DNA of 64,000 nt from Rhodocytophaga rosea (GTDB lineage Bacteria > Bacteroidota > Bacteroidia > Cytophagales > 172606-1), in assembly GCF_010119975.1 (NCBI RefSeq), contig NZ_CP048222.1:6982501-7046500 (forward strand). Direction: 5' to 3'. The notes beneath the pieces are model-generated. The model worked only from the letters and a program-made list of their open reading frames with translations, had not been told where the DNA came from and did not search any database. Made by a program: the position numbers and the translations under genes. This document shows, one piece after another, positions 1 to 64,000 of this stretch. Every line of letters starts with the position of its first letter. Position 1 is the stretch's first letter.

Positions 1-764
1 TGGAAACAGCCTCTAAAGCTGGATTCCGTTCGGTAGAAATCTGGATGGATTCTTTCAATACCTATGTTGAAAAAGGGGGTACCATTGCCGATCTGAACAA
101 ACGCCTCAAAGACCTGGGCTTAAAGGTTGAAAACTGTATCGGATTTGCCCAGTGGATCGTAGATGATGAGGCAACCAGGCAAAAAGGCGTGGAGCAGCTG
201 AAAAAGGAGATGGATATGCTGGCCAGCATTGGCTGTTTCCGTACCGCAGCCCCACCCATGGGTGCTACCAAAGATCCCGGTCTTGACCTGAAAAGAGCCG
301 CAGAACGTTATAATACCATCCTGGAATTAAGCAAACAAACCGGTGTAGTCCCGCAACTCGAACTCTGGGGATTTTCTCAAAACCTCAACCGCTTGAGTGA
401 TGTTCTCTATGTAGCCACTGAGAGCGGACATTCTTCTGCCAGACTATTGCTGGATGTGTACCATATTTATAAAGGTGGTACAAGTTTGGATAGCCTGCAC
501 CTGGTAGGAAAAGCTGGTTTGGAAGTTTTCCACATTAATGATTATCCAGCCAATATTGCCCCTGAAAATATTTCCGATCCCGACCGTATTTATCCCGGCG
601 ATGGCGTAGCACCCATCCGCCAGATTTTGCAGCATGTCCGCCGGCCAGATAAGCCTGTGGTGCTTTCCTTTGAGGTATTCAACAAAACCTATTACAGCCA
701 GGATGCATTATTAGTGTGCAAAACTGCTCTTTCCAAGATGAAAGCCATCACACAGGGAGTGTAA
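1..764 (+). CDS. Sugar phosphate isomerase/epimerase, 5' truncated
   Basis: The frame is already open at the window edge: residues ETASKAGFRSVEIW precede the first Met at 45, so the true start lies outside. The protein is a xylose-isomerase-like TIM barrel (AP endonuclease 2 / IolE-type fold). Visible family marks are the strand VEIW, the acidic strand QLELWG, metal-ligand-like segments LLLDVYHIY and FHINDYP, a GDG loop after RIYP, and a late glutamate in LSFEVFN. Such enzymes isomerise or epimerise sugars or keto-inositols in the cytoplasm. The substrate cannot be told from the sequence, and the upstream neighbour is not visible. The stop is followed within 4 bp by a 7-bp tandem repeat array. 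Confidence 0.8.
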   Translation, partial: ETASKAGFRSVEIWMDSFNTYVEKGGTIADLNKRLKDLGLKVENCIGFAQWIVDDEATRQKGVEQLKKEMDMLASIGCFRTAAPPMGATKDPGLDLKRAAERYNTILELSKQTGVVPQLELWGFSQNLNRLSDVLYVATESGHSSARLLLDVYHIYKGGTSLDSLHLVGKAGLEVFHINDYPANIAPENISDPDRIYPGDGVAPIRQILQHVRRPDKPVVLSFEVFNKTYYSQDALLVCKTALSKMKAITQGV

Positions 765-767
765 AAT

Positions 768-913
768 AATTACGAATTACGAATTACGAATTACGAATTA
801 CGAATTACGAATTACGAATTACGAATTACGAATTACGAATTACGAATTACGAATTACGAATTACGAATTACGAATTACGAATTACGAATTACGAATTACG
901 AATTACGAATTAC
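768..913. repeat. 7-bp tandem repeat array AATTACG, about 21 copies
   Basis: Twenty perfect AATTACG units plus a final 6-bp partial unit occupy 146 bp directly after the isomerase stop codon. A second array of the same unit lies at 41260-41342. The two arrays are followed by related sequence (TTTAAAAG and then an AACCTGGATTT arm), so array and adjoining inverted repeat look like one composite element. The array has no interruptions, which suggests recent slippage expansion. Confidence 0.97.
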
Positions 914-1021
914 ATTCCTTTAAAAGCTTATTCGGGAACCTGGATTTACAGGAGTCAGGGATTGGCAGGATTTCATTTATCTTAATCCTGTTAATCTTCT
1001 AATCCGATACATCCCGGTTCC
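914..1021. repeat. Dispersed inverted-repeat element, copy 1
   Basis: The arm GGAACCTGGAT at 935-945 pairs with ATCCCGGTTCC at 1011-1021, with one mismatch. The interior carries AGGATT and TAATCCTG-like words. Related copies occupy 40366-40504 and 41343-41460, with the same outer arms and the same TTTAAAAG lead-in. The element fills the gap between two convergent genes and could act as a bidirectional hairpin; no function is established. Confidence 0.8.
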
Positions 1022-1027
1022 AGAGGA

Positions 1028-1882
1028 TTACGCCATAACTGCCAGCATATGGAAAATATGTTCGCCATATGTTTGTTTACCCTGGATTTGTACATAGGGA
1101 CGGGCTTGATCGGCTTTGAGTCCTTTGGTAAAAATCTGCCAGGCTTTTTCTTTGTCTAACAGGATTTCGCAAACTGGTGGAATAGTACAGGAAGTCAGTA
1201 ATTCCCAGGTTTCTCCATTGTGCCACAAGTACCAGCTTCCATTTCCACCGGAAACCGTAAACTGGATCACTTCATCTTTTTGTCCGGCAACAGAACGGTA
1301 ATGATAGGGGAGGGCACGCATGGAAGTATCCAGAAAAGGAAAATATAAAGGTGTCTGCAGTAATTCTGCTTCCTGACCAACAGCTAATCTGACCTGCTGC
1401 TGGTGATGCCATTTTTCGGTGTATTCCCTGGCAATATGAAACCAGTTGGGAGAAGTTTGCTCACCAGCCCAGCCTACAGAAAAAATCGCTTCTCCAAAAG
1501 GATCTAATGTTCTAGCATGTTCATAATAAGCGTTGGCAGTGAGGTCCAGCAAGCTAATCATGAGTTCCGGACTGATTCGTTTGGCGGCCTGTACCCAATC
1601 AGCATTTAACTTGTTCAGAAAGCCAACCAGATCCTGGTAGGAATGGATCTCACCCGGACTTACGCCAAAATAGTTATCCCTGGACATAGAAACGCCGCGG
1701 ATATTTCCGTCGAGCAGGTGGGCCGCAATATCTTTCACTTTCCAGAGGGGTGCAATGGTTTGTTTCTCCCAATCTTCTCTGCAAAGGGAACGTAATACTT
1801 CTGTAAGTTTACGGTCAATCACCGGAAATAAATCCAGGGTAAATATGGGGCCAGCTTTCTGCATAAATAATGGATCTATCAC
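1028..1882 (-). CDS. DinB / maleylpyruvate isomerase-like protein
   Basis: 284 residues. The N-terminal half matches the helical DinB-like maleylpyruvate isomerase N-terminal fold: WKVKDIAAHLLDGN carries the first expected metal histidine, and EYTEKWHHQQQVR carries the later histidines. The C-terminal half (after about residue 190) looks like an SCP2-type lid, ending in PYVQIQGKQTYGEHIFHMLAVMA. Members of this superfamily are thiol-dependent transferases or isomerases; the real substrate is unknown. The GTG start shares one base with the TAG stop of lysA (TAGTG at 1884-1880), which implies translational coupling. An ATG at 1864 is an alternative start. Confidence 0.75.
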   Translation of the reverse strand: MIDPLFMQKAGPIFTLDLFPVIDRKLTEVLRSLCREDWEKQTIAPLWKVKDIAAHLLDGNIRGVSMSRDNYFGVSPGEIHSYQDLVGFLNKLNADWVQAAKRISPELMISLLDLTANAYYEHARTLDPFGEAIFSVGWAGEQTSPNWFHIAREYTEKWHHQQQVRLAVGQEAELLQTPLYFPFLDTSMRALPYHYRSVAGQKDEVIQFTVSGGNGSWYLWHNGETWELLTSCTIPPVCEILLDKEKAWQIFTKGLKADQARPYVQIQGKQTYGEHIFHMLAVMA

Positions 1883-3120
1883 TAGCTTTCCCAGTCGGCA
1901 ACTACCTGGTTTTTGATCAGGTCTTCCAGTTCTTCCCGCTTGCGGATGAGTTTGGCCTGTCCTTTATATACCATTACTTCAGCCGGACGAAGGCGGGAAT
2001 TATAGTTGGAACTCATGCTGAACCCATAAGCTCCTGCATTTTTAATGGCAATAATATCACCCTCCCTGACTTCGTTCAATTCCCGGTTAGCACCCAGGGT
2101 GTCCGTTTCGCAGATATATCCCACCACCGTATATTCCTGCTGTGGGCCATCCGGGTTTGAAATATTCACTATGTCGTGATAAGCATCGTACATCATTGGA
2201 CGAATCAGGTGGTTCATGCCGGAATCAACCTGTACAAATACGGTGGTTGGCGCTTTTTTAACCACATTTGTTTTTACCAGAAGTAATCCTGCTTCACTCA
2301 CCAGAAATTTGCCTGGTTCAAACCAGATTTCCAGGTTTTTGCCATAACGTTCACAAAAAGCCAGAAAAGCATCTTTTAATTTCGCACCCAGTTCGTGAAT
2401 GTTCGTGGTATGATCCCCTTTTTTGTAAGCTACTTTAAAACCTCCGCCAAAATTTATAAACCGCAGATGCTTAAATTGCATAGCGGCATCAAACAAAATA
2501 GCCGCTGTTTGCAAAAATACATCTGCATCTTTCAGGTCGGAGCCGGTGTGAACATGCAAGCCTGCGATTTTGATCTGGTAGTTGTTTACAATTTCCAGAA
2601 TCTGGGAAAGCTGGGAAATGGAAATGCCAAATTTAGAATTAATATGTGCTACCTGGATTTTCGCATGTCCGCCAGCAACAATATGCGGATTCAGGCGCAG
2701 GCTGCAGGATAGTTTATCTGCATACAACTGGCCAAAGTGCTCAAGCATAGGCAGGTTGTCTATACCGATATTAATGCCTAGTTCAATGGCTTCCTGCATT
2801 TCCTGAAAAGAAACACCATTGGGGGTGAACATAATTTCTTCTGGCGCAAAACCGGCCATTAAACCAAGCCTGGCTTCCTGAATGGAAACTACATCGATTC
2901 CTACCTGCTGACTTTTCATCAGTTTTAATATCGAAATATTAGTTAGGGCTTTGGCCGCATATTTAAGCCGGAGCGGTAAGCCTGAAAAAGCCGTGCGCAG
3001 ACTTTGTATCTTTTCAAGGATTGCATCGGCATCATATATATATAGAGGGGTTCCAAATTCCTGGCAAATATCTTCAAGGTTAAGTCCCTGGATCTGGTAA
3101 TGGTGATTCACAAGTTGCAT
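1882..3120 (-). CDS. lysA: Diaminopimelate decarboxylase
   Basis: 412 residues, the normal length for the family. LysA removes CO2 from meso-diaminopimelate to give L-lysine, using PLP in the cytoplasm. The PLP lysine is K57 in YAAKAL; HVHTGSDL, GGGFKV and EPGKFLVSEAG bind the cofactor phosphate or the partner subunit. CETDTLG supplies the catalytic cysteine across the dimer, and AGAYGFSMSSNYNSR is the typical C-terminal block. The gene is the first of a two-gene unit with the overlapping DinB-like gene. pdxJ, which makes the cofactor, lies at 41 kb in a broken frame. Confidence 0.95.
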   Translation of the reverse strand: MQLVNHHYQIQGLNLEDICQEFGTPLYIYDADAILEKIQSLRTAFSGLPLRLKYAAKALTNISILKLMKSQQVGIDVVSIQEARLGLMAGFAPEEIMFTPNGVSFQEMQEAIELGINIGIDNLPMLEHFGQLYADKLSCSLRLNPHIVAGGHAKIQVAHINSKFGISISQLSQILEIVNNYQIKIAGLHVHTGSDLKDADVFLQTAAILFDAAMQFKHLRFINFGGGFKVAYKKGDHTTNIHELGAKLKDAFLAFCERYGKNLEIWFEPGKFLVSEAGLLLVKTNVVKKAPTTVFVQVDSGMNHLIRPMMYDAYHDIVNISNPDGPQQEYTVVGYICETDTLGANRELNEVREGDIIAIKNAGAYGFSMSSNYNSRLRPAEVMVYKGQAKLIRKREELEDLIKNQVVADWES

Positions 3121-3406
3121 GGATAAGAAATTTTGGCTGCAAAGATACAGGAAAGCGATTATTTTGGAATAAAATCAAGGATGTAGAAAAAAATATTTGT
3201 AGAATAATAACTGTATTTTTCTTATGTCTCTCTCAAAAAATAAAATTTTGCAAGGCCATATTTGATTTAGATGAAAAAGTTGTAAATTCATCTTCCCATT
3301 ACTATAAATAAGGTAAATGGATGCAAAATAGTAATCTTTCATTGTTCTTGCTATTCACTAAAACATCTTATTTATTGTACTATTTTTACAAATAATATAA
3401 ACAAAT

Positions 3407-4156
3407 ATGAAAGCGGCTCAATCTATGATACAAATCATTCCGTCTATTACGATCTACAAAGGCAAATGTGTTAAAATGGCTCCCGGTGATTTTGAAAATG
3501 CCGAGGTATTTGACAATGATCCTATAGAGCTGGCTCAATCCTTTGAGGATCATGGTATTAAAAGGCTTCAACTGGTTGACCTGGATGGAGCTAAACGGGG
3601 CAGGGTTGTAAATCATAATATACTTCGGATGATCACCAGTTATACCAACCTGGCGGTAGATTTTTCCGGGGGCATTCTTACGGATTCTGATGTGCGGATC
3701 GCTTTCGAAAATGGCGCCAAGTATATTACGGCGGATAATGTGGCGGCAAATGAGCGCAATTTCTTTGCTTCGTGGGTAGTGAGTTACGGACGTGAAAAAA
3801 TTGTACTGTCGGGTGATGCCAGGGACGGAAAAATTGTAACGCATGGATGGCAGAAAAAAACGGATATTGATCTGATGGAATTTCTCGGATACTTTGTAGA
3901 ACGGGGGATCAAATATGTAAAATGTACTGATCTGAACCAGGTAGGTCAAATGCAAGGCCCTGCCTTTGACCTCTATAAAAACATACTGGAAACCTATCCT
4001 GATATTTATTTACTGGCAAGCGGAGGGGTTCGTTCAATAGACGACATTATTAAACTGGAGGAAATCGGCGTACATGGGGTTATGTTCAGTACGGCTTATT
4101 ATCAGGGTAAAATCGACCTGAAAGACCTGGAAAAAATGATTGTGCAAGCGAGTTAA
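3407..4156 (+). CDS. HisA-like TIM barrel with altered catalytic site
   Basis: 249 residues, clearly of the HisA/HisF fold: LQLVDLDGAKRGRVVN, VDFSGGILTDSDV, TDLNQVGQMQGPAFDLY and LLASGGVRSIDDI are family blocks. HisA normally isomerises ProFAR to PRFAR in histidine synthesis using an N-terminal Asp in a PAIDL-type strand and a second Asp in the middle of the barrel. Here the first strand reads IPSITIYKGK, so Thr occupies the first Asp position, while GDARDG retains a middle Asp. No other his gene is nearby. It is therefore best called a HisA-like paralogue of unknown activity. A second Met at 3425 is an equally good start. A good terminator follows. Confidence 0.8.
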   Translation: MKAAQSMIQIIPSITIYKGKCVKMAPGDFENAEVFDNDPIELAQSFEDHGIKRLQLVDLDGAKRGRVVNHNILRMITSYTNLAVDFSGGILTDSDVRIAFENGAKYITADNVAANERNFFASWVVSYGREKIVLSGDARDGKIVTHGWQKKTDIDLMEFLGYFVERGIKYVKCTDLNQVGQMQGPAFDLYKNILETYPDIYLLASGGVRSIDDIIKLEEIGVHGVMFSTAYYQGKIDLKDLEKMIVQAS

Positions 4157-4189
4157 AGATATTTTAGTTTTTCATTGGGCTAAACTTTT

Positions 4190-4226
4190 AAACCCGTAGG
4201 TAATTCCACTTGCGGGTTTTGTTTTT
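4190..4226 (+). terminator. Rho-independent terminator after the HisA-like gene
   Basis: AAACCCG at 4190-4196 pairs perfectly with CGGGTTT at 4213-4219, followed by TGTTTTT. Confidence 0.8.
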
Positions 4227-4401
4227 CTCAGGAAACAGATTTTTGCTATACGACCAGTATATAGATGGGCATTATTTAACAATCCGTTTAGAACAAATTT
4301 ATAGGAGGATAGTTTAGCAAAAAAAGCCATGAAAAGCTAAATAAACAATTTGCCTGAGATTAGTTTAATTATAAAAAAACTTAGCTAAATTTAAATTCTT
4401 G

Positions 4402-4415
4402 TGTAAACGTGTACG
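4402..4415. promoter_or_regulatory. Possible LacI-type operator upstream of the MFS gene
   Basis: TGTAAACGTGTACG is an imperfect palindrome around a central CG (5 of 7 base pairs symmetric), resembling LacI-family sugar operators. It lies 34 bp before the sugar transporter start. No regulator gene is next to it, so this is a weak inference. Confidence 0.25.
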
Positions 4416-4448
4416 TGCTATTAACCCACCTGTGTAGAAGCCTTTTAT

Positions 4449-5834
4449 ATGACGACCACTAATGTAAGAAAACCTTCACTTAGCTTTTGGCAGATCTGGA
4501 ATATGAGTTTCGGATTCCTCGGGATTCAGTTCGGCCTTGGCTTACAAAATGCCAATATGAGCCGGATCTTTCAAACTTTAGGTGCCAATATTGACGATAT
4601 TCCTATCTTGTGGATAGCTGCCCCAACCACCGGACTTCTCATTCAGCCTATTATAGGATACATGAGTGACCGTACCTGGAACGGATTGGGCCGCAGAAGG
4701 CCCTATTTTCTGGCTGGTGCCATACTGGCTTCATTGGCATTGATTGTTATGCCTAATTCAAGTGTGCTTTGGGTCGCTGCTGGATTACTCTGGATTCTGG
4801 ATGCTTCTATCAATATTTCTATGGAACCTTTCCGGGCATTTGTAGCCGATATGCTTCCTTCTGAACAGCGAACTACTGGGTTTGCCATGCAGAGTTTCTT
4901 TATTGGTACTGGTGCAGTAGTAGCTTCTGCCTTGCCTTATGTGATGAATAACTGGTTTGGTGTGGCCAATACTGCCGCGGCAGGAGAGATTCCGCTTTCT
5001 GTGGAGTATTCTTTTTACCTGGGTGCTATTGCTTTTATTGGCGCCGTAATATGGACAGTTGTCAAAACAAAAGAATATCCGCCAGACCATTTTAGAGCCT
5101 TTCATGGTGAAGCGGCAGATGCGGAGCATACCTCTGGGGGGATTAGGGAAGTATTCGATGATTTTGTCCGGATGCCCAAAACCATGCAGCAACTGGCGGT
5201 GGTGCAGTTTTTTTCCTGGTTTGCGCTTTTTGCGATGTGGATCAATACTACGCCTGTGGTTACTGAATATACTTTTGGCTCTACCGATACTACTTCCAAA
5301 TTGTACAATGAAGGGGCCGACTGGGTAAATATTATGTTTGCCGTATATAATGGTGTGGCTGCCTTATGTGCATTTTTATTGCCGGTAATGGCCCGCCGGA
5401 CCAGCCGGAAAACGGTACACATCATCAGCCTGATTATGGGTGGCCTGGGACTAGCTTCCATATTCTTTGTGAGAAACCAGTATGCTTTAATTCTGTCGAT
5501 GGTAGGTGTGGGTGTCGCCTGGGCTAGCATACTTTCTATGCCCTATGCGATTCTGGCCGGAGCTTTACCGCCCAAGAAAATGGGGATGTACATGGGTATT
5601 TTCAACTTCTTTATTGTATTGCCGCAAATTGTAGCCGCCGGAATCCTGGGTTTTTTTATCCGGAATGTATTTAATGGTGAAGTGGGCTTTACTATGCTGC
5701 TAGGCGGAATTTCTATGGGAATTGCAGCGCTGATGGTGTTTTTTGTACGGGATGTGGATGATGTGGTGGCCACTGCGCCGGCAGAGTTCCGGGATACGAT
5801 CACTAAAGACCTAAAAGTGGAGCGCAGCAGTTGA
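4449..5834 (+). CDS. MFS sugar transporter, SLC45-like
   Basis: 461 residues with about twelve hydrophobic segments. The loop SDRTWNGLGRRRPYF after the second helix is typical of the SLC45 / plant-type disaccharide-proton symporter branch of the major facilitator superfamily. Such carriers import sucrose, maltose or similar oligosaccharides across the inner membrane with protons. A tail of about 30 charged residues follows the last helix. There is no adjacent glycosidase or phosphorylase to fix the substrate. The gene stands alone between two terminators with a 290-bp leader, so it is probably controlled on its own. Confidence 0.85.
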   Translation: MTTTNVRKPSLSFWQIWNMSFGFLGIQFGLGLQNANMSRIFQTLGANIDDIPILWIAAPTTGLLIQPIIGYMSDRTWNGLGRRRPYFLAGAILASLALIVMPNSSVLWVAAGLLWILDASINISMEPFRAFVADMLPSEQRTTGFAMQSFFIGTGAVVASALPYVMNNWFGVANTAAAGEIPLSVEYSFYLGAIAFIGAVIWTVVKTKEYPPDHFRAFHGEAADAEHTSGGIREVFDDFVRMPKTMQQLAVVQFFSWFALFAMWINTTPVVTEYTFGSTDTTSKLYNEGADWVNIMFAVYNGVAALCAFLLPVMARRTSRKTVHIISLIMGGLGLASIFFVRNQYALILSMVGVGVAWASILSMPYAILAGALPPKKMGMYMGIFNFFIVLPQIVAAGILGFFIRNVFNGEVGFTMLLGGISMGIAALMVFFVRDVDDVVATAPAEFRDTITKDLKVERSS

Positions 5835-5855
5835 TTTTAATTAGTATATATTTCA

Positions 5856-5899
5856 AAAACAAAATAGCGTTGGATATACAATTCAGCGCTACTTCGTTT
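5856..5899 (+). terminator. Probable terminator after the MFS gene
   Basis: TAGCGTTG at 5865-5872 pairs with CAGCGCTA at 5884-5891 (one G-T pair). It is flanked by AAAAC upstream and GTTTT downstream, which also pair. Confidence 0.5.
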
Positions 5900-5952
5900 T
5901 AAATACATCAAATTAGAGATGAAGCGTTAATCTTGTGGCAAAAAATCATCTT

Positions 5953-6675
5953 ATGAACCGGCTATCGCATTCAATAATCCTACTTTTATTGCTTACGGCA
6001 ACTGTAAAACCAGCACAAAGCCAGAGAATATTACCAGCACCAGTCAAAAAGTTAACGAGCCACAAGCCGGTTTATCTTAAAGACCGGGAAATGGTATATG
6101 CGGTGAAGCTTTACGGTAAAAAAGCAGAATTTGTAAAGCACGATACCCTAATTTTTAAATGTAACCTCAAAGACCGGCATCCGGAGGTTGGACAAACCGA
6201 ATGTATCTGGCGGAGAAAAGCAGATACTATGAAAGAATTTACCGGAGTTACAGAAAACGATACAACGGTATGGATTCATCCACCTCGATTTGAAGATTAC
6301 AGGGTTCTGGCATTCAGTCCTTTCCCCGTATTAAAATATCCGCTTAAAGCAGGTTCAACATGGAATTTTGACATAACGATAGGAGGGGACTGGGGAAGTA
6401 AAGATTTAATGGAGTGGAAAGGATTAAAAGAGTTTAAAGCGTTTTACAAACTTTTGGGAAAAGAAACACTTTCTACAAAATTAGGAAAACTCGAGTGTTA
6501 TAAAATCCTGGCCGAAGGAAGCAATGATTTTGGAAAAACACAGTTAGTGCTATTTTTTAACGAAAAATATGGCTTTGTACAACTGCATTACCAGAATATA
6601 AACCAGACTTCTATGCAGATTGAATTGATAGATGAAGTTTTTCTGAATCCTCTATTACAAGTAGGTAAAAAATAA
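5953..6675 (+). CDS. Secreted protein of unknown function
   Basis: 240 residues from the ATG at 5953. A GTG six codons earlier is possible, but the ATG places a clean signal peptide (MNRLSHSIILLLLLTATV, cleavage after AQSQ) at the start. The mature part is beta-rich and lysine-rich. The stretch LKYPLKAGSTWNFDITIGG is reminiscent of DUF3108-like periplasmic proteins, but I cannot assign the family. The following gene is on the other strand, so it is monocistronic. Confidence 0.7.
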   Translation: MNRLSHSIILLLLLTATVKPAQSQRILPAPVKKLTSHKPVYLKDREMVYAVKLYGKKAEFVKHDTLIFKCNLKDRHPEVGQTECIWRRKADTMKEFTGVTENDTTVWIHPPRFEDYRVLAFSPFPVLKYPLKAGSTWNFDITIGGDWGSKDLMEWKGLKEFKAFYKLLGKETLSTKLGKLECYKILAEGSNDFGKTQLVLFFNEKYGFVQLHYQNINQTSMQIELIDEVFLNPLLQVGKK

Positions 6676-6716
6676 ATATGAATCTAAAACCTTCATAGCT
6701 GACACAACAATTACTA

Positions 6717-7076
6717 TTATACAATAGGGGAAGCAGCCACATATACCCATGCTTCCCTTTCGGATTGAAGCACAACTTTTATTCTTCGGTATTCCCTTGG
6801 TTCATATCTATCTGCAGCTAATAGTTCCAGAGGTGTAAGAGTAAATACATGCCCCGGAATGGCATCTGCTTGATTTGTGGAAACAGTAGCTATCGGAAAA
6901 TATTCTTGTTCTGCCTTTGTATGAAAGGATTCATCCCGAATGATAATATTGGAAAGGGTGTAGCCTCCCAAAGTGTCCGCTGTGCCCTGTAAAACCCTTC
7001 CAAATATATCCAGTTGTACTTGTTCATATTGCAAGGTTCCATAGGAGAATAGGTATTCATTTATTTCTTCAGTCAT
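6717..7076 (-). CDS. Gamma-glutamylcyclotransferase-like protein (AIG2/GGCT fold)
   Basis: 119 residues. The N-terminal motif LFSYGTLQ is the YGTL substrate-binding loop of the GGCT-like fold, and the rest (GYTLSNI, GHVFTLTPLELLAADRYEPREYRRIKV, AWVYVA) follows AIG2-like proteins of this size. The acidic DRYEPREY segment contains the expected catalytic or ring-proximal glutamates. Relatives cyclise gamma-glutamyl amines or amino acids to 5-oxoproline; the substrate here is unknown. It is a single cytosolic gene in a minus-strand run. Confidence 0.8.
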   Translation of the reverse strand: MTEEINEYLFSYGTLQYEQVQLDIFGRVLQGTADTLGGYTLSNIIIRDESFHTKAEQEYFPIATVSTNQADAIPGHVFTLTPLELLAADRYEPREYRRIKVVLQSEREAWVYVAASPIV

Positions 7077-7221
7077 TTCTTTACTGGCAGCAAAAGGAGT
7101 AAGTCTTAAATGATAGAGACTACTGATTTTATTGTGATCAACTGGTAATTAGCTTTTGCTGCAATTTATCAGGAAATTACTGTTTCTTTTTTAACTAAAA
7201 CAGATCATACTATTATTTTTC

Positions 7222-7983
7222 TTAAATCTCCAGCAGGCTCCGCACTTTATCCGCATAACTCAGGCCGGAGGTAATTTTAGTCTGTGCTTTATCGTTGAGA
7301 AGCACCACATATCGGCCACTGAAGTATTTCTGGATTTCCTTAATATACAGCCGGTTGATGATCGTAGACCGGCTGGTCCTGATGAAATGAGGAGGCAGTT
7401 TTTCTTCCAGGGCAGCGAGGGTATAATCGATCAGGTACTTTTTGTTATCGCCAGTGTTGAGGTATACATATTTATCCTCCGCTTCAAAATGGGTGATTTC
7501 TTCCAGCCGGATCAGCAGAATTCTTTCGCCGGTTTTTACAGGAATGGAAATCAGGTCTTTTTTAGGCTTGAACTGCTCAATCAAATGTAAGAGCTTCCTA
7601 TTATATTCGGTAGTATGGCTGTACATTTTGCCTAGTTTTTGAATAGTCAGTTGCAGCCTTTCTTTTTCAACAGGTTTCAGGAGATAATCAATGGCATTTT
7701 CCTCAAAAGCACGGATGGCATAAGCTTCAAAAGCGGTAGCAAATACTACAACCGGAATGTGGCTCAGCCTGGAAAGCATTTCAAAACCGTTCAGTACCGG
7801 CATTTCAATATCCAGAAAGATCAGGTCGGGTTTGAGCAGTTCAATGACTTGCAAGCCATCTGCCCCATTATAGGCTTCTCCAATAATTTCTATGTTATCT
7901 TCATGTTCGCTGAGCAAGCGGGCTAATCGTTTAACAGCCAGTTTTTCGTCATCTATCAGTAAGGTTCTGTAGGGAGGAGTCAT
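7222..7983 (-). CDS. LytTR-type response regulator
   Basis: 253 residues. The receiver domain (about 5-120) has the acidic pocket IDDE, the phosphoacceptor Asp in DLIFLDIEMP, and LLKPV with the conserved Lys. The C-terminal LytTR DNA-binding domain (about 145-253) shows HFEAEDKYVYL, FIRTSRSTIINRLYI and the final FSGRYVVLLND. It lies 62 bp downstream of a LytS-type kinase gene on the same strand and should be its partner. LytTR regulators bind paired direct repeats upstream of targets; I did not identify a site. Confidence 0.93.
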   Translation of the reverse strand: MTPPYRTLLIDDEKLAVKRLARLLSEHEDNIEIIGEAYNGADGLQVIELLKPDLIFLDIEMPVLNGFEMLSRLSHIPVVVFATAFEAYAIRAFEENAIDYLLKPVEKERLQLTIQKLGKMYSHTTEYNRKLLHLIEQFKPKKDLISIPVKTGERILLIRLEEITHFEAEDKYVYLNTGDNKKYLIDYTLAALEEKLPPHFIRTSRSTIINRLYIKEIQKYFSGRYVVLLNDKAQTKITSGLSYADKVRSLLEI

Positions 7984-8045
7984 AGAAAAGGTTAGTTGGA
8001 GGAAGTTAGCTGAATGTTTACAATACTTGAGTAGAATGACTATCG

Positions 8046-9164
8046 TTAGTTATTTTTAACAGGGACACTTTCCAGTTGAGCAGTTTCCGGAGAAAGAGCG
8101 GGTTGATACTTCAGGGTAATTTTTAAGTGTTTGTATGCTCCGTTTATAATTTCCATTCTGGCATCTTCGCCGCAAAGCATGCGCAGTTTGTCGCTGGTGC
8201 TTTGTAAGCCATAGCTGGTAGTTAACTGCTGCGGAAAAGCCGGTCCATTGTCATGAATAATAATCTGAACGTATTCCCCTTGCCTGGAAATAATAATTTC
8301 AATTTTACCCTGCTGGGCAACTTTTGAAATGCCATGTTTGATTGCATTTTCTGCCAGTGGCTGTAATAAGAAGCGGGGAATCAAACTATTTTGTACGTTC
8401 TCATCTGTAAACCGGATCTCATAATTCAGCCGCTCGTCAAAACGCACTTTTTCCACCTCCAGATAGGTGGTAACCATGGCTATTTCTTCACCCATCGTAT
8501 GAAAATACTGGTGTTGAACACTAGTGCTGTAGCGGAAAAACTTCGACAAAAGCATCACCATTTGCTCTGCCCGTTCGGGGTCGATATGGACCAGGCTGGC
8601 AATGGAATTGAGTGAATTATACAGGAAATGCGGATTGATCTTCGCTTGTAGAGCTTCCAGTTCGGCTTTGGTTTTTAGTTCCTTCAACTGCAAAAGCTGG
8701 TATTCCTGTTCGGTGATCTTGCGGGTACGGTTTTGTTCCCGGTCGAAGAAATACATCATCAGGCTACCCACCATCAGGGGATGCAATGAATACAAATAGC
8801 GCATTCCTTCCGGCGAAGGATCAATATTTCCATCAATGTTTCTAGAGGAAATAATAACAACAAATAGCACATAATTGAGCCCGAAGTTCAGAAACAGCAT
8901 ACTTAGATTCAGCCAGAGATACTTCCAGAAGGGATGTTGCAGGTTTTTAAACCAGGTTCTGAACACTACCACAGCAATCATTACTACGAGTCCATTGCCA
9001 AAGGCCGACAGCCATGCCATCAGGTAGGTTTTTCCCTTCCCGCCAAAGTCATAAATGATTACACTGCTTAAATGTGTAAAGCCAGACAAAGCAAGCACGA
9101 GTAAAGAAGCAAAAATGTACTGAAGTAATAGCCCAGGCGTTTTATGGATAAAAGGTAGCTTCAT
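8046..9164 (-). CDS. LytS-type sensor histidine kinase
   Basis: 372 residues. About four transmembrane helices fill residues 10-150. A short coiled linker leads to the His_kinase domain with the phosphoacceptor histidine in INPHFLYNSLNS, followed by a GHKL ATPase domain (PLAENAIKHGI as the N box, HDNGPAF as the G1 box). This is the kinase partner of the LytTR regulator just downstream. The membrane part has no recognisable ligand-binding loop, so the signal is unknown. Confidence 0.92.
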   Translation of the reverse strand: MKLPFIHKTPGLLLQYIFASLLVLALSGFTHLSSVIIYDFGGKGKTYLMAWLSAFGNGLVVMIAVVVFRTWFKNLQHPFWKYLWLNLSMLFLNFGLNYVLFVVIISSRNIDGNIDPSPEGMRYLYSLHPLMVGSLMMYFFDREQNRTRKITEQEYQLLQLKELKTKAELEALQAKINPHFLYNSLNSIASLVHIDPERAEQMVMLLSKFFRYSTSVQHQYFHTMGEEIAMVTTYLEVEKVRFDERLNYEIRFTDENVQNSLIPRFLLQPLAENAIKHGISKVAQQGKIEIIISRQGEYVQIIIHDNGPAFPQQLTTSYGLQSTSDKLRMLCGEDARMEIINGAYKHLKITLKYQPALSPETAQLESVPVKNN

Positions 9165-9243
9165 GTGTAATACAGGCTTTTATTCAGTTAAGTTAATCAT
9201 TTTACTGCTATTTCTGCCGAAAGCTCACCATCAGATTAGCTGA

Positions 9244-9894
9244 TTATTTGCCATCACAGTTAGCATATAGATGTTCTGCACTTTTAATTCCCCAATCCGG
9301 AGATATACTGGATGCTGGCTTAAAGGAAGAAAATTTATCCATGGCCGTTTTTAATTTAGGGCATGCTGTGGCTTTTCCACCTCCGAATGCTTCCGGGGTA
9401 TAATATAGCATCTGGCCTTCCAACATGTAAATTCTTGGATTTTCCTGATTAATCTGGCGGGCTTTGGCTAAAGATTCATTAAAAATTGGTCCATACGTTT
9501 GAAAACGGGTTTGTCCATCGATGGAAATACGGCCGAGGGCGATAAAGGCTTTCATCACCAGCACTTCATCCTGATTGGATTGCTGGGCTTCCGCTTTCTG
9601 TAAAAACTGATCAGCTTTATCCATCAGCTGGTCTTTACGCACATTATCATTTTCCATAAAAGCCATATTCAGATAACTGTAACTTACCCAGTAAGCTGGC
9701 AGCCATTCTTTAGGTTCAGCAGTAGCAATACGTTCGAGCTGGTTAGCGGCTTGTTGCATTTCTTCTACGGTTTTGCTGCTATGCACCGCCGTAATGGCTG
9801 CTTGCATGGCTTTTTCAAACTTAGTGTCTTCACCGGCAAGTGCAGCTAGTGAGCAGAATAAGGTAATTAAAGAAAGGATGATTGATTTTTTCAT
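9244..9894 (-). CDS. Secreted TPR-like protein
   Basis: 216 residues beginning with a signal peptide (MKKSIILSLITLFCSLAALAG). The mature region is all-helical and repeats the pattern of short TPR-like hairpins (WLPAYWVSYSYLNMAF, QDEVLVMKAFIALGRI, NPRIYMLEGQMLYY). It probably sits in the periplasm or outer membrane. It lies between the kinase pair and a TonB receptor, all on the minus strand, and may be co-transcribed with the receptor upstream. No enzyme motif is visible. Confidence 0.7.
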   Translation of the reverse strand: MKKSIILSLITLFCSLAALAGEDTKFEKAMQAAITAVHSSKTVEEMQQAANQLERIATAEPKEWLPAYWVSYSYLNMAFMENDNVRKDQLMDKADQFLQKAEAQQSNQDEVLVMKAFIALGRISIDGQTRFQTYGPIFNESLAKARQINQENPRIYMLEGQMLYYTPEAFGGGKATACPKLKTAMDKFSSFKPASSISPDWGIKSAEHLYANCDGK

Positions 9895-10011
9895 GGTATA
9901 TAGTGTTTAGTAGTTGAAATTTTATTAGAAATGAGTGAATGAGTATTTCTTTAAGAGCCTGTTAAACATGTAACTATTTAACTCACTCAATCGCTCAATC
10001 ACTTATTCGCC

Positions 10012-12162
10012 TTATGGCTCAAAGCCGGCACCTATGGAAATAAACATGCCTACAAATATTCCCCTGGTAGCCGCCTGACCAATTTCCTGCCGCCTGGAAC
10101 CATCGAGAGAGTAGCGGTAACCAAATACATTCTGCGTGCCCAATACATTATTTACCGAGGCAAAAACTACCGTGAAATGGTCTTTTATGTGGGTCAGGTA
10201 AGAGATACTGGCGTTTATTCCATGATAGGGTTTGGTAAAATTACTCATGAACTGATCGGCATTGGGATTGTAGTAGGGGCGGCCGCTGGCGAAATTGTAA
10301 GTTACACTTACCATGCTGCTGATGGCTGTAAAAAACTGTTTATATACCACACTCACATTGTGCCTGGAAGCAAAAGAAGGCATAGCTTCCGTGGGAAAGT
10401 TCTGATAATTACGCTTGGTATCCAGAAAAGAATACGACACCCAGTAATCTGCATTCTTAAATGTTTGCTGATCCCGCCAGAATATATCTAGCCCTTGTGC
10501 ATATCCATATCCGCTGTTGTCGGTGTTTTCTGTGGGTTGCCTGAAACGGTTCGGATCGTAAGGAAACTGGTCATGTTCTCTGGCTAAACGGGTATAGTCT
10601 TTATAATACGCCTCAGCCCGGAACGTACGCCTGTTTTTCATCAGCTGATAGTTGAGAATAAAATGATCGGCTTTCTCAAAGTTCAGTCTGCGGTTGGTAA
10701 ACAAATACCTGTTTTCCGGCGACTGGTAAAACTGTCCGAAAGCAAAGGAAATCTGGCTATAATCCCCTGTTTTGTAGGCCAGAGAAGTCCTGGGCGCTAT
10801 GGCGTAGTTATCAATAAGCTGTGAATGCTCGGTACGGATACCAATTCTGGCAGCTAGTTTCCGGGTGAGGTAAATATCTGATTCTACAAACCCAGCTACA
10901 TAGGTGTCCTGCAGCTCATTTTTATATTCATTAAAACTATTGCCAAAGCTGTATTGATGTATTTCTGCCCCTGCCAGAATAGATGAATTTTCACCCACCG
11001 TACGGGATAAAGTTCCTCTGGCCTGGGTCCGTTCTTCAAACCTGGTGGTATGATCGGTGCTGATGTCAATATCGTCGTGATTATAGCTGTAAGAAGATGC
11101 CGCTGTGGCCACCCATTTTCCTTCACCAAACGCATGCTGATAGGAAGTGTTTACATAGATATTATTATTGATCAGGTAAAAGGAATTTTCCTGGTCGATA
11201 TTTTCGAAATCCCGGTACCTGAGTCCGGATTGAGAACGGGTGTAATTGCTGTATACTTTAAAAATGCTGTGTTCAGTTGGTTTATGTTTAAACACAACAG
11301 TGCCTCCGGCTGATTGCGGCACTTTCAGCCACTCTACATTCTGTGGCACCAGTTTGAACAGCGGACCTAAGTGTGTATAAATTCCTTCTGCAAACAATGA
11401 TGTTTTGTTCCAGCGCTGGGTACGTGAAACATAGCCGCCAGCTGCCATCAGGCCAATATCTGTTTTCGAACTATCAGGCAGATCTTTGGTATTGAGTACC
11501 ATCACCGACGAAAGAGCTTGTCCATACTGGGCAGAATAGCCGCCGGTACTAAAAGAGGTTCCTTTGAAAAAAGCCGGAGAAAAGCGGCTCCGCTGGGGCA
11601 CATCCGGTGTATTGCTGTAAAAAGGATTTTCTACAACCGTGCCATCAATAATGGTTTTAGTTTCGTTTGCCGAACCTCCTCTCACAAACAAACCTTCCGA
11701 ATCACCCACCCGCTGGGCACCAGGCAAGGTCTGAAAGGCAACGGTGATATCGGCATTGGCTCCTGCTGTTGTAAATATATCCAGTGGACGCAGGATGACA
11801 GATTTCTTTTCATCGCTGGCTTCAAACGCCCCTGCCGTAATAGTTACCGTATTTAACTCACTCTGTACTTCCTTTAATTTCAGGTTAATTTCTTGTACAG
11901 CCCCTTTTATCTCTATAGGTAATTCTGATGCCTGGTATCCTACGAATGTAGCTACAAGTATCTGGCTTCCGGTTTCCGGGGTTTTGAATGTAAAACTTCC
12001 ATCAGTTCCAGTTGAAATGCCATCGTAGGTGTTTTTCAGGTACACATTTACTCCGGGGAGTGGTTCACCACTGGTATCTGTGATTTTTCCTTTAATCAGG
12101 GTCTGGGCAAATGCCCATTGGTAAAAAAATATAAGTACAAGTGTGAGTATAATTGATCGCAT
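10012..12162 (-). CDS. TonB-dependent receptor with carboxypeptidase-like domain
   Basis: 716 residues. A signal peptide (cleavage near WAFAQ) is followed by a carboxypeptidase-regulatory-like beta-sandwich (about 23-105; GKITDTSGEPLPGVNVYLK, DGSFTF). The plug domain runs about 120-230 (GLFVRGGSANETKTIIDG), and the rest is a 22-strand-type outer-membrane barrel ending in IGAGFEP. Such receptors import siderophores, cobalamin or glycans using ExbBD-TonB energy. No SusD partner is adjacent, so a polysaccharide locus is unlikely. The last residue is not the usual Phe, which is only mildly odd. Confidence 0.9.
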   Translation of the reverse strand: MRSIILTLVLIFFYQWAFAQTLIKGKITDTSGEPLPGVNVYLKNTYDGISTGTDGSFTFKTPETGSQILVATFVGYQASELPIEIKGAVQEINLKLKEVQSELNTVTITAGAFEASDEKKSVILRPLDIFTTAGANADITVAFQTLPGAQRVGDSEGLFVRGGSANETKTIIDGTVVENPFYSNTPDVPQRSRFSPAFFKGTSFSTGGYSAQYGQALSSVMVLNTKDLPDSSKTDIGLMAAGGYVSRTQRWNKTSLFAEGIYTHLGPLFKLVPQNVEWLKVPQSAGGTVVFKHKPTEHSIFKVYSNYTRSQSGLRYRDFENIDQENSFYLINNNIYVNTSYQHAFGEGKWVATAASSYSYNHDDIDISTDHTTRFEERTQARGTLSRTVGENSSILAGAEIHQYSFGNSFNEYKNELQDTYVAGFVESDIYLTRKLAARIGIRTEHSQLIDNYAIAPRTSLAYKTGDYSQISFAFGQFYQSPENRYLFTNRRLNFEKADHFILNYQLMKNRRTFRAEAYYKDYTRLAREHDQFPYDPNRFRQPTENTDNSGYGYAQGLDIFWRDQQTFKNADYWVSYSFLDTKRNYQNFPTEAMPSFASRHNVSVVYKQFFTAISSMVSVTYNFASGRPYYNPNADQFMSNFTKPYHGINASISYLTHIKDHFTVVFASVNNVLGTQNVFGYRYSLDGSRRQEIGQAATRGIFVGMFISIGAGFEP

Positions 12163-12510
12163 GTCTCTGGTTGCTCAATGTTGATAAGCCAAAGTAAATG
12201 CGACTGCGGGCTGTAAAGAATGCTTTTCTGACAAACCGATGAACAAGTGCGCTCAACCGGTAAAATAGTGGAGTGAAATCGAAGGAAATGGTGTATAGGA
12301 TCAGGCCAGCGAGAAAATACATTACTATAAAAAGCTCTGATCGGGGCTTTTCGGTTTAAAGGTAAGCAATATAGTATTTAGGGTCTTACGGATATAGAAA
12401 CGTTTAAAAGTGTTGTAAGTATCCATTTCAGCAATGGCATGATGTATGTGTGAGATGAATGCGGAAAAAAATGTCAGATATTAAATTATATTGGGGGAAT
12501 ACCTGTTCTA
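12163..12510. other. Gene-free divergent spacer
   Basis: About 350 bp between the divergent TonB receptor and DUF4230 genes. It should carry both promoters, but I see no box or palindrome strong enough to name. The short reading frames here have no protein-like character. Confidence 0.5.
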
Positions 12511-12543
12511 TTGATACACAACACTACATTAACTCTCAGCTTC

Positions 12544-13155
12544 ATGCGATTGATACGTTTATTGTTTAGAATCACATTAGTAGGACTATTTTTATACGCT
12601 GTTTATTTCTTCTGGCAGAAATTTGAAGGCCTTACGGAAGAGAAACCCCCGGTTGTAATTACAACGCATAGTACGGTTTTACAGGAAATAACCGCCATGG
12701 GAAAGCTGGAACTGGTGAAATATACGTTTAAAGATGTAGTAGAACACGAAGTTGTAAAGGAATGGCTGCCCGATGCCAAAGCTGTGTTAATTGTAAGCGG
12801 AGAAGCTGTAGGCTGTATTGACCTGACCAAAATAAAATCTACCGATATCATTGAAGATACGGATACGGTGATTGTCTATCTTCCTGACCCGGAATTATGT
12901 GTATACAAAATCAATCACGACCAGTCGAAGGTATATGATGTGCAATATGCCTTTATGGGAGAAGCCCAGCTGGTAAACGATGCATTTGTGGCGGCAGAAA
13001 AACAAATAAGTAAATCGGCACTAAAAATGGGTATTTTGACTCAAACCCAGGAAAATGCCCAAAAAATGCTAACCCCTTTTCTGGAGAAGGTTTCCGGGAA
13101 AAAAGTATTGGTGCGCCACCGGCTCAAAGCTGACCTTAAGGAATTAAGACGTTGA
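12544..13155 (+). CDS. DUF4230 family membrane-anchored protein
   Basis: 203 residues from the ATG at 12544; a TTG eleven codons upstream would only lengthen the cytosolic tail. A single transmembrane helix (RLLFRITLVGLFLYAVYFF) anchors a periplasmic domain that matches DUF4230: PVVITTHSTVLQEITAMGKLELV near the start and a C-terminal helix with LTPFLEKVSGKKVLVR. Function in the family is unknown. The last 20 bp overlap the 3' end of recX, which is convergent. Confidence 0.8.
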   Translation: MRLIRLLFRITLVGLFLYAVYFFWQKFEGLTEEKPPVVITTHSTVLQEITAMGKLELVKYTFKDVVEHEVVKEWLPDAKAVLIVSGEAVGCIDLTKIKSTDIIEDTDTVIVYLPDPELCVYKINHDQSKVYDVQYAFMGEAQLVNDAFVAAEKQISKSALKMGILTQTQENAQKMLTPFLEKVSGKKVLVRHRLKADLKELRR

Positions 13156-13618
13156 TTACATCCCAGATCATATCCTGCTCATAACCTTTGGAAAGGCCAA
13201 ACCGGAGCAATTTATGTTTTCGCTCCATTTCGCTTCCCGTTTTTTCCAGGGTGTGTTTTTTCTCCAGCAGGTCAAATAGGATGCGTTCGTACAGGTCTGG
13301 ATCTATTTCCTGCAAGCCAAGCCGGATTTGTGCATCAGTTAAGCCCCGCATTTTAAGCTCCATTCTAATTTTATTGCGTCCCCATTTTTTTAAGCGGAAT
13401 TTTCCTCCGGCAAATGCTTTGGCAAACCGTTCCTGGCTGATGAATTTTTCTTCTACCAGTTGCTCTACTATTGCTTCTACTACTTCTTCCTCCAGTTCCA
13501 GACTATATAATTTGTCTTTTACTTCCTGAACAGATCTTTCCTGATAGGCACAAAAAGCCGTTGCCTTTTGATACGCTTCTTTGGCCGACAAATCCTTTTT
13601 TTTATTCGCTTTCTCCAT
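13136..13618 (-). CDS. recX: RecX regulator of RecA
   Basis: 160 residues made of tandem three-helix RecX repeats: ATAFCAYQERSVQEVKDKL, VEQLVEEKFISQERFAKAF, GRNKIRMELKMRGLTDAQI, and a final LLRFGLSKGYEQDMIWDVI. RecX binds the RecA filament groove and limits its activity in recombination and the SOS response. It is not next to recA. The first ten residues are lysine-rich. Its 3' end overlaps the DUF4230 gene by 20 bp. Confidence 0.9.
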   Translation of the reverse strand: MEKANKKKDLSAKEAYQKATAFCAYQERSVQEVKDKLYSLELEEEVVEAIVEQLVEEKFISQERFAKAFAGGKFRLKKWGRNKIRMELKMRGLTDAQIRLGLQEIDPDLYERILFDLLEKKHTLEKTGSEMERKHKLLRFGLSKGYEQDMIWDVINVLIP

Positions 13619-13690
13619 ATAGTAAGAATAACGTTGATTTGCGAAATTTGCTACATCTTTATCAGTAGAAACAAAACTCAGGATTATTTC

Positions 13691-13724
13691 ATTGTCACTA
13701 ATGTATGCTGAACTGGTAATTTTG
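13691..13724 (+). promoter_or_regulatory. Bacteroidota-type promoter of the sensor kinase
   Basis: TTG at 13692-13694 and TAATTTTG (TAnnTTTG -7 box) at 13717-13724 are 22 bp apart, within the TTG-N17-23-TAnnTTTG pattern known from Flavobacterium. The kinase start is 35 bp downstream. Confidence 0.55.
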
Positions 13725-13758
13725 TTATTTTTCCAGGCTTGTTATTTCTTTTTTCTGC

Positions 13759-15641
13759 GTGAACAGACTATCTATCTTTCAGAAACTGCTTTTATCCCAT
13801 CTTTTCATCGGCATGAGTACTTTGCTGCTGATTACATATTTATTTTACCATTCTTTCAAAGAAGCCCTTATTTCGCGTACGGTAGCCCAGCTTACCTCGA
13901 TCAACGATCTAAAGCAAATTTATATTCAGGATTATTTTGAAGGAATGCAGCAAAGCACCCAGCTACTGGTGCGGAATATACCTGTCACGGACCTGTTGCA
14001 AAAGGGTTCAGCGCAGCAGGATACTTCCGGGAGGAATGCCAGTTTTGCCTTGCTTCAACAGGAATTTGCCTACCAGGACCTGCTCTTATTTGATACTTCA
14101 CGCCACCTTGTTTTCCATCAATCGCATTCCTTTTTCTTTCCGCACCATACTTCCGGAGAATTTAAGGCCATACAGGGTTTACTGGAAAAAAGCCTTCAAT
14201 CGCCACAACTGGGAGAAATCATCTTGCATGGGGAATATACATTGTTCAGTGCAGTTCCGGTAAAAGATACCAGCGGTACAGCGATAGGTATAGCGCTGGC
14301 ACGGCTTCCGGCTACGCCCATGGAGTATGTATTAAATCTACGCAATGGCATTGGGAATACCGGTGAATCGTATGTAGTAGGTGCAGACTTCCGCATGCGT
14401 TCCCATTCCAGATTTTTTCCTGAAAAATCCCCCAGAGCATGGAAGTACGTACTGAAGCGGCCAGAAATGCTTTGCAAAATATAACCGGACCATCGTTAGT
14501 AGTGGATTACCGGGGAGTTCCGGTGGTGAGCGCCTATCACAGGCTCAATATTCCCGGATTAAACTGGGCGATTGTTTCTGAGATTGACCAGGTAGAAGCA
14601 ATGCAGCCAGTTTATCAGATGCGCAGCACAATGGTTCTGATCGGAATAGGCGTTTGTTTTCTGATTACGTTACTTACCTGGTTTGTATCGGTGCCACTTT
14701 CTCAACGCATCGATGGACTCAAAGACATTGTATTGCAACTCTCTCAGGGTAAATTACCAGGAAAACCTTTGCTTACCGGCAATTACGATGAAATTGGCCA
14801 GATGATACAAGCCATGAACCAGTTAATATTAGGATTGAGACGCACTTCTTTATTTGCCAGTGAAATTGGAAATGGACAGTTACAATCACCCTATGAACCC
14901 TTAAGTGCAGAGGATACGCTGGGAAATGCCCTGATTCAGATGCGGGATAAACTAAAAGCCAGCCAGGAAAAAGAGATAGTATTGAGCCGGCAGCGTACAA
15001 CGGCTCTACTGGAAGGCGAAGAAAATGAGCGAAGACGTATTTCCAGAGAATTACATGATGGCATTGGGCAGTTGCTCACGGCCATTCAGTTTAAGATCAA
15101 TGCAATTGAAGGGCAGGAACAAGCCAGGAAGGAGATTAAAACGATTTTAGACGAGACCATTCTGGAGGTGAGGCGCATCTCACATAACCTGATGCCGAGT
15201 GTGCTAAGGGATTTTGGACTGGAGGCTGCCTTGCGTTCGCTTTGCAACCGTACAGCGCAGGCTACTGGCTGGCAAGTGAGCTTTAGCTTTGATGCCGACC
15301 CGGAAGCGCCTGCCCTATCCCAGGAGTTTATCACTAGCTTGTACCGGATTGCACAGGAGGGGATTCACAATGCTGTGAAACATGCGCAGGCTACTAAGCT
15401 GGATGTAATTGTAGATCATGAGCCTGATCAGGTGCAACTTAGGATGAGGGATAATGGCAAAGGTTTCGACTTGCAAACGTATGAAACGCAGGACGGTGAA
15501 GGAAATGGTATACGCAATATGCGGGAACGGACACATCTGCTAGGTGGTAAATTCCAGCTGATAAGCCGGGTAGGAGAGGGCACTACGTTAGTTATATCTG
15601 TACCTTTAGGAGAGGAAGTGACTGAGCGGATGAGTGATTGA
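13759..15641 (+). pseudogene. NarL-family sensor histidine kinase, split by a frameshift
   Basis: Two overlapping frames (13759-14484 and 14439-15641) together make one full-length kinase of about 627 residues. Order: transmembrane helix near residues 10-30, extracellular dCache-like sensor ending in GESYVVGADFRMRSHSRFFPEKSP, second helix (MVLIGIGVCFLITLLTWF), HAMP, HisKA_3 with the phosphoacceptor in RRRISRELHDGIGQ, and a GHKL ATPase (N box AQEGIHNAVKHA, G boxes DNGKGF and GNGIRNM). The break falls at a run of five C at 14429-14433. A sixth C would restore KSPQSMEVRTEAA, which fits the family. The cause may be sequencing error, a disabled gene, or slippage switching. The second frame has its own ATG at 14439, so a truncated kinase is possible. 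Partner: the regulator at 15834. Confidence 0.85.
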
Positions 15642-15700
15642 GTGATAAAATGTTAGAATTACAGAATAATAGAAGGTCAGAATAAAAATTAATTATTATA

Positions 15701-15828
15701 ATTCAGTAATTCAGTAATTCAGTAATTCAGTAATTCAGTAATTCAGTAATTCAGTAATTCAGTAATTCAGTAATTCAGTAATTCAGTAATTCAGTAATTC
15801 AGTAATTCAGTAATTCAGTAATTCAGTA
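15701..15828. repeat. 8-bp tandem repeat array ATTCAGTA, 16 perfect copies
   Basis: Sixteen uninterrupted copies of ATTCAGTA lie between the kinase and its response regulator, ending 5 bp before the regulator ATG. Stop codons occur in all frames of the array, so it is not coding. Copy-number change would alter the distance from any upstream promoter and the leader immediately before the start codon. Confidence 0.97.
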
Positions 15829-15833
15829 AATGT

Positions 15834-16472
15834 ATGACACAAGAAACGATCCGTATTGTAATTGCTGATGATCATCCCCTGGTGAGAAACGGCCTGAAAA
15901 CCGTATTACATACCATGCCTGGATTTCAGGTAGTGGCCGAAGCTGAAAATGGATTGCAGTTACTCAAACTCATTGATGAATATAAGCCGGATGTCGCTTT
16001 GGTAGATATTTCCATGCCCCAACTCAATGGGCTGGAGGCTTTGCAGCAACTGAATGCGCAGCATCCTGATCTGAAACTGATTATGCTTACCATGCATGAG
16101 GAACCTGAGTATATTTTAAAAAGCCTGAGCAGTGGCGCACAGGCATATTTGCTTAAGAATGTAGAACCAGAGGAGTTACAAAAGGCGATTATTACAGTGG
16201 CTAAAGGAGGAAAATATTATAATCCTACCATTGCCAGCATTGTCATTAATAATTTGTCCAAACCTGAACCTGATGAGGAAGCACTAACGCCCAGAGAATT
16301 GGAAGTGCTCCGCCTGATTTGCCGGGGCATGAGTAATCATCAGATTGCCAGCGAACTATTTATCAGTATCCGTACTGTAGAAAAACACAGGGTAAATGTG
16401 CTTAGAAAAATGCAAGCTGTGAATACAGCCGATCTGGTGAGAAAAGCCCTGGAGAGAGGATTAATTGATTAG
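15834..16472 (+). CDS. NarL/LuxR-type response regulator
   Basis: 212 residues. The receiver domain has IADDHPLVRNG (acidic pocket), the phosphoacceptor in DVALVDISMP and the Lys in AYLLKNVEP. The C-terminal LuxR helix-turn-helix reads LTPRELEVLRLICRGMSNHQIASEL and continues into RTVEKHRVNVLRKM. It is the expected partner of the upstream HisKA_3 kinase. There is no recognisable Shine-Dalgarno site: the 8-bp array runs almost to the ATG, so expression may depend on array length. Confidence 0.95.
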   Translation: MTQETIRIVIADDHPLVRNGLKTVLHTMPGFQVVAEAENGLQLLKLIDEYKPDVALVDISMPQLNGLEALQQLNAQHPDLKLIMLTMHEEPEYILKSLSSGAQAYLLKNVEPEELQKAIITVAKGGKYYNPTIASIVINNLSKPEPDEEALTPRELEVLRLICRGMSNHQIASELFISIRTVEKHRVNVLRKMQAVNTADLVRKALERGLID

Positions 16473-16614
16473 AATATATGCTTTCCGGGCAATTTTTGAA
16501 GAAAATATAAGGTATAACCTAGTTATATACGTAGAAATACCCATATCTTTCTACCTGAAAATACTACCAGAAAAATACAAAAATATTGGTATTTACCGGC
16601 TGCTAGATAGCTGT

Positions 16615-16622
16615 TAATTTTG
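16615..16622 (+). promoter_or_regulatory. TAnnTTTG -7 box upstream of the small secreted protein
   Basis: TAATTTTG lies 37 bp before the ATG at 16659. A TTG at 16586 is 26 bp upstream, slightly too far for the usual -33 spacing. Confidence 0.4.
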
Positions 16623-16658
16623 CATTGTTGAAATATGTAGAATTAAACGCTAGCAGAT

Positions 16659-17018
16659 ATGAAAAAAACAGCATTATTGATCGTAAGTATATTGTTTTTA
16701 GGTGCTTTTACAGCGATGGCACAAAATCCGGTGGTGTTTAAATATAAAGTAGATCCTGGGTATTCTACCAATAACTATAAGCACCCCAATAAGGCAGCCG
16801 TGGCAAATAAATACAATATGGAAAACCATTTTACTGGTTTTAGTTATATAAAGCCACTTCCTGTACTCCAGGTTCAGCAGTGGAATTACAAAAACCAGGA
16901 TTTTGCTCCCAGAACTGGTGTAGCCTTTTCCGGGGCTGTGCTTCCGGTACCACCTATGAAACATTATAAAAATCCACAGCAATCTCCGGCTAACTATAAG
17001 CATCAATTCGGAAAATAA
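16659..17018 (+). CDS. Small secreted protein of unknown function
   Basis: 119 residues with a clear signal peptide (MKKTALLIVSILFLGAFTAMA, cleavage before QNP). The mature chain is rich in Lys, Asn, Tyr and Pro with no cysteines, for example STNNYKHPNK and HYKNPQQSPANYKHQF. This gives it a basic, probably flexible or matrix-binding character. I recognise no family. It has its own -7 box and terminator, so it is monocistronic. Confidence 0.65.
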   Translation: MKKTALLIVSILFLGAFTAMAQNPVVFKYKVDPGYSTNNYKHPNKAAVANKYNMENHFTGFSYIKPLPVLQVQQWNYKNQDFAPRTGVAFSGAVLPVPPMKHYKNPQQSPANYKHQFGK

Positions 17019-17041
17019 GTATAGTTTTATCATGTAACAAA

Positions 17042-17076
17042 AACACCGTCGTTCTCATAACGCCGGTGTTTTTTTG
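17042..17076 (+). terminator. Rho-independent terminator
   Basis: AACACCG at 17042-17048 pairs with CGGTGTT at 17064-17070, followed by a run of seven or more T. Confidence 0.85.
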
Positions 17077-17168
17077 TTATCAGGATTAAGTACATAGAGT
17101 CTGTTGGGCAGTAAAATGCGTATATAGGAATAAGCGCTATAAAAACAAGATTTTTAATTGTATTTGCT

Positions 17169-17176
17169 TAATTTTG
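17169..17176 (+). promoter_or_regulatory. TAnnTTTG -7 box upstream of tatC
   Basis: TAATTTTG lies 31 bp before the TTG start codon of tatC. No convincing -33 TTG at the usual distance. Confidence 0.4.
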
Positions 17177-17206
17177 TAGCTACACCTGCTATAACAGTGT
17201 TTAATT

Positions 17207-18112
17207 TTGGAACAAGATAATAATTCGAGTAATGGTACAGGAGGTAAGGGAATGATCAGCAGCATCATTAAAAGAAATCCTAAGCAAAAACCGCCGCAAG
17301 AGGAAGAAAAAGAGATGTCGTTTATTGACCATCTGGAAGAACTCCGCTGGCATGTCGTACGTTCGGTAGCGGCGATATTTGTATTTAGCTTCCTTGCTTT
17401 CTCCAACAAGGAACTTGTATTTGGCAAAATTATTATGGGGCCATCCAAGCCAACTTTCTGGACCTACCGCATGTTTTGCGAACTGGGTAGAAAAATGAGC
17501 TCTGATGCCTTATGTATAGATAAACTTAATTTTGTGATTCAGGCCAGAGAACTCTCCGAGCAATTCACCATGCACCTGGCTTCATCGCTGGTGATTGGCC
17601 TTGTTCTGGCTTTTCCTTATGCTTTCTGGGAAATGTGGCGGTTTATTAAACCAGGCCTTCATCCTACAGAACGCCGGATGACTACCGGAGCTACTTTTTT
17701 TGTAAGCCTGCTTTTTTTAATGGGGGTGACATTTGGTTATTTAATAGTAACACCGCTTTCCATCAATTTCCTCTCCAGTTATCAGCTGGATGAAAGCATC
17801 GTCAATGAATTCAACATCAGCTCATATATTTCTACATTGGTTACCCTTACCCTGGGTTGCGGCATCATGTTCCAGTTGCCCATGCTGGCTTTTGTGCTTT
17901 CCAAGATGGGTATTATTACACCGAGTTTGATGCGTTCTTACCGCAAACATTCTATTGTTGTGATTCTGATCGTGGCCGCTATTATTACGCCACCAGATGT
18001 GATCAGCCAGATTCTGGTTGCCATGCCTCTGTTCTTACTCTATGAAGTAAGCATTCTGATTTCGGCCAGAGTAGAACGTGCCAGATTGAAAGAAATGAAT
18101 ACTGAGCTATAA
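17207..18112 (+). CDS. tatC: Twin-arginine translocase subunit TatC
   Basis: 301 residues from a TTG start; an ATG at 17252 would remove 15 residues of the charged tail. TatC is the multi-spanning inner-membrane receptor that binds RR signal peptides and exports folded proteins. Family blocks: MSFIDHLEELRWHVVRS before the first helix, the LAFPYAFWEMWRFIKPGL segment, and the later VITPPDVISQILVAMPL helix pair. A long loop after helix 1 (SDALCIDKLNFVIQARELSEQF) is usual for Bacteroidota. Two RR-signal proteins are encoded in this window (29110-30387 and 37924-39291). Its terminator was displaced by an insertion sequence. Confidence 0.95.
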   Translation: MEQDNNSSNGTGGKGMISSIIKRNPKQKPPQEEEKEMSFIDHLEELRWHVVRSVAAIFVFSFLAFSNKELVFGKIIMGPSKPTFWTYRMFCELGRKMSSDALCIDKLNFVIQARELSEQFTMHLASSLVIGLVLAFPYAFWEMWRFIKPGLHPTERRMTTGATFFVSLLFLMGVTFGYLIVTPLSINFLSSYQLDESIVNEFNISSYISTLVTLTLGCGIMFQLPMLAFVLSKMGIITPSLMRSYRKHSIVVILIVAAIITPPDVISQILVAMPLFLLYEVSILISARVERARLKEMNTEL

Positions 18113-18128
18113 GGACCGGATATAATAT

Positions 18129-19181
18129 TAGGACTTTCGCTTATAATTAAACGGCCTGGATTTTTGGATACCTAAGTTCATGCATCAAATAGTCGGAGAA
18201 AAGCTCTTTTCTAATTTGATAAATGGTTTTATACACTTGTTTGGCTTTTACTTTCAAAGATACCCATGCATGATAACAGCAGGCTAAATGATTTCTTTGC
18301 GAACGGGCTTTTCTGCATTGACACTTTTCTGAGCCTGTCAATTGTTTGAAGCCTCTATGGAAGTCTTCCACCTGCCACCGGTTGTCGTTTTTAAGCTCTG
18401 CGACAAACAGGTTTACCGAGTGGTCTAAGTCATTGGTAATGACATAGTCAATGTCGCCGTTTGGGGCAACTATCTTGAATAACTTGACCATAAAAGGCAC
18501 TTCTTTTAATTTAACAAGCAAGCCTTTTACCTGATCCTCAAAAATAAGTTTATCTAAGTGCTGATAGCCTGTTTCCTTACTGAGACTCACTTTACGGTTG
18601 CTTTTCAGGGTAGTGAAAAATGTCCAACCATGACGGTGAATGAGTTTGAGATTCTCCACTGAGGCATACCAGGTGTCAAAAAGAATAGTGCTACATTTGA
18701 GCCTTTTATGAGTGACAAGCCGCATGAACATTTCCTGAAAATGGTCATTTTTGGTTTTACCATCCGTGTCGGGATGGTAGATGCGGTAATCAATAGGCCA
18801 AAAATCTCCGTCATTGCCTGATGAATGCACAAAATTGACTAAACCAATCCCTTTCACTAAGCCATGCTCATTACCCGAGTATTGCTTTTTAACTAGTTCA
18901 ATGAAGTGAGAATAGCGCTTATCCTGAACACTGTCATCTGCAATAATGACCGCAGTCGGCGAATCCTCAAGGTGGGGGTGAACGATTTGCCACAAATCTG
19001 CCGGGGTAAAGCGTTCCTGTCGCAGAAAATCGCTTACCTCATCATGGCTAACTGAGACTTTATGGTCAGCCATATGGGTACAGGTGTAATTGATAGCCGT
19101 ACTCAACAGATACTCCACATATTCTTTTTTGCTTATCATGCCTAAATTTATTAACTATATTCCTGGTAAGCGAAAGTCCTA
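18129..19181 (-). mobile_element. IS701-like insertion sequence, intact ends
   Basis: A 1053-bp element with perfect 15-bp terminal inverted repeats TAGGACTTTCGCTTA (18129-18143) and its complement (19167-19181). AATAT is present on both outer sides (18124-18128 and 19182-19186) and reads as a 5-bp target duplication, though the AT-rich site makes the exact length uncertain. It encodes a single intact transposase. Perfect ends and an unbroken gene suggest recent, possibly active insertion. Confidence 0.92.
18147..19139 (-). CDS. DDE transposase, IS701-like
   Basis: 330 residues filling the element. The catalytic triad is visible as an aspartate in VIIADDSVQDK (about residue 68), one in TILFDTWYAS, and the glutamate in WQVEDFHRGFKQ. 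A small helical N-terminal domain (MISKKEYVEYLLSTAINYTC) precedes the RNase H-like fold, which is interrupted by a beta-strand insertion around DYVITNDL. The fold follows the DDE_5 / IS701 branch; IS4 relatives are the alternative. The stop codon lies 4 bp inside the left terminal repeat. Confidence 0.9.
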   Translation of the reverse strand: MISKKEYVEYLLSTAINYTCTHMADHKVSVSHDEVSDFLRQERFTPADLWQIVHPHLEDSPTAVIIADDSVQDKRYSHFIELVKKQYSGNEHGLVKGIGLVNFVHSSGNDGDFWPIDYRIYHPDTDGKTKNDHFQEMFMRLVTHKRLKCSTILFDTWYASVENLKLIHRHGWTFFTTLKSNRKVSLSKETGYQHLDKLIFEDQVKGLLVKLKEVPFMVKLFKIVAPNGDIDYVITNDLDHSVNLFVAELKNDNRWQVEDFHRGFKQLTGSEKCQCRKARSQRNHLACCYHAWVSLKVKAKQVYKTIYQIRKELFSDYLMHELRYPKIQAV

Positions 19182-19192
19182 AATATATTATA

Positions 19193-19220
19193 AAGGCTGC
19201 CTGAAAAGGTAGCCTTTTTT
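19193..19220 (+). terminator. Orphaned tatC terminator
   Basis: AAGGCTGCC at 19193-19201 pairs with GGTAGCCTT at 19208-19216 over a 6-base loop, followed by TTTT. It lies just right of the insertion sequence. Removing the element would place it about 35 bp after the tatC stop. Confidence 0.8.
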
Positions 19221-19407
19221 GATTATCACAAATGCGAAAGTGCTAATGGCCAGGTTTAATAATCGTTGCTTGTGTACGCTGATGTAGATTACAGACATCT
19301 AAACCACTAAACCCGCAAAGTTCCTGCTGCTTATTGAAATAGCCGTATTGTGTATCATTCGTTGTAGAAAAATATTTAAATTTCTTGCCTTTTCAAATCT
19401 GAACCCT

Positions 19408-19950
19408 ATGCGACCCATCCATTACTACTGTATTCTCCAGGCTATTCTTTTCATCCTGAGTAGCCCAATTGCTGTTGCCCAGCAGGATGCCTTCTTAAAA
19501 GAACTTGCTGAACGCTGGGAAACCTCCAGGCAATATATGATTACGGTTGCCGAAGCTATGCCGGAAAAGGATTATACATTCAAGCCCACACCTGAAGAAA
19601 TGAGTTTTGCCGAACAACTCATGCACATCGCCTGGGTTATTGACTGGCATGCGTTCAGTAAAGCCGATGGACAGGAATTTAAGCCCAGAATAGATGACTT
19701 TAAAACAGTGGGCCGGTCTAAAAAAGAAATGATCGGAATGATCAACCGGGAATTTGAACGGGCAGCTAAACTGCTTGCCACATTTGATCCGGCAAGGCTG
19801 GACGAAACAGGCACATACGCTAAATTCACCCGCACCAGGCGGCAGTTTTTTATGCTGATGGCCGATCATGTAACGCATCACCGGGCACAAATGCTGGTGT
19901 ATCTGCGGCTCAAGGGAATTGTGTCACCCAGTTATATAGAGTTTCAGTAA
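19408..19950 (+). CDS. Secreted DinB-family protein
   Basis: 180 residues from the ATG at 19408, which puts a signal peptide (MRPIHYYCILQAILFILSS, cleavage after VAQ) first; the longer frame starts at 19348. The mature part is a four-helix DinB fold. Metal-binding histidines are expected in SFAEQLMHIAWVIDWHAF and near the end in MADHVTHHRAQMLVYLRLKG. Export is common for such DinB proteins in Bacteroidota. The reaction is unknown; the fold often serves thiol-dependent chemistry. It has no obvious operon partner. Confidence 0.82.
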   Translation: MRPIHYYCILQAILFILSSPIAVAQQDAFLKELAERWETSRQYMITVAEAMPEKDYTFKPTPEEMSFAEQLMHIAWVIDWHAFSKADGQEFKPRIDDFKTVGRSKKEMIGMINREFERAAKLLATFDPARLDETGTYAKFTRTRRQFFMLMADHVTHHRAQMLVYLRLKGIVSPSYIEFQ

Positions 19951-20045
19951 TTCAATTGCAGGTGAGTACGCCTGATATAATATGTCTGTCAGATAGTGTT
20001 TAATCAATTTTGTTATACCTCTAACAACAAACAACCAATAACGAT

Positions 20046-21167
20046 TCACAGCCATTTACCCAGTTTTCTTAAACTTTCGGCATTATGTGCCGGGGCAAAA
20101 ATATCAATATAGGGCATGGCAGCTTTCATTCCTGCTACGGATGGCTGATAGGCAGAAAAACCGGCCAGTGGATTCAGCCAGATCACTTTTTTTGATCTGG
20201 CATGAATATGCGATATGCTTTGTTCCAGCAGGTCAATATCTCCGGAATCCCAGCCATCGCTGAGAATGAGTACAGTGGTGCGTTTATTTAACAGCTTACC
20301 CGAATATTCCTGTACAAACTGATGCAGGCTTTCCCCAATCCGGGTGCCGCCATACCAATTGTGGTGCTGGGATTGCATCAACTGTAAGGCACTGGTGAAA
20401 TCCTGTTTTTTCAACAGAGGAGAAATGTTGTGCAGGGAAGTGCTGAATACAAATGTTTCGGTGTGGGAATATACCTGACTGAAAGCAAACATAAATTGCA
20501 ATAAAAAAGCTGAATATAGCTCCATCGATTTGCTCACATCACACAACAATATTAGTTTTTCGCGGTTGCGTTTGGGTTTTTTAAAAGCAATTTCCATCAA
20601 TTCTCCGCCCAGCCGCATATTTTTCCGCAAGGTTCTCCGCAAATCAGGCTGGTCTATTTTCAGGGAATGTTCATAGCGTCTGTTTTGTTGAGCGGCCAGT
20701 CGTCTAGCTAAGGCCTTAATCACTCGCATGAGTTCGTCGAGTTCACTGGATGGGACTTTGGAGAAATCTGTCTGAGATAAGCTCTGGTGCCTGCTATACA
20801 AAGCTGCTTCTTCGGTTTCTTCGTTTTTGTTTCCATTCAGCCAGGATTTTAACGCCTTAAAGGAAGTTTCCTGTACGCCTGGTTTATGTACTGGTTTGGC
20901 CTGTGTTTGAACGCCAGATTCCAGGGCTTTTTCCAGTTCTTTCCAGTACTCTGTAAACAGATCATCGAATGCTTCCACTTGTTTGAGGCTACGGCACAAT
21001 ACCGATTTAAGCGCCTGCCTGAATAAATGATTACTGCTGTAATCTATGAAGGAAAGGCTTTGCAGGGCGGTAGCTTCTTCTTCTACACTCAGCGTAAAGC
21101 CATGTTGCCGCAAAAAACGGCAGAATTGTACGATATTCCTGGAAAGGGAAGTTTGCCTTTGTATCAA
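20046..21167 (-). CDS. coxE: VWA-domain protein, CoxE-like
   Basis: 373 residues. The C-terminal half is a von Willebrand A domain with a MIDAS motif LLCDVSKSMELY, later T in GGTRIGESL and the Asp in LILSDGWDSGD. The N-terminal half is helical and basic. CoxE-type VWA proteins act with a MoxR AAA+ ATPase (CoxD) to mature molybdenum hydroxylases. The start overlaps the MoxR gene stop by 4 bp (ATGA), so the two are co-translated. It sits at the end of the CO-dehydrogenase-like cluster. Confidence 0.88.
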   Translation of the reverse strand: MIQRQTSLSRNIVQFCRFLRQHGFTLSVEEEATALQSLSFIDYSSNHLFRQALKSVLCRSLKQVEAFDDLFTEYWKELEKALESGVQTQAKPVHKPGVQETSFKALKSWLNGNKNEETEEAALYSRHQSLSQTDFSKVPSSELDELMRVIKALARRLAAQQNRRYEHSLKIDQPDLRRTLRKNMRLGGELMEIAFKKPKRNREKLILLCDVSKSMELYSAFLLQFMFAFSQVYSHTETFVFSTSLHNISPLLKKQDFTSALQLMQSQHHNWYGGTRIGESLHQFVQEYSGKLLNKRTTVLILSDGWDSGDIDLLEQSISHIHARSKKVIWLNPLAGFSAYQPSVAGMKAAMPYIDIFAPAHNAESLRKLGKWL

Positions 21168-22084
21168 AGTGAATCGAGTTTGGAGTAGATTCCAGTTTTC
21201 TCCAGAAGTTCGCTCAGGCTCATCTGTACTTGCCGGGTATCCTGCCAGTCTTTCAAGATGACACCCAGCGTTTGTTCTACCGTTGATTTGTCCAGATGGG
21301 AAATGTGCAGGGTAGAAAGGGCCAGCGCCCAGTCGAGGGTTTCGGCAATACCTGGCGTTTTTTCGAGTTTCATCTGGCGGAGGTTTTGCATAAATCTGCA
21401 GATTTGTTCGCCTAGCTTCACATCAATATGTGGCACTTTTTTACTCACAATCATCCATTCTTTCTCAAAATCAGGATAACCAATGTGCAGGTATAAACAT
21501 CGCCTGCGTAAGGCTTCGGATAGTTCTCTGGTCCGGTTGCTGGTGAGTATAACCTGAGGAATATGGGTCGCTTTAATGGTGCCGGTTTCCGGAATGGTGA
21601 TCTGCCATTCGCTGAGTACTTCCAGTAAAAAGCTTTCAAATTCTTCATCCGAACGGTCAACTTCATCTATCAGCAACACTGGTTTTTTGTGGTGGGTAAT
21701 GGCTTGCAACAGTGGCCGTTTCATCAGAAAAGCCTCACTGAAAATGGTTTTTTCCTTATCCTCTACCGATTGTTTTTCCTGCTCCAGCATCTTCAAATGC
21801 AATAACTGCCGCTGGTAGTTCCATTCATATAGCGCATGGGCTGCATCCAGTCCTTCGTAACATTGCAGGCGGATCAGGTCGGTTTCCAACACCCTGGCCA
21901 TTACCTTTGCAATTTCTGTTTTTCCCACCCCGGCCGGACCTTCGATCAATAAAGGTTTGTTCAATTGCAGCGAAAGAAACACAGACATGGAGACAGAGGC
22001 ATCGGTAATGTATCCTTGTTCAAGCAACAGGGAACTTATATTGGCTAAAGAGGTTGTCGGATGGTTCATTTGGTTTGGCAGCAT
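21164..22084 (-). CDS. coxD: MoxR/CoxD-type AAA+ ATPase
   Basis: 306 residues. Walker A is GPAGVGKTEIAK (about residue 42), Walker B is PVLLIDEVDRSDEEF, sensor 1 is VILTSNRTRELSEAL with the arginine finger following in RRRCLYLHIGYPDF. CoxD-type ATPases are chaperones that help insert the sulfur and metal into the molybdenum active site, working with the VWA partner. The gene overlaps coxE and is separated from coxM by an unrelated gene and a hairpin. Assignment as coxD depends on this neighbourhood. Confidence 0.88.
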   Translation of the reverse strand: MLPNQMNHPTTSLANISSLLLEQGYITDASVSMSVFLSLQLNKPLLIEGPAGVGKTEIAKVMARVLETDLIRLQCYEGLDAAHALYEWNYQRQLLHLKMLEQEKQSVEDKEKTIFSEAFLMKRPLLQAITHHKKPVLLIDEVDRSDEEFESFLLEVLSEWQITIPETGTIKATHIPQVILTSNRTRELSEALRRRCLYLHIGYPDFEKEWMIVSKKVPHIDVKLGEQICRFMQNLRQMKLEKTPGIAETLDWALALSTLHISHLDKSTVEQTLGVILKDWQDTRQVQMSLSELLEKTGIYSKLDSL

Positions 22085-22122
22085 GTAGGGTATTCAATAA
22101 TGGTTGTTTGTGGGTTAAACTA

Positions 22123-22656
22123 TTAAATTCTCTTAAATTGATTTTCTTCTTCTAGCTGTCTAATCACCATATTTAATTGTTTTATTTTATTTATATCCGA
22201 TGATGTATCGTTATTTATCTGATGACCGCTAACCCTTATTTTCTTCTTTACATTTTTTAACATAACGCTTATTTCAAAAACAGAAAAATGTGCTGACGAC
22301 TTCTTAAAGTCAATTTTGGTTGAAGAATAAGCTATTATCAACGAATCAAATTTTTTAATTTTCACAGGTACCTCAACAAAGTCGCTACAATCATCTATTC
22401 TTTTACAAAACAATTTTCCGTTTTTCTTCCAGATGATGTGATATACATAGGGTATACTTTCACAGAATAACTCCTTATTTTCAGTAGGTATATGAAATCT
22501 ACCATTAAATAGCGCATACTTATGAATTATTATTGTATCAACTTGTTGCGTTTGTAAAAGAGATATCTGTTGATTTACTCTCATATCCCCATTATCTGTA
22601 GCCCACAAATCAATGGTTAGGAAGCTTATAAACAGAATTGCATAATAGACTTTCAT
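22123..22656 (-). CDS. Unknown exported protein inside the cox cluster
   Basis: 177 residues, distinctly more AT-rich than its neighbours. An N-terminal hydrophobic stretch (MKVYYAILFISFLTIDLWA) looks like a signal peptide. The rest is rich in Lys, Ile and Asn with cysteines in ELFCESIP, LFCKRIDDC. A lysine- and glutamine-rich helix ends the chain (LNMVIRQLEEENQF). I recognise no family. Its composition and its position after the hairpin at 22725-22757 suggest a late insertion between coxM and coxD and not a working part of the complex. Confidence 0.6.
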   Translation of the reverse strand: MKVYYAILFISFLTIDLWATDNGDMRVNQQISLLQTQQVDTIIIHKYALFNGRFHIPTENKELFCESIPYVYHIIWKKNGKLFCKRIDDCSDFVEVPVKIKKFDSLIIAYSSTKIDFKKSSAHFSVFEISVMLKNVKKKIRVSGHQINNDTSSDINKIKQLNMVIRQLEEENQFKRI

Positions 22657-22724
22657 TCATTTACATTTTAAAGGGAGGTATATCTGATTTTAATTCTAAG
22701 TTGATTAGCAGTCTACAAAACATC

Positions 22725-22757
22725 AAACCGGCAACAAAGCGAGTATGTTGCCGGTTT
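22725..22757 (-). terminator. Strong hairpin after coxM
   Basis: AAACCGGCAACA at 22725-22736 pairs perfectly over 12 bp with 22746-22757 around a 9-base loop. On the minus strand GATGTTTTG follows. It probably ends the coxGSLM transcript. Confidence 0.65.
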
Positions 22758-22792
22758 GAGGAAAAATTGATATACCTTTTAGTTTCCAAATA

Positions 22793-23626
22793 TCAGGAAA
22801 CCGCTTGTAAAGCTCTTCTCAGGTATACTTGCGCTAGATGTTTGCGGTAGTCCTCTGAGGCAAAATTATCGCTGAGAACATTTACGCCAAACACAGCCGC
22901 ATTCACCGCATCATTAATCGTATCTTCATCCAGGTTTTTTCCGGAAACAGCCGTTTCTGCATTGGTATCCCGGAAAGCATAATCTGCTACTCCAGTAAAA
23001 GCGATGCTGGTTTGTTTAGTAGCCAAACGGAGCACAGCACATCCAACTACCGCAAACCTGGAAGCTGGATTTTCAAACTTCAGGTATACTGATTTTGCAC
23101 CTGCCGCCGGAATGGGAATCCGGACGGCTGTAATAATTTCATTTTCCTGCAAAGCGGTAGAAAATAAGCCATTAAAGAAGTCAGTAGCATGTATGGTTCT
23201 ATTTCCGCTCGTGCTGGCTACCTCGATACTGGCATCAGAAGCTAGTACCAAAGCAGGCCAGTCAGCGGATGGATCGGCGTGTGCCAGGCTTCCGCCAATA
23301 GTTCCCTTGTTTCGTACCTGTACGTCGCCAATCATACTGGCAGCTGCATTAAAAAAGGGAAGTTTTTCTTTTATCAGTTTACTTCGCTCAATATCCCCAT
23401 GGGTAGTGGCTGCGTTGATAACAATTTCTCCGTTTTCTTCCCTGATTCCTTTGAGGGCAGGAATATTAGCTATATCTACCAGCAGAGCAGGCTGATTTAA
23501 CCGCAATTTCATGGCTGGAATCAAGCTATGACCTCCGGCTAATACTTTGCTATTGCCTGAAGATAATGCGGTCAAGGCATCGTCCAGGGTTTTTGCTTTT
23601 TTATATTCGAATTCAACAGGTATCAT
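22793..23626 (-). CDS. coxM: CO dehydrogenase-like medium (FAD) subunit
   Basis: 277 residues, the usual length. FAD-binding marks are KVLAGGHSLIPAMKLRL near residue 35 and TIGGSLAHADPSADWPA near residue 110; the C-terminal domain follows the CO dehydrogenase flavoprotein fold (AFRDTNAETAVSG). The flavin passes electrons from the 2Fe-2S subunit to the acceptor. Gene order S-L-M on this strand is the form II arrangement; form I clusters run M-S-L. Confidence 0.92.
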   Translation of the reverse strand: MIPVEFEYKKAKTLDDALTALSSGNSKVLAGGHSLIPAMKLRLNQPALLVDIANIPALKGIREENGEIVINAATTHGDIERSKLIKEKLPFFNAAASMIGDVQVRNKGTIGGSLAHADPSADWPALVLASDASIEVASTSGNRTIHATDFFNGLFSTALQENEIITAVRIPIPAAGAKSVYLKFENPASRFAVVGCAVLRLATKQTSIAFTGVADYAFRDTNAETAVSGKNLDEDTINDAVNAAVFGVNVLSDNFASEDYRKHLAQVYLRRALQAVS

Positions 23627-23736
23627 GTGTTGGAATTTAAAAGTTGTGGTTAATTTTAGATGTCAATGGTCAAAGTTCATTAGTGATTCTTTAGCAATAC
23701 CTTCTTTCTACCTCCCAATGACGATTGACCAATTGA

Positions 23737-26121
23737 TTAATTTACCGTAGTCTGCATCGCCCGCCATACTCTTTCTGATTTCAGCGGCATGCGGATGTCT
23801 TTCACTTTATGGCCGCCACTCCAGAGGGCATCAATTACGGCATTTACCACAGCTGGCGTAGAACCAATGGCCCCTGCTTCCCCTGCACCTTTTACACCCA
23901 GGGGATTATGCGGACAGGGTGTTACCTGAGTGGCTGTTTCAAACATAGGCAGATCATCGGCCCTTGGCATACAATAATCCATATAGGAAGCATTGGTTAG
24001 CTGGCCATTGTTGTCGTATTCGGCTCCTTCATACAAAGCTTGTCCCACGCCTTGCGCTACACCGCCATGAATTTGCCCTTCTACAATCATCGGATTAATC
24101 ACATTGCCCACATCATCTACGGCGATAAAACGCTTGAGCGTTACTTTTCCAGTTTCCTTATCCACTTCCACTACGGCAATATGGCAGCCAAACGGATAGG
24201 TAAAATTAGTTGGGTCGTAGAAACTGCTGAAATCCAGGCCGGGCTCGAGGTCTTTGGGGTAAATATGCGGAACATAGGCGGTTAAGGCAATATCGCCAAA
24301 GCTGAGTGATTTGTCCGTACCTTTAACGGTGAATTTTCCATTGGCAAATTCCATATCATCGGCATTGGCTTCGAGTTTGTGGGCAGCGATTTTCTTGCCT
24401 TTTTCTACAATTTTATCAATACTTTTTACTATAGCTGAACCACCCACGGCCAGACTTCTGGAACCATAAGTACCCATACCAAATGCCACGCTTTCCGTAT
24501 CTCCGTGAATGATTTCCACATCTTCCATAGGTATACCCAGTTTGTCTGCTACTACCTGGGCAAACGTAGTTTCATGGCCTTGTCCATGGGAATGGGCTCC
24601 GGTAAATACACTCACTTTGCCAGTAGGTTGTACCCGTACCTGGCCTACCTCATACAAACCGGCTCTGGCTCCCAGTGAACCTACTACAGCCGAAGGGGCA
24701 ATACCACAGGCTTCGATATAGGTAGAAAAGCCAACGCCGAGCAGTTTCCCATTCTTGGCAGCTTCTTTTTGCTGTTTGCGGAAATCTTTATAGCCCAGCA
24801 TGGCTAGTCCTTTTTCTAATACGCCATGATAATTGCCACTGTCATATTGCAGGGCTACCTGGGTTTGGTAACCGGGTTGTGTTACGCCATCAAATGGAGG
24901 AATGAAATTCTTGAGCCGGAGTTCTGCCGGGTCTATATTCATTTCGAGGGCAGCCAAATCCATTAAGCGTTCGAGCAGATAGGTAGCTTCCGGTCTTCCA
25001 GCGCCCCTATACGCATCGACTGGGGTGGTATGCGTGAATACAGCTGTGACATCTACATTAATTTTAGGAGTCGTGTACAAACCCTGAAGTAAAGTGCCAT
25101 GCAGATAGGTAGGAACGCAGGTAGAGAAGGTAGAAAGATAAGCGCCCATATTGGCATAGGTATTCACCCGTAAAGCCAGGATGTTGCCGTCTTTATCAAA
25201 TCCCATTTCAGCTTTGGTAATATGATCCCGTCCGTGCGCATCGGTTAAGAAACTTTCGGTGCGTTCGGCTGTCCATTTCACAGGCCGCTTGAGTTTTTTA
25301 GAAGCCCAGGTTAATAAGGCTTCTTCCGTATAGTGGAATATTTTGCTGCCGAATCCCCCGCCTACATCAGGCCCTACTACTTTTACCTTGTGTTCCGGTA
25401 TGCCAAGCACAAATGCACACATCAATAAGCGGATCAAATGAGGATTCTGGGTACTGGTATAGAGCGTATAGCGTTCACTGGTAGAATCATACTGGGCGTT
25501 ATAACTGCGGGGCTCGATGGCATTGGGCACCAGGCGCTGGTTTACAAATTCCAGGCTGGTAATATGGGCAGCCTTAGACATGGCTTCGTCTACTTCTGCT
25601 TTCGGATTGCCCAGTTCCCAGTCGTAACAGATGTTATCCGGAGCAATATCATGAACGGAAGGCATTCCTGGTTTTACGGCTTCGGCCGCATTCACTACAG
25701 CAGGCAATTCTTCATAGTCCACCATCACCATTTGCGCCGCATCTTTTGCCTTTTCCTGGGTTTCAGCAATAACTACGGCTACTGCATCTCCTACATGCCG
25801 GGCTTTATCTGCTACAAGCAGAGGATGCTTGGGTTCTTTCATGGGAGTGCCATTCTTGAAATTGACAAGCCAGCCGCAGGGTACGCCATTTATGTCAGCC
25901 ACATCAGCTCCGGTATATATAGCCAATACGCCCGGCATCGCTTTAGCAGCTTCAATATCTACAGATAGTATTCTGGCATGGGCATAGGGACTCCGGACAA
26001 AAGAAGCATAGGTCTGCAAGGGCAGTATAATGTCGTCGGTATATTTGCCTCTGCCGGTTATAAAGCGTTTGTCTTCCACCCGTTTTACGGATTTTCCGAT
26101 GATTCCATTGGTCGTGCTCAT
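23737..26121 (-). CDS. coxL: CO dehydrogenase-like large (Mo) subunit, form II
   Basis: 794 residues, full length. It starts with [21 protein letters not shown], the N-terminal block of xanthine-oxidase-family large subunits. Cofactor contacts include GGGFGSK (near 254) and [16 protein letters not shown], and the base glutamate is in [16 protein letters not shown] near the C terminus. The active-site loop at 370-376 is AYRGAGR, the form II signature; true form I CO oxidisers carry AYXCSFR. Form II enzymes may oxidise other substrates and their CO activity is disputed. The start overlaps the coxS stop by 4 bp. Confidence 0.93.
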
Positions 26122-26594
26122 AGGGTTACCTCCTCTTTCTTTACTTTATTAGCTGCATATTGTACCGCTTTTACAATATTATGATATCCTGTACACCGGC
26201 AAATGTGTCCTTTCAGACAATCGCGGATCTCTTCTTCTGACGCATTGGGGGAATGCTGAATGTAGTTTGCCATGGTCATGATAATACCTGGTGTGCAGAA
26301 ACCGCATTGCAGGCCATGCATTTCTTTAAATCCTTCCTGTAGTGGATGTAGTTCTTCTTTGGCCAGGCCTTCAATGGTAGTAACTTCACAACCATCTGCC
26401 TGCACAGCAAACATGGTACAGCTTTTAACTGGCTGATTGTCCACATGAACTGTACAAGCGCCGCAAATGCTGGTATCGCAGCCTACGTGTGTTCCGGTAA
26501 GCCGCAATACATCGCGCAGGTAACTGACCAGAAGTAAGCGGGGTTCTACCTCATGGGTATGTTCCACGCCATTCACCTTCATATGAATTTTCAT
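26118..26594 (-). CDS. coxS: CO dehydrogenase-like small (2Fe-2S) subunit
   Basis: 158 residues with both [2Fe-2S] sites: the plant-ferredoxin-type cluster in [14 protein letters not shown] with a later Cys in PVKSC, and the helical cluster in [11 protein letters not shown] and GHICRCTGY. It relays electrons from the molybdenum centre to the flavin. It overlaps coxL by 4 bp and lies 91 bp downstream of coxG, separated from it by a small hairpin. Confidence 0.94.
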
Positions 26595-26640
26595 AAGTAA
26601 AGAGTTTAGAGTTATGACTATGTAGAATAATATAGAGTAG

Positions 26641-26683
26641 AGTCTTTAGTCTCTGGTAATTTTCATTCGAAAGACTAAAGACT
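26641..26683. repeat. Hairpin between coxG and coxS
   Basis: AGTCTTTAGTCT at 26641-26652 pairs perfectly with AGACTAAAGACT at 26672-26683. There is no T run on the minus strand, so it may adjust the coxG to coxSLM ratio through processing and not end transcription. Confidence 0.6.
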
Positions 26684-26685
26684 GC

Positions 26686-27129
26686 TTAAGATGCTTCCAG
26701 TTCTTTTTCCAGATTGGTAAAAAACTGTTTGGTTAATGTATTCGCAACGCCACCTATCACCCGTTGGCCCATTCCGGCCAGTAATCCGGAGAGTTGGGCA
26801 TCGCCATCAAAGGAAACTTCAGTTTGGGTACTACTCACAGGAATAAGGTCTACTTTGATAGCAGCATTGGTATTGCCGATCTTACTGTTTTGCTGAACTT
26901 TCAGGGTGAAGTTCTTTTGTTCTGTGATCTCTTCTAATTGCAGATTACCCGAAAATGAACCATTAACAGGTCCCATTTTAATCTGCAGCGTAGAAACAAA
27001 TGAATTCTCTCCGGTCCGTTCCAATGTAGTTACTCCGGGAATCACTCTGGCTAAAGTGTTCGTATCCATTAGTTTCTCCCAAACTTTAGAAGGACTCGCA
27101 TTTAAGACTTGTTTGCCGGTAAGTTGCAT
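26686..27129 (-). CDS. coxG: CoxG-like SRPBCC carrier protein
   Basis: 147 residues of the CoxG / SRPBCC ligand-binding fold: NASPSKVWEKLMDTNTLARVIPGV at the start, the beta-strand block STLQIKMGPVNGSFSGN, and the last helix region QLSGLLAGMGQRVIGGVANTLTKQFF. In the better-studied CO-oxidising mycobacterial system CoxG proteins bind quinone and carry electrons from the enzyme to the membrane; longer forms have a membrane tail, which this one lacks. First gene of the cox run. Confidence 0.88.
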   Translation of the reverse strand: MQLTGKQVLNASPSKVWEKLMDTNTLARVIPGVTTLERTGENSFVSTLQIKMGPVNGSFSGNLQLEEITEQKNFTLKVQQNSKIGNTNAAIKVDLIPVSSTQTEVSFDGDAQLSGLLAGMGQRVIGGVANTLTKQFFTNLEKELEAS

Positions 27130-27407
27130 ATGAGTATAATGTCAGTGGTGAGTACCGTTCGTGTAGAATTCATTTATACTTGATCGCACCATTATTACTG
27201 GGCGCAGATTGTGTACCTCAGAAATATATAAAAAAATGTTGTTATAATGCCAGGAAGAATGCATTATTTATTTATGAATTTTCCTGCTGATGGCTTCTCA
27301 GTTGTCTTACACAAGCTTTGGAATAGTTATAGATTAGTTGTCTGAAAAAAAGAAATAGATCATAAGAATACCTGATTTTGGTCATGTTTTTGTGAAGGAG
27401 GGAGAGG

Positions 27408-27415
27408 TAATTTTG
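27408..27415 (+). promoter_or_regulatory. TAnnTTTG -7 box of hemA
   Basis: TAATTTTG, with TTTTTG ending 15 bp upstream. Its position downstream of 27392 argues for translation from the ATG at 27437 and against the earlier GTG. Confidence 0.45.
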
Positions 27416-27436
27416 TGTGTTCGTAATAAATTAAGC

Positions 27437-28699
27437 ATGACCAGTTTGTTCAAAGCAGTAAGTTTATCCTACAAAAATGCTCCGATTAAAGTACGGGAAT
27501 GTGTGTCTCTTAATGAAACGGAGTGCAAACAGCTACTAAATTATCTTAAATCAAATCTCCGGCTGGCAGAGGTACTCGTGCTTTCTACCTGTAACCGGAC
27601 CGAAGTATATTACCAGGCACCACAAGACTATTCGCAGCAGATTATTGAAGGTATTGGATTGGTGAAAAAACTCAATAACCTGGATGAAATTGTTTCCTTT
27701 TTTGATGTAATTGATTCTCAGGTAGAAGCGATCCGGCATTTATTTTATGTTTCAGTGGGACTGGAATCTCAGGTAATCGGAGATCTGCAGATTGTAAACC
27801 AAGTAAAAAGAGCCTATCAATACACAACTGATATGGGAATGGCTGGCCCATTTTTGCATAAATTGATGCAGAGTGTTTTTTCGACCAGTAAGCGGGTAGT
27901 ACAGGAAACCGGTTTCAGGGATGGAGCCGCTTCTGTTTCGTATGCAACTGTAGAATTGGTACGCGAACTGACTGCAGGACTTATTCATCCGCAAGTACTG
28001 ATTATTGGACTGGGCGAAATTGGCGCAGATGTTTGTAAGAATTTATGCAAGGCCGGTATTGGGAACATCCTGGTTGCTAACCGGACCTTAGAAAAATCAC
28101 AGGCAATGGCTGCCGAGTATCCGGTAGAAGTAATTGAGTGGGCGCAAATTTCTGATCATGTCGCAAAGGCTGATGTGGTAATTTCTGCGGTTCCTGGCAT
28201 GCAGCCTTTCCTGAGAAAATCGTTTATCGAAAAACTGAGCATTCCAGACTATAAGTATTTTATTGACTTATCAATGCCCAGAAGCATAGAAAATAGCATT
28301 GAAACCATTCCTGGGGTACTGTTATTTAATATTGATGCCATTAAAAGTAAAGCTTCACAGGCACTCGAAAAACGCAAAGCCGCTATTCCGCAAGTAAAAG
28401 AACTGATTGCAGACGCTACACAGACTTTTTCTGAATGGGTACAGGAAACGGCTATTTCGCCGGTAATACATGGGTTGAAGGAAAGCCTTGAGCAGATCCG
28501 CCAGGGTGAAATTAACCGCTTTATGAAAAATATGACAGAGGAGGAGAATAAAAAGGTAGAACAGATCACTAAAAGTATTATTCAGAAAATACTTAAGTCT
28601 CCGGTAGTAGAACTAAAAGCCGCTTGCAAACGGGATGATGCCGAACAACTATCCGAAGCATTACGGGCTTTGTTCAAACTGGAAGATTCACAGATTTGA
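27437..28699 (+). CDS. hemA: Glutamyl-tRNA reductase
   Basis: 420 residues from the ATG at 27437; the frame is open back to 27392, but that includes the likely promoter. HemA reduces glutamyl-tRNA to glutamate-1-semialdehyde, the first step of C5-pathway haem synthesis, using NADPH. The nucleophile is C52 in LSTCNRTEVY; VSVGLESQVIGD and the nucleotide-binding VLIIGLGEIGADV follow; the C terminus is the helical dimerisation domain. No other hem gene is adjacent. It is divergent from the cox cluster. Confidence 0.93.
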   Translation: MTSLFKAVSLSYKNAPIKVRECVSLNETECKQLLNYLKSNLRLAEVLVLSTCNRTEVYYQAPQDYSQQIIEGIGLVKKLNNLDEIVSFFDVIDSQVEAIRHLFYVSVGLESQVIGDLQIVNQVKRAYQYTTDMGMAGPFLHKLMQSVFSTSKRVVQETGFRDGAASVSYATVELVRELTAGLIHPQVLIIGLGEIGADVCKNLCKAGIGNILVANRTLEKSQAMAAEYPVEVIEWAQISDHVAKADVVISAVPGMQPFLRKSFIEKLSIPDYKYFIDLSMPRSIENSIETIPGVLLFNIDAIKSKASQALEKRKAAIPQVKELIADATQTFSEWVQETAISPVIHGLKESLEQIRQGEINRFMKNMTEEENKKVEQITKSIIQKILKSPVVELKAACKRDDAEQLSEALRALFKLEDSQI

Positions 28700-28718
28700 G
28701 CCTTTCTTACTTTATTCT

Positions 28719-29027
28719 TTAATTTATATCAGAAAAGTCTTCACCTAAAATCCAATCTGATTGATTTTTATAACCATCAGAATGGGACCTTTTAAATACT
28801 TTTGGACCAAATCTGTACTGTAGATAAAGAATTATGTATTCCTCATCTAATTCTATTCTGTATTCAATGTCATCAGCTTCTACTCGATATTCAGTTTGTG
28901 ATTCTAGCAACACCTCAATACAAGATGGCTCAATGCATAGATTCTTTTGATTATCAGTGCGATTATAGAATTCTATTCCAATTACCTTTTTTCGTCGAAT
29001 GGTTGTCCAAAGTTTTGCATAACTTAT
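28719..29027 (-). pseudogene. Orphan open frame, probably a 5'-damaged gene
   Basis: The frame is open for 103 codons but has no ATG, GTG or TTG start until the Met at 28913. The upstream portion still reads like protein (AKLWTTIRRKKVIGIEFYNR). The downstream portion is acidic and aromatic (DDIEYRIELDEEYIILYL). I recognise no family. It could be a gene remnant that lost its start, or a short 64-residue protein from 28913. Confidence 0.4.
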
Positions 29028-29109
29028 TCACTTTATTCTTTTGTATGTTGTAGTCTTTTGTATTGAAAATATCTAACCAACAACTAACAACAAGCAACTA
29101 ATAACTACA

Positions 29110-30387
29110 TTACACCAGCTTCCACTTCTTGCGGTATTCCCTGGATATATAGCTATCCGCCTCTTTATCATCCACAAACCGTTCATTTTCGCTATCCCAG
29201 TTCAGTTTTCTGCCCAGGCGGTAAGAAATTAAACCCAAGTGCATAGGAAGTGTCATTTCACGGGCATACGCCAGATGAGATTCCGGCTGGGTACGGGATT
29301 TTACCGCATCTACAAAGTTCTGCTGGTGTCCGGGAGAACGGGGGATGGTTTTGGTAATGGCTGGAACGTCGGATATGCCATTGAGCGAAATTTCACGGGT
29401 GCCATAATCGCAGAGCAGGGTTCCTTTATCGCCTTCAAAGTAAGCACCGATGCCCCGTTTGGCGGCTCCGGGTACATCCGGAGGCTGAGAGGTCCAGTAG
29501 AGATTGAGCCCGTCAAATGCATACTCAATATCAAGCCAGTTGGGAACATCTGCAATACCTGGGGCTTTTTCTCCTTTGGAACTTACACTTTTTAATCCTT
29601 TGGGTCCGATAGACCAGTAGACAATATCAGCAATGTGGCACCAGAAATCGGCAAAAACACCTCCGGAATAATCCAGAAAATAGCGGTAGGTAAAGTGGCA
29701 GCGTTGCGGTATATAGTCTACATACGGAGCTGGACCTAACCACATATCCCAGTCTAAGGTTTTTGGGGGCCTTTGTACCTTGGCCGGACCCAGATCTGGC
29801 GGATTACCTGTTTTCCACAAGCGCACCGTATGCACATTTCCAATCACACCGGACTGAATGAGCTCAACAACCCGGTGGTAATTATCACTGGCATGAATCT
29901 GATTCCCCATCTGGAATACCCGGTTGTATTGCTTCAGGTTTTTCAGCATTTCCTGACCTTCCTTTATATCATACGACAGCGGTTTTTCGCCATACACATC
30001 TTTTCCGGCCTGAAACGCCATAATGGCAATCTGTGCATGCCAATGGTCGGGCGTAGCACAGGTAATGGCATCTATATCTTTATTTTCCAGTACCTTGCGG
30101 AAATCTTTATATGTTTTGGCTTTGGTATCAGGATGAATGCCTTGCAATGTTTTTAGAGCGGTACCCAGATGATCCTGGTCCAGATCGCATAAACCCACAA
30201 TCTCAACGTCGGGCAAGGCAGCAAACCACTTGAGATGCTGGGTGCCCATCCCGCCTAAGCCAATATGTGCTACCCTTAATTTGTCGCTGGGAGCAACTTT
30301 TCGTAACAATCCGGGAAAAAATGCCAAGCCTAAGGCTCCAGTACTACTTTGTTTGAGGAATTCTCTCCGGTTTATTGATTTATTCAT
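29110..30387 (-). CDS. Gfo/Idh/MocA oxidoreductase with Tat signal
   Basis: 425 residues. The N terminus carries a twin-arginine signal (INRREFLKQSSTGALGLAFF), so the folded NAD(P)-binding protein should be exported through Tat. The Rossmann motif VAHIGLGGMGTQHL begins near residue 40, followed by CATPDHWHAQIA and the EKPLSYDIKEG block typical of the family. The C-terminal half is the oxidoreductase alpha/beta domain (YFEGDKGTLLCDYG). Periplasmic members act on sugars or glycosides in Bacteroidota; the substrate is unknown. Confidence 0.9.
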   Translation of the reverse strand: MNKSINRREFLKQSSTGALGLAFFPGLLRKVAPSDKLRVAHIGLGGMGTQHLKWFAALPDVEIVGLCDLDQDHLGTALKTLQGIHPDTKAKTYKDFRKVLENKDIDAITCATPDHWHAQIAIMAFQAGKDVYGEKPLSYDIKEGQEMLKNLKQYNRVFQMGNQIHASDNYHRVVELIQSGVIGNVHTVRLWKTGNPPDLGPAKVQRPPKTLDWDMWLGPAPYVDYIPQRCHFTYRYFLDYSGGVFADFWCHIADIVYWSIGPKGLKSVSSKGEKAPGIADVPNWLDIEYAFDGLNLYWTSQPPDVPGAAKRGIGAYFEGDKGTLLCDYGTREISLNGISDVPAITKTIPRSPGHQQNFVDAVKSRTQPESHLAYAREMTLPMHLGLISYRLGRKLNWDSENERFVDDKEADSYISREYRKKWKLV

Positions 30388-30937
30388 AACCCATATAAGT
30401 TTGGCTGAAAAATTAGCATTTTCTAATCTATTTGCAAGATTTTCCTCAGATAGTATAGAAAGAATTGTTCTGCATCAGCAAATGATAGCTTCCATGCCTG
30501 ATATTCTACCCATATAAAACTATTTTATATTCAGACCCTTGAGGGTGGAATCGTTTTGTAGGTATTCTTTTGTTTACAAAATGATTCAAGTAAAAAATAT
30601 TCTTGATAGATAGGTTATTAAGAATTGATATTCAGATTAATAGATAAAATAGGGATGTGAATAATCAATGATCCTATTTATAGTGAATTGATTTTTACCA
30701 GTAAGTATTTGGGCAGAAAGTTAGTGAGCCTGCAAAACGAAAGTAGTGAGTATGCAGGAAACAAGGATGAAAGAAAGTTTGCTTTTTAAGCATAAAAACC
30801 TGATTTGGGAAATTATGCAGACTTTCTTACATACTTTCTGGAAAGCATCCACTATGTAATGGGGTTCTGATTTCTCAAAACCTCCGGTATTACTTAATTT
30901 AGGTATAAACCTTTGCTCTAAACAAAACCAGTATTAT
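30388..30937. other. 550-bp gene-free divergent spacer
   Basis: AT-rich spacer between two divergent genes. It holds a short palindrome ACCCTTGAGGGT near 30538 and a direct repeat: GAAAGTTAGTGAGCCTGCA-like at 30716-30735 and GAAAGTAGTGAGTATGCAGG at 30739-30758, spaced 23 bp start to start. The repeat could be a two-site operator for the OmpA gene. No open frame looks like a protein. Confidence 0.4.
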
Positions 30938-31843
30938 ATGAATATGTTTCTACGCTTATTATTTATGGGTGTTTTCGTTTTCCTTATGCTGCCTGTACTG
31001 GCGCAGGACGAACAGGTTTCTGTGGAAGAAACCCCAAAAGAAGTGGCTGCTACCACAAAAAAAGAGGGAAAGAAAACCAAGAGTGAGGTGAAGGCTTATG
31101 TTTCGCCTTATTACAGCTATGATGACGATGGTGATAGTGTTCCCAATGGCCGCGATAAATGCCCGAACACCCCAAAAGGAGAAAAAGTAACGCCTTTCGG
31201 TTGTCCGATTGATACCGATTTTGATGGTATGTATGATTATGAGGATAAATGTATCACCGTGCCAGGACCCAAAGAGAACTTTGGTTGCCCATGGGGTGAT
31301 AAAGACAATGATGGTGTAAAAGATAATATCGACAAATGTCCTGATACGCCTGGTGTACTCCGTTTTGCCGGTTGTCCGGTTCCCCCCAAAAAAGATACCG
31401 ATGGCGATGGAGTGTACGATGACGAGGATATTTGTTTAACCGTTCCTGGTATTATTGCCAACCGGGGTTGTCCGGAAATCAAGGCCGAAGAAAAAGCAGC
31501 GTTGAAAAAAGCCTTTGATAACCTGCTGTTTGAAACCGGTAAAGATGTGATTAAAACTTCTTCTTATAGCTCTCTTAATGATCTGGCTAAAGTGCTGGTA
31601 AATAATCCGCAGGCAAATCTGCACCTGGAAGGCCATACGGATAATGTGGGTGAAGATGATGCCAACCTGACCTTATCTCAGAACCGCTCTGAATCGGTAA
31701 AACGCTATCTGGTAAGCAAAGGCGTAACTGAAGAAAGAATTACTACGGATGGTTTTGGAGAATCCAAACCAGTGGCTGATAATGATTCTGATAAAGGAAG
31801 AAGCTTGAACCGAAGGGTGGTGATGGTAATCCGATATGAATAA
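30938..31843 (+). CDS. OmpA-family protein with TSP type-3 repeats
   Basis: 301 residues. A signal peptide (cleavage after PVLAQ) and an acidic/lysine linker precede three to four calcium-binding thrombospondin type-3 repeats (DDDGDSVPNGRDKCPNTPKG, DTDFDGMYDYEDKC, DKDNDGVKDNIDKCPDTPG, DTDGDGVYDDEDIC). The C-terminal OmpA domain binds peptidoglycan (LHLEGHTDNVGEDDANLTLS, LSQNRSESVKRYL, SLNRRVVM). There is no N-terminal beta-barrel, so it is a periplasmic tether or outer-membrane-associated protein. It has its own terminator. Confidence 0.93.
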   Translation: MNMFLRLLFMGVFVFLMLPVLAQDEQVSVEETPKEVAATTKKEGKKTKSEVKAYVSPYYSYDDDGDSVPNGRDKCPNTPKGEKVTPFGCPIDTDFDGMYDYEDKCITVPGPKENFGCPWGDKDNDGVKDNIDKCPDTPGVLRFAGCPVPPKKDTDGDGVYDDEDICLTVPGIIANRGCPEIKAEEKAALKKAFDNLLFETGKDVIKTSSYSSLNDLAKVLVNNPQANLHLEGHTDNVGEDDANLTLSQNRSESVKRYLVSKGVTEERITTDGFGESKPVADNDSDKGRSLNRRVVMVIRYE

Positions 31844-31885
31844 TTTGAAATAAATAAACAAGGTGGTATAAATAACTGAATAGAG

Positions 31886-31911
31886 AGCCGGATGAAAATC
31901 TGGCTTTTTTT
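31886..31911 (+). terminator. Terminator of the OmpA-family gene
   Basis: AGCCGGAT pairs with ATCTGGCT over a GAAA tetraloop (GNRA), followed by a T run to 31911. Confidence 0.88.
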
Positions 31912-31980
31912 ATTGAAAATTTTTGCGGGTGATTAAACCTTTCTACAGTTTCTATATCCAAGACATAAAAACAAATATTT

Positions 31981-32379
31981 ATGAAGAAGATAATGGTTAT
32001 TATATTTCTGATGATAGGTTCATTGGGAATATCTTTTGCACAAACCGCTCAAACGACTCCCCGAGAAAAGAAAACACCTGAAGAAAGAGCTCAGTTAACG
32101 ACTGACCGCATGGTGAAAGGATTAGCACTCAACGAAGCGCAGGCTGCTAAACTGAAAGAAGTGAATCTGCAACAGGCCAAAAAAATGGAGGCTTTGAAAG
32201 AGGAGCATGCACAGGAAAGGCAAGAACTTCGGAAAGAGGCTACTAACATTCATGCGTCTGTTGAACAGGAATACAAAGCGATCTTAACACCTGAGCAATA
32301 CCAGAAATACCAGCAGAACAGGGAAAAGCAGGTAGAAAAAAGAAAAGGCAAGATTCATGAACGCAGGCCCAGAAGATAG
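31981..32379 (+). CDS. Spy/CpxP-like periplasmic protein
   Basis: 132 residues with a signal peptide (cleavage before QTAQTTP). The mature chain is almost entirely charged helix: TDRMVKGLALNEAQAAKLKEV, then a long coiled-coil-like part, then ILTPEQYQKYQQNREKQ. This is the Spy/CpxP (LTXXQ-like) arrangement common in Bacteroidota, some annotated DUF4890. Relatives are periplasmic chaperones or stress sensors. The C terminus is strongly basic. A 44-bp perfect palindrome follows. Confidence 0.75.
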   Translation: MKKIMVIIFLMIGSLGISFAQTAQTTPREKKTPEERAQLTTDRMVKGLALNEAQAAKLKEVNLQQAKKMEALKEEHAQERQELRKEATNIHASVEQEYKAILTPEQYQKYQQNREKQVEKRKGKIHERRPRR

Positions 32380-32400
32380 TTTCGAGTGGTAACGTCATTT

Positions 32401-32444
32401 ACAAAGCAGAAAAGGTCCATGTACATGGACCTTTTCTGCTTTGT
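32401..32444. repeat. Perfect 44-bp palindrome
   Basis: The sequence is exactly self-complementary over 22 bp per arm (outer ACAAAGCAGAAAAGG, centre CATGTACATG) and is followed by seven A. As RNA it folds with a 4-base loop. It lies 22 bp after the Spy-like gene and before the convergent PAS gene. The T-rich inner arm and the minus-strand T run (TTTTTTT entering the palindrome) give it terminator-like features, but perfect symmetry of this length is unusual. Confidence 0.9.
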
Positions 32445-32637
32445 AAAAAAAGGCTGTTTATAGAAAAATCCTCATAGAAGCTGAAAAATATGACCAATTT
32501 GCCTATTTACTAATTTATTAGTGCCAGGTTTTATTGGCAGTTGAACTGAATCTTTGATATTTAGAGTCGGATAAGGGAAATAGAGGCCGAAGTTGATGGT
32601 AGAGAAGCATATTAAAGCATCAGCAGCTACAGCGTCA

Positions 32638-35600
32638 TTATAATTTGAAATTGCCCATCTCTTTACGCAGTTTTTCCACTTTTTTCTTATACGATTCAAT
32701 CTCCTTTTCCTTATCATTGTTCATAGAAGCCACCTTCTCCTGAATTTTCCGCAGAATATCAATGGTTTGCAGGTTTTCCTTTTCAGCCATCTTATACTGG
32801 TTGATGTTTCTGGAAAGTACTGAAACACCGATTACCTGGTTTTTGTCATTCCGGATCGGATTCAAAGAGATATCAAAATACACATCTCCATCTTTGGTGG
32901 CTACCTGGTCAACAATACTGAATTTTTCTCCGGAAATGGCTTTGTCAAAATTAACTTTCCAGTAAGCGGTGCTGGTTTCCGGGATAATAGAGAAAATGTT
33001 ATAGCCTAATTCTAAAGAAAGTCCCTGGTTGGCATAACGGGTTTGTACGGCTTTATTGAGTACAACAATCTTATAATTGGTATCGATCGCATAAATGTCA
33101 TCCTCGGTATTATCTAATAAGGCACGTAGCCTGGCTTCTTTATCCTGAATGTACTCTTTTTGCTGTACGAGCGCTTCTTGGGTCACTTTTAGTTCTTCCA
33201 GATTCTGTCGAAGCTCTTCTTCCTGCATCCGGAGTTCTTCGGCATCTTTACTGATACGTTCATACAAGCGTTTCTTTTCAATACCATCCGTTACCCGGTC
33301 AGTAATATCGTAGGCAAACTTAATAATCTTATATGGTCTGCCCTGGGAGTTTAATACCGGATTATAGGTTGCTTTCATCCAGATAAAGTTAGCATGTTTG
33401 GTCATGCGTTTAAACTCTCCGGTATAAAACTGACCTTCCTGCAAACATTCCCACAGTTCCCGGTTAGCAGGCAACTGGAGTTCATCCTCAGGAATAAATT
33501 CCTGGTAGCTTTTTCCTATAATTTCTTCTTTCGTGTACTGGGTAAGCTTTAGGAAATTATCATTGGCATCAATAATATTTCCTTCCAAGTCGAATTCGAG
33601 AATATTATTAGATTTATTAATGGCATTGATCTGGCTGGAAAGCTGGGCTTCTTTGGATTCCAGTTGATCCCGTACCTGCATCAGTTCCTGTAAATTATCC
33701 CGCAATACTTCCTGCTGGGCGAGAAGTTCTTCCTCTTTTTCCGCTGCGTCCTGCAACATTTGCTGCCTCTCCATTTCCTGCACATTCCGCTGGGTAATAT
33801 CCTTAATAAATACAGAAACCCCTATTACATCCTCCATATCTGTTTTAACCGGGTTGAACGACAACTCATGGTAAAGTATTAGATCATCCAGCGTATCTTC
33901 CCAGATAAAAGTGAAATTTTCACCTGCTAATGCCCGGTTTAATAAAGCTGACCATTGTTTTTTCTTGTCTGAAGATAGTCCCTTTAAAAAATTGTCTCCT
34001 TCTTTTAGTGGCCCATACCGGAGCTCGTATAACTTTTGCATTTCCTGGTTTAACACAGTTACGGTATAGTGTGTATCCAGAGAAAAAATGGCATCAGAGG
34101 TATTGTTAATCAAGGCACGCAATCTGGCTTCTTTGAGGCGGAGAGTTAACTGGGTTTTTTCCAGTTCTTCCTGTGTCGACATGAGTTCTTCCAGATTCTG
34201 GCGAAGTTCTTCCTGCTGGGCCTGCAGTTCTTCGGCAGTTTCCTGAGCTGCTATAAACAACGTTTCTTTTTCCTTTTCTTCCAGAACCCGCAAGGTAACA
34301 TCACGGATGAATAAACAAACACCGGTAACACTATCTTTGCCATCTAAAATCGGATTAAAGGCGATTTCCAGAATACGATCTTTCTTCAGAAAACTAGGTA
34401 TATTTTCCAATACAAAGCGTTCACCATTAAATGCCCGCTCTAAATTCGGTTTCCAGCCAGATTCCACTGCAGAATTAAATAGCTGCCTTATATCCATGCC
34501 AGTATCAATACTGATATTGAGGCCGGCACAGTATTCTTTTAGGGCCGTATTCAGAGTAATTATTTTGTAGTGGGTATCAAAAGAAATAATTTGATCTTTG
34601 GTATTATTAATAACAGCGCTTAGGTTGGCTTCTTCAAGCTTAAGCTTCTCCTGGCTTTGCTGCAGCGTTGTTAGATTATCCAGCAGAATAGTTTCCTGGG
34701 CAGTCATTTTTTGGGCATTTTCATCTGCTTTTTCGAGCAATTGCCGGATCTGGTTTTCCCTGATTTTTTGCTCACTTACATCCTGAATGAGCAAGGCGGC
34801 ACCCATAATTTGTCCTTCTTCATCCTTAATAGTATTATAGGAAGTATCCGTATAAATCCCTGTTTCCGGATCAGCTGAATGCTGAACTAGCGCTTCATCG
34901 GTCAGGGCTTTTTCCAGAAAGGGTTTCCAGTCAACTACCTTGCTTCTCAGCAAGGTTTCTATATTAGAGCCCGCTTCCAGGTGAATACCCATAGAACCAA
35001 AGTGCTCCTTTACTGTATTGTTGATAACCGTGATATTAAACTCATTATCAATGGCTAGAATACCTGCATTGGTGTTGTTAATTACACCTTTCAGTCTGGC
35101 TTCCCGTTCACGAACCCTATGACGGCTTTGTACAATTTCCTCATAAGAAGCCTCCAGCTTGGATACATAATTTTTTAATTCCTGACGGTTGCCCAGCAAA
35201 TCCAGTTTAAAGCGCCGGATCAGTAAAAAAGTGAGTGCGCCACCCATGAGCAGAATGATCAGAAAACTTAGTTTAAATTGCCATACTTCCGAGTCTATGG
35301 CTTGCTGGCTGTTTGTCTGACTTTGTATACTAATATCAAATAATTCCTGTAGCTGGGAGTGAATCTCTCTGAGCTGGGGATTAATTTCTGCCCTTATTTT
35401 TTTCTGTAAAGCGGCATTTGATCTGAAAAGCACACTATCTGTATCATTGTTGTCAGTTTGTGCCTCATTCGTCTGCTGATGCAGAAAAATGGCTTCATCC
35501 AGTAATTTGTTATAATGATAGATGCTTAACTTTAGCGAAGTAAGTACAAGGGCTGCCTGGGAAGAATGAATTTCGTTCACAGGCTTCAGCAGAGAATCCA

Positions 35601-35916
35601 GTGGCCCCTCTATTTCCTGCCGGCGTATTTGCTGCCAGGCAGAATCACTGATAGCCTGTTGACCTGCAATATATCCTAACTGATTTGCTACGTAAGATGT
35701 CCCTTGTTTTAGGCGAAAAGTATAGGTTTGTACCGGACCATGAGCGGAAGTATGTAATTTTTGTGAATGCCTGATCTCATCAAGTTTGATAACAAACATT
35801 ACATACAATGCCAGAGAAAAGCACACTATACAAATGAAAACAAAATATAATCTGGTGAAGATGGAAGAAATCTTCAACTGAATGTTTTGAAGTACACGTG
35901 TTGCTAACGTAATCAT
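32638..35916 (-). CDS. Membrane protein with multiple PAS domains and no output domain
   Basis: 1092 residues. Two transmembrane helices (about 22-44 and 213-235) bracket a helical periplasmic domain. Then five PAS domains follow in the cytoplasm, each starting with a LRALINNTSDAIFSLDTHY-like block. They are linked by near-identical coiled coils (AEELQAQQEELRQNLEELM, EELRMQEEELRQNLEELKV). The chain ends in a lysine-rich coil (ESYKKKVEKLRKEMGNFKL) with no histidine kinase, GGDEF, EAL or methyl-accepting domain. The fourth PAS differs and carries a PAC motif (RPYKIIKFAYDITDRV). It probably signals through a partner protein. It is not next to a kinase or regulator. Confidence 0.88.
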   Translation of the reverse strand: MITLATRVLQNIQLKISSIFTRLYFVFICIVCFSLALYVMFVIKLDEIRHSQKLHTSAHGPVQTYTFRLKQGTSYVANQLGYIAGQQAISDSAWQQIRRQEIEGPLDSLLKPVNEIHSSQAALVLTSLKLSIYHYNKLLDEAIFLHQQTNEAQTDNNDTDSVLFRSNAALQKKIRAEINPQLREIHSQLQELFDISIQSQTNSQQAIDSEVWQFKLSFLIILLMGGALTFLLIRRFKLDLLGNRQELKNYVSKLEASYEEIVQSRHRVREREARLKGVINNTNAGILAIDNEFNITVINNTVKEHFGSMGIHLEAGSNIETLLRSKVVDWKPFLEKALTDEALVQHSADPETGIYTDTSYNTIKDEEGQIMGAALLIQDVSEQKIRENQIRQLLEKADENAQKMTAQETILLDNLTTLQQSQEKLKLEEANLSAVINNTKDQIISFDTHYKIITLNTALKEYCAGLNISIDTGMDIRQLFNSAVESGWKPNLERAFNGERFVLENIPSFLKKDRILEIAFNPILDGKDSVTGVCLFIRDVTLRVLEEKEKETLFIAAQETAEELQAQQEELRQNLEELMSTQEELEKTQLTLRLKEARLRALINNTSDAIFSLDTHYTVTVLNQEMQKLYELRYGPLKEGDNFLKGLSSDKKKQWSALLNRALAGENFTFIWEDTLDDLILYHELSFNPVKTDMEDVIGVSVFIKDITQRNVQEMERQQMLQDAAEKEEELLAQQEVLRDNLQELMQVRDQLESKEAQLSSQINAINKSNNILEFDLEGNIIDANDNFLKLTQYTKEEIIGKSYQEFIPEDELQLPANRELWECLQEGQFYTGEFKRMTKHANFIWMKATYNPVLNSQGRPYKIIKFAYDITDRVTDGIEKKRLYERISKDAEELRMQEEELRQNLEELKVTQEALVQQKEYIQDKEARLRALLDNTEDDIYAIDTNYKIVVLNKAVQTRYANQGLSLELGYNIFSIIPETSTAYWKVNFDKAISGEKFSIVDQVATKDGDVYFDISLNPIRNDKNQVIGVSVLSRNINQYKMAEKENLQTIDILRKIQEKVASMNNDKEKEIESYKKKVEKLRKEMGNFKL

Positions 35917-36171
35917 TGGGCAGCAGAGTAGTATTTATTAGCCAATATGCCTGATAATTTTTTTGGGGGTTTGTCGATTATATACTGACAGATGCCGGTA
36001 TACACCTGAATATGCTGTATCTTGCAAGAAAATGAAATTGCTTTCCCTGAAAAATGTAAAATAGCGCAAAAAGATACTTCTTGTTTATTTTTAATTTAAC
36101 AGGGAAGCATCTCCAGAAAAAGCAGGTTGTTCACATGCAGCAGCTGCAAACTGCTTGCACCCAGATGTAAG

Positions 36172-36567
36172 ATGAAGCTCAAACATTTTAATATTAATTT
36201 TGGAAGCCAGATTTTTAAAGCTTTCAGCGAAGAACCCAGAATCCGGATTATCCACCTGTTGTATAAAAATCAGGAAATGTGTATTTCTGACCTGGAACAT
36301 ATTCTGGATTTTACACAAGCCAAAACATCCCGGCATCTGGTGTACCTGAAGAATGCTGGATTGGTTAGCTATAAAAAAGCCGACCAGTGGGTATACTACT
36401 ATCTGAAAGAAGAAGTAGCTGATATTGTGCAGCAGATTTTTCAATACCTGGGAAAAGACCCTATCTTACTCAACGACCAGGAAGTATATCGTATTCTGTA
36501 TTCTAACCGTGAACTGGCTATTTGCAAAAGGCAAAAAAGCCGTTGGCCATTGAAATTGAGTGAATAG
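36172..36567 (+). CDS. ArsR-family winged-helix regulator
   Basis: 131 residues from the ATG at 36172; the frame extends to a TTG at 36127, but that leader is unlike the family. The helix-turn-helix is ISDLEHILDFTQAKTSRHLVYLKNAGLV, followed by the wing SYKKADQWVYYYL. The first helix FKAFSEEPRIRIIHLLYKN is typical. No CxC metal site is seen in the recognition helix. It precedes a 2Fe-2S ferredoxin-like gene by 120 bp; a shared stress role is possible but not shown. Confidence 0.85.
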   Translation: MKLKHFNINFGSQIFKAFSEEPRIRIIHLLYKNQEMCISDLEHILDFTQAKTSRHLVYLKNAGLVSYKKADQWVYYYLKEEVADIVQQIFQYLGKDPILLNDQEVYRILYSNRELAICKRQKSRWPLKLSE

Positions 36568-36687
36568 AGAAATCACAGAATTACAGAAGGTCTGAATGAG
36601 TGTATGAAACTCATTAATTTCCTAACCATTTAGCACCTTAGCAATACAACCATTTAACCATTTCGAAAATTAACAGTTTAACTATCT

Positions 36688-36993
36688 ATGAAATACAAAA
36701 AACATGTGTTTATCTGCACCAATACAAAAGAAGCCGGCAAAAAATGTTGTGGAGAAGAAAGAGGAATGGCATTAGTGCAGGCTTTTAAAGACGAAATTCG
36801 TAACCGGGGTTTACAAACTCAGATGCGTGCTCAGAAGACAGGTTGCCTGGATGCCTGTAATTTCGGTCCTGCCCTGGTCGTTTATCCGGAAGGAACCTAT
36901 TATGGGAATGTGCAATTATCAGATGTAACCGAGATTGTGGAAAAGCACCTGCTTAGCAACGAACCTGTGAAACGCCTGGTTTTGCCGTATTAG
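36688..36993 (+). CDS. Thioredoxin-like [2Fe-2S] ferredoxin
   Basis: 101 residues of the shethna-type / NuoE-like fold. Cluster cysteines are in VFICTNTKEAGKKCCGEE and in KTGCLDACNFGPALVVYPEG, the latter being the conserved C-x3-C-x2-GP segment. The C-terminal VTEIVEKHLLSNEPVKRLVL matches stand-alone (2Fe-2S) ferredoxin domain proteins. It likely transfers electrons in the cytosol; the partner is unknown. Confidence 0.88.
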   Translation: MKYKKHVFICTNTKEAGKKCCGEERGMALVQAFKDEIRNRGLQTQMRAQKTGCLDACNFGPALVVYPEGTYYGNVQLSDVTEIVEKHLLSNEPVKRLVLPY

Positions 36994-37096
36994 TTGAGCT
37001 AGTTTATGAACTCCAATTAAAACAAACTAAGCCCATAAGTGTTTGTTTATAGAGAGCTTATCCAGGATTACTCTATTTCTGTAAAGGCTACACCTG

Positions 37097-37810
37097 ATGA
37101 TTAACTACTTAAGTATGCCAGCTTACCAGCACATTTTTTTCGATCTGGACCACACGTTATGGGATTTTGAAAGATGTTCCTGCGAAACCCTCGAAGAATT
37201 ATTTGAAACTTACCGCCTCTCAGACTTAGCGGCGATCACTTCAGCTAAATTTGTAGAGACATTCCGTACTATTAACCGCAACCTGTGGACATTGTACAGC
37301 AATGGACAAATATCCCAGCAGGAACTAAGGAAAACCCGGTTTATACGTATTCTAAATGAACTCAGCATAGACGATATCTCTGTTGCCCAACGGCTGGCCG
37401 ATGAGTATATTTACTTATGTCCGCTGAAACCACATTTATTGCCTTATGCCAGGGAAGTGCTGGAGTACCTCAAGGATAAATATGTGATGCATATCATTAC
37501 CAATGGTTTTGCTGATATTCAATTTGTAAAAATGCAGAGCGCCAGCATAACCGGGTTTTTTAAAGAAATTATCACGTCAGAAAAGGCTGGCTGCCAGAAA
37601 CCCAACCGCAAGATTTTTGATTATGCCCTGCAACAAACCAAGGCACAGCCCAAACAAAGCATCATGATCGGAGACAGCCTGGATTCAGATATCCAGGGGG
37701 CCATTAATGCAGAAATAGATCATGTGTTCTTCAATTATGAGCAGGTCACTCACCAGGCTACACCTACCTACGAGATCAAATGCCTGAGCGAACTTAAGCA
37801 GCTTCTGTAA
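37097..37810 (+). CDS. HAD hydrolase, YjjG-like nucleotidase
   Basis: 237 residues; a second Met at 37115 is an equally good start. HAD motif I is HIFFDLDHTLWDF, motif II is IITNGF, motif III is the Lys in SEKAGCQKPN, and motif IV is MIGDSLDSDIQGA. The N-terminal helical cap and the FDLDHTLWDF spelling match the YjjG family, which dephosphorylates non-canonical pyrimidine nucleoside monophosphates. Cytoplasmic. No operon partner; 100 bp after the ferredoxin gene. Confidence 0.88.
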   Translation: MINYLSMPAYQHIFFDLDHTLWDFERCSCETLEELFETYRLSDLAAITSAKFVETFRTINRNLWTLYSNGQISQQELRKTRFIRILNELSIDDISVAQRLADEYIYLCPLKPHLLPYAREVLEYLKDKYVMHIITNGFADIQFVKMQSASITGFFKEIITSEKAGCQKPNRKIFDYALQQTKAQPKQSIMIGDSLDSDIQGAINAEIDHVFFNYEQVTHQATPTYEIKCLSELKQLL

Positions 37811-37923
37811 TACAGGAAGGCTTGTCATTCTTTCTGTTTTGAAATAGGCAATTTATCAGTAGTTTAGCTTTAAGCCATTAGCTTCAAGGCTGATGCATAT
37901 CTTTGCTACTCACTACACTACTC

Positions 37924-39291
37924 ATGGACAGGAGAAATTTTTTAAAAGCTACAGGTGCGCTTACCACAACTGCTATGCTTAGTCAGAATAACCAGACGTA
38001 TGCCCAGCCTAAATTACGCACTGGCGAACACGTACTGATTCTGGGAGCCGGGCTTTCTGGCTTATCGGCGGCATACCTGCTGCACAAACAAAATATTCCG
38101 TTTACTATTCTGGAAGCCAGAAACCGCATCGGCGGCAGGGTATTTACCCATACAGCAGATGAGGCTGAAAATCTGCATGTGGAGCTGGGTGCCGAATGGG
38201 TAGGCGCTTCTCACGAACGGATACAAGCCTTGTGTAAAGAATTGAATCTGAACTTGCTCAATCATCAGTTTGAAACACACCTGACTCTGGAAGGGCAATA
38301 TTTTAAGCCAAAGCAGTGGAATTACGAGCAAAACTGGACTTCCAAATACCAGACTTTACTCACCAATTTCAAGCAGCTTACTTCTAAAAACAGCAAAGTA
38401 CTCGACCAGATTGACTGGTGGCGCTACCTGAATAACCAGGGAATTTCTGAAAAAGACATCGAGTTGAAAGAATTGTTCGACAGCACCGATTTTGGCGAAA
38501 GCATCCGAAATGTTTCTGCGTATGCCAGCTTATCAGAATATGCCTATTCCAGTCCTAACAACGAAATGGACTTTCGCATCGAAAGAGGCAATACCAGACT
38601 AGTAGAAGCAATGGCAGAAAAAATCGGCATGACACATATTATGCTCAGTAAAAAAGCAACGCATGTAAAACAGGAAGGCAAACAAGTGCAGGTATTATGT
38701 GAAGATGGATCGCAATATAATGGGCACAGGCTAATTTGTACCCTGCCGGTATTTGCCCTATCTAAAATAAACTGGCAGCCAGGTTTACCTGCCGATAAAA
38801 CAGATGCCCTGAACCAGTTACAATATTGCCGCATCATTAAATCAGCGGTAGTATTCAAGGAGAGGTTCTGGCAGGAAGAAGCTTTTGATATGGTTACGGA
38901 TACAACCGCACATTATTTTTTTCATTCTTCTAAAAATCTGAAAAGTGTAAAAGGTACCCTTACTTCGTATGCCATCGGAGAAAAAGCGCACGTATTGTCG
39001 AAAATGAACCAGGAACAGAAGATCCGGGAAATTTGCCAGGGTTTGAAACCTGCTTTTGGAGATGTATTGCCCTATGCAGAAAAAGTAGTAAGTTATTACT
39101 GGGGCGGCGATGCATTCAGTAAGGGGGCTTATGCTATTTATGATACACACCAGTGGTTTGGCATCCGGGAAAACCTTGCAAAACCATTCAGAAATATATC
39201 CTTTGCCGGAGAACACCTGGCCGACTGGCAGGGTTTTATGGAAGGAGCCATCCAAACCGGAGAAGATGCCGCTAAAGGCTTGCTTACATAG
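37924..39291 (+). CDS. FAD amine oxidase with Tat signal
   Basis: 455 residues from the ATG at 37924, giving a twin-arginine signal DRRNFLKATGALTTTAML; an upstream Met at 37903 is less likely. The dinucleotide-binding motif is VLILGAGLSGLSAAYLL, then ARNRIGGRVFTH, and the C-terminal FAD block is ISFAGEHLADWQGFMEGAIQTGE. This is the monoamine-oxidase / phytoene-desaturase fold. It should be folded with FAD in the cytoplasm and exported by TatC. Substrate unknown. Convergent with mnmH. Confidence 0.9.
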   Translation: MDRRNFLKATGALTTTAMLSQNNQTYAQPKLRTGEHVLILGAGLSGLSAAYLLHKQNIPFTILEARNRIGGRVFTHTADEAENLHVELGAEWVGASHERIQALCKELNLNLLNHQFETHLTLEGQYFKPKQWNYEQNWTSKYQTLLTNFKQLTSKNSKVLDQIDWWRYLNNQGISEKDIELKELFDSTDFGESIRNVSAYASLSEYAYSSPNNEMDFRIERGNTRLVEAMAEKIGMTHIMLSKKATHVKQEGKQVQVLCEDGSQYNGHRLICTLPVFALSKINWQPGLPADKTDALNQLQYCRIIKSAVVFKERFWQEEAFDMVTDTTAHYFFHSSKNLKSVKGTLTSYAIGEKAHVLSKMNQEQKIREICQGLKPAFGDVLPYAEKVVSYYWGGDAFSKGAYAIYDTHQWFGIRENLAKPFRNISFAGEHLADWQGFMEGAIQTGEDAAKGLLT

Positions 39292-39309
39292 TAGGTAATG
39301 TAACAAGTT

Positions 39310-40356
39310 TCATTTCGGGAGGATTTTTTTCTGTATAAAAGCATCAGCCGTTTCTATAACTTTTTCCACTTTTTCGGCTAATGATTCTTCAGCGAGGGGT
39401 AGGGTATATACTTTTTCTGTATCTCGTTTATCCAGTCCGAAGAGGTAGGCTTTGTCGTAATAAGCGAGCGAAAGGTCGGCAACGGTAGCATAATCCCTGG
39501 CATGTAAGGCTTCCATGGCTAAATTGAAATGTAAACCGCCCATTCTTTTTTTGATACGCTCCAAGGCTTGTTCCAGTAAGTGATGATCAAAGCCGGTGTA
39601 ATCTTGTACCAGCCGTTCAATGCGGATGAGTTTGGGCACATCTATAAAAATAACTGGTGCTTGCCTGATCCGGTTGTAAATAGCCGCAGGCAACCTTACG
39701 GTACCTATGGTAATACTCTCATCTTCCACCCATATTCTTCGTCTTAGGTCCAGTTTATGCAAAGCCGCATGTAAATTATTTTCAAATTGCTCAGTAGTGG
39801 GTTGCGGCAGTTCACCAATAGCCCCAAAAGAAGAACCTTTGTGGTGAGCTAATCCTTCCAGGTCAATTACCTGTTCACCGGCTCTGGCAAGTTCCTGTAG
39901 GAGTTCAGTTTTTCCGCTTCCGGTTTTTCCGCCCAGTACAATAAAAGGGAAAGGTTGTTCAAATAAATGTAATACTTCCTGCCGGTAGGCCTTATAACCT
40001 TTTTGCAGGGTATCTACTTTGAATCCGGTAGTACCCAACAGCCATGCAAAACTTCCGCTACGCATACCACCCCGCCAGCAGTGCACCAATGCTTCACCAG
40101 CAGGAGCTAGTTTTTTAGCACTTTTTACAAAACCAGACATTTTTGGACCTACAATATCCAGTCCCAGCAGAATAGCTGCTTCTTTGCTTACCTGTTTGTA
40201 TTTGGTGCCGACTTTTGCCCGTTCCTCATTATCGAAGAGTGGAATGTTGTATGCGCCAGGAATATGTCCGTGTGCAAATTCTCCAGGCGAACGTACATCA
40301 ATTACAGGCAGAGCTTGTGCCTTTTCCAAAAAATCGTTTACTACAAGCGAAGACAT
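39310..40356 (-). CDS. mnmH: tRNA 2-selenouridine synthase
   Basis: 348 residues. An N-terminal rhodanese domain carries the catalytic C93 in LVHCWRGGMRSGSF, and a P-loop domain follows (LGGKTGSGKTELL at 141-152). MnmH (SelU/YbbB) geranylates and then selenates 2-thiouridine at the wobble position of Lys, Glu and Gln tRNAs. Without a selD gene in view the selenium step cannot be confirmed. mnmD, acting on the same base, lies at 44 kb. The start is 10 bp from a dispersed repeat copy. Confidence 0.93.
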   Translation of the reverse strand: MSSLVVNDFLEKAQALPVIDVRSPGEFAHGHIPGAYNIPLFDNEERAKVGTKYKQVSKEAAILLGLDIVGPKMSGFVKSAKKLAPAGEALVHCWRGGMRSGSFAWLLGTTGFKVDTLQKGYKAYRQEVLHLFEQPFPFIVLGGKTGSGKTELLQELARAGEQVIDLEGLAHHKGSSFGAIGELPQPTTEQFENNLHAALHKLDLRRRIWVEDESITIGTVRLPAAIYNRIRQAPVIFIDVPKLIRIERLVQDYTGFDHHLLEQALERIKKRMGGLHFNLAMEALHARDYATVADLSLAYYDKAYLFGLDKRDTEKVYTLPLAEESLAEKVEKVIETADAFIQKKILPK

Positions 40357-40365
40357 AGCGATAAT

Positions 40366-40504
40366 TATAAATTACGAATGACTAATTATGGATTACATTC
40401 ATTTAAAAGATAATCTGGAACCAGGATTTTCAGGATTAATGGATTAGCAGAATTAGGGTTATTAAAGTCCTGTAAATCCTCTAATTTGTGTAATCCAGGT
40501 TCCA
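40366..40504. repeat. Dispersed inverted-repeat element, copy 2
   Basis: TGGAACCAGGATT at 40416-40428 pairs with AATCCAGGTTCCA at 40492-40504 (one mismatch). It is preceded by a degenerate trace of the 7-bp repeat (AATTACGAATGACTAATTATGG). It ends 5 bp before the pdxJ stop codon, so elements flank pdxJ on both sides. Confidence 0.75.
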
Positions 40505-40509
40505 TACTA

Positions 40510-41225
40510 TTATTGATTCAGTTCTTTCAGATATAACTGAATGGTATTTTCCAGACCCAGATACAGAGCATCACAAATTAAAGCATGCCCAATAGATACT
40601 TCGAGCAAGCCCGGAATATTCTGCTGCAAATACCTCAGGTTATCTAAATCCAGGTCGTGCCCGGCATTTATACCAAGTCCTGCATCATTGGCAACTTTTG
40701 CCGCCCGTACATACGGTGCAATGGCCAGCTGACGGTTATTTAGATACAGTCTGGCATAACTTTCTGTATACAATTCAATACGGTCGGTACCCGTATTTGC
40801 TGCGCCTTCCACCATTTTCTCTACCGGATCAACAAAAATGGAAGTGCGGATGCCCAAACTTTTGAGTTCATATATAATTCCCTCAAGCAATGATTGATTA
40901 TCGATCGTATCCCATCCGGCATTAGAAGTGATCGCATCTGGTTTATCGGGTACCAGAGTCGCCTGCGTAGGTTTTACCCGTTTAACCAGCTCCATATATC
41001 GTTTATCCGGATACCCTTCTATATTAAATTCAGTCGTAACCAGATTTTGTAGATCCAGCACATCCTGGTAGCGGATATGGCGCTCATCGGGCGGGGATGT
41101 ACTGTAATTCCCTGGGCTCCAAAACGTTCACAATCCTGGGCTACTTTCAGTACATCCGGGTTATTATGTCCGCGAGAATTCCGCAGGGTAGCAATTTTAT
41201 TGATATTTACGCTAAGTTTAGTCAT
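40510..41225 (-). pseudogene. pdxJ: Pyridoxine 5'-phosphate synthase, frameshifted
   Basis: Two frames join to a complete PdxJ: 41225-41019 gives [19 protein letters not shown] to ITVHPRP, and the next frame continues [16 protein letters not shown] to the end at 40510. One base is missing near 41088, beside the runs GGGCGGGG at 41089-41096. Known PdxJ marks are present: the N-terminal [22 protein letters not shown] across the break, VPDKP, SIFVDP, ELYTE, AGHDL and SIGHAL. PdxJ joins DXP and an aminoacetone phosphate to form pyridoxine phosphate. Loss would be serious unless PLP is salvaged, so an assembly indel is the most likely reason. Repeat elements flank the gene on both sides. Confidence 0.9.
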
Positions 41226-41259
41226 TCACTTTAATTTTATACTAATTTTGAGGCAGATT

Positions 41260-41342
41260 AATTACGAATTACGAATTACGAATTACGAATTACGAATTAC
41301 GAATTACGAATTACGAATTACGAATTACGAATTACGAATTAC
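41260..41342. repeat. 7-bp tandem repeat array AATTACG, about 12 copies
   Basis: Eleven perfect AATTACG units plus a 6-bp partial unit, upstream of pdxJ. It has the same unit and same 3' neighbour sequence as the 768-913 array but a different copy number. Confidence 0.97.
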
Positions 41343-41460
41343 ATTCTTTTAAAAGTTTATTCTCAAACCTGGATTTTTAAAATTTAGAGATAAACAGGAT
41401 TCTATATCATGACACAAATAAAATCCTGAGAATCTTATAATCCCATAAATCCAGGTTCCA
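41343..41460. repeat. Dispersed inverted-repeat element, copy 3
   Basis: AAACCTGGATTT at 41365-41376 pairs with AAATCCAGGTTCC at 41448-41459. The interior has AACAGGATT and AAATCCTG, which also pair. It directly follows the second 7-bp array, as copy 1 follows the first. Confidence 0.8.
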
Positions 41461-41493
41461 GAAACAAATTTATCATTCAACACTTAAAAACCT

Positions 41494-41949
41494 ATGGCTT
41501 TAAAACAACAAATTGAAGGCGACATTAAAAATGCCATGCTTGCTAAAGACAAAGATGCCTTACGGGCTTTACGGGCAATCAAATCACTGATCTTACTGGA
41601 GGAAACAAAAGAAGGAGCGGGCGGTGAACTTACCCAGGATGCTGAAATGAAATTACTCACCAAAGCAGCCAAACAAAGAAGGGAATCGGCAGACATTTAT
41701 AAAACTCAGAACCGGGAAGATCTGGCCAGTGCTGAATTGCAGGAACTGGAAATTATTGAGCGATACCTGCCCAAACAATTGTCAGTAGCCGATATACAGG
41801 CAAAATTACGCGATATTATTAGCAGGGTAGGTGCCAAAGGACCGGCAGACATGGGCAAAGTAATGGGTGTAGCAACCAAAGAACTGGCTGGCCAGGCAGA
41901 TGGAAAAGTAGTATCGGCTCAGGTAAAAGAATTGTTGAGTTCGCTGTGA
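41494..41949 (+). CDS. GatB/YqeY domain protein
   Basis: 151 residues, full length for YqeY: MALKQQIEGDIKNAMLAKDKDALRALRAIKS at the start, the central ELEIIERYLPKQLS, and the C-terminal GPADMGKVMGVATKELAGQADGKVVSAQV. This all-helical domain is shared with the tail of GatB and is thought to bind tRNA. The exact role of stand-alone YqeY is unproven. It is followed by a long inverted repeat and then cvpA. Confidence 0.92.
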   Translation: MALKQQIEGDIKNAMLAKDKDALRALRAIKSLILLEETKEGAGGELTQDAEMKLLTKAAKQRRESADIYKTQNREDLASAELQELEIIERYLPKQLSVADIQAKLRDIISRVGAKGPADMGKVMGVATKELAGQADGKVVSAQVKELLSSL

Positions 41950-41959
41950 GTATTAGCTG

Positions 41960-42040
41960 AAGGTCATTTGTAGCTGGTCATAGGTTTACCCTATGTAAAT
42001 AAATAGATTAACCTATACATGACCTGTTACAAATGACCTT
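41960..42040. repeat. Long imperfect inverted repeat between yqeY and cvpA
   Basis: The outer 13 bp AAGGTCATTTGTA (41960-41972) pair exactly with 42028-42040. Inner GGTCAT and AGGTT blocks pair with small offsets, giving arms of about 30 bp. Loop about 20 bases. It lacks a T run. Confidence 0.75.
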
Positions 42041-42066
42041 TAATTTATCCTACGAACCTTGTACTT

Positions 42067-42609
42067 ATGAAGACAATTGATATACTAATTCTGCTTCCGC
42101 TGCTGCTGGGTGCGTATAACGGCTATAAACGGGGCTTACTGCTTGAAATTATTGCGGTATTTGCCTTTATTCTGGCAGTTGTGCTTGGTTTTAAATTGAT
42201 GGATGTTAGCTTAGACTGGCTATCTCCCTATTTTGGAGGCAATGGGAGTACCAATCGTTTTTTGCCGTATTTTGCTTTTGCTATTATATTTTTCCCGATT
42301 ATTTTCATGGTAAATAAGCTGGGAAGTCTGCTCCGTAAAACGCTGCAATATACGCTGATCGGTAGTTTTGATAGCATGGCAGGAGCTATAGTGGGTATAT
42401 TTACCTGGGCTTTTGGGATCAGCGTTTTTTTATGGCTGATTCATGCGGTGGGTGTGATTATTCCATCTGATGCCACTACCGAAACTTATATTTATCCGGT
42501 AATCCGTCCTATTGCGCCAACCATCATCAGCAAAGCTTCTTTCCTGTTCCCCATGGGCGAAGATCTGATTGAATCGGTGAAAGAAACCTTTCAGAAAATA
42601 AATGATTAA
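42067..42609 (+). CDS. CvpA family membrane protein
   Basis: 180 residues with four hydrophobic segments. The N-terminal IDILILLPLLLGAYNGYKRGLLLEIIAV is the CvpA signature (short helix, small-residue turn with GYKRG). The remaining helices include FLPYFAFAIIFFPIIFMVNKLG and the GSFDSMAGAIVGIFTWAFGI pair. E. coli CvpA is needed for colicin V production and affects envelope stability and purF expression; its molecular role is unknown. Single gene in the same direction as yqeY. Confidence 0.9.
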   Translation: MKTIDILILLPLLLGAYNGYKRGLLLEIIAVFAFILAVVLGFKLMDVSLDWLSPYFGGNGSTNRFLPYFAFAIIFFPIIFMVNKLGSLLRKTLQYTLIGSFDSMAGAIVGIFTWAFGISVFLWLIHAVGVIIPSDATTETYIYPVIRPIAPTIISKASFLFPMGEDLIESVKETFQKIND

Positions 42610-42757
42610 TCAAAAGCCGGATTGTGGCTAATAAATGTAGCTTATTCTGAGCCAGGTTTATATAGATCTGGTTCATCATAAAGCATAATACATCAAATCC
42701 GTAGCTAATGTGCTATCGTATGTGAGATATTCACAATATTTCTGAAATTCTAAAATC

Positions 42758-43438
42758 ATGAAAACAGAAACCTTACCGGTGCGCGTCATTTTCAGGCCAA
42801 TACGGTTTGTACTCGCTGGTATCGTTCTTTTGCTTCTTTGGATACTGACTGATATTTATATTCCCATACAGAACAACATCCGGAATTTTGAGGCAACAGA
42901 AGTGGCCAGGCTGGACACTGAGATGTGGCGTTCCTATTACGACCGGAAACCAGTCGTATTGTTCAACCAGTTAGCAGAGCTCATGCGGAAGCAGTTTCAT
43001 GCCCCCTTTTTTAGATCGTACCTTATGGCCTACCAGGCAGCCAAAGCTGCTTTTGTTTTTAAAGACGGAGAAAATCGCTCTGACTATGAAAAAGCCTTAC
43101 CTTATTTGGTTGATTTCTATGGAAACATTGAACTAATGAGCAACGAATCATTTAACGTAACTGCTGCCGCCAGGCATGAACTGGAATGGTGGATAATACA
43201 CCGGCAACGGGCTAATAACCAGCCTGGTGACCTGGAAACGGCTCTTGCCCAGACAGCAGAATCGATTTATAATCAACCTGCTTCTCAATTTATGGCGCAT
43301 GCCAGACTCCGGGCACAAGCTATGCACATCAGGGATATCAAAGCCGTAAACGGAGGCGTAACCGAATCAGACTGGCAGGAAATTAGCCGTTTGTTAATGC
43401 AATCCTGGGATTCGTTTGAAAAGGTGGTTAAAAGGTAG
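42758..43438 (+). CDS. Unknown membrane-anchored helical protein
   Basis: 226 residues. One transmembrane helix (FVLAGIVLLLLWILTDIYI, about 18-36) is followed by a helical extracytoplasmic domain. EVARLDTEMWRSYYDRKPVVLFNQLAELMRKQF is a strongly helical start. Trp, Tyr and Gln are frequent. I recognise no family. The next gene is convergent and only 7 bp away. Confidence 0.6.
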   Translation: MKTETLPVRVIFRPIRFVLAGIVLLLLWILTDIYIPIQNNIRNFEATEVARLDTEMWRSYYDRKPVVLFNQLAELMRKQFHAPFFRSYLMAYQAAKAAFVFKDGENRSDYEKALPYLVDFYGNIELMSNESFNVTAAARHELEWWIIHRQRANNQPGDLETALAQTAESIYNQPASQFMAHARLRAQAMHIRDIKAVNGGVTESDWQEISRLLMQSWDSFEKVVKR

Positions 43439-43445
43439 GTTGCTC

Positions 43446-43831
43446 TTATTTTCCATGTGTCAAACCAATCACCCTGGCATCGGTTGCATCAATAGCAATT
43501 TCAAAGACTCCTCCTTTGTACCCTTCCGGTAAAGTTCCGGTGATTACCCAGTACAGCTCTGTTTTGTATACTTGATAAGGTCTTTGCTTAAGAATATTTT
43601 CTTCGCCATATATAGGAAACAGTATGGCTTCTGCAACGGCTATAGCAGCTTGTTTGTCTTTAATAATAGGTTTCATTCCTGCAAGAAGTAAACCCTTGGT
43701 TTCCAGAGAACGCTTTATGAATTCCTTTGCATAGGTACTGTCTTCAGAAATTTGTGAAGTAATTTTATAGGAGGTGTTTTCTCGCAAGACAATAGAATCC
43801 CCAGTATTATGGCGATCAATAGTTTATTCAT
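43446..43831 (-). pseudogene. NTF2-fold immunity-like lipoprotein, probable frameshift
   Basis: The 113-residue frame 43787-43446 ends in a block typical of the NTF2-fold immunity family (KPIIKDKQAAIAVAEAILF, YGEENILKQRPY, YWVITGTLPEGYKGG, VIGLTHGK) but begins with a poor TTG start. An ATG at 43831 in another frame encodes a perfect lipoprotein signal, MNKLLIAIILGILLSCEK, with lipobox LLSC, running straight up to it. A single-base change near 43775-43790 would join them. So it is probably one lipoprotein gene with an indel. A fortuitous signal frame is the alternative. Confidence 0.55.
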
Positions 43832-43863
43832 TGTGACCTTGTGTAATTCTGTAATTCAATCAC

Positions 43864-44547
43864 TCATTCGCCACTAACAGGCTTAGTTGCTCTGGTCATT
43901 TCTCTTTTGCCGGGAGGTCCCTGAAGGGTTTCTACCAGCCATCCGGTTTCTTTCAAATCCCGTTTAAACTGGCCTTTGGCACTGTAAGTAAGCAATATAC
44001 CTCCTGGAGTGGTGATATCATAAAGCTTTTTCAGCATGGGTTTTTCCCAGATCTGCGGATGTTTGGAAGGAGCAAAGGCATCAAAATAGATCAGGTCGAA
44101 AATCCACATCGGTTTAAAATCTTCCAGCGTATAGGGCATTTTCCGTAACTCAAACTCAGGAGTAAGCGATATGAATTTCTCCCATTCTGTCCGGTGCAGC
44201 TGTTGAAACAAACGGTTGCGGTACTCTGTCGTATGCAGCATCTGCGGATAATTCAGCTGATCAACGAGCGAGATGTCTACCGGATGGGGTTCAACCGCTA
44301 CATAATGTACTTTGGCATCGGAATGCAACACCTGGTTTATCGTGAGCCAGGCATTCAGCCCGGTACCCATTCCCACTTCCAGCACCCAGATATCCCGTTT
44401 TACCTCCAGCATATAATCCAGACCAGATTTAATAAATACATGCATTGACTCCTGTACGGCTCCATGTACAGAGTGATAACTTTCGTCCAGGTCAGAATTG
44501 TATAAGGTGTGGGAACCATCGCTTGTCAGGCGAATCTCAATTGGCAT
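43864..44547 (-). CDS. mnmD: tRNA U34 methyltransferase MnmD
   Basis: 227 residues, matching the stand-alone MnmC methyltransferase half (DUF752). The SAM loop is WVLEVGMGTGLNAWL; the catalytic-pocket strand is FDLIYFDAFAPSKHPQIWEKPML; the terminal GPPGKREMTRA is diagnostic. It converts the 5-aminomethyl group left by MnmEG to methylaminomethyl on the wobble uridine. It lies 12 bp downstream of cysQ on the same strand. The 3' end runs into a dispersed spacer repeat. Confidence 0.92.
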   Translation of the reverse strand: MPIEIRLTSDGSHTLYNSDLDESYHSVHGAVQESMHVFIKSGLDYMLEVKRDIWVLEVGMGTGLNAWLTINQVLHSDAKVHYVAVEPHPVDISLVDQLNYPQMLHTTEYRNRLFQQLHRTEWEKFISLTPEFELRKMPYTLEDFKPMWIFDLIYFDAFAPSKHPQIWEKPMLKKLYDITTPGGILLTYSAKGQFKRDLKETGWLVETLQGPPGKREMTRATKPVSGE

Positions 44548-44559
44548 ACCAAGCGGGCG

Positions 44560-45348
44560 TTAAAATCCTTGACATAAAAAACTACCGTTCACTAAAGAAA
44601 GTTTATTGTACGTAAAAATGTCGCCGGAAGCATCCAGTACTTTCCCACCAGCGGCGGTAAGGATGGCTTGTCCGGCAGCAGTATCCCATTCCATGGTAGG
44701 CCCATGCCGGTAATAAATGTCCGCTTTTCCTTCAGCCACCAGGCAGAACTTCAGTGAACTCCCAATAGAAATTGTCTCCACCACATCATATGGCTTTAAC
44801 ACTTCCTCTTCTGCCGGATCAGCATGTGAACGGCTTCCTACAGCGGTCAGTTGATTTTTTTTACGGTTTACCTGAATAGCTACTGGTTCCTGCTTTTCTT
44901 CTTGCTTAAAAGCGCCAGTACCCACCATCCCATAATACAAGGTTTGTAGTACCGGGGCATAAATCACCCCAATGACAGGCTGTTTATTTACGATAAGGGC
45001 TATATTTACAGTAAAGGCTCCATTGCGCTTAATAAATTCCTTGGTACCATCCAGCGGATCTACGAGCCAGAAAGCTGTCCAGTCTTTCCGGATTTCGTAA
45101 GCCGTATGTTTTCCTTCTTCAGAAATGATCGGAATCTGCGGATACATTGACTGCAGGCCTGCAGTAATAATTTCATCAGATTCATGGTCGGCCAGGGTAA
45201 GCGGCGACTGGTCTGCTTTCAGCTGGGTAATGGAAGAAAAATCTTCATAACCATATATTTCCATAATTTTTATCCCGGCTTGTATAGCCAGTTCATTTAT
45301 GGAAGTAACGTCTATTGATCGGGGAAGGAGGCTTTCTGTGCTTGACAT
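44560..45348 (-). CDS. cysQ: 3'(2'),5'-bisphosphate nucleotidase
   Basis: 262 residues of the inositol-monophosphatase fold. Metal ligands are the Glu in IISEEGK, DPLDGTKEF and the late WDTAAGQAIL. CysQ hydrolyses PAP to AMP and phosphate, removing the by-product of PAPS use in sulfate reduction and sulfotransfer, and needs magnesium. It is divergent from cysC across 54 bp that contain a palindrome, and is followed by mnmD. Confidence 0.93.
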   Translation of the reverse strand: MSSTESLLPRSIDVTSINELAIQAGIKIMEIYGYEDFSSITQLKADQSPLTLADHESDEIITAGLQSMYPQIPIISEEGKHTAYEIRKDWTAFWLVDPLDGTKEFIKRNGAFTVNIALIVNKQPVIGVIYAPVLQTLYYGMVGTGAFKQEEKQEPVAIQVNRKKNQLTAVGSRSHADPAEEEVLKPYDVVETISIGSSLKFCLVAEGKADIYYRHGPTMEWDTAAGQAILTAAGGKVLDASGDIFTYNKLSLVNGSFLCQGF

Positions 45349-45355
45349 CCTGTAA

Positions 45356-45374
45356 TATTACAATATTTGTAATA
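45356..45374. promoter_or_regulatory. Palindromic operator between cysQ and cysC
   Basis: TATTACAA-TAT-TTGTAATA is a perfect 8-bp inverted repeat with a 3-bp centre, and TGTAATATTACA at 45351-45362 is a second overlapping palindrome. A TACTTTTG (-7 type) box at 45373-45380 abuts it. A regulator bound here would cover the cysC promoter and the cysQ start region. The regulator is unknown. Confidence 0.6.
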
Positions 45375-45402
45375 CTTTTGCGAGAATAAATCCCTAAGAC
45401 TT

Positions 45403-45999
45403 TTGCAAAACATTCATCCCATATTCGATAAAGTACTTTCCAGGCAGCATAAAGAGCAATTGCTTCAACAAAAATCCGTTGTCATCTGGATGATCGGATT
45501 GTCTGGCTCCGGTAAAAGTACGATAGCCAAAGAGGTGGAGAAATCCCTTCATCAGCAAGGCTTTCTCACGCAGCTACTGGATGGTGACAACCTCCGAACA
45601 GGCATCAACAACAACCTGGGCTTCAGCGAAGCCGACCGCCTGGAAAACATCCGCAGATCAGCAGAAACTGCAAAACTGTTTTTGAACTGTGGTATTATCA
45701 CGATTTGCTCCTTTATAAGTCCCACTAAACAAATCCGGGAACTGGCAGCAGGTGTGATCGGACAAGAAGATTTCCTGGAAGTATATGTAAATGCGCCATT
45801 TGAAGAATGCGAACGTCGGGACGTGAAAGGCTTATATGCCAAAGCGAGAAAAGGCGAGATCAAGAATTTTACCGGACTCGATGCGCCATTCGAAGCCCCT
45901 GAACAGCCCTTCCTGGAACTTCGCACCGATCAGAAAGACCTCCCAACTTGTACACAGGAATTATTGCAGGCGATTTTACCCAGAATCCAGATAAGCTAA
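45403..45999 (+). CDS. cysC: Adenylylsulfate kinase
   Basis: 198 residues from a TTG start; the next Met is inside the P-loop strand, and family members begin with a similar NIHPIFDKVLSR block, so the TTG is plausible. Walker A is IGLSGSGKSTIA; the APS/lid segments are LLDGDNLRTGINNNLGFSEADRLENIRR and the FEECERRDVKGLYAKAR loop. CysC phosphorylates APS to PAPS. No cysD/cysN is visible. PAPS is the donor for the Stf0 sulfotransferase at 58 kb. Confidence 0.94.
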   Translation: MQNIHPIFDKVLSRQHKEQLLQQKSVVIWMIGLSGSGKSTIAKEVEKSLHQQGFLTQLLDGDNLRTGINNNLGFSEADRLENIRRSAETAKLFLNCGIITICSFISPTKQIRELAAGVIGQEDFLEVYVNAPFEECERRDVKGLYAKARKGEIKNFTGLDAPFEAPEQPFLELRTDQKDLPTCTQELLQAILPRIQIS

Positions 46000-46051
46000 T
46001 TGTATTTATTTCGTTGTTAGCAGCAAGTAGAGATAGTAAAAATAATATGGA

Positions 46052-46465
46052 ATGACTTCAGGTGGATTAGTTTTGTTCATAGGAGGAGCTTTTTTTTCAA
46101 TAATATCTTTTAAGCGATATAAACAGGAGAAGCGATTGAAAAATAATGGAATAAAAACTACCGGTATAATTGTAGATATAATTGAAAAAGTAGATGATGG
46201 AACCTTTTATCATCCCATAATTGAATTTAAAACTATTAAAGGTGAAGTGGTCAAATTTGAAGGAGTATCTTCTATGGATAAACCAATAATAAATGATCAA
46301 ATAGAATTGCTTTACAATGAAGATAACCCTCAAGAGGCTGTGGAAGAAGATGGTGTTGCATCCAAAGGTGGAATATACTTTGCAATAGTATTGTTAATAC
46401 TCTCCTTGTTAGATCTTTTTTCTATTATTAATTTAACCTATGAATCAGGGACACCCAAAACATAA
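46052..46465 (+). CDS. DUF3592 membrane protein
   Basis: 137 residues, AT-rich. A first helix (GLVLFIGGAFFSIISF) and a last helix (GGIYFAIVLLILSLLDLFSI) bracket a small beta domain with NGIKTTGIIVDI, YHPIIEFKTIKGEVVKFEG and VELLYNEDNP-like strands. This is the DUF3592 layout. Function unknown; members are often found among polymorphic-toxin immunity genes. It lies upstream of a hairpin repeat also seen near the orphan genes at 53 kb. Confidence 0.8.
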   Translation: MTSGGLVLFIGGAFFSIISFKRYKQEKRLKNNGIKTTGIIVDIIEKVDDGTFYHPIIEFKTIKGEVVKFEGVSSMDKPIINDQIELLYNEDNPQEAVEEDGVASKGGIYFAIVLLILSLLDLFSIINLTYESGTPKT

Positions 46466-46484
46466 TTATAAAATAAACTATGCT

Positions 46485-46560
46485 GCTAACACTAAACCCT
46501 GCTATCTAAGCTAAAACCTAAGCAAAGGCAGGGTATGTGAGGGTTTATGTTAAGTTGGTT
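46485..46560. repeat. Dispersed spacer hairpin (TAACACT-AAACCC family), copy A
   Basis: TAACACTAAACCCTGC at 46487 pairs loosely with GCAGGG...GGGTTTATGTTAAGTT ending at 46556. The same left and right words occur around 53196-53268, and the left half again at 54487. It follows a small AT-rich gene in each case. Confidence 0.6.
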
Positions 46561-46659
46561 GTTCGTTATTGATTGTCAGGTATATATTGCCTATGTTTAA
46601 ATCACAAACATGAAATTAATTCATCATGATTTGCCAGTAACTAATAACGAACAACCAAC
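46554..46659. repeat. Inverted repeat between convergent genes
   Basis: GTTGGTTGTTCGTTATT at 46554-46570 is perfectly complementary to 46643-46659, with a loop of about 72 bases. It bridges the convergent gap between the DUF3592 gene and a lipoprotein gene. Related GTTGTTGGTTGTT words lie next to other genes (20 kb, 29 kb, 60 kb). Confidence 0.75.
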
Positions 46660-46668
46660 AACCATTAC

Positions 46669-47013
46669 TTACCTTCTCTCAAAGCGTTCGCCGTCGAGAA
46701 TCATGAATGTAACTCCATTGGCATCTATCTGCGGGCGTTCATCTATATCAAATTTTTTACGGGGAAGCGAAGAAGTTTCTTTGTTGCTGGTAAATACAAT
46801 CTTATCACTTCTGACCGTAACATATCCTTCGCAGGTTAAGCCGCCCCACTTTCTGGTATTACAGACGCCATATCCATTGCTGTAGATTTGCAAGGCATAC
46901 GTTTTAGAATCCCAGTCACCCCGGTAGACCAGGTCATCATCGTCGAGTTGGCGCTGGCAGGAAAGCAAACCAACAGATAAAATCAGCAGGAATAAAGGAA
47001 GTAGCTTTTTCAT
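46669..47013 (-). CDS. Small lipoprotein of unknown function
   Basis: 114 residues. A lipoprotein signal MKKLLPLFLLILSVGLLSC ends in a lipobox with the acylated Cys, followed by an acidic QRQLDDDD that would keep or sort it in the envelope. The mature domain is small and beta-rich with two further cysteines (GYGVCNTRKWGGLTC). No family recognised. It should be anchored to a membrane on the periplasmic or outer side. Confidence 0.7.
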   Translation of the reverse strand: MKKLLPLFLLILSVGLLSCQRQLDDDDLVYRGDWDSKTYALQIYSNGYGVCNTRKWGGLTCEGYVTVRSDKIVFTSNKETSSLPRKKFDIDERPQIDANGVTFMILDGERFERR

Positions 47014-47179
47014 AGGAAGTCTGGTTAAAGTCTATACATAGATTCAGTAAATGAGGACGGGTAAAACCTTGGAAACAAGATGTTTCTGGCAAAGTAATAA
47101 CGATCTCAGAGCAAAAATCATGCATTCGTTGTATACTATTTTACTTCGCTGAAAAAACAATCCGTCTCAAAGATTATTA

Positions 47180-48244
47180 CTATTGCTCAAAGAAAAAAGT
47201 TTTAGAATAGCCCTTTGGATTTTCTATTTCCTGCACCAGAACTTTATAGTTCCGGATGCCTTCTTTCCGGAAAGCAGCTATATCAAAGCGGATCAGGTTT
47301 TTGTTTTTAGAAGAGGTAAGCATATATGCTTTTTTCAGCAGTTTATCGGTAGAGGCATTGATTAGCAGAATCTGAACGTTCATCTTTTTGCGGATGGGAA
47401 CTTCTACTGTCAATATATCTTCCGGTGCAGGTTTGGCTTTTGGAAGCGGATGAATCTGAATATTTACTTCTTTAAGCAGATAATTTTTTTGCTGGCTGGT
47501 ACTTCCAATAATTTTATAGGTATACATGCCTTCCTTTTGTACCGTATCGGTGTGAGTATAGCTATTTTGCCTGGAGCCAAAGGTATTAGTTACCGCAGCA
47601 AAACGAGTGAGTTCCAAAGATTTCTTTTCTGACTGATGGCGGCGCAGGATGTAAAACCCGGTTAGTTCGTCCCGTAAGGAATCTGGTAGCATCCATTGCA
47701 ATTGCACCAGACTATCCTGTGCCTGAGCCATAGTTTCTACAGGTTGGGGTAAGCTAGTCACCGCAAAATCCGGCATCCGGGTGCGCAAGGTAAGTTCAAA
47801 CTGGCAGAAATCATTCAGATACCCGTCTATATTCACCAGGTAGGTATGGTTCGCCTGTAAACTGTCAAGCGTGAGCGAAATATCATCCTGGTAACCGGTG
47901 GAATAACAAACGAGATGTGTATACGTGGAAGGTTTACAAGCTTCGCCATCAATCACTAGTGCCTGTACGCCCCGTATATCCCGGCAAGCCTGGTTGGTAA
48001 TGGTGAGGTAATAGGTGCCAGCTTGTTTAGTTGTAAACTCAAACCACTGGTCGTTGTGGAAAAGAATGCAACCAGTTACGGCTTTAGTATCTACACAACT
48101 CCATTGAACGGTGCAGTTGGTGGTATTGGAAGTAAGGGTAGTATTAGACTGTAATACCAGGCGTTTCGCAATATCATCATTAATCACCTGAGCGATGGAG
48201 GGAAAGGAGAGAAGCACAAATACAAGAAATACTATTTTATTCAT
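47180..48244 (-). CDS. Secreted protein with adhesion-like beta domains
   Basis: 354 residues. Signal peptide with cleavage after SIAQ. The first half is a cysteine-containing beta-sandwich (WFEFTTKQAGTYYLTITN, HTYLVNIDGYLNDFCQFEL) resembling bacterial pre-peptidase C-terminal-like or extracellular domains. The second half has an FN3-like module (LVQLQWMLPDS, GFYILRRHQSEKK, GMYTYKIIG), then a basic end ending SKTFFFEQ. No catalytic motif. It is probably a surface or gliding-related protein, but this is inference. Confidence 0.65.
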   Translation of the reverse strand: MNKIVFLVFVLLSFPSIAQVINDDIAKRLVLQSNTTLTSNTTNCTVQWSCVDTKAVTGCILFHNDQWFEFTTKQAGTYYLTITNQACRDIRGVQALVIDGEACKPSTYTHLVCYSTGYQDDISLTLDSLQANHTYLVNIDGYLNDFCQFELTLRTRMPDFAVTSLPQPVETMAQAQDSLVQLQWMLPDSLRDELTGFYILRRHQSEKKSLELTRFAAVTNTFGSRQNSYTHTDTVQKEGMYTYKIIGSTSQQKNYLLKEVNIQIHPLPKAKPAPEDILTVEVPIRKKMNVQILLINASTDKLLKKAYMLTSSKNKNLIRFDIAAFRKEGIRNYKVLVQEIENPKGYSKTFFFEQ

Positions 48245-48340
48245 TTATTAGCCATAACAATATTAGAAAGTCAAGAGTGTTCAATTATAGAATGCAAAGA
48301 ATGATTGAAAAGATTTAGAATTAAGTTGATGATAGCTCAG

Positions 48341-48803
48341 GCCGTCTTTACTTTTATTTTGCTTGCCCAAAATAAAAGTAACAAAACAAAAGGGCAGCAC
48401 CAACAGAGACTTTTTTCACGCCAGATAAAATCATCGCACAATCCTCCGGCCCTCGCAAAAGGCCAAAAAAGTCCGCGCTATTGCTGCACCACCCACCGCA
48501 CTCTTTCATCATCTAAAGCTGTAATGAGCAGTATGGTAGGTATTACACTCATTACAGAGTATATATTGAGTAACTTTTTAGATAATTATTGAAGTAAAAT
48601 GTTAGAAAGAGAAAAAATGAACATAAAACTAAAATCAAAAAAAATCCATGCGCGGGAGGAAAAATGAAAAGCGGGGTGCGCGTGAGCCATGAGTGTTGAA
48701 GCGTTTTTCATTTTGCCAGAACTACATTCGCTTGCTTCGGCTCTCGCCTCACAAGTGTTTTGTTACTTTTATTTTGGGCAAGCAAAATAAAAGTAAGGAC
48801 GGC
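48341..48803. mobile_element. 463-bp element with 47-bp hairpin-bearing inverted ends
   Basis: The 47 bp at 48341-48387 and 48757-48803 are inverted copies differing at one base. Each end itself contains a 12-bp palindrome (ACTTTTATTTTG, loop CTTGCC, CAAAATAAAAGT), so each end folds as a hairpin. The interior has a GC-rich 5' part, an AT-rich middle and a 3' part with GCGCGGGAGG and a second inverted pair GAAAAATGAAAAGC / GCGTTTTTCATTTT. There is no convincing open frame and no target duplication that I can see. The layout fits a MITE-like or structured RNA element moved by a transposase elsewhere. Confidence 0.75.
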
Positions 48804-48878
48804 GTATGAATAGAACAAGATAGTTATTTGTCGCAAACAGACTCTAAAAATAACTTCTCAATCAAAAACATACCCTAT

Positions 48879-49637
48879 CTAACTCTGCTCATTCTCCTTA
48901 ATACTCTTTATAAACTTGTTGGCGAATAAAAATTCTTTCAATTCCCGTACATCTGTATCAATAATGTTATTGCTGTCGCCTTCCCAGACTTTGCGGCCTT
49001 TGTATAAAAACATCACATACTCCCCGATTCCCATCACAGAGTTCATGTCATGGGTAACAACGATAGTAGTCATTTTGTATTCGTCAGTAATTTCCTTGAT
49101 AAGCTCATCTATGGTTACAGCGGTAAGCGGATCGAGGCCGGAGTTAGGCTCGTCTACAAAGAGATACTTCGGATTCATTACGATTGCTCTGGCAATGCCT
49201 ACCCGTTTCTGCATACCTCCGCTGATTTCAGAAGGCATCCGCAGGTTTACATTCTCCAGACCTACGCGTTTGAGACAAAAATTCACCCGGTCGAGTTTTT
49301 CCTGGCGGCTCATGGGCGTAAGCATATCGAGAGGAAACATCACATTCTCTTCTACGGTCTTGGAGTCAAACAAAGCACTTCCCTGAAAGAGCATCCCCAT
49401 TTCCCGGCGGACTTCTGTACGCAGATTGCGGTCGCCATTGATAAAATCCCGGCCATCAAAGAAAACGTTGCCGCTGTCGGGCTTAATCAGGCCCACGATA
49501 CATTTGAGCAATACGCTTTTACCTGTTCCGCTGCCGCCAATAATCAAACTGGTATCGCTGTCTTTAAACTTGCCGCTGATGCCAGCCAGTACTTCTTTGC
49601 CGTTAAAGGTTTTGCGAATGTCTTTAATCTCAATCAT
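48879..49637 (-). CDS. MlaF-like ABC transporter ATPase
   Basis: 252 residues. Walker A is IIGGSGTGKSVLLK, the signature is EISGGMQKRVGIARAI, Walker B is YLFVDEPNSGLDPLTA, and the switch His is in VVTHDMN. This is the MlaF / Ttg2A group that powers phospholipid traffic between inner and outer membranes. It lies 150 bp downstream of an MlaE-type permease gene on the same strand, forming an operon. An MCE protein of the same pathway is at 61.4 kb. Confidence 0.92.
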   Translation of the reverse strand: MIEIKDIRKTFNGKEVLAGISGKFKDSDTSLIIGGSGTGKSVLLKCIVGLIKPDSGNVFFDGRDFINGDRNLRTEVRREMGMLFQGSALFDSKTVEENVMFPLDMLTPMSRQEKLDRVNFCLKRVGLENVNLRMPSEISGGMQKRVGIARAIVMNPKYLFVDEPNSGLDPLTAVTIDELIKEITDEYKMTTIVVTHDMNSVMGIGEYVMFLYKGRKVWEGDSNNIIDTDVRELKEFLFANKFIKSIKENEQS

Positions 49638-49785
49638 ACGCTGTATCTGTAATGAGTATTGGTTAGAAATATAACCAGATATGTATTTTCAGAATTCCCC
49701 TATTGCGAGGAGATAAAGGAAACTACTTCGTTTCCTGCTTCCAAACACACTGACTTTGTGTTACCATTTAAACTCCTGTTGAACT

Positions 49786-50526
49786 TTATAGCAGAAGCTG
49801 AGCCAGAATGAAATCTGCCAGCAGCACAGCAATACAGCTATTGGTAACCGCATTGGTACTCGATTTTCCTACTTCCAAGGCTCCGCCTCTGGTATAAAAT
49901 CCCTGGAAAGACGATATAGAAGAAATCAGAAAAGCGAAAACCACTGATTTAATGAGTGCAAAGGTTACATTGTATGCGTTAAAATCTGCGCGGATACCGT
50001 AGATATATTCCTGCGGTGTAATCACGCCGGTAAGTGTACCGGAAAGATATCCTCCGAAAATACTCAGGAATCCCGATAGAATCACAAGCATTGGGAATAC
50101 GATAATAGAAGCTATGACTTTGGGAAGTACCAGGTAAGAAGCCGCATTAATTCCCATTACTTCGAGTGCATCAATTTGCTCGGTGATACGCATCGTACCT
50201 AGGCCACCAGCAATGTTGGAGCCCACTTTTCCGGAGAGTACCACACATGTAATGGTTGGGGCGAGTTCCAGAACCGTCATATCGCGAACGATAAGGCCAA
50301 TAACGTAGGTCGGAATCAAAGGGCTTACCAGGTTATAAGCCGTTTGTACGGCGGTTACTGCCCCGATAAACGAGGAAACGATCACCACAATAAAGATAGA
50401 GTCTATTCCGATCAGGATACATTCATCTACCACCCGGTTTATATATACATTGAATTTTTCGCGGTTTGAGAAAAGATTTCCCATAAATGTAAGGTACTTG
50501 CCGAGCTGAGCAATCAAACTTATCAT
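49786..50526 (-). CDS. MlaE-like permease
   Basis: 246 residues with five or six membrane segments of the MlaE/DUF140 fold: FIVVIVSSFIGAVTAVQTAYN, APTITCVVLSGKVGSNIAGGLGTMRITEQIDALEVMGI (the conserved cytoplasmic coupling loop) and LPKVIASIIVFPMLVILSG. It pairs with the MlaF-type ATPase downstream. The complex moves phospholipids at the inner membrane. Upstream of the start lie 560 bp without genes. Confidence 0.93.
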   Translation of the reverse strand: MISLIAQLGKYLTFMGNLFSNREKFNVYINRVVDECILIGIDSIFIVVIVSSFIGAVTAVQTAYNLVSPLIPTYVIGLIVRDMTVLELAPTITCVVLSGKVGSNIAGGLGTMRITEQIDALEVMGINAASYLVLPKVIASIIVFPMLVILSGFLSIFGGYLSGTLTGVITPQEYIYGIRADFNAYNVTFALIKSVVFAFLISSISSFQGFYTRGGALEVGKSSTNAVTNSCIAVLLADFILAQLLL

Positions 50527-50745
50527 ATAATAAAGGCTGGATTAATTAGGTTTATGTTACGCATCACGTGATTTTTCGGACAGCAGGTATGTGCCGTAAA
50601 GGCGCTTGCGCTAAAATACAAATCAATTGGATTATTTTGCTTAACAAACAAGTATATTTCAGAAATATTCACATACGCAGGTGTAAGTATTAGGTTGTAA
50701 ATGCCAGGTTTTAGTCATGCCCCCTTCAGCAAAGTATACCTGATG

Positions 50746-51081
50746 TTCATCTTTAGACGCTCAGCAACATAAGTAGTACTATTTACTAAAGAAATTGGAT
50801 ACTCATTATGAAGCGTTGTCAGAATTGCCTGGTGCTATGCCAGATTCGCGTTGAGCAATGAACGCTTAAATGTAGGAGATGCATCATTCAGGTTAAGCAA
50901 TATAGGCTTCCGGTTAAACAATGAATAGTAAATGTATGGGATGAACGCTTCGGAGTAAGCAATGAATCCATCGCTGTAAGAATTGTTAGCTCAGCCTCTG
51001 AAAAATACTTTTCAGGTTAAGAAATGCACACTCAGAGGTCAGCGTTATACTCTCAAGATCAAGCAGAATACAGGAGCCTGA
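50746..51081. repeat. Decayed 21-bp tandem repeat array, about 16 units
   Basis: Units of 20-22 bp follow each other with consensus near TTAAGCAATGAANGCTTCNGG; the best units start at 50851, 50893, 50914, 50956 and 51018. The phase is kept through less conserved units to about 50746. 21 bp is seven codons, and the plus frame from 50851 reads LSNERLN VGDASFR LSNIGFR LNNE before stops. It may be a ruined heptapeptide-repeat gene or a minisatellite. The 200 bp before it (50527-50745) show nothing I can name. Confidence 0.7.
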
Positions 51082-51108
51082 ATTAGATAAATAGAGATAG
51101 CTAAGTAA

Positions 51109-51717
51109 TTAAACACAATTAAGTATAATATTTTCATCTACTTCAAGTTTTTTAAAATCAAGTTTAAAGTAAGTACCCAATCCTGAAAAGATGGTATAAA
51201 GTGCCTCCTTAAGCGCTTCTACAGACAGATAGTCTTCGGCTTTGAGCCAATGATATTTCACCTGCTTCCAAAATCGTTCGATCCTGTTAAGATGAGGACT
51301 ATACTTAGGCAGCAAAAAGATGTATAATCCTTTCTGTTCCCATTCTTCTTTTTTGACTTCCCATAGGCCACATGTATGCCAGGAGGCGTTGTCTAAGACT
51401 ATGACAGTAAACTTGGAAATAGATGTTGAGAAGGCCTCTACACATTCAATGATAAAGTCAGCGTTTAGACTCCCACTTTTCTGATAAGTAAGCAACTCAT
51501 TATTTGTACTTAACAAGCCAAATACATTTATCCTTGTACTTCTTTGGGATAAAATAGGGGCGTGTTCGCCTTTTTTGATCCATCCATAAGGTACACAAGG
51601 GGTAAGGCAAAACCCTGATTCGTCTCCAAAATATAAATCTATACTGCCTGTCTGTGCCAAATAAAGCAAAGCATGTAATCGCTTGACTTTCTGCTCATAT
51701 GCTTCTTTGTTTTGCAA
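51109..51717 (-). CDS. IS630 transposase, catalytic part (ORF B)
   Basis: 202 residues of the DDE domain: IDLYFGDESGFCLTP (first Asp), FTVIVLDNASWHTCG (second Asp), and LPKYSPHLNRIERFWKQVK (Glu). A TTG at 51717 begins the listed frame, but this frame continues upstream and reads DYRWKRFRKWIKPLQNK, a conserved IS630 segment. So the natural protein is a fusion with ORF A by -1 slippage. The final codons overlap the left terminal repeat. Confidence 0.9.
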   Translation of the reverse strand: MQNKEAYEQKVKRLHALLYLAQTGSIDLYFGDESGFCLTPCVPYGWIKKGEHAPILSQRSTRINVFGLLSTNNELLTYQKSGSLNADFIIECVEAFSTSISKFTVIVLDNASWHTCGLWEVKKEEWEQKGLYIFLLPKYSPHLNRIERFWKQVKYHWLKAEDYLSVEALKEALYTIFSGLGTYFKLDFKKLEVDENIILNCV

Positions 51718-52196
51718 TGGCTTTATCCATTTACGGAAACGTTTCCATCGGTAGTCAATTTTTTTAAAAACCGCTTCAAGGTCATCTCACTCATAGCCGT
51801 GCCTAATTTAGCTTCTATCTCTCGCTTAGCTAATTTAAGTTGTTGTTTTTCTTTCTCTATGCTATTTTCCACTACTTCAACATGGGTAGCATTACTGGTA
51901 GTAAGGATGGGTTTTCTGCCTTTCCCTTTTTGGTTCTTTAACCCTACCACACCTGTTTTCTCAAAGCGATCAAACCACTTATAAATACTTAACTGACTTA
52001 CTTGAAAAATGCTTGCTAACTTCTGTACTTGATAGCCTTGATTGGATAACAGTATACATTGGCAACGGTTACGTTCCTGATAACTTTTACTATCTTTATG
52101 AATCTTCTCTAAGTCTTGTTTTTGCTTGTCTGTAATCTTCTTGATATAACGCATAAGCAAAGATACAATTTGCCAAAATCTTATACTTAATTGTGT
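51113..52196 (-). mobile_element. IS630-family insertion sequence with two-frame transposase
   Basis: About 1084 bp with terminal inverted repeats of 22 bp (51113-51134 and 52175-52196; ACACAATTAAGTATAA then one mismatch then ATTTT). The right end is followed by TAC, and the TA target duplication of IS630 cannot be matched exactly on the left, where AA precedes CACAATT. So the end position or the left target base has changed. It sits next to the decayed 21-bp array. Confidence 0.88.
51723..52160 (-). CDS. IS630 helix-turn-helix part (ORF A)
   Basis: 145 residues. Two winged/helix-turn-helix units: QVQKLASIFQVSQLSIYKWFDRF and the later MSEMTLKRFLKKL, joined by the basic linker NQKGKGRKPIL. 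It binds the element ends. The minus-strand slippery run TTTTTAAAAAAA (T5 at 51770-51766, A7 at 51765-51759) lies at RFLKK. A -1 shift there joins this frame to the catalytic frame, as in many IS630 elements. Confidence 0.9.
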   Translation of the reverse strand: MLMRYIKKITDKQKQDLEKIHKDSKSYQERNRCQCILLSNQGYQVQKLASIFQVSQLSIYKWFDRFEKTGVVGLKNQKGKGRKPILTTSNATHVEVVENSIEKEKQQLKLAKREIEAKLGTAMSEMTLKRFLKKLTTDGNVSVNG

Positions 52197-52376
52197 ACTC
52201 TTACTTATAGCAAGCTGCCGACATAAATTTTATTCTTGTGCCGCTGGCATATGGGTGTGTTTATTTTCCTGGATTAAGAAATAAATGCAACTGCTAAAAG
52301 AGTTGTGTATCCACATTTGGGCCTTAATATAGACAGAAAGAGATATTAGAAATAAAAATAAGTTCAAACCTACAAT

Positions 52377-53162
52377 ATGAATAAACAACTCTTACTTTTT
52401 GCCGTATGCTTGCTTACTTTTGTCTTTCCTGCTTTTGCACAAGTATCTTTGATACCTAAATTTGGCCTGACCCTTGGCACTTATCAACTAAATAATGTGG
52501 AAGATAAAGAATTTATGGTAGGCTTTGCATCAGGTCTTGGTGTACACATTCCTATTCCACAGAGCACTATCTTCTCACTTCAAACAGAAGTGAATTATAT
52601 TCAAAAAGGCGCTCACTATAGACGAACCGATACTCCCACAAACACGCCTATCGATTTAGCCCTCCAGATTGATAGCAAATATAAAATCAACTACTTAGAA
52701 ATTCCCTTACTATTTAAAGCTACATTTGGTAAGGGTGCACTCAAATATTATTTTATGGCAGGTGAATCCATAGGTGTTGCATTGGGCGGGAACTATACCA
52801 GTCAAATCGAGGGCAATAACCAACCAGGTATTAAGCAAGAGGGCAAAATACTATTTAAAGTAAAACCTGATCAATATACCGGAGAGGATGCCTATTTTTA
52901 TCCAAAGGGTTATAACCGAGTAGACCTAGGCATACAAATAGGAACAGGTATAGGCTTGCAGGTAGGCAAAGGGATGCTTTTTGCAGATGTCCGTTATGGA
53001 CGAGGAGTGACTCATCTGATCAGGCATCATAAAATTGTTATTACAGAGCCCCACCCATATCTGGGAGAGATAAAAGTTGATGTAAACCGACCTGCTGATA
53101 TGAAAAGCCGAACTTTTGTTTTTAGCCTTGGCTATATGATCCCTGTTGGAAAGACAAATTAA
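52377..53162 (+). CDS. Outer-membrane beta-barrel protein (PorT-like)
   Basis: 261 residues with a signal peptide (cleavage after PAFAQ). The mature chain alternates as in small OmpW/PorT-like barrels: IPKFGLTLGTYQLNN, FSLQTEVNYIQKGAHY, INYLEIPLLFKATFG, YFMAGESIGVALGG, VDLGIQIGTGIGLQV, ending SRTFVFSLGYMIPVG. The LEIPLLFKATFG strand is typical. These proteins sit in the outer membrane; function unknown. It starts the plus-strand block of small AT-rich genes. Confidence 0.8.
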   Translation: MNKQLLLFAVCLLTFVFPAFAQVSLIPKFGLTLGTYQLNNVEDKEFMVGFASGLGVHIPIPQSTIFSLQTEVNYIQKGAHYRRTDTPTNTPIDLALQIDSKYKINYLEIPLLFKATFGKGALKYYFMAGESIGVALGGNYTSQIEGNNQPGIKQEGKILFKVKPDQYTGEDAYFYPKGYNRVDLGIQIGTGIGLQVGKGMLFADVRYGRGVTHLIRHHKIVITEPHPYLGEIKVDVNRPADMKSRTFVFSLGYMIPVGKTN

Positions 53163-53195
53163 ATCAAACCATAAAACGCAAGAAAAGACCGGCAT

Positions 53196-53268
53196 AGAAC
53201 ACTTAACCCACTACTAAATCTAGAGCTTTAGTAGAAGCATGGGTATGTGGGGTTTGTGTTTAGTTTGC
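53196..53268. repeat. Dispersed spacer hairpin (AACACTTAACCC family), copy B
   Basis: AACACTTAACCCAC at 53198 pairs with GTGGGGTTTGTGTT ending at 53260, and CTACTAAA pairs with TTTAGTAG in the inner stem. The right half ATGGGTATGTGGGGTTTGTGTT matches copy A closely. Confidence 0.65.
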
Positions 53269-53369
53269 AAGGGAGAATTAAGATATACAATGAGATTAAT
53301 AAATTATAATTCCAAATAGGAAAATACTTCCTGAAAAACGATTAATTAGTTAACTAACCGCTTAAAATC

Positions 53370-53876
53370 ATGAAATATCTATTGATTTTTTTATTGTTTG
53401 GCTTCAACTTATTTGCTCATGCACAAAAAGGAAACTTTGTGATCAATACTCAAGCTTCGCCTTTAATCTTCAAAGACATAGATGGTGTAGAAGTAAATCT
53501 GGAAAAGTATAAGGGTAAAGTTATAGTGCTCAATTTCTGGAATATTGGTTGCACTGGATGTGAAGAAGAAAGAGCAGATTTAAATAAGATTTATCACCGA
53601 ACAAAGAATGATAAATTAGTATTCCTTTCTGTAACAATGAACAAGGAAGAAAAAATAAAAGATTGGTTAGGTAAACACCCCATTGATTATCCAATTTTGG
53701 GGAATGTAGATTTTCTGGGGATGAAAGGGAATGAGTTCTTTCAAATTCAATGCATGCCTACTACCATTGTTATCGACAAAGAAAACAGGGTTGTATATAA
53801 TCAATGTAAAACTATTTTTGAGAAGGAGAATGGGCCTGCATTTGAAAAACTCTTATCTGAATCCTTATCAAAATAA
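53370..53876 (+). CDS. TlpA-like thioredoxin-fold protein
   Basis: 168 residues. Signal peptide with cleavage after AHAQK. The redoxin domain has the CxxC pair in NFWNIGCTGCEEERADLN, the cis-Pro loop in QCMPTTIVIDKENRVVYNQ, and a last helix. This is a periplasmic thiol-disulfide oxidoreductase of the AhpC/TSA-like TlpA group. Residues between the two cysteines are Thr-Gly, which is common in Bacteroidota. No cytochrome-maturation genes are near. Confidence 0.87.
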   Translation: MKYLLIFLLFGFNLFAHAQKGNFVINTQASPLIFKDIDGVEVNLEKYKGKVIVLNFWNIGCTGCEEERADLNKIYHRTKNDKLVFLSVTMNKEEKIKDWLGKHPIDYPILGNVDFLGMKGNEFFQIQCMPTTIVIDKENRVVYNQCKTIFEKENGPAFEKLLSESLSK

Positions 53877-54000
53877 GAGCCTTAAATACCTGCTGCTAAT
53901 ACTCTGTAAACTGCCAACCATATCATATCGACACATTACCTAAGCACAACCAACTGATTTGCAATTGATTCATTGAAGACATTCAAATAAAATCAAAACT

Positions 54001-54468
54001 ATGACACAGCCTACTTATCCTCTTGTAATGGTTTACAATAATAGGGTGTTAAATATAATACCAACAGAGGTTGATCTTTCTCAGCCTACACCTTTTGGTA
54101 CGATCAGACCAACCGATCAAGAAGTGGCCTTTGACGGGAATGGCAATAAGTGGACTTATCGGCTAACTTCAAACCAATCAAATCAATTCGAAGTTAGCTT
54201 TTCAAAAAAACTTCTGTTGTATACGTTGCCTAGCCCGATAATAATAGTTAAGCCAGAGTGGACAAACCAGGGTGTGTATCAATTGGAAGAGTTAAAAGAG
54301 GTAATCATTGCGTGTGTTCGCAACAGTGATTATGTTATTGCATCATTCACAGATATGGATGGCGTAGAAGCTGCAATCAGCCAGGCAAATTCCTTCTATG
54401 AGTTGTATCAGAATCTAAGTAAATATGAATTTATAATAGAAGAGAATGTCCTTTGGGGGGAACAATAG
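54001..54468 (+). CDS. Unknown small cytosolic protein
   Basis: 155 residues without signal peptide. It starts MTQPTYPLVMVYNNRVLNIIP and reads as a compact alpha/beta domain with aromatic and acidic residues (VKPEWTNQGVYQLEELKEV, ASFTDMDGVEAAISQANSFYELYQNL). I recognise no family. Size, solitary habit and neighbours resemble immunity-type orphan genes, without a visible toxin. Confidence 0.6.
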   Translation: MTQPTYPLVMVYNNRVLNIIPTEVDLSQPTPFGTIRPTDQEVAFDGNGNKWTYRLTSNQSNQFEVSFSKKLLLYTLPSPIIIVKPEWTNQGVYQLEELKEVIIACVRNSDYVIASFTDMDGVEAAISQANSFYELYQNLSKYEFIIEENVLWGEQ

Positions 54469-54486
54469 CATAAATCATAAAAGCCA

Positions 54487-54519
54487 TCAACACTTAACCC
54501 TATGACAACTATTGTCATC
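54487..54519. repeat. Partial copy of the AACACTTAACCC spacer motif plus palindrome
   Basis: AACACTTAACCC at 54490 repeats the left half of the hairpin family, but no right half follows. ATGACAA-CTA-TTGTCAT at 54503-54519 is a perfect 7-bp inverted repeat. Confidence 0.5.
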
Positions 54520-54582
54520 AGTGCAATGGATCAGCATGCAAGCAGTATGAGAGCTTTGTGCTCTATTGCCAGTAATTGAATT

Positions 54583-55215
54583 ATGAAAAAAATTGGATTT
54601 TCACTTCTGTTATTTTTAGTCTTTACGAAAAGCTATCCACAAGTAGAAATTCGGGGTGTAAGTAGAATTGAAACAGATGGTATACAGTCTGACTCTTTAA
54701 GTAGATCGCCAAATAAGGATTTTGAAGAGCGAATTAGAATAAAGCCAATAGTAGGATCAAGCAATGATGTAGAAATAAGATTTTATGCACATACACTATT
54801 GACTCATACAAGGGATTTGAGAATTATAAAACTAAATAAAAATACATGGGAAGGAATTCTTTTTAAAGAAACAAACCACCCAAGGATTAAGATTAGAAGA
54901 TATAAACTGAACCCTAAATCAGGGTTTGATGCACTTTTTAGTTTACTCCTTGAAAATAATCTGACAAGATTACCAGACCAAGAGGAACTCAAGCCCAAAA
55001 TGAGGAAGGTTACAATAAAAAACGGCTGGGAAGTTGAACATAAACTTCTTGTTACCGATGGAACTGTCTATACAGTGGAGTTCAAAATTGGCGATAAATC
55101 TAGAATTTACTCTTTTCATAGCTCTGAATCCTATGCAGAGTTTTATGCGGATGTACAAGAACTGAAAGACTATGTGGCCATAAAGAAGATTTTCGAAACA
55201 CAACTAAAAGAATAG
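54583..55215 (+). CDS. Unknown secreted protein
   Basis: 210 residues with a signal peptide (MKKIGFSLLLFLVFTKSYP). The mature part is charged and beta-rich, with DVEIRFYAHTLLTHTRDL, KIRRYKLNPKSGFDALF and the final YAEFYADVQELKDYVAIKKIF. AT-rich. No recognised family or catalytic motif. It is one of four adjacent orphan genes on the plus strand separated by hairpin-bearing spacers. Confidence 0.6.
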   Translation: MKKIGFSLLLFLVFTKSYPQVEIRGVSRIETDGIQSDSLSRSPNKDFEERIRIKPIVGSSNDVEIRFYAHTLLTHTRDLRIIKLNKNTWEGILFKETNHPRIKIRRYKLNPKSGFDALFSLLLENNLTRLPDQEELKPKMRKVTIKNGWEVEHKLLVTDGTVYTVEFKIGDKSRIYSFHSSESYAEFYADVQELKDYVAIKKIFETQLKE

Positions 55216-55392
55216 CTACTGGCAACTACAAATTTGACCGTCAACCGGGTCACCCAAGCACATAATTAACGTATGAGGACAATGTCGGCTGCACTTGGTG
55301 TATTGTGCACAAGCAGGAGAAAAGCAATATATTGGTAAACAAATGTGCGATTATAAAATAAATATCATCTATCAGATTGGTCTTGAAAACCT

Positions 55393-55833
55393 ATGAGAGC
55401 AGTATCTGGGCAGCTTCTCGTTTTATTCATTTTCCTGACAAGTTGTATGGATGAGAGCATTGCAGAAAAGCTTTATAGCAAGTGTAAGGAGAAAGATAAG
55501 TGTATCCAACAAGTTAAGCAGGTGACAAATTTCAAGTGGGAAAAGGTTTACATTTTTTCGGTTCAGGCAAATCTGGAATACATTGAAAAGATATTGGGTG
55601 TTCCTTATAAGCAGTGGAAAGACGTTGGAGACCGAATAATTTTTGTTGACAAAGGGAAAGTAGTTTATCACGAAGAATATTTTCCATATCCCGAACAAAT
55701 AGAAAATGGAAGTACTTTTTTTGAAATCAATAAAGATACTTATGTGGGGCAATATAATACAGCAGTTTTTTCTGTGGAAAAGCAGGAAAATGACAAAAGA
55801 GAATGGTATTATGTTATAAAACCAATTCAATAA
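55393..55833 (+). CDS. Unknown lipoprotein
   Basis: 146 residues. The N terminus MRAVSGQLLVLFIFLTSC ends in a lipobox-like LTSC, followed by MDESIAEKLYSKCKEKDKC with a cysteine pair. The rest is a small domain with VYIFSVQANLEYIEKILG, VGDRIIFVDKGKVVYHEEYF. No family found. Probably membrane-anchored on the outer side of the inner membrane or in the outer membrane. Confidence 0.6.
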   Translation: MRAVSGQLLVLFIFLTSCMDESIAEKLYSKCKEKDKCIQQVKQVTNFKWEKVYIFSVQANLEYIEKILGVPYKQWKDVGDRIIFVDKGKVVYHEEYFPYPEQIENGSTFFEINKDTYVGQYNTAVFSVEKQENDKREWYYVIKPIQ

Positions 55834-55934
55834 AAAGCATTTCATCCCCTGGACATCAGGAGAAAAGAACTTGAACCTGATACTTTGCGGAGATGGCCAG
55901 TTTTATAATGTAAACAAAAACCATATACAAACGC

Positions 55935-56321
55935 ATGTTCACCCTCAGTCAGATAAACGACATACATGAACGTCTTGGAAAACAAGCAACCCTGGCTCAA
56001 TACCTGCAGGCGCTGGAAGCTATTGGCGTAGTGAAATATGATTCATTCCTAACCGATGGGCATTCAGAATATTATGGAAAGAACAATGAAAAAATAGTTT
56101 CTCCTTCTGTGCATAAGACATTGGAAATTACCCATACTAGCAATGCGGAAAGTATGCATACGCAATTACATTTACATGAGCAGGGCAAAATAGATTATCT
56201 GGAAATGTCAAGGGGATTAGCTGAGAGCGGAATTGAAAAATGGACATTTGACACCATTCATAAGACAATTACCTATTATGGTAAAGATGGGAATAAAGTA
56301 TTGGTGGAAGAGATTGAGTGA
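55935..56321 (+). CDS. DUF1398 family protein (YbcV-like)
   Basis: 128 residues, standard family length: MFTLSQINDIHERLGKQAT at the start, YLQALEAIGVVKYDSFLTDGHSEYYG in the middle, HEQGKIDYLEMSRGLAESGIEKWTFD and the ending YYGKDGNKVLVEEI. DUF1398 proteins are small cytosolic proteins of unknown function found widely in Bacteroidota and in phage-like regions of E. coli. It is the last gene of the small-gene block. Confidence 0.87.
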   Translation: MFTLSQINDIHERLGKQATLAQYLQALEAIGVVKYDSFLTDGHSEYYGKNNEKIVSPSVHKTLEITHTSNAESMHTQLHLHEQGKIDYLEMSRGLAESGIEKWTFDTIHKTITYYGKDGNKVLVEEIE

Positions 56322-56368
56322 AAAAAGCATAAACTACGCATGCAAATTTGCCTGCTAATCCATACCAC

Positions 56369-57811
56369 ATGCCATACCTAAATTCCTGCCGTCTTTTTCT
56401 GTGCATTCTTCTTTTTTCGCTCACATTTCGCTGCACGCCTTCATCACCACCGCTGAAGGAACATTCTCCGGAAAAGAAAGCCAGTCAAAAAGTGTTTGCT
56501 ATTCAACAAGTGAATGTTATCCCGATGACATCCGGAGGTAACATACTGCCCAATGCTACGGTGATCATTAGAAATGAACGGATTGTATCGCTCAATGGGC
56601 CCATTCCTGCTGAAGCTGAAATCATTGATGGTAAAGGAAAATGGCTTATTCCTGGTCTTATTGATATGCATGTGCATGTACCAACAGATATGCATTTTGG
56701 TCCGGCACGCCCGACGCAAGGAGCTACTCTATTTTTTGATACACAAGATATGATGACGCCTTACATTGCGAATGGAGTTACTACAATTTTCGAACTCACA
56801 GCTAAAGCTGAACACTTTGGCCAAAGAAACGAAATAGCCAGGGGCGATGTGATTGGGCCGCATATGGCACTGGCAGCGCTTATTAATGGAGGGGAAGGAT
56901 CAGGAAGAGTAGTAAATACCGCCTCCGATGGTCGTCAAGCTGTTCGCAGTGCCAAAGCCGAAGGCTACGAGTTCATCAAGGTATATTCTGATCTGAATGT
57001 AGAGACATATCAGGCTATTATTGATGAAGCTAAGAAGCAGGGATTAAAAACCATCGGACATATTCCTAATGCATTTAAAGGCAGGCTGGAACAAGCCTTT
57101 GTGCCACATTTTGGAATGGTGGCGCATGGAGAGGAATTTTCGAAACAGACAAATGAATATAGCGAAGGGGATGCGCAGCGTTTTGCACAGCTTGCCAAAA
57201 AGAATGAAACCTGGCTGTCGCCTACCTTAACAACCATGGAGCGGATTTTAACTCAGGTGCGTTCACTAGACGAACTTCGTGCTTCTCCATTACTTCAATA
57301 TGTGCATCCGCTTTTGCAGAGTAAATGGCTGACAGCTAATAATTATAACAGGGACACAAGCCCGGAACGTGTCGCTCATATCGGGCAACTGGTTGATTTC
57401 AATGTTAAATTGGTACGGGCTTTTAAAAAAGCCGGAGTACCGATTGTGGTCGGCACTGACACTGGCGTTTCTGGAGTAATGGCTGGATTTGCCGTTCATG
57501 ATGAAATCGAATTGTTGGTAAAAGCCGGAATGACACCCCTGGAAGCGCTCGCCTCAGCCACCCGTTTGCCTGCCAGTTGGCTTGGTATCGATAACGAAGT
57601 GGGAACCATCGAAGTAGGCAAACGGGCAGACCTGATTTTGCTTGATGCTGACCCACTCACTGATATAACAAACACCAGAAAAATCAGGGGAGTTTTTGTC
57701 AATGGCAGATGGGTGGACCGGTCCACGAGCCAGGCTATGCTTTCCGGCCTCTCCAAGCGTAATCAAGCTGCCAAAAATGATTATGACTGGAACAAAAGAA
57801 GAGACTACTAA
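56369..57811 (+). CDS. Amidohydrolase lipoprotein
   Basis: 480 residues from the ATG at 56369; the frame begins with a TTG at 56348. A signal with a lipobox-like LTFRC lies at the N terminus. Metal ligands of the amidohydrolase barrel: LIDMHVHVPTD (HxH), the Lys in FIKVYSDL, His in TIGHIPNAF, His in VAHGEEFSK, and Asp in VVGTDTGVSG. The last block GTIEVGKRADLILLDADPL is the imidazolonepropionase-like pattern. It should hydrolyse a cyclic amide, ester or peptide outside the cytoplasm; substrate unknown. Confidence 0.87.
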   Translation: MPYLNSCRLFLCILLFSLTFRCTPSSPPLKEHSPEKKASQKVFAIQQVNVIPMTSGGNILPNATVIIRNERIVSLNGPIPAEAEIIDGKGKWLIPGLIDMHVHVPTDMHFGPARPTQGATLFFDTQDMMTPYIANGVTTIFELTAKAEHFGQRNEIARGDVIGPHMALAALINGGEGSGRVVNTASDGRQAVRSAKAEGYEFIKVYSDLNVETYQAIIDEAKKQGLKTIGHIPNAFKGRLEQAFVPHFGMVAHGEEFSKQTNEYSEGDAQRFAQLAKKNETWLSPTLTTMERILTQVRSLDELRASPLLQYVHPLLQSKWLTANNYNRDTSPERVAHIGQLVDFNVKLVRAFKKAGVPIVVGTDTGVSGVMAGFAVHDEIELLVKAGMTPLEALASATRLPASWLGIDNEVGTIEVGKRADLILLDADPLTDITNTRKIRGVFVNGRWVDRSTSQAMLSGLSKRNQAAKNDYDWNKRRDY

Positions 57812-57955
57812 AGTATTGTTTGGCAGCAATAGGCAAGAACAAGCCCTGATCGAAATTATACCCTTGGAATCTTAGTTCAATAGCATTATTTAACTTATTT
57901 GACCTGGTGTGAGGCAGTGTTTGTTCCATTCTTACAAATTATAAATAAAAATAGC

Positions 57956-58720
57956 ATGAAACCCACCATTTCCTATACGATCTGGTTTAGTCAGCGCAAC
58001 GGAAGCACCCTGCTTTGTGAAGCTTTAAAATCTACAGGAATTGCAGGTAAACCTGGAGAATGGGTAGAAATTCCTCCTAGTAATACATTGCTGGAATTTT
58101 ATCAGGCTAATGATTATTTAGACCTGCAAAATAAGCTCTGGCTACAGGGCACAACTCCTAATGGTGTGTTTGGACTTAAGGCCAATGCTCCGCGAAAAGA
58201 AAATGATTCCATCATGTGGGAGTTGGCCCAGATTCCTGGCGCTGGGTCAACGACTCTTGCTCACTCTGAGATATGGGAAAATGCTTTTCCTCATGGAAAA
58301 CACATATTTCTCACCCGGAGAAATAAAGTCAGGCAAGCGGTTTCCTGGTGGAAAGCGATTGTTACCCGGCAATGGCATCTGGTAAAAGGAGAGGAGAAAC
58401 AACTGTTTAATGATAATCTCAGGGAACAATATAATTTCGAAGCAATCAGGCATCTGTTCATAGAAATTTCGCTCCGGGAAAGCAAAATTCAGGCATTTCT
58501 GGAAGATGGAAACATAGTGCCCCTCACCATCGTGTATGAAGATTTTATCAAAGAATATACACACACCATCCGCAAGGTGATTACTTTCCTGGGGATTACA
58601 CAGGCAGAGTATCCTATTCACGAACCTTATTATGAGCCGCTTTCCGACGAGGTATCTGAGGAGTGGGTAGAACGGTTTAGAAAAGAACTACAAAAAGATT
58701 GGAAGAATGTGATCTGGTGA
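57956..58720 (+). CDS. Stf0-type sulfotransferase
   Basis: 254 residues from the ATG at 57956. The PAPS-binding 5'-phosphosulfate loop is TIWFSQRNGSTLLCEAL near the N terminus, and the 3'-phosphate loop is FLTRRNKVRQAVSWWKA. The C-terminal VYEDFIKEYTHTIRKVITFLGI matches the Stf0 family, whose founding member sulfates trehalose in mycobacteria. The acceptor here is unknown; it could be a glycolipid or sugar. It would consume PAPS made by CysC at 45 kb. Confidence 0.85.
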   Translation: MKPTISYTIWFSQRNGSTLLCEALKSTGIAGKPGEWVEIPPSNTLLEFYQANDYLDLQNKLWLQGTTPNGVFGLKANAPRKENDSIMWELAQIPGAGSTTLAHSEIWENAFPHGKHIFLTRRNKVRQAVSWWKAIVTRQWHLVKGEEKQLFNDNLREQYNFEAIRHLFIEISLRESKIQAFLEDGNIVPLTIVYEDFIKEYTHTIRKVITFLGITQAEYPIHEPYYEPLSDEVSEEWVERFRKELQKDWKNVIW

Positions 58721-58812
58721 AAAGAATATTAACATCTGGATAGGTATATATATAAATATTTCTACAATTGATGCAAAATAAAAAAAGTATTCTATAAGTA
58801 ATTTTATGTAGG

Positions 58813-60066
58813 ATGAAAATAGTATATCCAAACAGTTTTGAAGTAGAAGCTCAGATATTAAATGGAAAGAAACTTAAACATATAATTCAGGGACACAACT
58901 ATATCATAAAACCAGATTTGTATAAGGATTTAACAGGCCGTACCTATTTGCTTGATTCAAACCAGATTATTATTGAGTTTTATGACCGTCAAGGCATTAT
59001 AGTGAATACCATTGCCGATTTTCAACAAATGAAATCAGTAAAGTTTATTAAAAATCAAGTTGGTTTTCTTCACCAGAGAATATCTTATTATTTCAAACTC
59101 GTCAGACAGGAGGCAGACCGTTTAATTAATGAATTGCAAGGACAACACTTAAAACAATATAAGTCTGAATTTGAGGGTTTTTATGCATTCAAAGTTTTTC
59201 ATCTATATAACAATCAAGTAATTATCCTATATGAAGATGAAGCTTATCTGTATGAAGATATAGATGCATTAGCATTTGATAATGATTATGTGTTAAATAT
59301 TCATTATCCAAAACGTGGCGAATCTGGAAGAGAAGATTTCATTAAAGGGAAGTTACCTACAGAATATAACATCAACGACTACTTTGTTTATCCAGAAGAA
59401 GCAGAGGAGATAATAAGAATGCATCAATTAGGTGTAGAGCTGTATGATATACAGTACCATTCCCATTTTACAAGTATTCTTTATAAATCTTCTTATGGGT
59501 ATTATATATTAATGCAAGATTTTAACCAGTTAAATGTAGGTCGTACAGGCAAGATTGGTATTGGTGAGGTATATATTTTTATGACAAAGGAAGATTTTGA
59601 TAAAGACTACCAGAATAAACTTAAATGGAGAAAAGAATTTGACTCAAATCCAGAATTAAGAAATGGAGTACATATCTACAAAAAACTTTCAGATAAGTAT
59701 GGAAAATATTTTCCAAATCATACGTTTGAAGAAATTAAAAAATTACCTGTCCTATTAAACTTCGACCCAGAAAGACTTAATTTTTCAGAAGAGTGCTTGC
59801 AAATTTTGAGTGAATCAATTAAATGGAATTATGGAGGCGAAGAGTTTTTTCGATTACTTATCCATCCTATTTTGGCTTATATTGGTGAGTACAATAAAAA
59901 GAAAGGAAATGGTGACTGGAAAATGAAATTGGATCGTGAAGGAGAAGTTTGGGAACCACGGTTTATAGATTCTCGGGGAAATGAAGTTTTTGATATTTTT
60001 TATTTATGGAAGGATTTTCATGAGGCTGAATATGGAATCCCACGCGTTGAATATTATATCAGGTAG
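58813..60066 (+). CDS. Large orphan protein, AT-rich
   Basis: 417 residues, notably lower GC than the flanking genes. No signal peptide. It is rich in Tyr, Asp, Glu and Lys, with EFEGFYAFKVFHLYNNQVIIL, a very acidic AYLYEDIDALAFDNDY, and a C-terminal domain with WEPRFIDSRGNEVFDIFYLWKDFHE. No catalytic motif or known family can be named. Composition and isolation point to a transferred gene, perhaps of an immunity or phage-defence type, but there is no direct evidence. Confidence 0.65.
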   Translation: MKIVYPNSFEVEAQILNGKKLKHIIQGHNYIIKPDLYKDLTGRTYLLDSNQIIIEFYDRQGIIVNTIADFQQMKSVKFIKNQVGFLHQRISYYFKLVRQEADRLINELQGQHLKQYKSEFEGFYAFKVFHLYNNQVIILYEDEAYLYEDIDALAFDNDYVLNIHYPKRGESGREDFIKGKLPTEYNINDYFVYPEEAEEIIRMHQLGVELYDIQYHSHFTSILYKSSYGYYILMQDFNQLNVGRTGKIGIGEVYIFMTKEDFDKDYQNKLKWRKEFDSNPELRNGVHIYKKLSDKYGKYFPNHTFEEIKKLPVLLNFDPERLNFSEECLQILSESIKWNYGGEEFFRLLIHPILAYIGEYNKKKGNGDWKMKLDREGEVWEPRFIDSRGNEVFDIFYLWKDFHEAEYGIPRVEYYIR

Positions 60067-60178
60067 TATTATTACTGTCGTATACTAAAGCTACAAAAAG
60101 TTCTTATACATGATTAAAAATCACAAACTATATTTACTAGCAACCAGCAACAAATAACTATAACCAAAAGCAGTAGCT

Positions 60179-60886
60179 ATGAACAAATTAATTGTGGTAA
60201 CAGGCGGCACTAAAGGAATTGGCCGGGCAATAATTGAGACATTTGCCCGGAACGGCTTTGATGTAGTAACCTGTGCCCGTAATGCGCAGGATCTGCAGCA
60301 GCTACAGCGGGAAATCAAGCTAGCCTTTCCCTCCATACAGCTTTTTGCCCGGCAAGCCGATCTGTCAAAAAAAGAAGAGGTGAACCGTTTTGCCGGTTTT
60401 GTATTGGGGCTGCAACGAAATATAGATGTACTGGTAAATAATACCGGGTATTTTGTGCCGGGACAAATACACAATGAGCCGGAAGGTACACTGGAAAATA
60501 TGATGGATACCAATCTGTATAGCGCCTATTATCTTACCAGGCATTTAATTTCAGGCATGATGGAAAGGAAGGATGGCTATGTGTTTAATATCTGTTCCAT
60601 TGCCAGTATTATGGCTTATCCTAATGGAGGGGCCTATAGCATTACCAAATTCGCCCTTTATGGCCTCACCAAAGTATTGCGGGAAGAAATGAAACCTTTT
60701 GGTATCCGGGTCACAGCAGTACTTCCGGGAGCAACCCTTACTGCCAGCTGGGAAGGGGTAGATTTGCCAGCTGAACGCTTTATGAAGGCTGAAGACGTAG
60801 CTGAATCTATGTACAATGCCTTTGCCCTCTCCAGACAATCGGTTGTAGAAGAAATCCTCATCCGTCCGCAACTGGGAGACCTGTAG
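60179..60886 (+). CDS. Short-chain dehydrogenase/reductase
   Basis: 235 residues, classical SDR. The nucleotide site is VVTGGTKGIGRA; DVLVNNTGYF is the NNAG-equivalent (NNTG); the catalytic Ser, Tyr and Lys are in NICSIASIMAYPNGGAYSITKF. The Arg after the first strand (CARNAQD) suggests NADPH preference. The C-terminal PGATLTASW is usual. Substrate unknown. Just upstream is an AACNAAC-rich spacer tract. Confidence 0.92.
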   Translation: MNKLIVVTGGTKGIGRAIIETFARNGFDVVTCARNAQDLQQLQREIKLAFPSIQLFARQADLSKKEEVNRFAGFVLGLQRNIDVLVNNTGYFVPGQIHNEPEGTLENMMDTNLYSAYYLTRHLISGMMERKDGYVFNICSIASIMAYPNGGAYSITKFALYGLTKVLREEMKPFGIRVTAVLPGATLTASWEGVDLPAERFMKAEDVAESMYNAFALSRQSVVEEILIRPQLGDL

Positions 60887-61399
60887 GGTAATACTGCGGA
60901 AATCTGGGGAATGAGAAGAGAAAACTGAACGAATACTTCTCTATTTCGGGTAGATTAGTTTTAATTATTATGGGTCAAACTTCCGGCAATAAGTTAACTA
61001 CTGGCCAGTTATCCGGCCTGTTTTCGCTTACCGGCAAACGGTGAAAAGAACATGCCTTAAGTAACCCATCTCAAGGCTTTCCCTTTAAAATGTACGCCTA
61101 CGCTTTCTGGCAGCGAGATTTTTTCTCCTCAATCATTGCAATGAATAAAGCAAAAACGTTCTGGCGTAATGCTTTCTGAAAACGCCTGTGGCAGGCGGCT
61201 AAAGAGAATACCATTAAAATTATCCTGCGAGGAACAGCAAGCAAATAGGATTCCAGCCAGCCTTTTCCTGCTGACAGGATATGTTTTTAATGTATTCATG
61301 ACTAAATGCCAGTAATCATGCTTAGCCACAAAAAAGCGCAACCTGTTTATGGCTACGCTTATATAAAATGCTGAGAAAATTCCGGTTTAACCAGAGAAT
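60887..61399. other. 513-bp gene-free convergent spacer
   Basis: Between the SDR gene and the minus-strand MCE gene. Apart from the terminator at 61330-61359 I see only low-quality frames; the minus frame at 61129-61341 (70 codons) has no protein-like pattern. Several CCGGC words near 60980-61035 can pair, so a small structured RNA is not excluded. Confidence 0.4.
61330..61359 (-). terminator. Terminator of the MCE gene
   Basis: On the minus strand AGCGTAGCC (61359-61351) pairs with GGTTGCGCT (61343-61335) over a 7-base loop with G-T pairs, followed by a T run. It is 40 bp after the MCE stop. Confidence 0.75.
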
Positions 61400-62347
61400 T
61401 TACTTCTTGTCTTTCTTCTTCTTATCTTTTCCTCCGCCAAACACTGAAAAGCGTATATAGCGTCCCGGGTTTGCCTTTACATCAATAAACAAACTATCCA
61501 GGTCCTCGGCAGCATTGTTAAGATTCGTATATAAAGAATCGTTTTTAGCCAATTTACCTAAAGTCCCCTGGCCTTCATTAATCTGATTCAAGGTCCGGTT
61601 GAGGCTGGCAATTGAAGCGTTGGCGTTATCTACCGCTTTGGCTAGTTGCATCCGCTGCAAGGTATCGGTAAAATTGTTCAGGTTGCGCATGATGGGTTTT
61701 ATACCGGTACGGCTGTCATTGAGTGTAGTTGACAAGGTATTCAGATTGCTCATGATACCTTTAATGGCATCATCATTACTATCCAGTGTATTGTTCAGCG
61801 AAGAGGACGTTTTTTTCATGCTTAGTAAGGTGGCATCAATGGTTTGGGTAACCCCTTGGAATTGCTTCACCAGCTGGTTAATATTATGAATAGCAGAATC
61901 CAGATTTTGGGCAAGCGGAGTAGCTTTAGCCTGAATGATCTCAGCAATTCCCTGCTCTTTGGCACTCCGCAGTGTATCATCCGATTCTTTTACACGGGTA
62001 ACTGGGCCTACAATCAGGTTAATATATTTACCTCCCAATACTCCACTGCTGGCAAGCATCGCTGTGGTAGAATCGCTCAGGGCTATCTTGCGGTCAATAT
62101 CTAAAGTGACCAGCAGCTTGTTGTTCCGGTTTTGCAGAATGGTAATCTCTTTCACCCGTCCGACAGCTAGTCCGTTCAGCGTAACCGGATTGGAAACAGT
62201 GAGTCCATCTATATTATCATATACGGCATAATAACTGTTATTGGGGGAAAAAAAATCTACTCCTTTCAGGAAATTAAAACCCAGGTAGAGCACTATACCT
62301 GAAACGATGGCAAGCAGGCCTACTTTTACTTCTTTGGATATTTTCAC
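61400..62347 (-). CDS. MCE-domain (MlaD-like) lipid transport protein
   Basis: 315 residues. An N-terminal helix (EVKVGLLAIVSGIVLYLGFNFL) anchors the MCE domain (about 40-115; VYDNIDGLTVSNPVTLNGLAVGRVKEI and SSGVLGGKYINLIVGP). A long helical tail follows, typical of Bacteroidota MlaD homologues, and a lysine-rich end. MCE rings carry phospholipids between the membranes with MlaE and MlaF, whose homologues are encoded at 48.9-50.5 kb. The gene lies next to a cell-wall amidase. Confidence 0.9.
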   Translation of the reverse strand: MKISKEVKVGLLAIVSGIVLYLGFNFLKGVDFFSPNNSYYAVYDNIDGLTVSNPVTLNGLAVGRVKEITILQNRNNKLLVTLDIDRKIALSDSTTAMLASSGVLGGKYINLIVGPVTRVKESDDTLRSAKEQGIAEIIQAKATPLAQNLDSAIHNINQLVKQFQGVTQTIDATLLSMKKTSSSLNNTLDSNDDAIKGIMSNLNTLSTTLNDSRTGIKPIMRNLNNFTDTLQRMQLAKAVDNANASIASLNRTLNQINEGQGTLGKLAKNDSLYTNLNNAAEDLDSLFIDVKANPGRYIRFSVFGGGKDKKKKDKK

Positions 62348-62422
62348 ACAAGTAAAATTTAATTATATAATTTGGTTATGCGGAATCCGGTTTTCCGGAG
62401 CCAGTTTAAACGGGAAATATAC

Positions 62423-63211
62423 TTAATCGTTCATGGATTCAATGTCCTCCTTGTATTCACGGAAGGCTCTGAATATACCGGAAGCAATAAATTCCTGGTT
62501 GGCTACATTTGTTAGATAGCGTTCTTCCGTCTGGTTGGTCAGATAGCCGATTTCTACCAGCACACTGGGCATCGATGTTTTCCATAATACAATAAAACCG
62601 GCTTGTTTCACCCCACGGCTTTTACGGTTCACCCGTTTCTGGAACTGTGTTTCGATATGACTGGCCAGTAACAGGCTGTTTTCAATATAGGCACTCTGGT
62701 AGTTGGCAAGCAGGATGTGGGCCATAGGCGAATTAGGATCAAACCCCTCGTATTTCTCCTCATGGTCTTTTTCCTGCAAAATAACAGAATTCTCCCGTTT
62801 GGCTACATCCAGGTTATCTTCCGATTTATGCAAACCAAGTGTATAGGTTTCAGTGCCGTATATAGACGGATTTGAAATGGCATTGCAATGGATAGAAATG
62901 AACAAATCTGCATGGTTTTTATTGGCCAGGCCTGCCCGGTCGTGAAGTTCAATAAACTTATCGGTAGTACGGGTATAAATTACTTTCACTTCAGGCATAA
63001 ATTTTTTAATGATTTTGCCTAATTGAAGCGCAACTTTTAGGGCAACATCTTTTTCCTTGGCAGATTTGCCATGCGTACCAGGATCATGACCTCCATGCCC
63101 GGCATCAATTACAATTGTTCGTACCTTGAATGGATTACGTGTCTCCAGGCTGGTGAAAGAACAAAGTATAATAAGTAAGGTAAGAGATAAACCTGCAAGA
63201 ATATGTTTCAC
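62423..63211 (-). CDS. N-acetylmuramoyl-L-alanine amidase
   Basis: 262 residues from the GTG at 63211, which follows a rare strong ribosome site GGGAGGTACC; the frame is open to 63292. A hydrophobic segment (HILAGLSLTLLIILCSF) serves as signal or anchor. The AmiA/AmiC-type domain has zinc ligands in IVIDAGHGGHDPG, a Glu in SAKEKDVALKV, His in DLFISIHCNA, and the final Glu in SVLVEIGYLTNQTEE. It cleaves the bond between muramic acid and the stem peptide in the periplasm during cell separation. Confidence 0.93.
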   Translation of the reverse strand: MKHILAGLSLTLLIILCSFTSLETRNPFKVRTIVIDAGHGGHDPGTHGKSAKEKDVALKVALQLGKIIKKFMPEVKVIYTRTTDKFIELHDRAGLANKNHADLFISIHCNAISNPSIYGTETYTLGLHKSEDNLDVAKRENSVILQEKDHEEKYEGFDPNSPMAHILLANYQSAYIENSLLLASHIETQFQKRVNRKSRGVKQAGFIVLWKTSMPSVLVEIGYLTNQTEERYLTNVANQEFIASGIFRAFREYKEDIESMND

Positions 63212-63521
63212 GGTACCTCCCAAGGTTAATAATGACAGGTTATTTGACGCAAAAATGTAAATTTTATTTGATTTTTCTGCTTTCCCTTGCATTTTTGACG
63301 TAAGAATACTACTTAAAGTACTATAAAAATTAAGGTTTAGGAGTGTTTATCCTCATTTTATAGGATTTTGTTATATTTTATTAACGTTTTCTAATCCCGG
63401 AAATTATATCTTCTCAATCTGGCTAAATTATATACTTCTTAAGTATTCGCCTGAGCCCTTTGTTGAAAAACGAGATTCATTTAGTAAATAATAAACTGCA
63501 TTCATTATTACTATCCATCTT

Positions 63522-63728
63522 CTAGTGTTTTTCTTTATTGTTATTCATTAAATCTGTATTGGATAATACTACGTTAAAATCTTCGTCCAGCAACTTCACT
63601 ACATCACCCTTCCTGGTACATCCCGGGCATAGGCTTTCATACAAGCCCATGGCTCTTTTATGGTCTGGGGCTTTAAAATAAGATTTTATGGTGCCTTGCT
63701 TGTCCTCCACCCGTACCAAGTAGAACAT
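63522..63728 (-). CDS. Small CPGC-motif protein of unknown function
   Basis: 68 residues: MFYLVRVEDKQGTIKSYFKAPD, then a YESLCPGCTRKGDVVKLLDEDFNVVLSN end. The CPGC pair could bind metal or act as a redox site, but with only two cysteines the former needs dimerisation. No family recognised. It could be a real small protein or a chance frame; the protein-like composition favours a gene. Confidence 0.5.
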   Translation of the reverse strand: MFYLVRVEDKQGTIKSYFKAPDHKRAMGLYESLCPGCTRKGDVVKLLDEDFNVVLSNTDLMNNNKEKH

Positions 63729-64000
63729 ATAGAAATATTGAAGATCAATAATCCTTTACCTGTATTATACGCATAAGGTTTCAAAAGTTCTTTATCTGAT
63801 GAGTAAACCAACAGGCAGGTCTATGATAATCAGCTAAATACTTTATGCTTTTAAAATTACAGAATTGAGCGGAAAAATAATGCTAATATTAAAAAAACCA
63901 GAATAAAGTTATAACAGGTAAGAAATTACGTATAAGACAAAGATTTCTGGTTCTTCAAACCTTCCTGATCAAAGCCTTGTTATTTTTGAATAGAAGGATT
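63729..64000. other. Gene-free window end
   Basis: The last 270 bp are AT-rich with no frame, repeat or hairpin I can support. Confidence 0.5.

Follow-up and report, generated by a model that had tools for sequence, protein, structure and literature searches.

A dispersed modular repeat of Rhodocytophaga rosea and its relatives with a predicted pseudoknot-triplex RNA end

A 463-bp stretch of the Rhodocytophaga rosea genome (48341-48803 of the window, the 64,000-nucleotide stretch of DNA analysed here) is a type A element, with its RNA strand on minus, joined tail to tail to a type B element, with its RNA strand on plus. Comparison of the copies shows that the repeat is dispersed, modular and intergenic, and that it consists of a variable body (A, B or others) followed by the UGCCC-type strand of a helix S1, a U/C-rich loop L1 and a U-rich/A-rich hairpin S2 whose loop supplies the other S1 strand. 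Evolution among the copies shows an end that would fold as an H-type pseudoknot, in which L1 follows the A-rich S2 strand in parallel under a pyrimidine-motif code. We found the repeat with this predicted end within Bacteroidota and, outside that phylum, in a single family; Rfam has no match to it. Overall, the best explanation is a mobile-derived modular repeat with a structured pseudoknot-triplex RNA end, a reading that we hold with somewhat better than even confidence.

The inverted arms of the 463-bp stretch (48341-48388 and 48756-48803) are 48 nt long, 98% complementary with one mismatch and separated by 367 nt, and both hold a perfect hairpin with 14-nt arms and a 6-nt loop (48348-48381 and 48763-48796). 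The initial annotation had described near-identical inverted ends with one mismatch and a hairpin within each, and these observations stand, except that the ends had been given as 47 bp and the hairpin arms as 12 bp. The 463 bp, earlier taken as one element, are thus two in tail-to-tail order, and the long inverted repeat is explained by a single kind of hairpin end that is present twice. The conserved unit is each half, not the interior as such.

Read on the minus strand, the A half has a body of ~120 nt (48392-48509), whose long stem (columns 29-47/103-121 of A4) covaries and is followed by a U-tract. The upstream S1 strand, RNA UGCCC (48392-48396), pairs with the second S1 strand, GGGCA (48364-48368), in the loop of the A-end S2 hairpin (RNA UUACUUUUAUUUUG-GGCAAG-CAAAAUAAAAGUAA). 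Between them lies L1 (RNA UUUUGUUUUG, 48382-48391), the proposed third strand of a triple helix, and just outside the hairpin is an outer tag (48341-48347) that reads GCCGTCT on the plus strand and is part of a CTTAS-GCCGTC consensus. An unconserved AT-rich spacer (48510-48629) separates the halves, and composites differ in its length and sequence. On the plus strand, the B half has a body (48630-48717) with a stem at 48658-48673/48702-48717, an insert module of ~40 nt with approximate boundaries (48718-48755; CTTGTGAGGCGAGAGCCGAAGCAAGC... on the minus strand), an L1 remnant, the 3' half (RNA UGUUUUG, 48756-48762), and the S2 hairpin; the insert stands in place of S1 and the 5' half of the B-end L1. 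The GC-rich interior segments, previously noted as structured, are indeed stems, of which the B-body pair is an example. In the A halves (minus strand, e.g. 48395-48450) and in the B half (plus strand), GGAGG is followed by an ATG and a short hydrophobic frame that runs into the hairpin. Among the printed copies, compared by eye and unscored, this frame is shifted by 1-nt indels; coding is therefore unlikely and the frames are probably spurious.

Across the 8.98 Mb of the genome, 33 instances of the hairpin were found at three or fewer mismatches and none of a reversed-pattern control, which excludes chance, and a covariance model of the hairpin with its adjacent loop gave 53 matches in this genome. 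These are the further copies whose absence the initial annotation had named as grounds for rejecting its element. Read side by side, the copies share one common end behind an A or a B body. Most are solo A or solo B, and tail-to-tail A+B composites were found in the window and at four other loci (L004, L018, L026 and L049). Some copies, the window B half among them, contain the insert module, which elsewhere stands alone or in tandem. A 33-40-nt module (GAGGCGAGAGCCGAAGCAAGC...; L070:2515-2554, L056, L067 and window 48718-48755) constitutes a second small repeat that enters many contexts, seen inside some elements, in a transposase-like ORF region and in tandem in G006. The GCCGTCT tag is kept among the copies of this genome and differs in R. 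aerolata and G002-G005 (L051, L052, L057, L063).

All seven same-family genomes searched carry the repeat. At E≤1e-5, it was present in 25 of 390 genomes from the order, spread over 15 genera, and in 26 of 395 from the class, spread over 21. A first exact-type pattern had found no match in 296 genomes of the phylum, and carriers were later found with the covariance model. Metagenome-assembled genomes (MAGs) of Selenomonadaceae (Bacillota) were found by exact pattern, with 7, 9 and 41 matches per MAG. In this family, genes that read as acpS and an NAD(P)HX epimerase lie on either side of one locus (L288), and in others (L308-L327) a ~185-bp unit places two or three variable GC-rich stem-loops ahead of the same end. 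In genome G413 (L270, L271, L272) the pseudoknot motif is part of long tandem arrays that are non-coding and have a repeat unit of ~490 bp or 0.8-1.2 kb. Against Rfam 15, the window gave no match up to E=1, and ten loci from several families gave none up to E=0.1.

In the RNA direction, the end reads as a GC-rich stem followed by UGCCC-UUUUGUUUUG-UUACUUUUAUUUU-GGGCA-AGC-AAAAUAAAAGUAA, so that the order is S1 (UGCCC), L1 (UUUUGUUUUG), the 5' arm of S2, the GGGCA-containing loop and the 3' arm of S2. S2 shows double changes in 10 of its 14 pairs, with a covariation of 0.316 compared with 0.100 after shuffling. For the A domain with S1 the value was 0.177, compared with 0.106 shuffled and at most 0.071 when slid. 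S1 has at least 5 bp in 96 of 133 copies, where the permuted maximum was 69; these controls preserve composition and not ancestry, and block exchange between copies inflates the counts. The S1 types include UGCCC/GGGCA, UGUCC/GGACA, CGCCC/GGGCG and CUCCC/GGGAG, together with CUUGAU/AUCAAG, CUUGAA/UUCAAG and CUCCGCCC/GGGCGGAG, and S1 is broken in two copies (L005 and L237). S1 and S2 thus stand in pseudoknot order and both covary, as is characteristic of an H-type pseudoknot. The covariation in S2, S1 and the A domain, whose lack had likewise been set as a ground for refutation, and the strand-biased wobble pairs described below support the earlier suggestion of a structured RNA.

L1 changes together with S2. 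Across 51 genomes, a G that interrupts the A-rich S2 arm is answered by C in L1 (73 of 75), and an interrupting U by G (14/15, mainly one stem variant); where the arm has no interruption, neither has L1 (41 of 41). The code followed is U.A-U, C+.G-C and G.U-A. An off-centre interruption decides the register, since a parallel L1 denotes a Hoogsteen triple helix and an antiparallel L1 the alternative duplex. All 26 copies with off-centre interruptions (21 genomes) were parallel and none was antiparallel, and antiparallel pairing of L1 was rejected on this ground. Eight more asymmetric copies from Selenomonadaceae MAGs, with 3-G-5, 4-G-3 and 3-G-4 stems, were parallel too. Across 87 distinct rows from 51 genomes, with a parser that required L1 to be U-runs with at most a short interruption and permitted either register, 76 rows were perfect in the parallel register and 57 in the antiparallel, and the maximum with shuffled L1 was 34. 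Sequence comparison therefore places L1 alongside the S2 purine strand, in the parallel register and in the triplex code. The predicted geometry, in which L1 reaches from the S1/S2 junction to the far end of S2 in this register, is that of a major-groove-triplex H-type pseudoknot. C+.G-C triples require protonation, which we count against the triplex reading. RNA can form pyrimidine-motif intrastrand triplexes (PMC4666352). Also counted against the reading are two copies from different genera (L169 and L202) that lack a regular L1; they share an altered one, GATGTTGAATTG, that is unable to obey the triplex code, and their S2 is intact.

The dispersal of the repeat agrees with mobility. Genes around the loci are simple ORF calls. 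In R. aerolata (G001), the element is missing between orthologous genes at every comparable locus except one, a difference that may reflect gain in one species or loss in the other. At the window locus, where the ABC gene is 88% identical in R. aerolata, the gene gap is a few bp in that species and 634 bp here (48245-48878), so that the extra DNA is larger than the 463 bp. Other gene gaps measure 12 bp in R. aerolata compared with ~481 here, 55 compared with ~404 and 64 compared with ~391 bp. These empty orthologous sites, together with dozens of dispersed copies, support the proposal of a non-autonomous element. We suppose that copies spread as such elements and that end, body and insert modules were swapped between copies by recombination. 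At a pcaD/pcaC-like site (L021; R. aerolata L057/L074), one species has a B element and the other an A element in the same orientation, which suggests body exchange or repeated insertion. Between copies the core is highly similar and the flanks outside it are nearly unalignable, which indicates old insertions with a core that is constrained or homogenised. Of the two causes first offered for the similarity of the ends, recent movement or structural selection, recent movement is thus doubtful.

An ordinary TA-target MITE, moved in trans by an IS630/Tc1-mariner-type transposase and carrying the hairpins and pseudoknot as passengers or subterminal binding sites, is the foremost alternative, one that we regard as possible but rather unlikely. 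It would account for the empty orthologous sites and for the 500-650-bp A+B composites of relative G004, which end in TATAGT...ACTATA, that is (TA)TAGT...ACTA(TA), with imperfect terminal repeats. However, such ends were not seen in R. rosea: within-copy terminal repeats scored mostly below shuffled ones, and ends of the G004 type were not recognisable. Covariation between L1 and S2 would also be left unexplained. The window itself contains an IS630-type transposase (51102-52207) that occupies two reading frames and has terminal inverted repeats of 33 bp; another copy of it adjoins the element at L049. The initial annotation had envisaged a transposase with the same terminal repeats, and the ends of the window IS630 (TAAGTAATTAAACACAATTAAG...), the sole IS630 copy compared, differ from those of the element, so that it was rejected as the mobiliser. 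No mobilising enzyme was found.

The folded molecule is probably RNA, on the strand indicated by wobble bias and co-directional with the neighboring genes in R. rosea. In the A domain, the strand read from body to hairpin has 155 G.U compared with 10 A.C pairs, and a structure optimised for the opposite strand gives the same direction of bias; wobble pairs of the B stem gave no strand decision. Between tandem gene pairs of this genome, the RNA strand runs in the direction of the genes on either side, and none of the A and solo B elements is reversed.

Could the folding strand be DNA instead? A single-stranded DNA, forming an intrastrand triplex hairpin during replication and recognised by a mobilising nuclease or transposase, is an unlikely alternative. 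Hairpins of IS200/IS605 and REP elements are recognised for mobilisation in such fashion. The repeat is multicopy and mobile-looking in many genomes, and strand-specific folding fits single-stranded DNA as well. Furthermore, the upstream gene is in the same sense in 19 of 29 cases in other Bacteroidota and in 8 of 12 in Selenomonadaceae, a weak bias, and because orientation outside R. rosea only mildly favors a role at RNA 3' ends, we retain a role as a single-stranded mobile-element end. Against it are the strict co-orientation in R. rosea, the bodies that precede the end, whose rich and variable stem-loops resemble RNA domains, and the Y1 transposase genes of the genome (L068-L072), beside which no motif hairpin was found.

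For an RNA, we put action at the transcript 3' end at slightly less than an even chance. RNA polymerase would pass the GC-rich stem and the U-tract, which resemble an intrinsic terminator; the tract would double as raw material for the triple helix and then fold into a compact pseudoknot that may resist 3'-to-5' nucleases and punctuate transcription. A fold that punctuates and resists nucleases could explain why the insert is tolerated between genes that lie a few bp apart in R. aerolata. A simpler proposal, an intrinsic terminator pair, possibly bidirectional, whose second hairpin merely closes the U-tract, draws on the GC-rich stem and U-rich tract in the sequence of A, B and Selenomonadaceae bodies and on tail-to-tail pairing. 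We consider it quite improbable, since it predicts neither S1 pairing nor the parallel L1 code and a terminator has no need of interruptions that match across three strands. More speculative still, and hardly to be expected, is a new class of mobile RNA element whose protective triple-helix pseudoknot doubles as the recognition end for mobilisation, for instance by a reverse transcriptase in trans, like SINE tails, which could embrace Bacteroidota, Negativicutes and interchangeable bodies.

The long near-identical inverted repeats around 367 bp might recall an invertible promoter (inverton) between 48-bp inverted repeats, a reading that can be virtually dismissed given that the copies are mostly solo halves lacking a partner repeat, that two copies of one end explain the repeat and that no adjoining recombinase was seen. 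We also rejected a RAYT/REP assignment (no hairpin by Y1 genes, tag unconserved across genera), a riboswitch (on sequence inspection, downstream genes look unrelated, with no common function) and integron-like cassettes (the clustered G413 copies belong to tandem repeats without coding sequence and are not placed between gene cassettes).

Several known systems resemble the repeat in part. Correia/NEMIS elements are TA-flanked MITEs. Relative G004 has similar TATAGT...ACTATA-like ends around a structured non-coding insert, but these ends are unrecognisable in R. rosea, solo halves are common and no matching transposase was found. REP/BIME and GTAG-/CGTC-tagged palindromes are likewise multicopy, intergenic and often in head/tail pairs, and CGTC lies outside the hairpin in R. 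rosea as in CGTC-tagged palindromes (PMC3733652). In contrast to these, the structured unit of the repeat is much longer, the tag is missing in relatives, and no RAYT (Y1) gene was seen flanked by or associated with it.

Holder et al. 2015 described PIT (BoxC) repeats of Enterobacteria, G/C-rich and with the potential for an intrastrand triplex (PMC4666352). The present repeat is similarly dispersed in bacteria with a potential one-strand triplex, and its layout is that of PIT class IV, with a 5' Hoogsteen domain, a pyrimidine domain and a 3' purine domain; Bacteroidetes go unmentioned in the text of that paper (PMC4666352). It differs in being A/T-rich and of the pyrimidine motif, closed by a covarying pseudoknot helix and set within a larger covarying body.

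Telomerase RNA and SAM-II contain H-type pseudoknots with a major-groove triple helix. The same holds for SAM-V (PMC6061858). The repeat is predicted to share their S1-L1-S2 topology, in which a U-rich L1 occupies the major groove of an S2 rich in A-U pairs; it differs in that it is dispersed, lacks a ligand context or common downstream gene and has 7-10 predicted triples. ENE triple helices at the RNA ends of transposon RNAs and MALAT1 are reported to protect the RNA (PMC12501189, PMC11411715), and the repeat resembles these in a predicted triple helix at an RNA end borne by a transposable element. In the ENE, however, a U-rich internal loop clamps a poly(A) or A-rich tail; the repeat has no such clamp, its third strand would come from the 5' pseudoknot loop, and it occurs in bacteria.

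Triple-helix pseudoknots are thus known from riboswitches, telomerase RNA and the 3' ends of eukaryotic transposon RNAs and lncRNAs. A multicopy bacterial repeat with three-way covariation in dozens of genomes, drawn from two phyla, would offer a natural collection of triplex variants, would account for an abundant and so far nameless intergenic repeat of Bacteroidota, and would allow a direct test of whether triple helices stand at the ends of bacterial RNAs.
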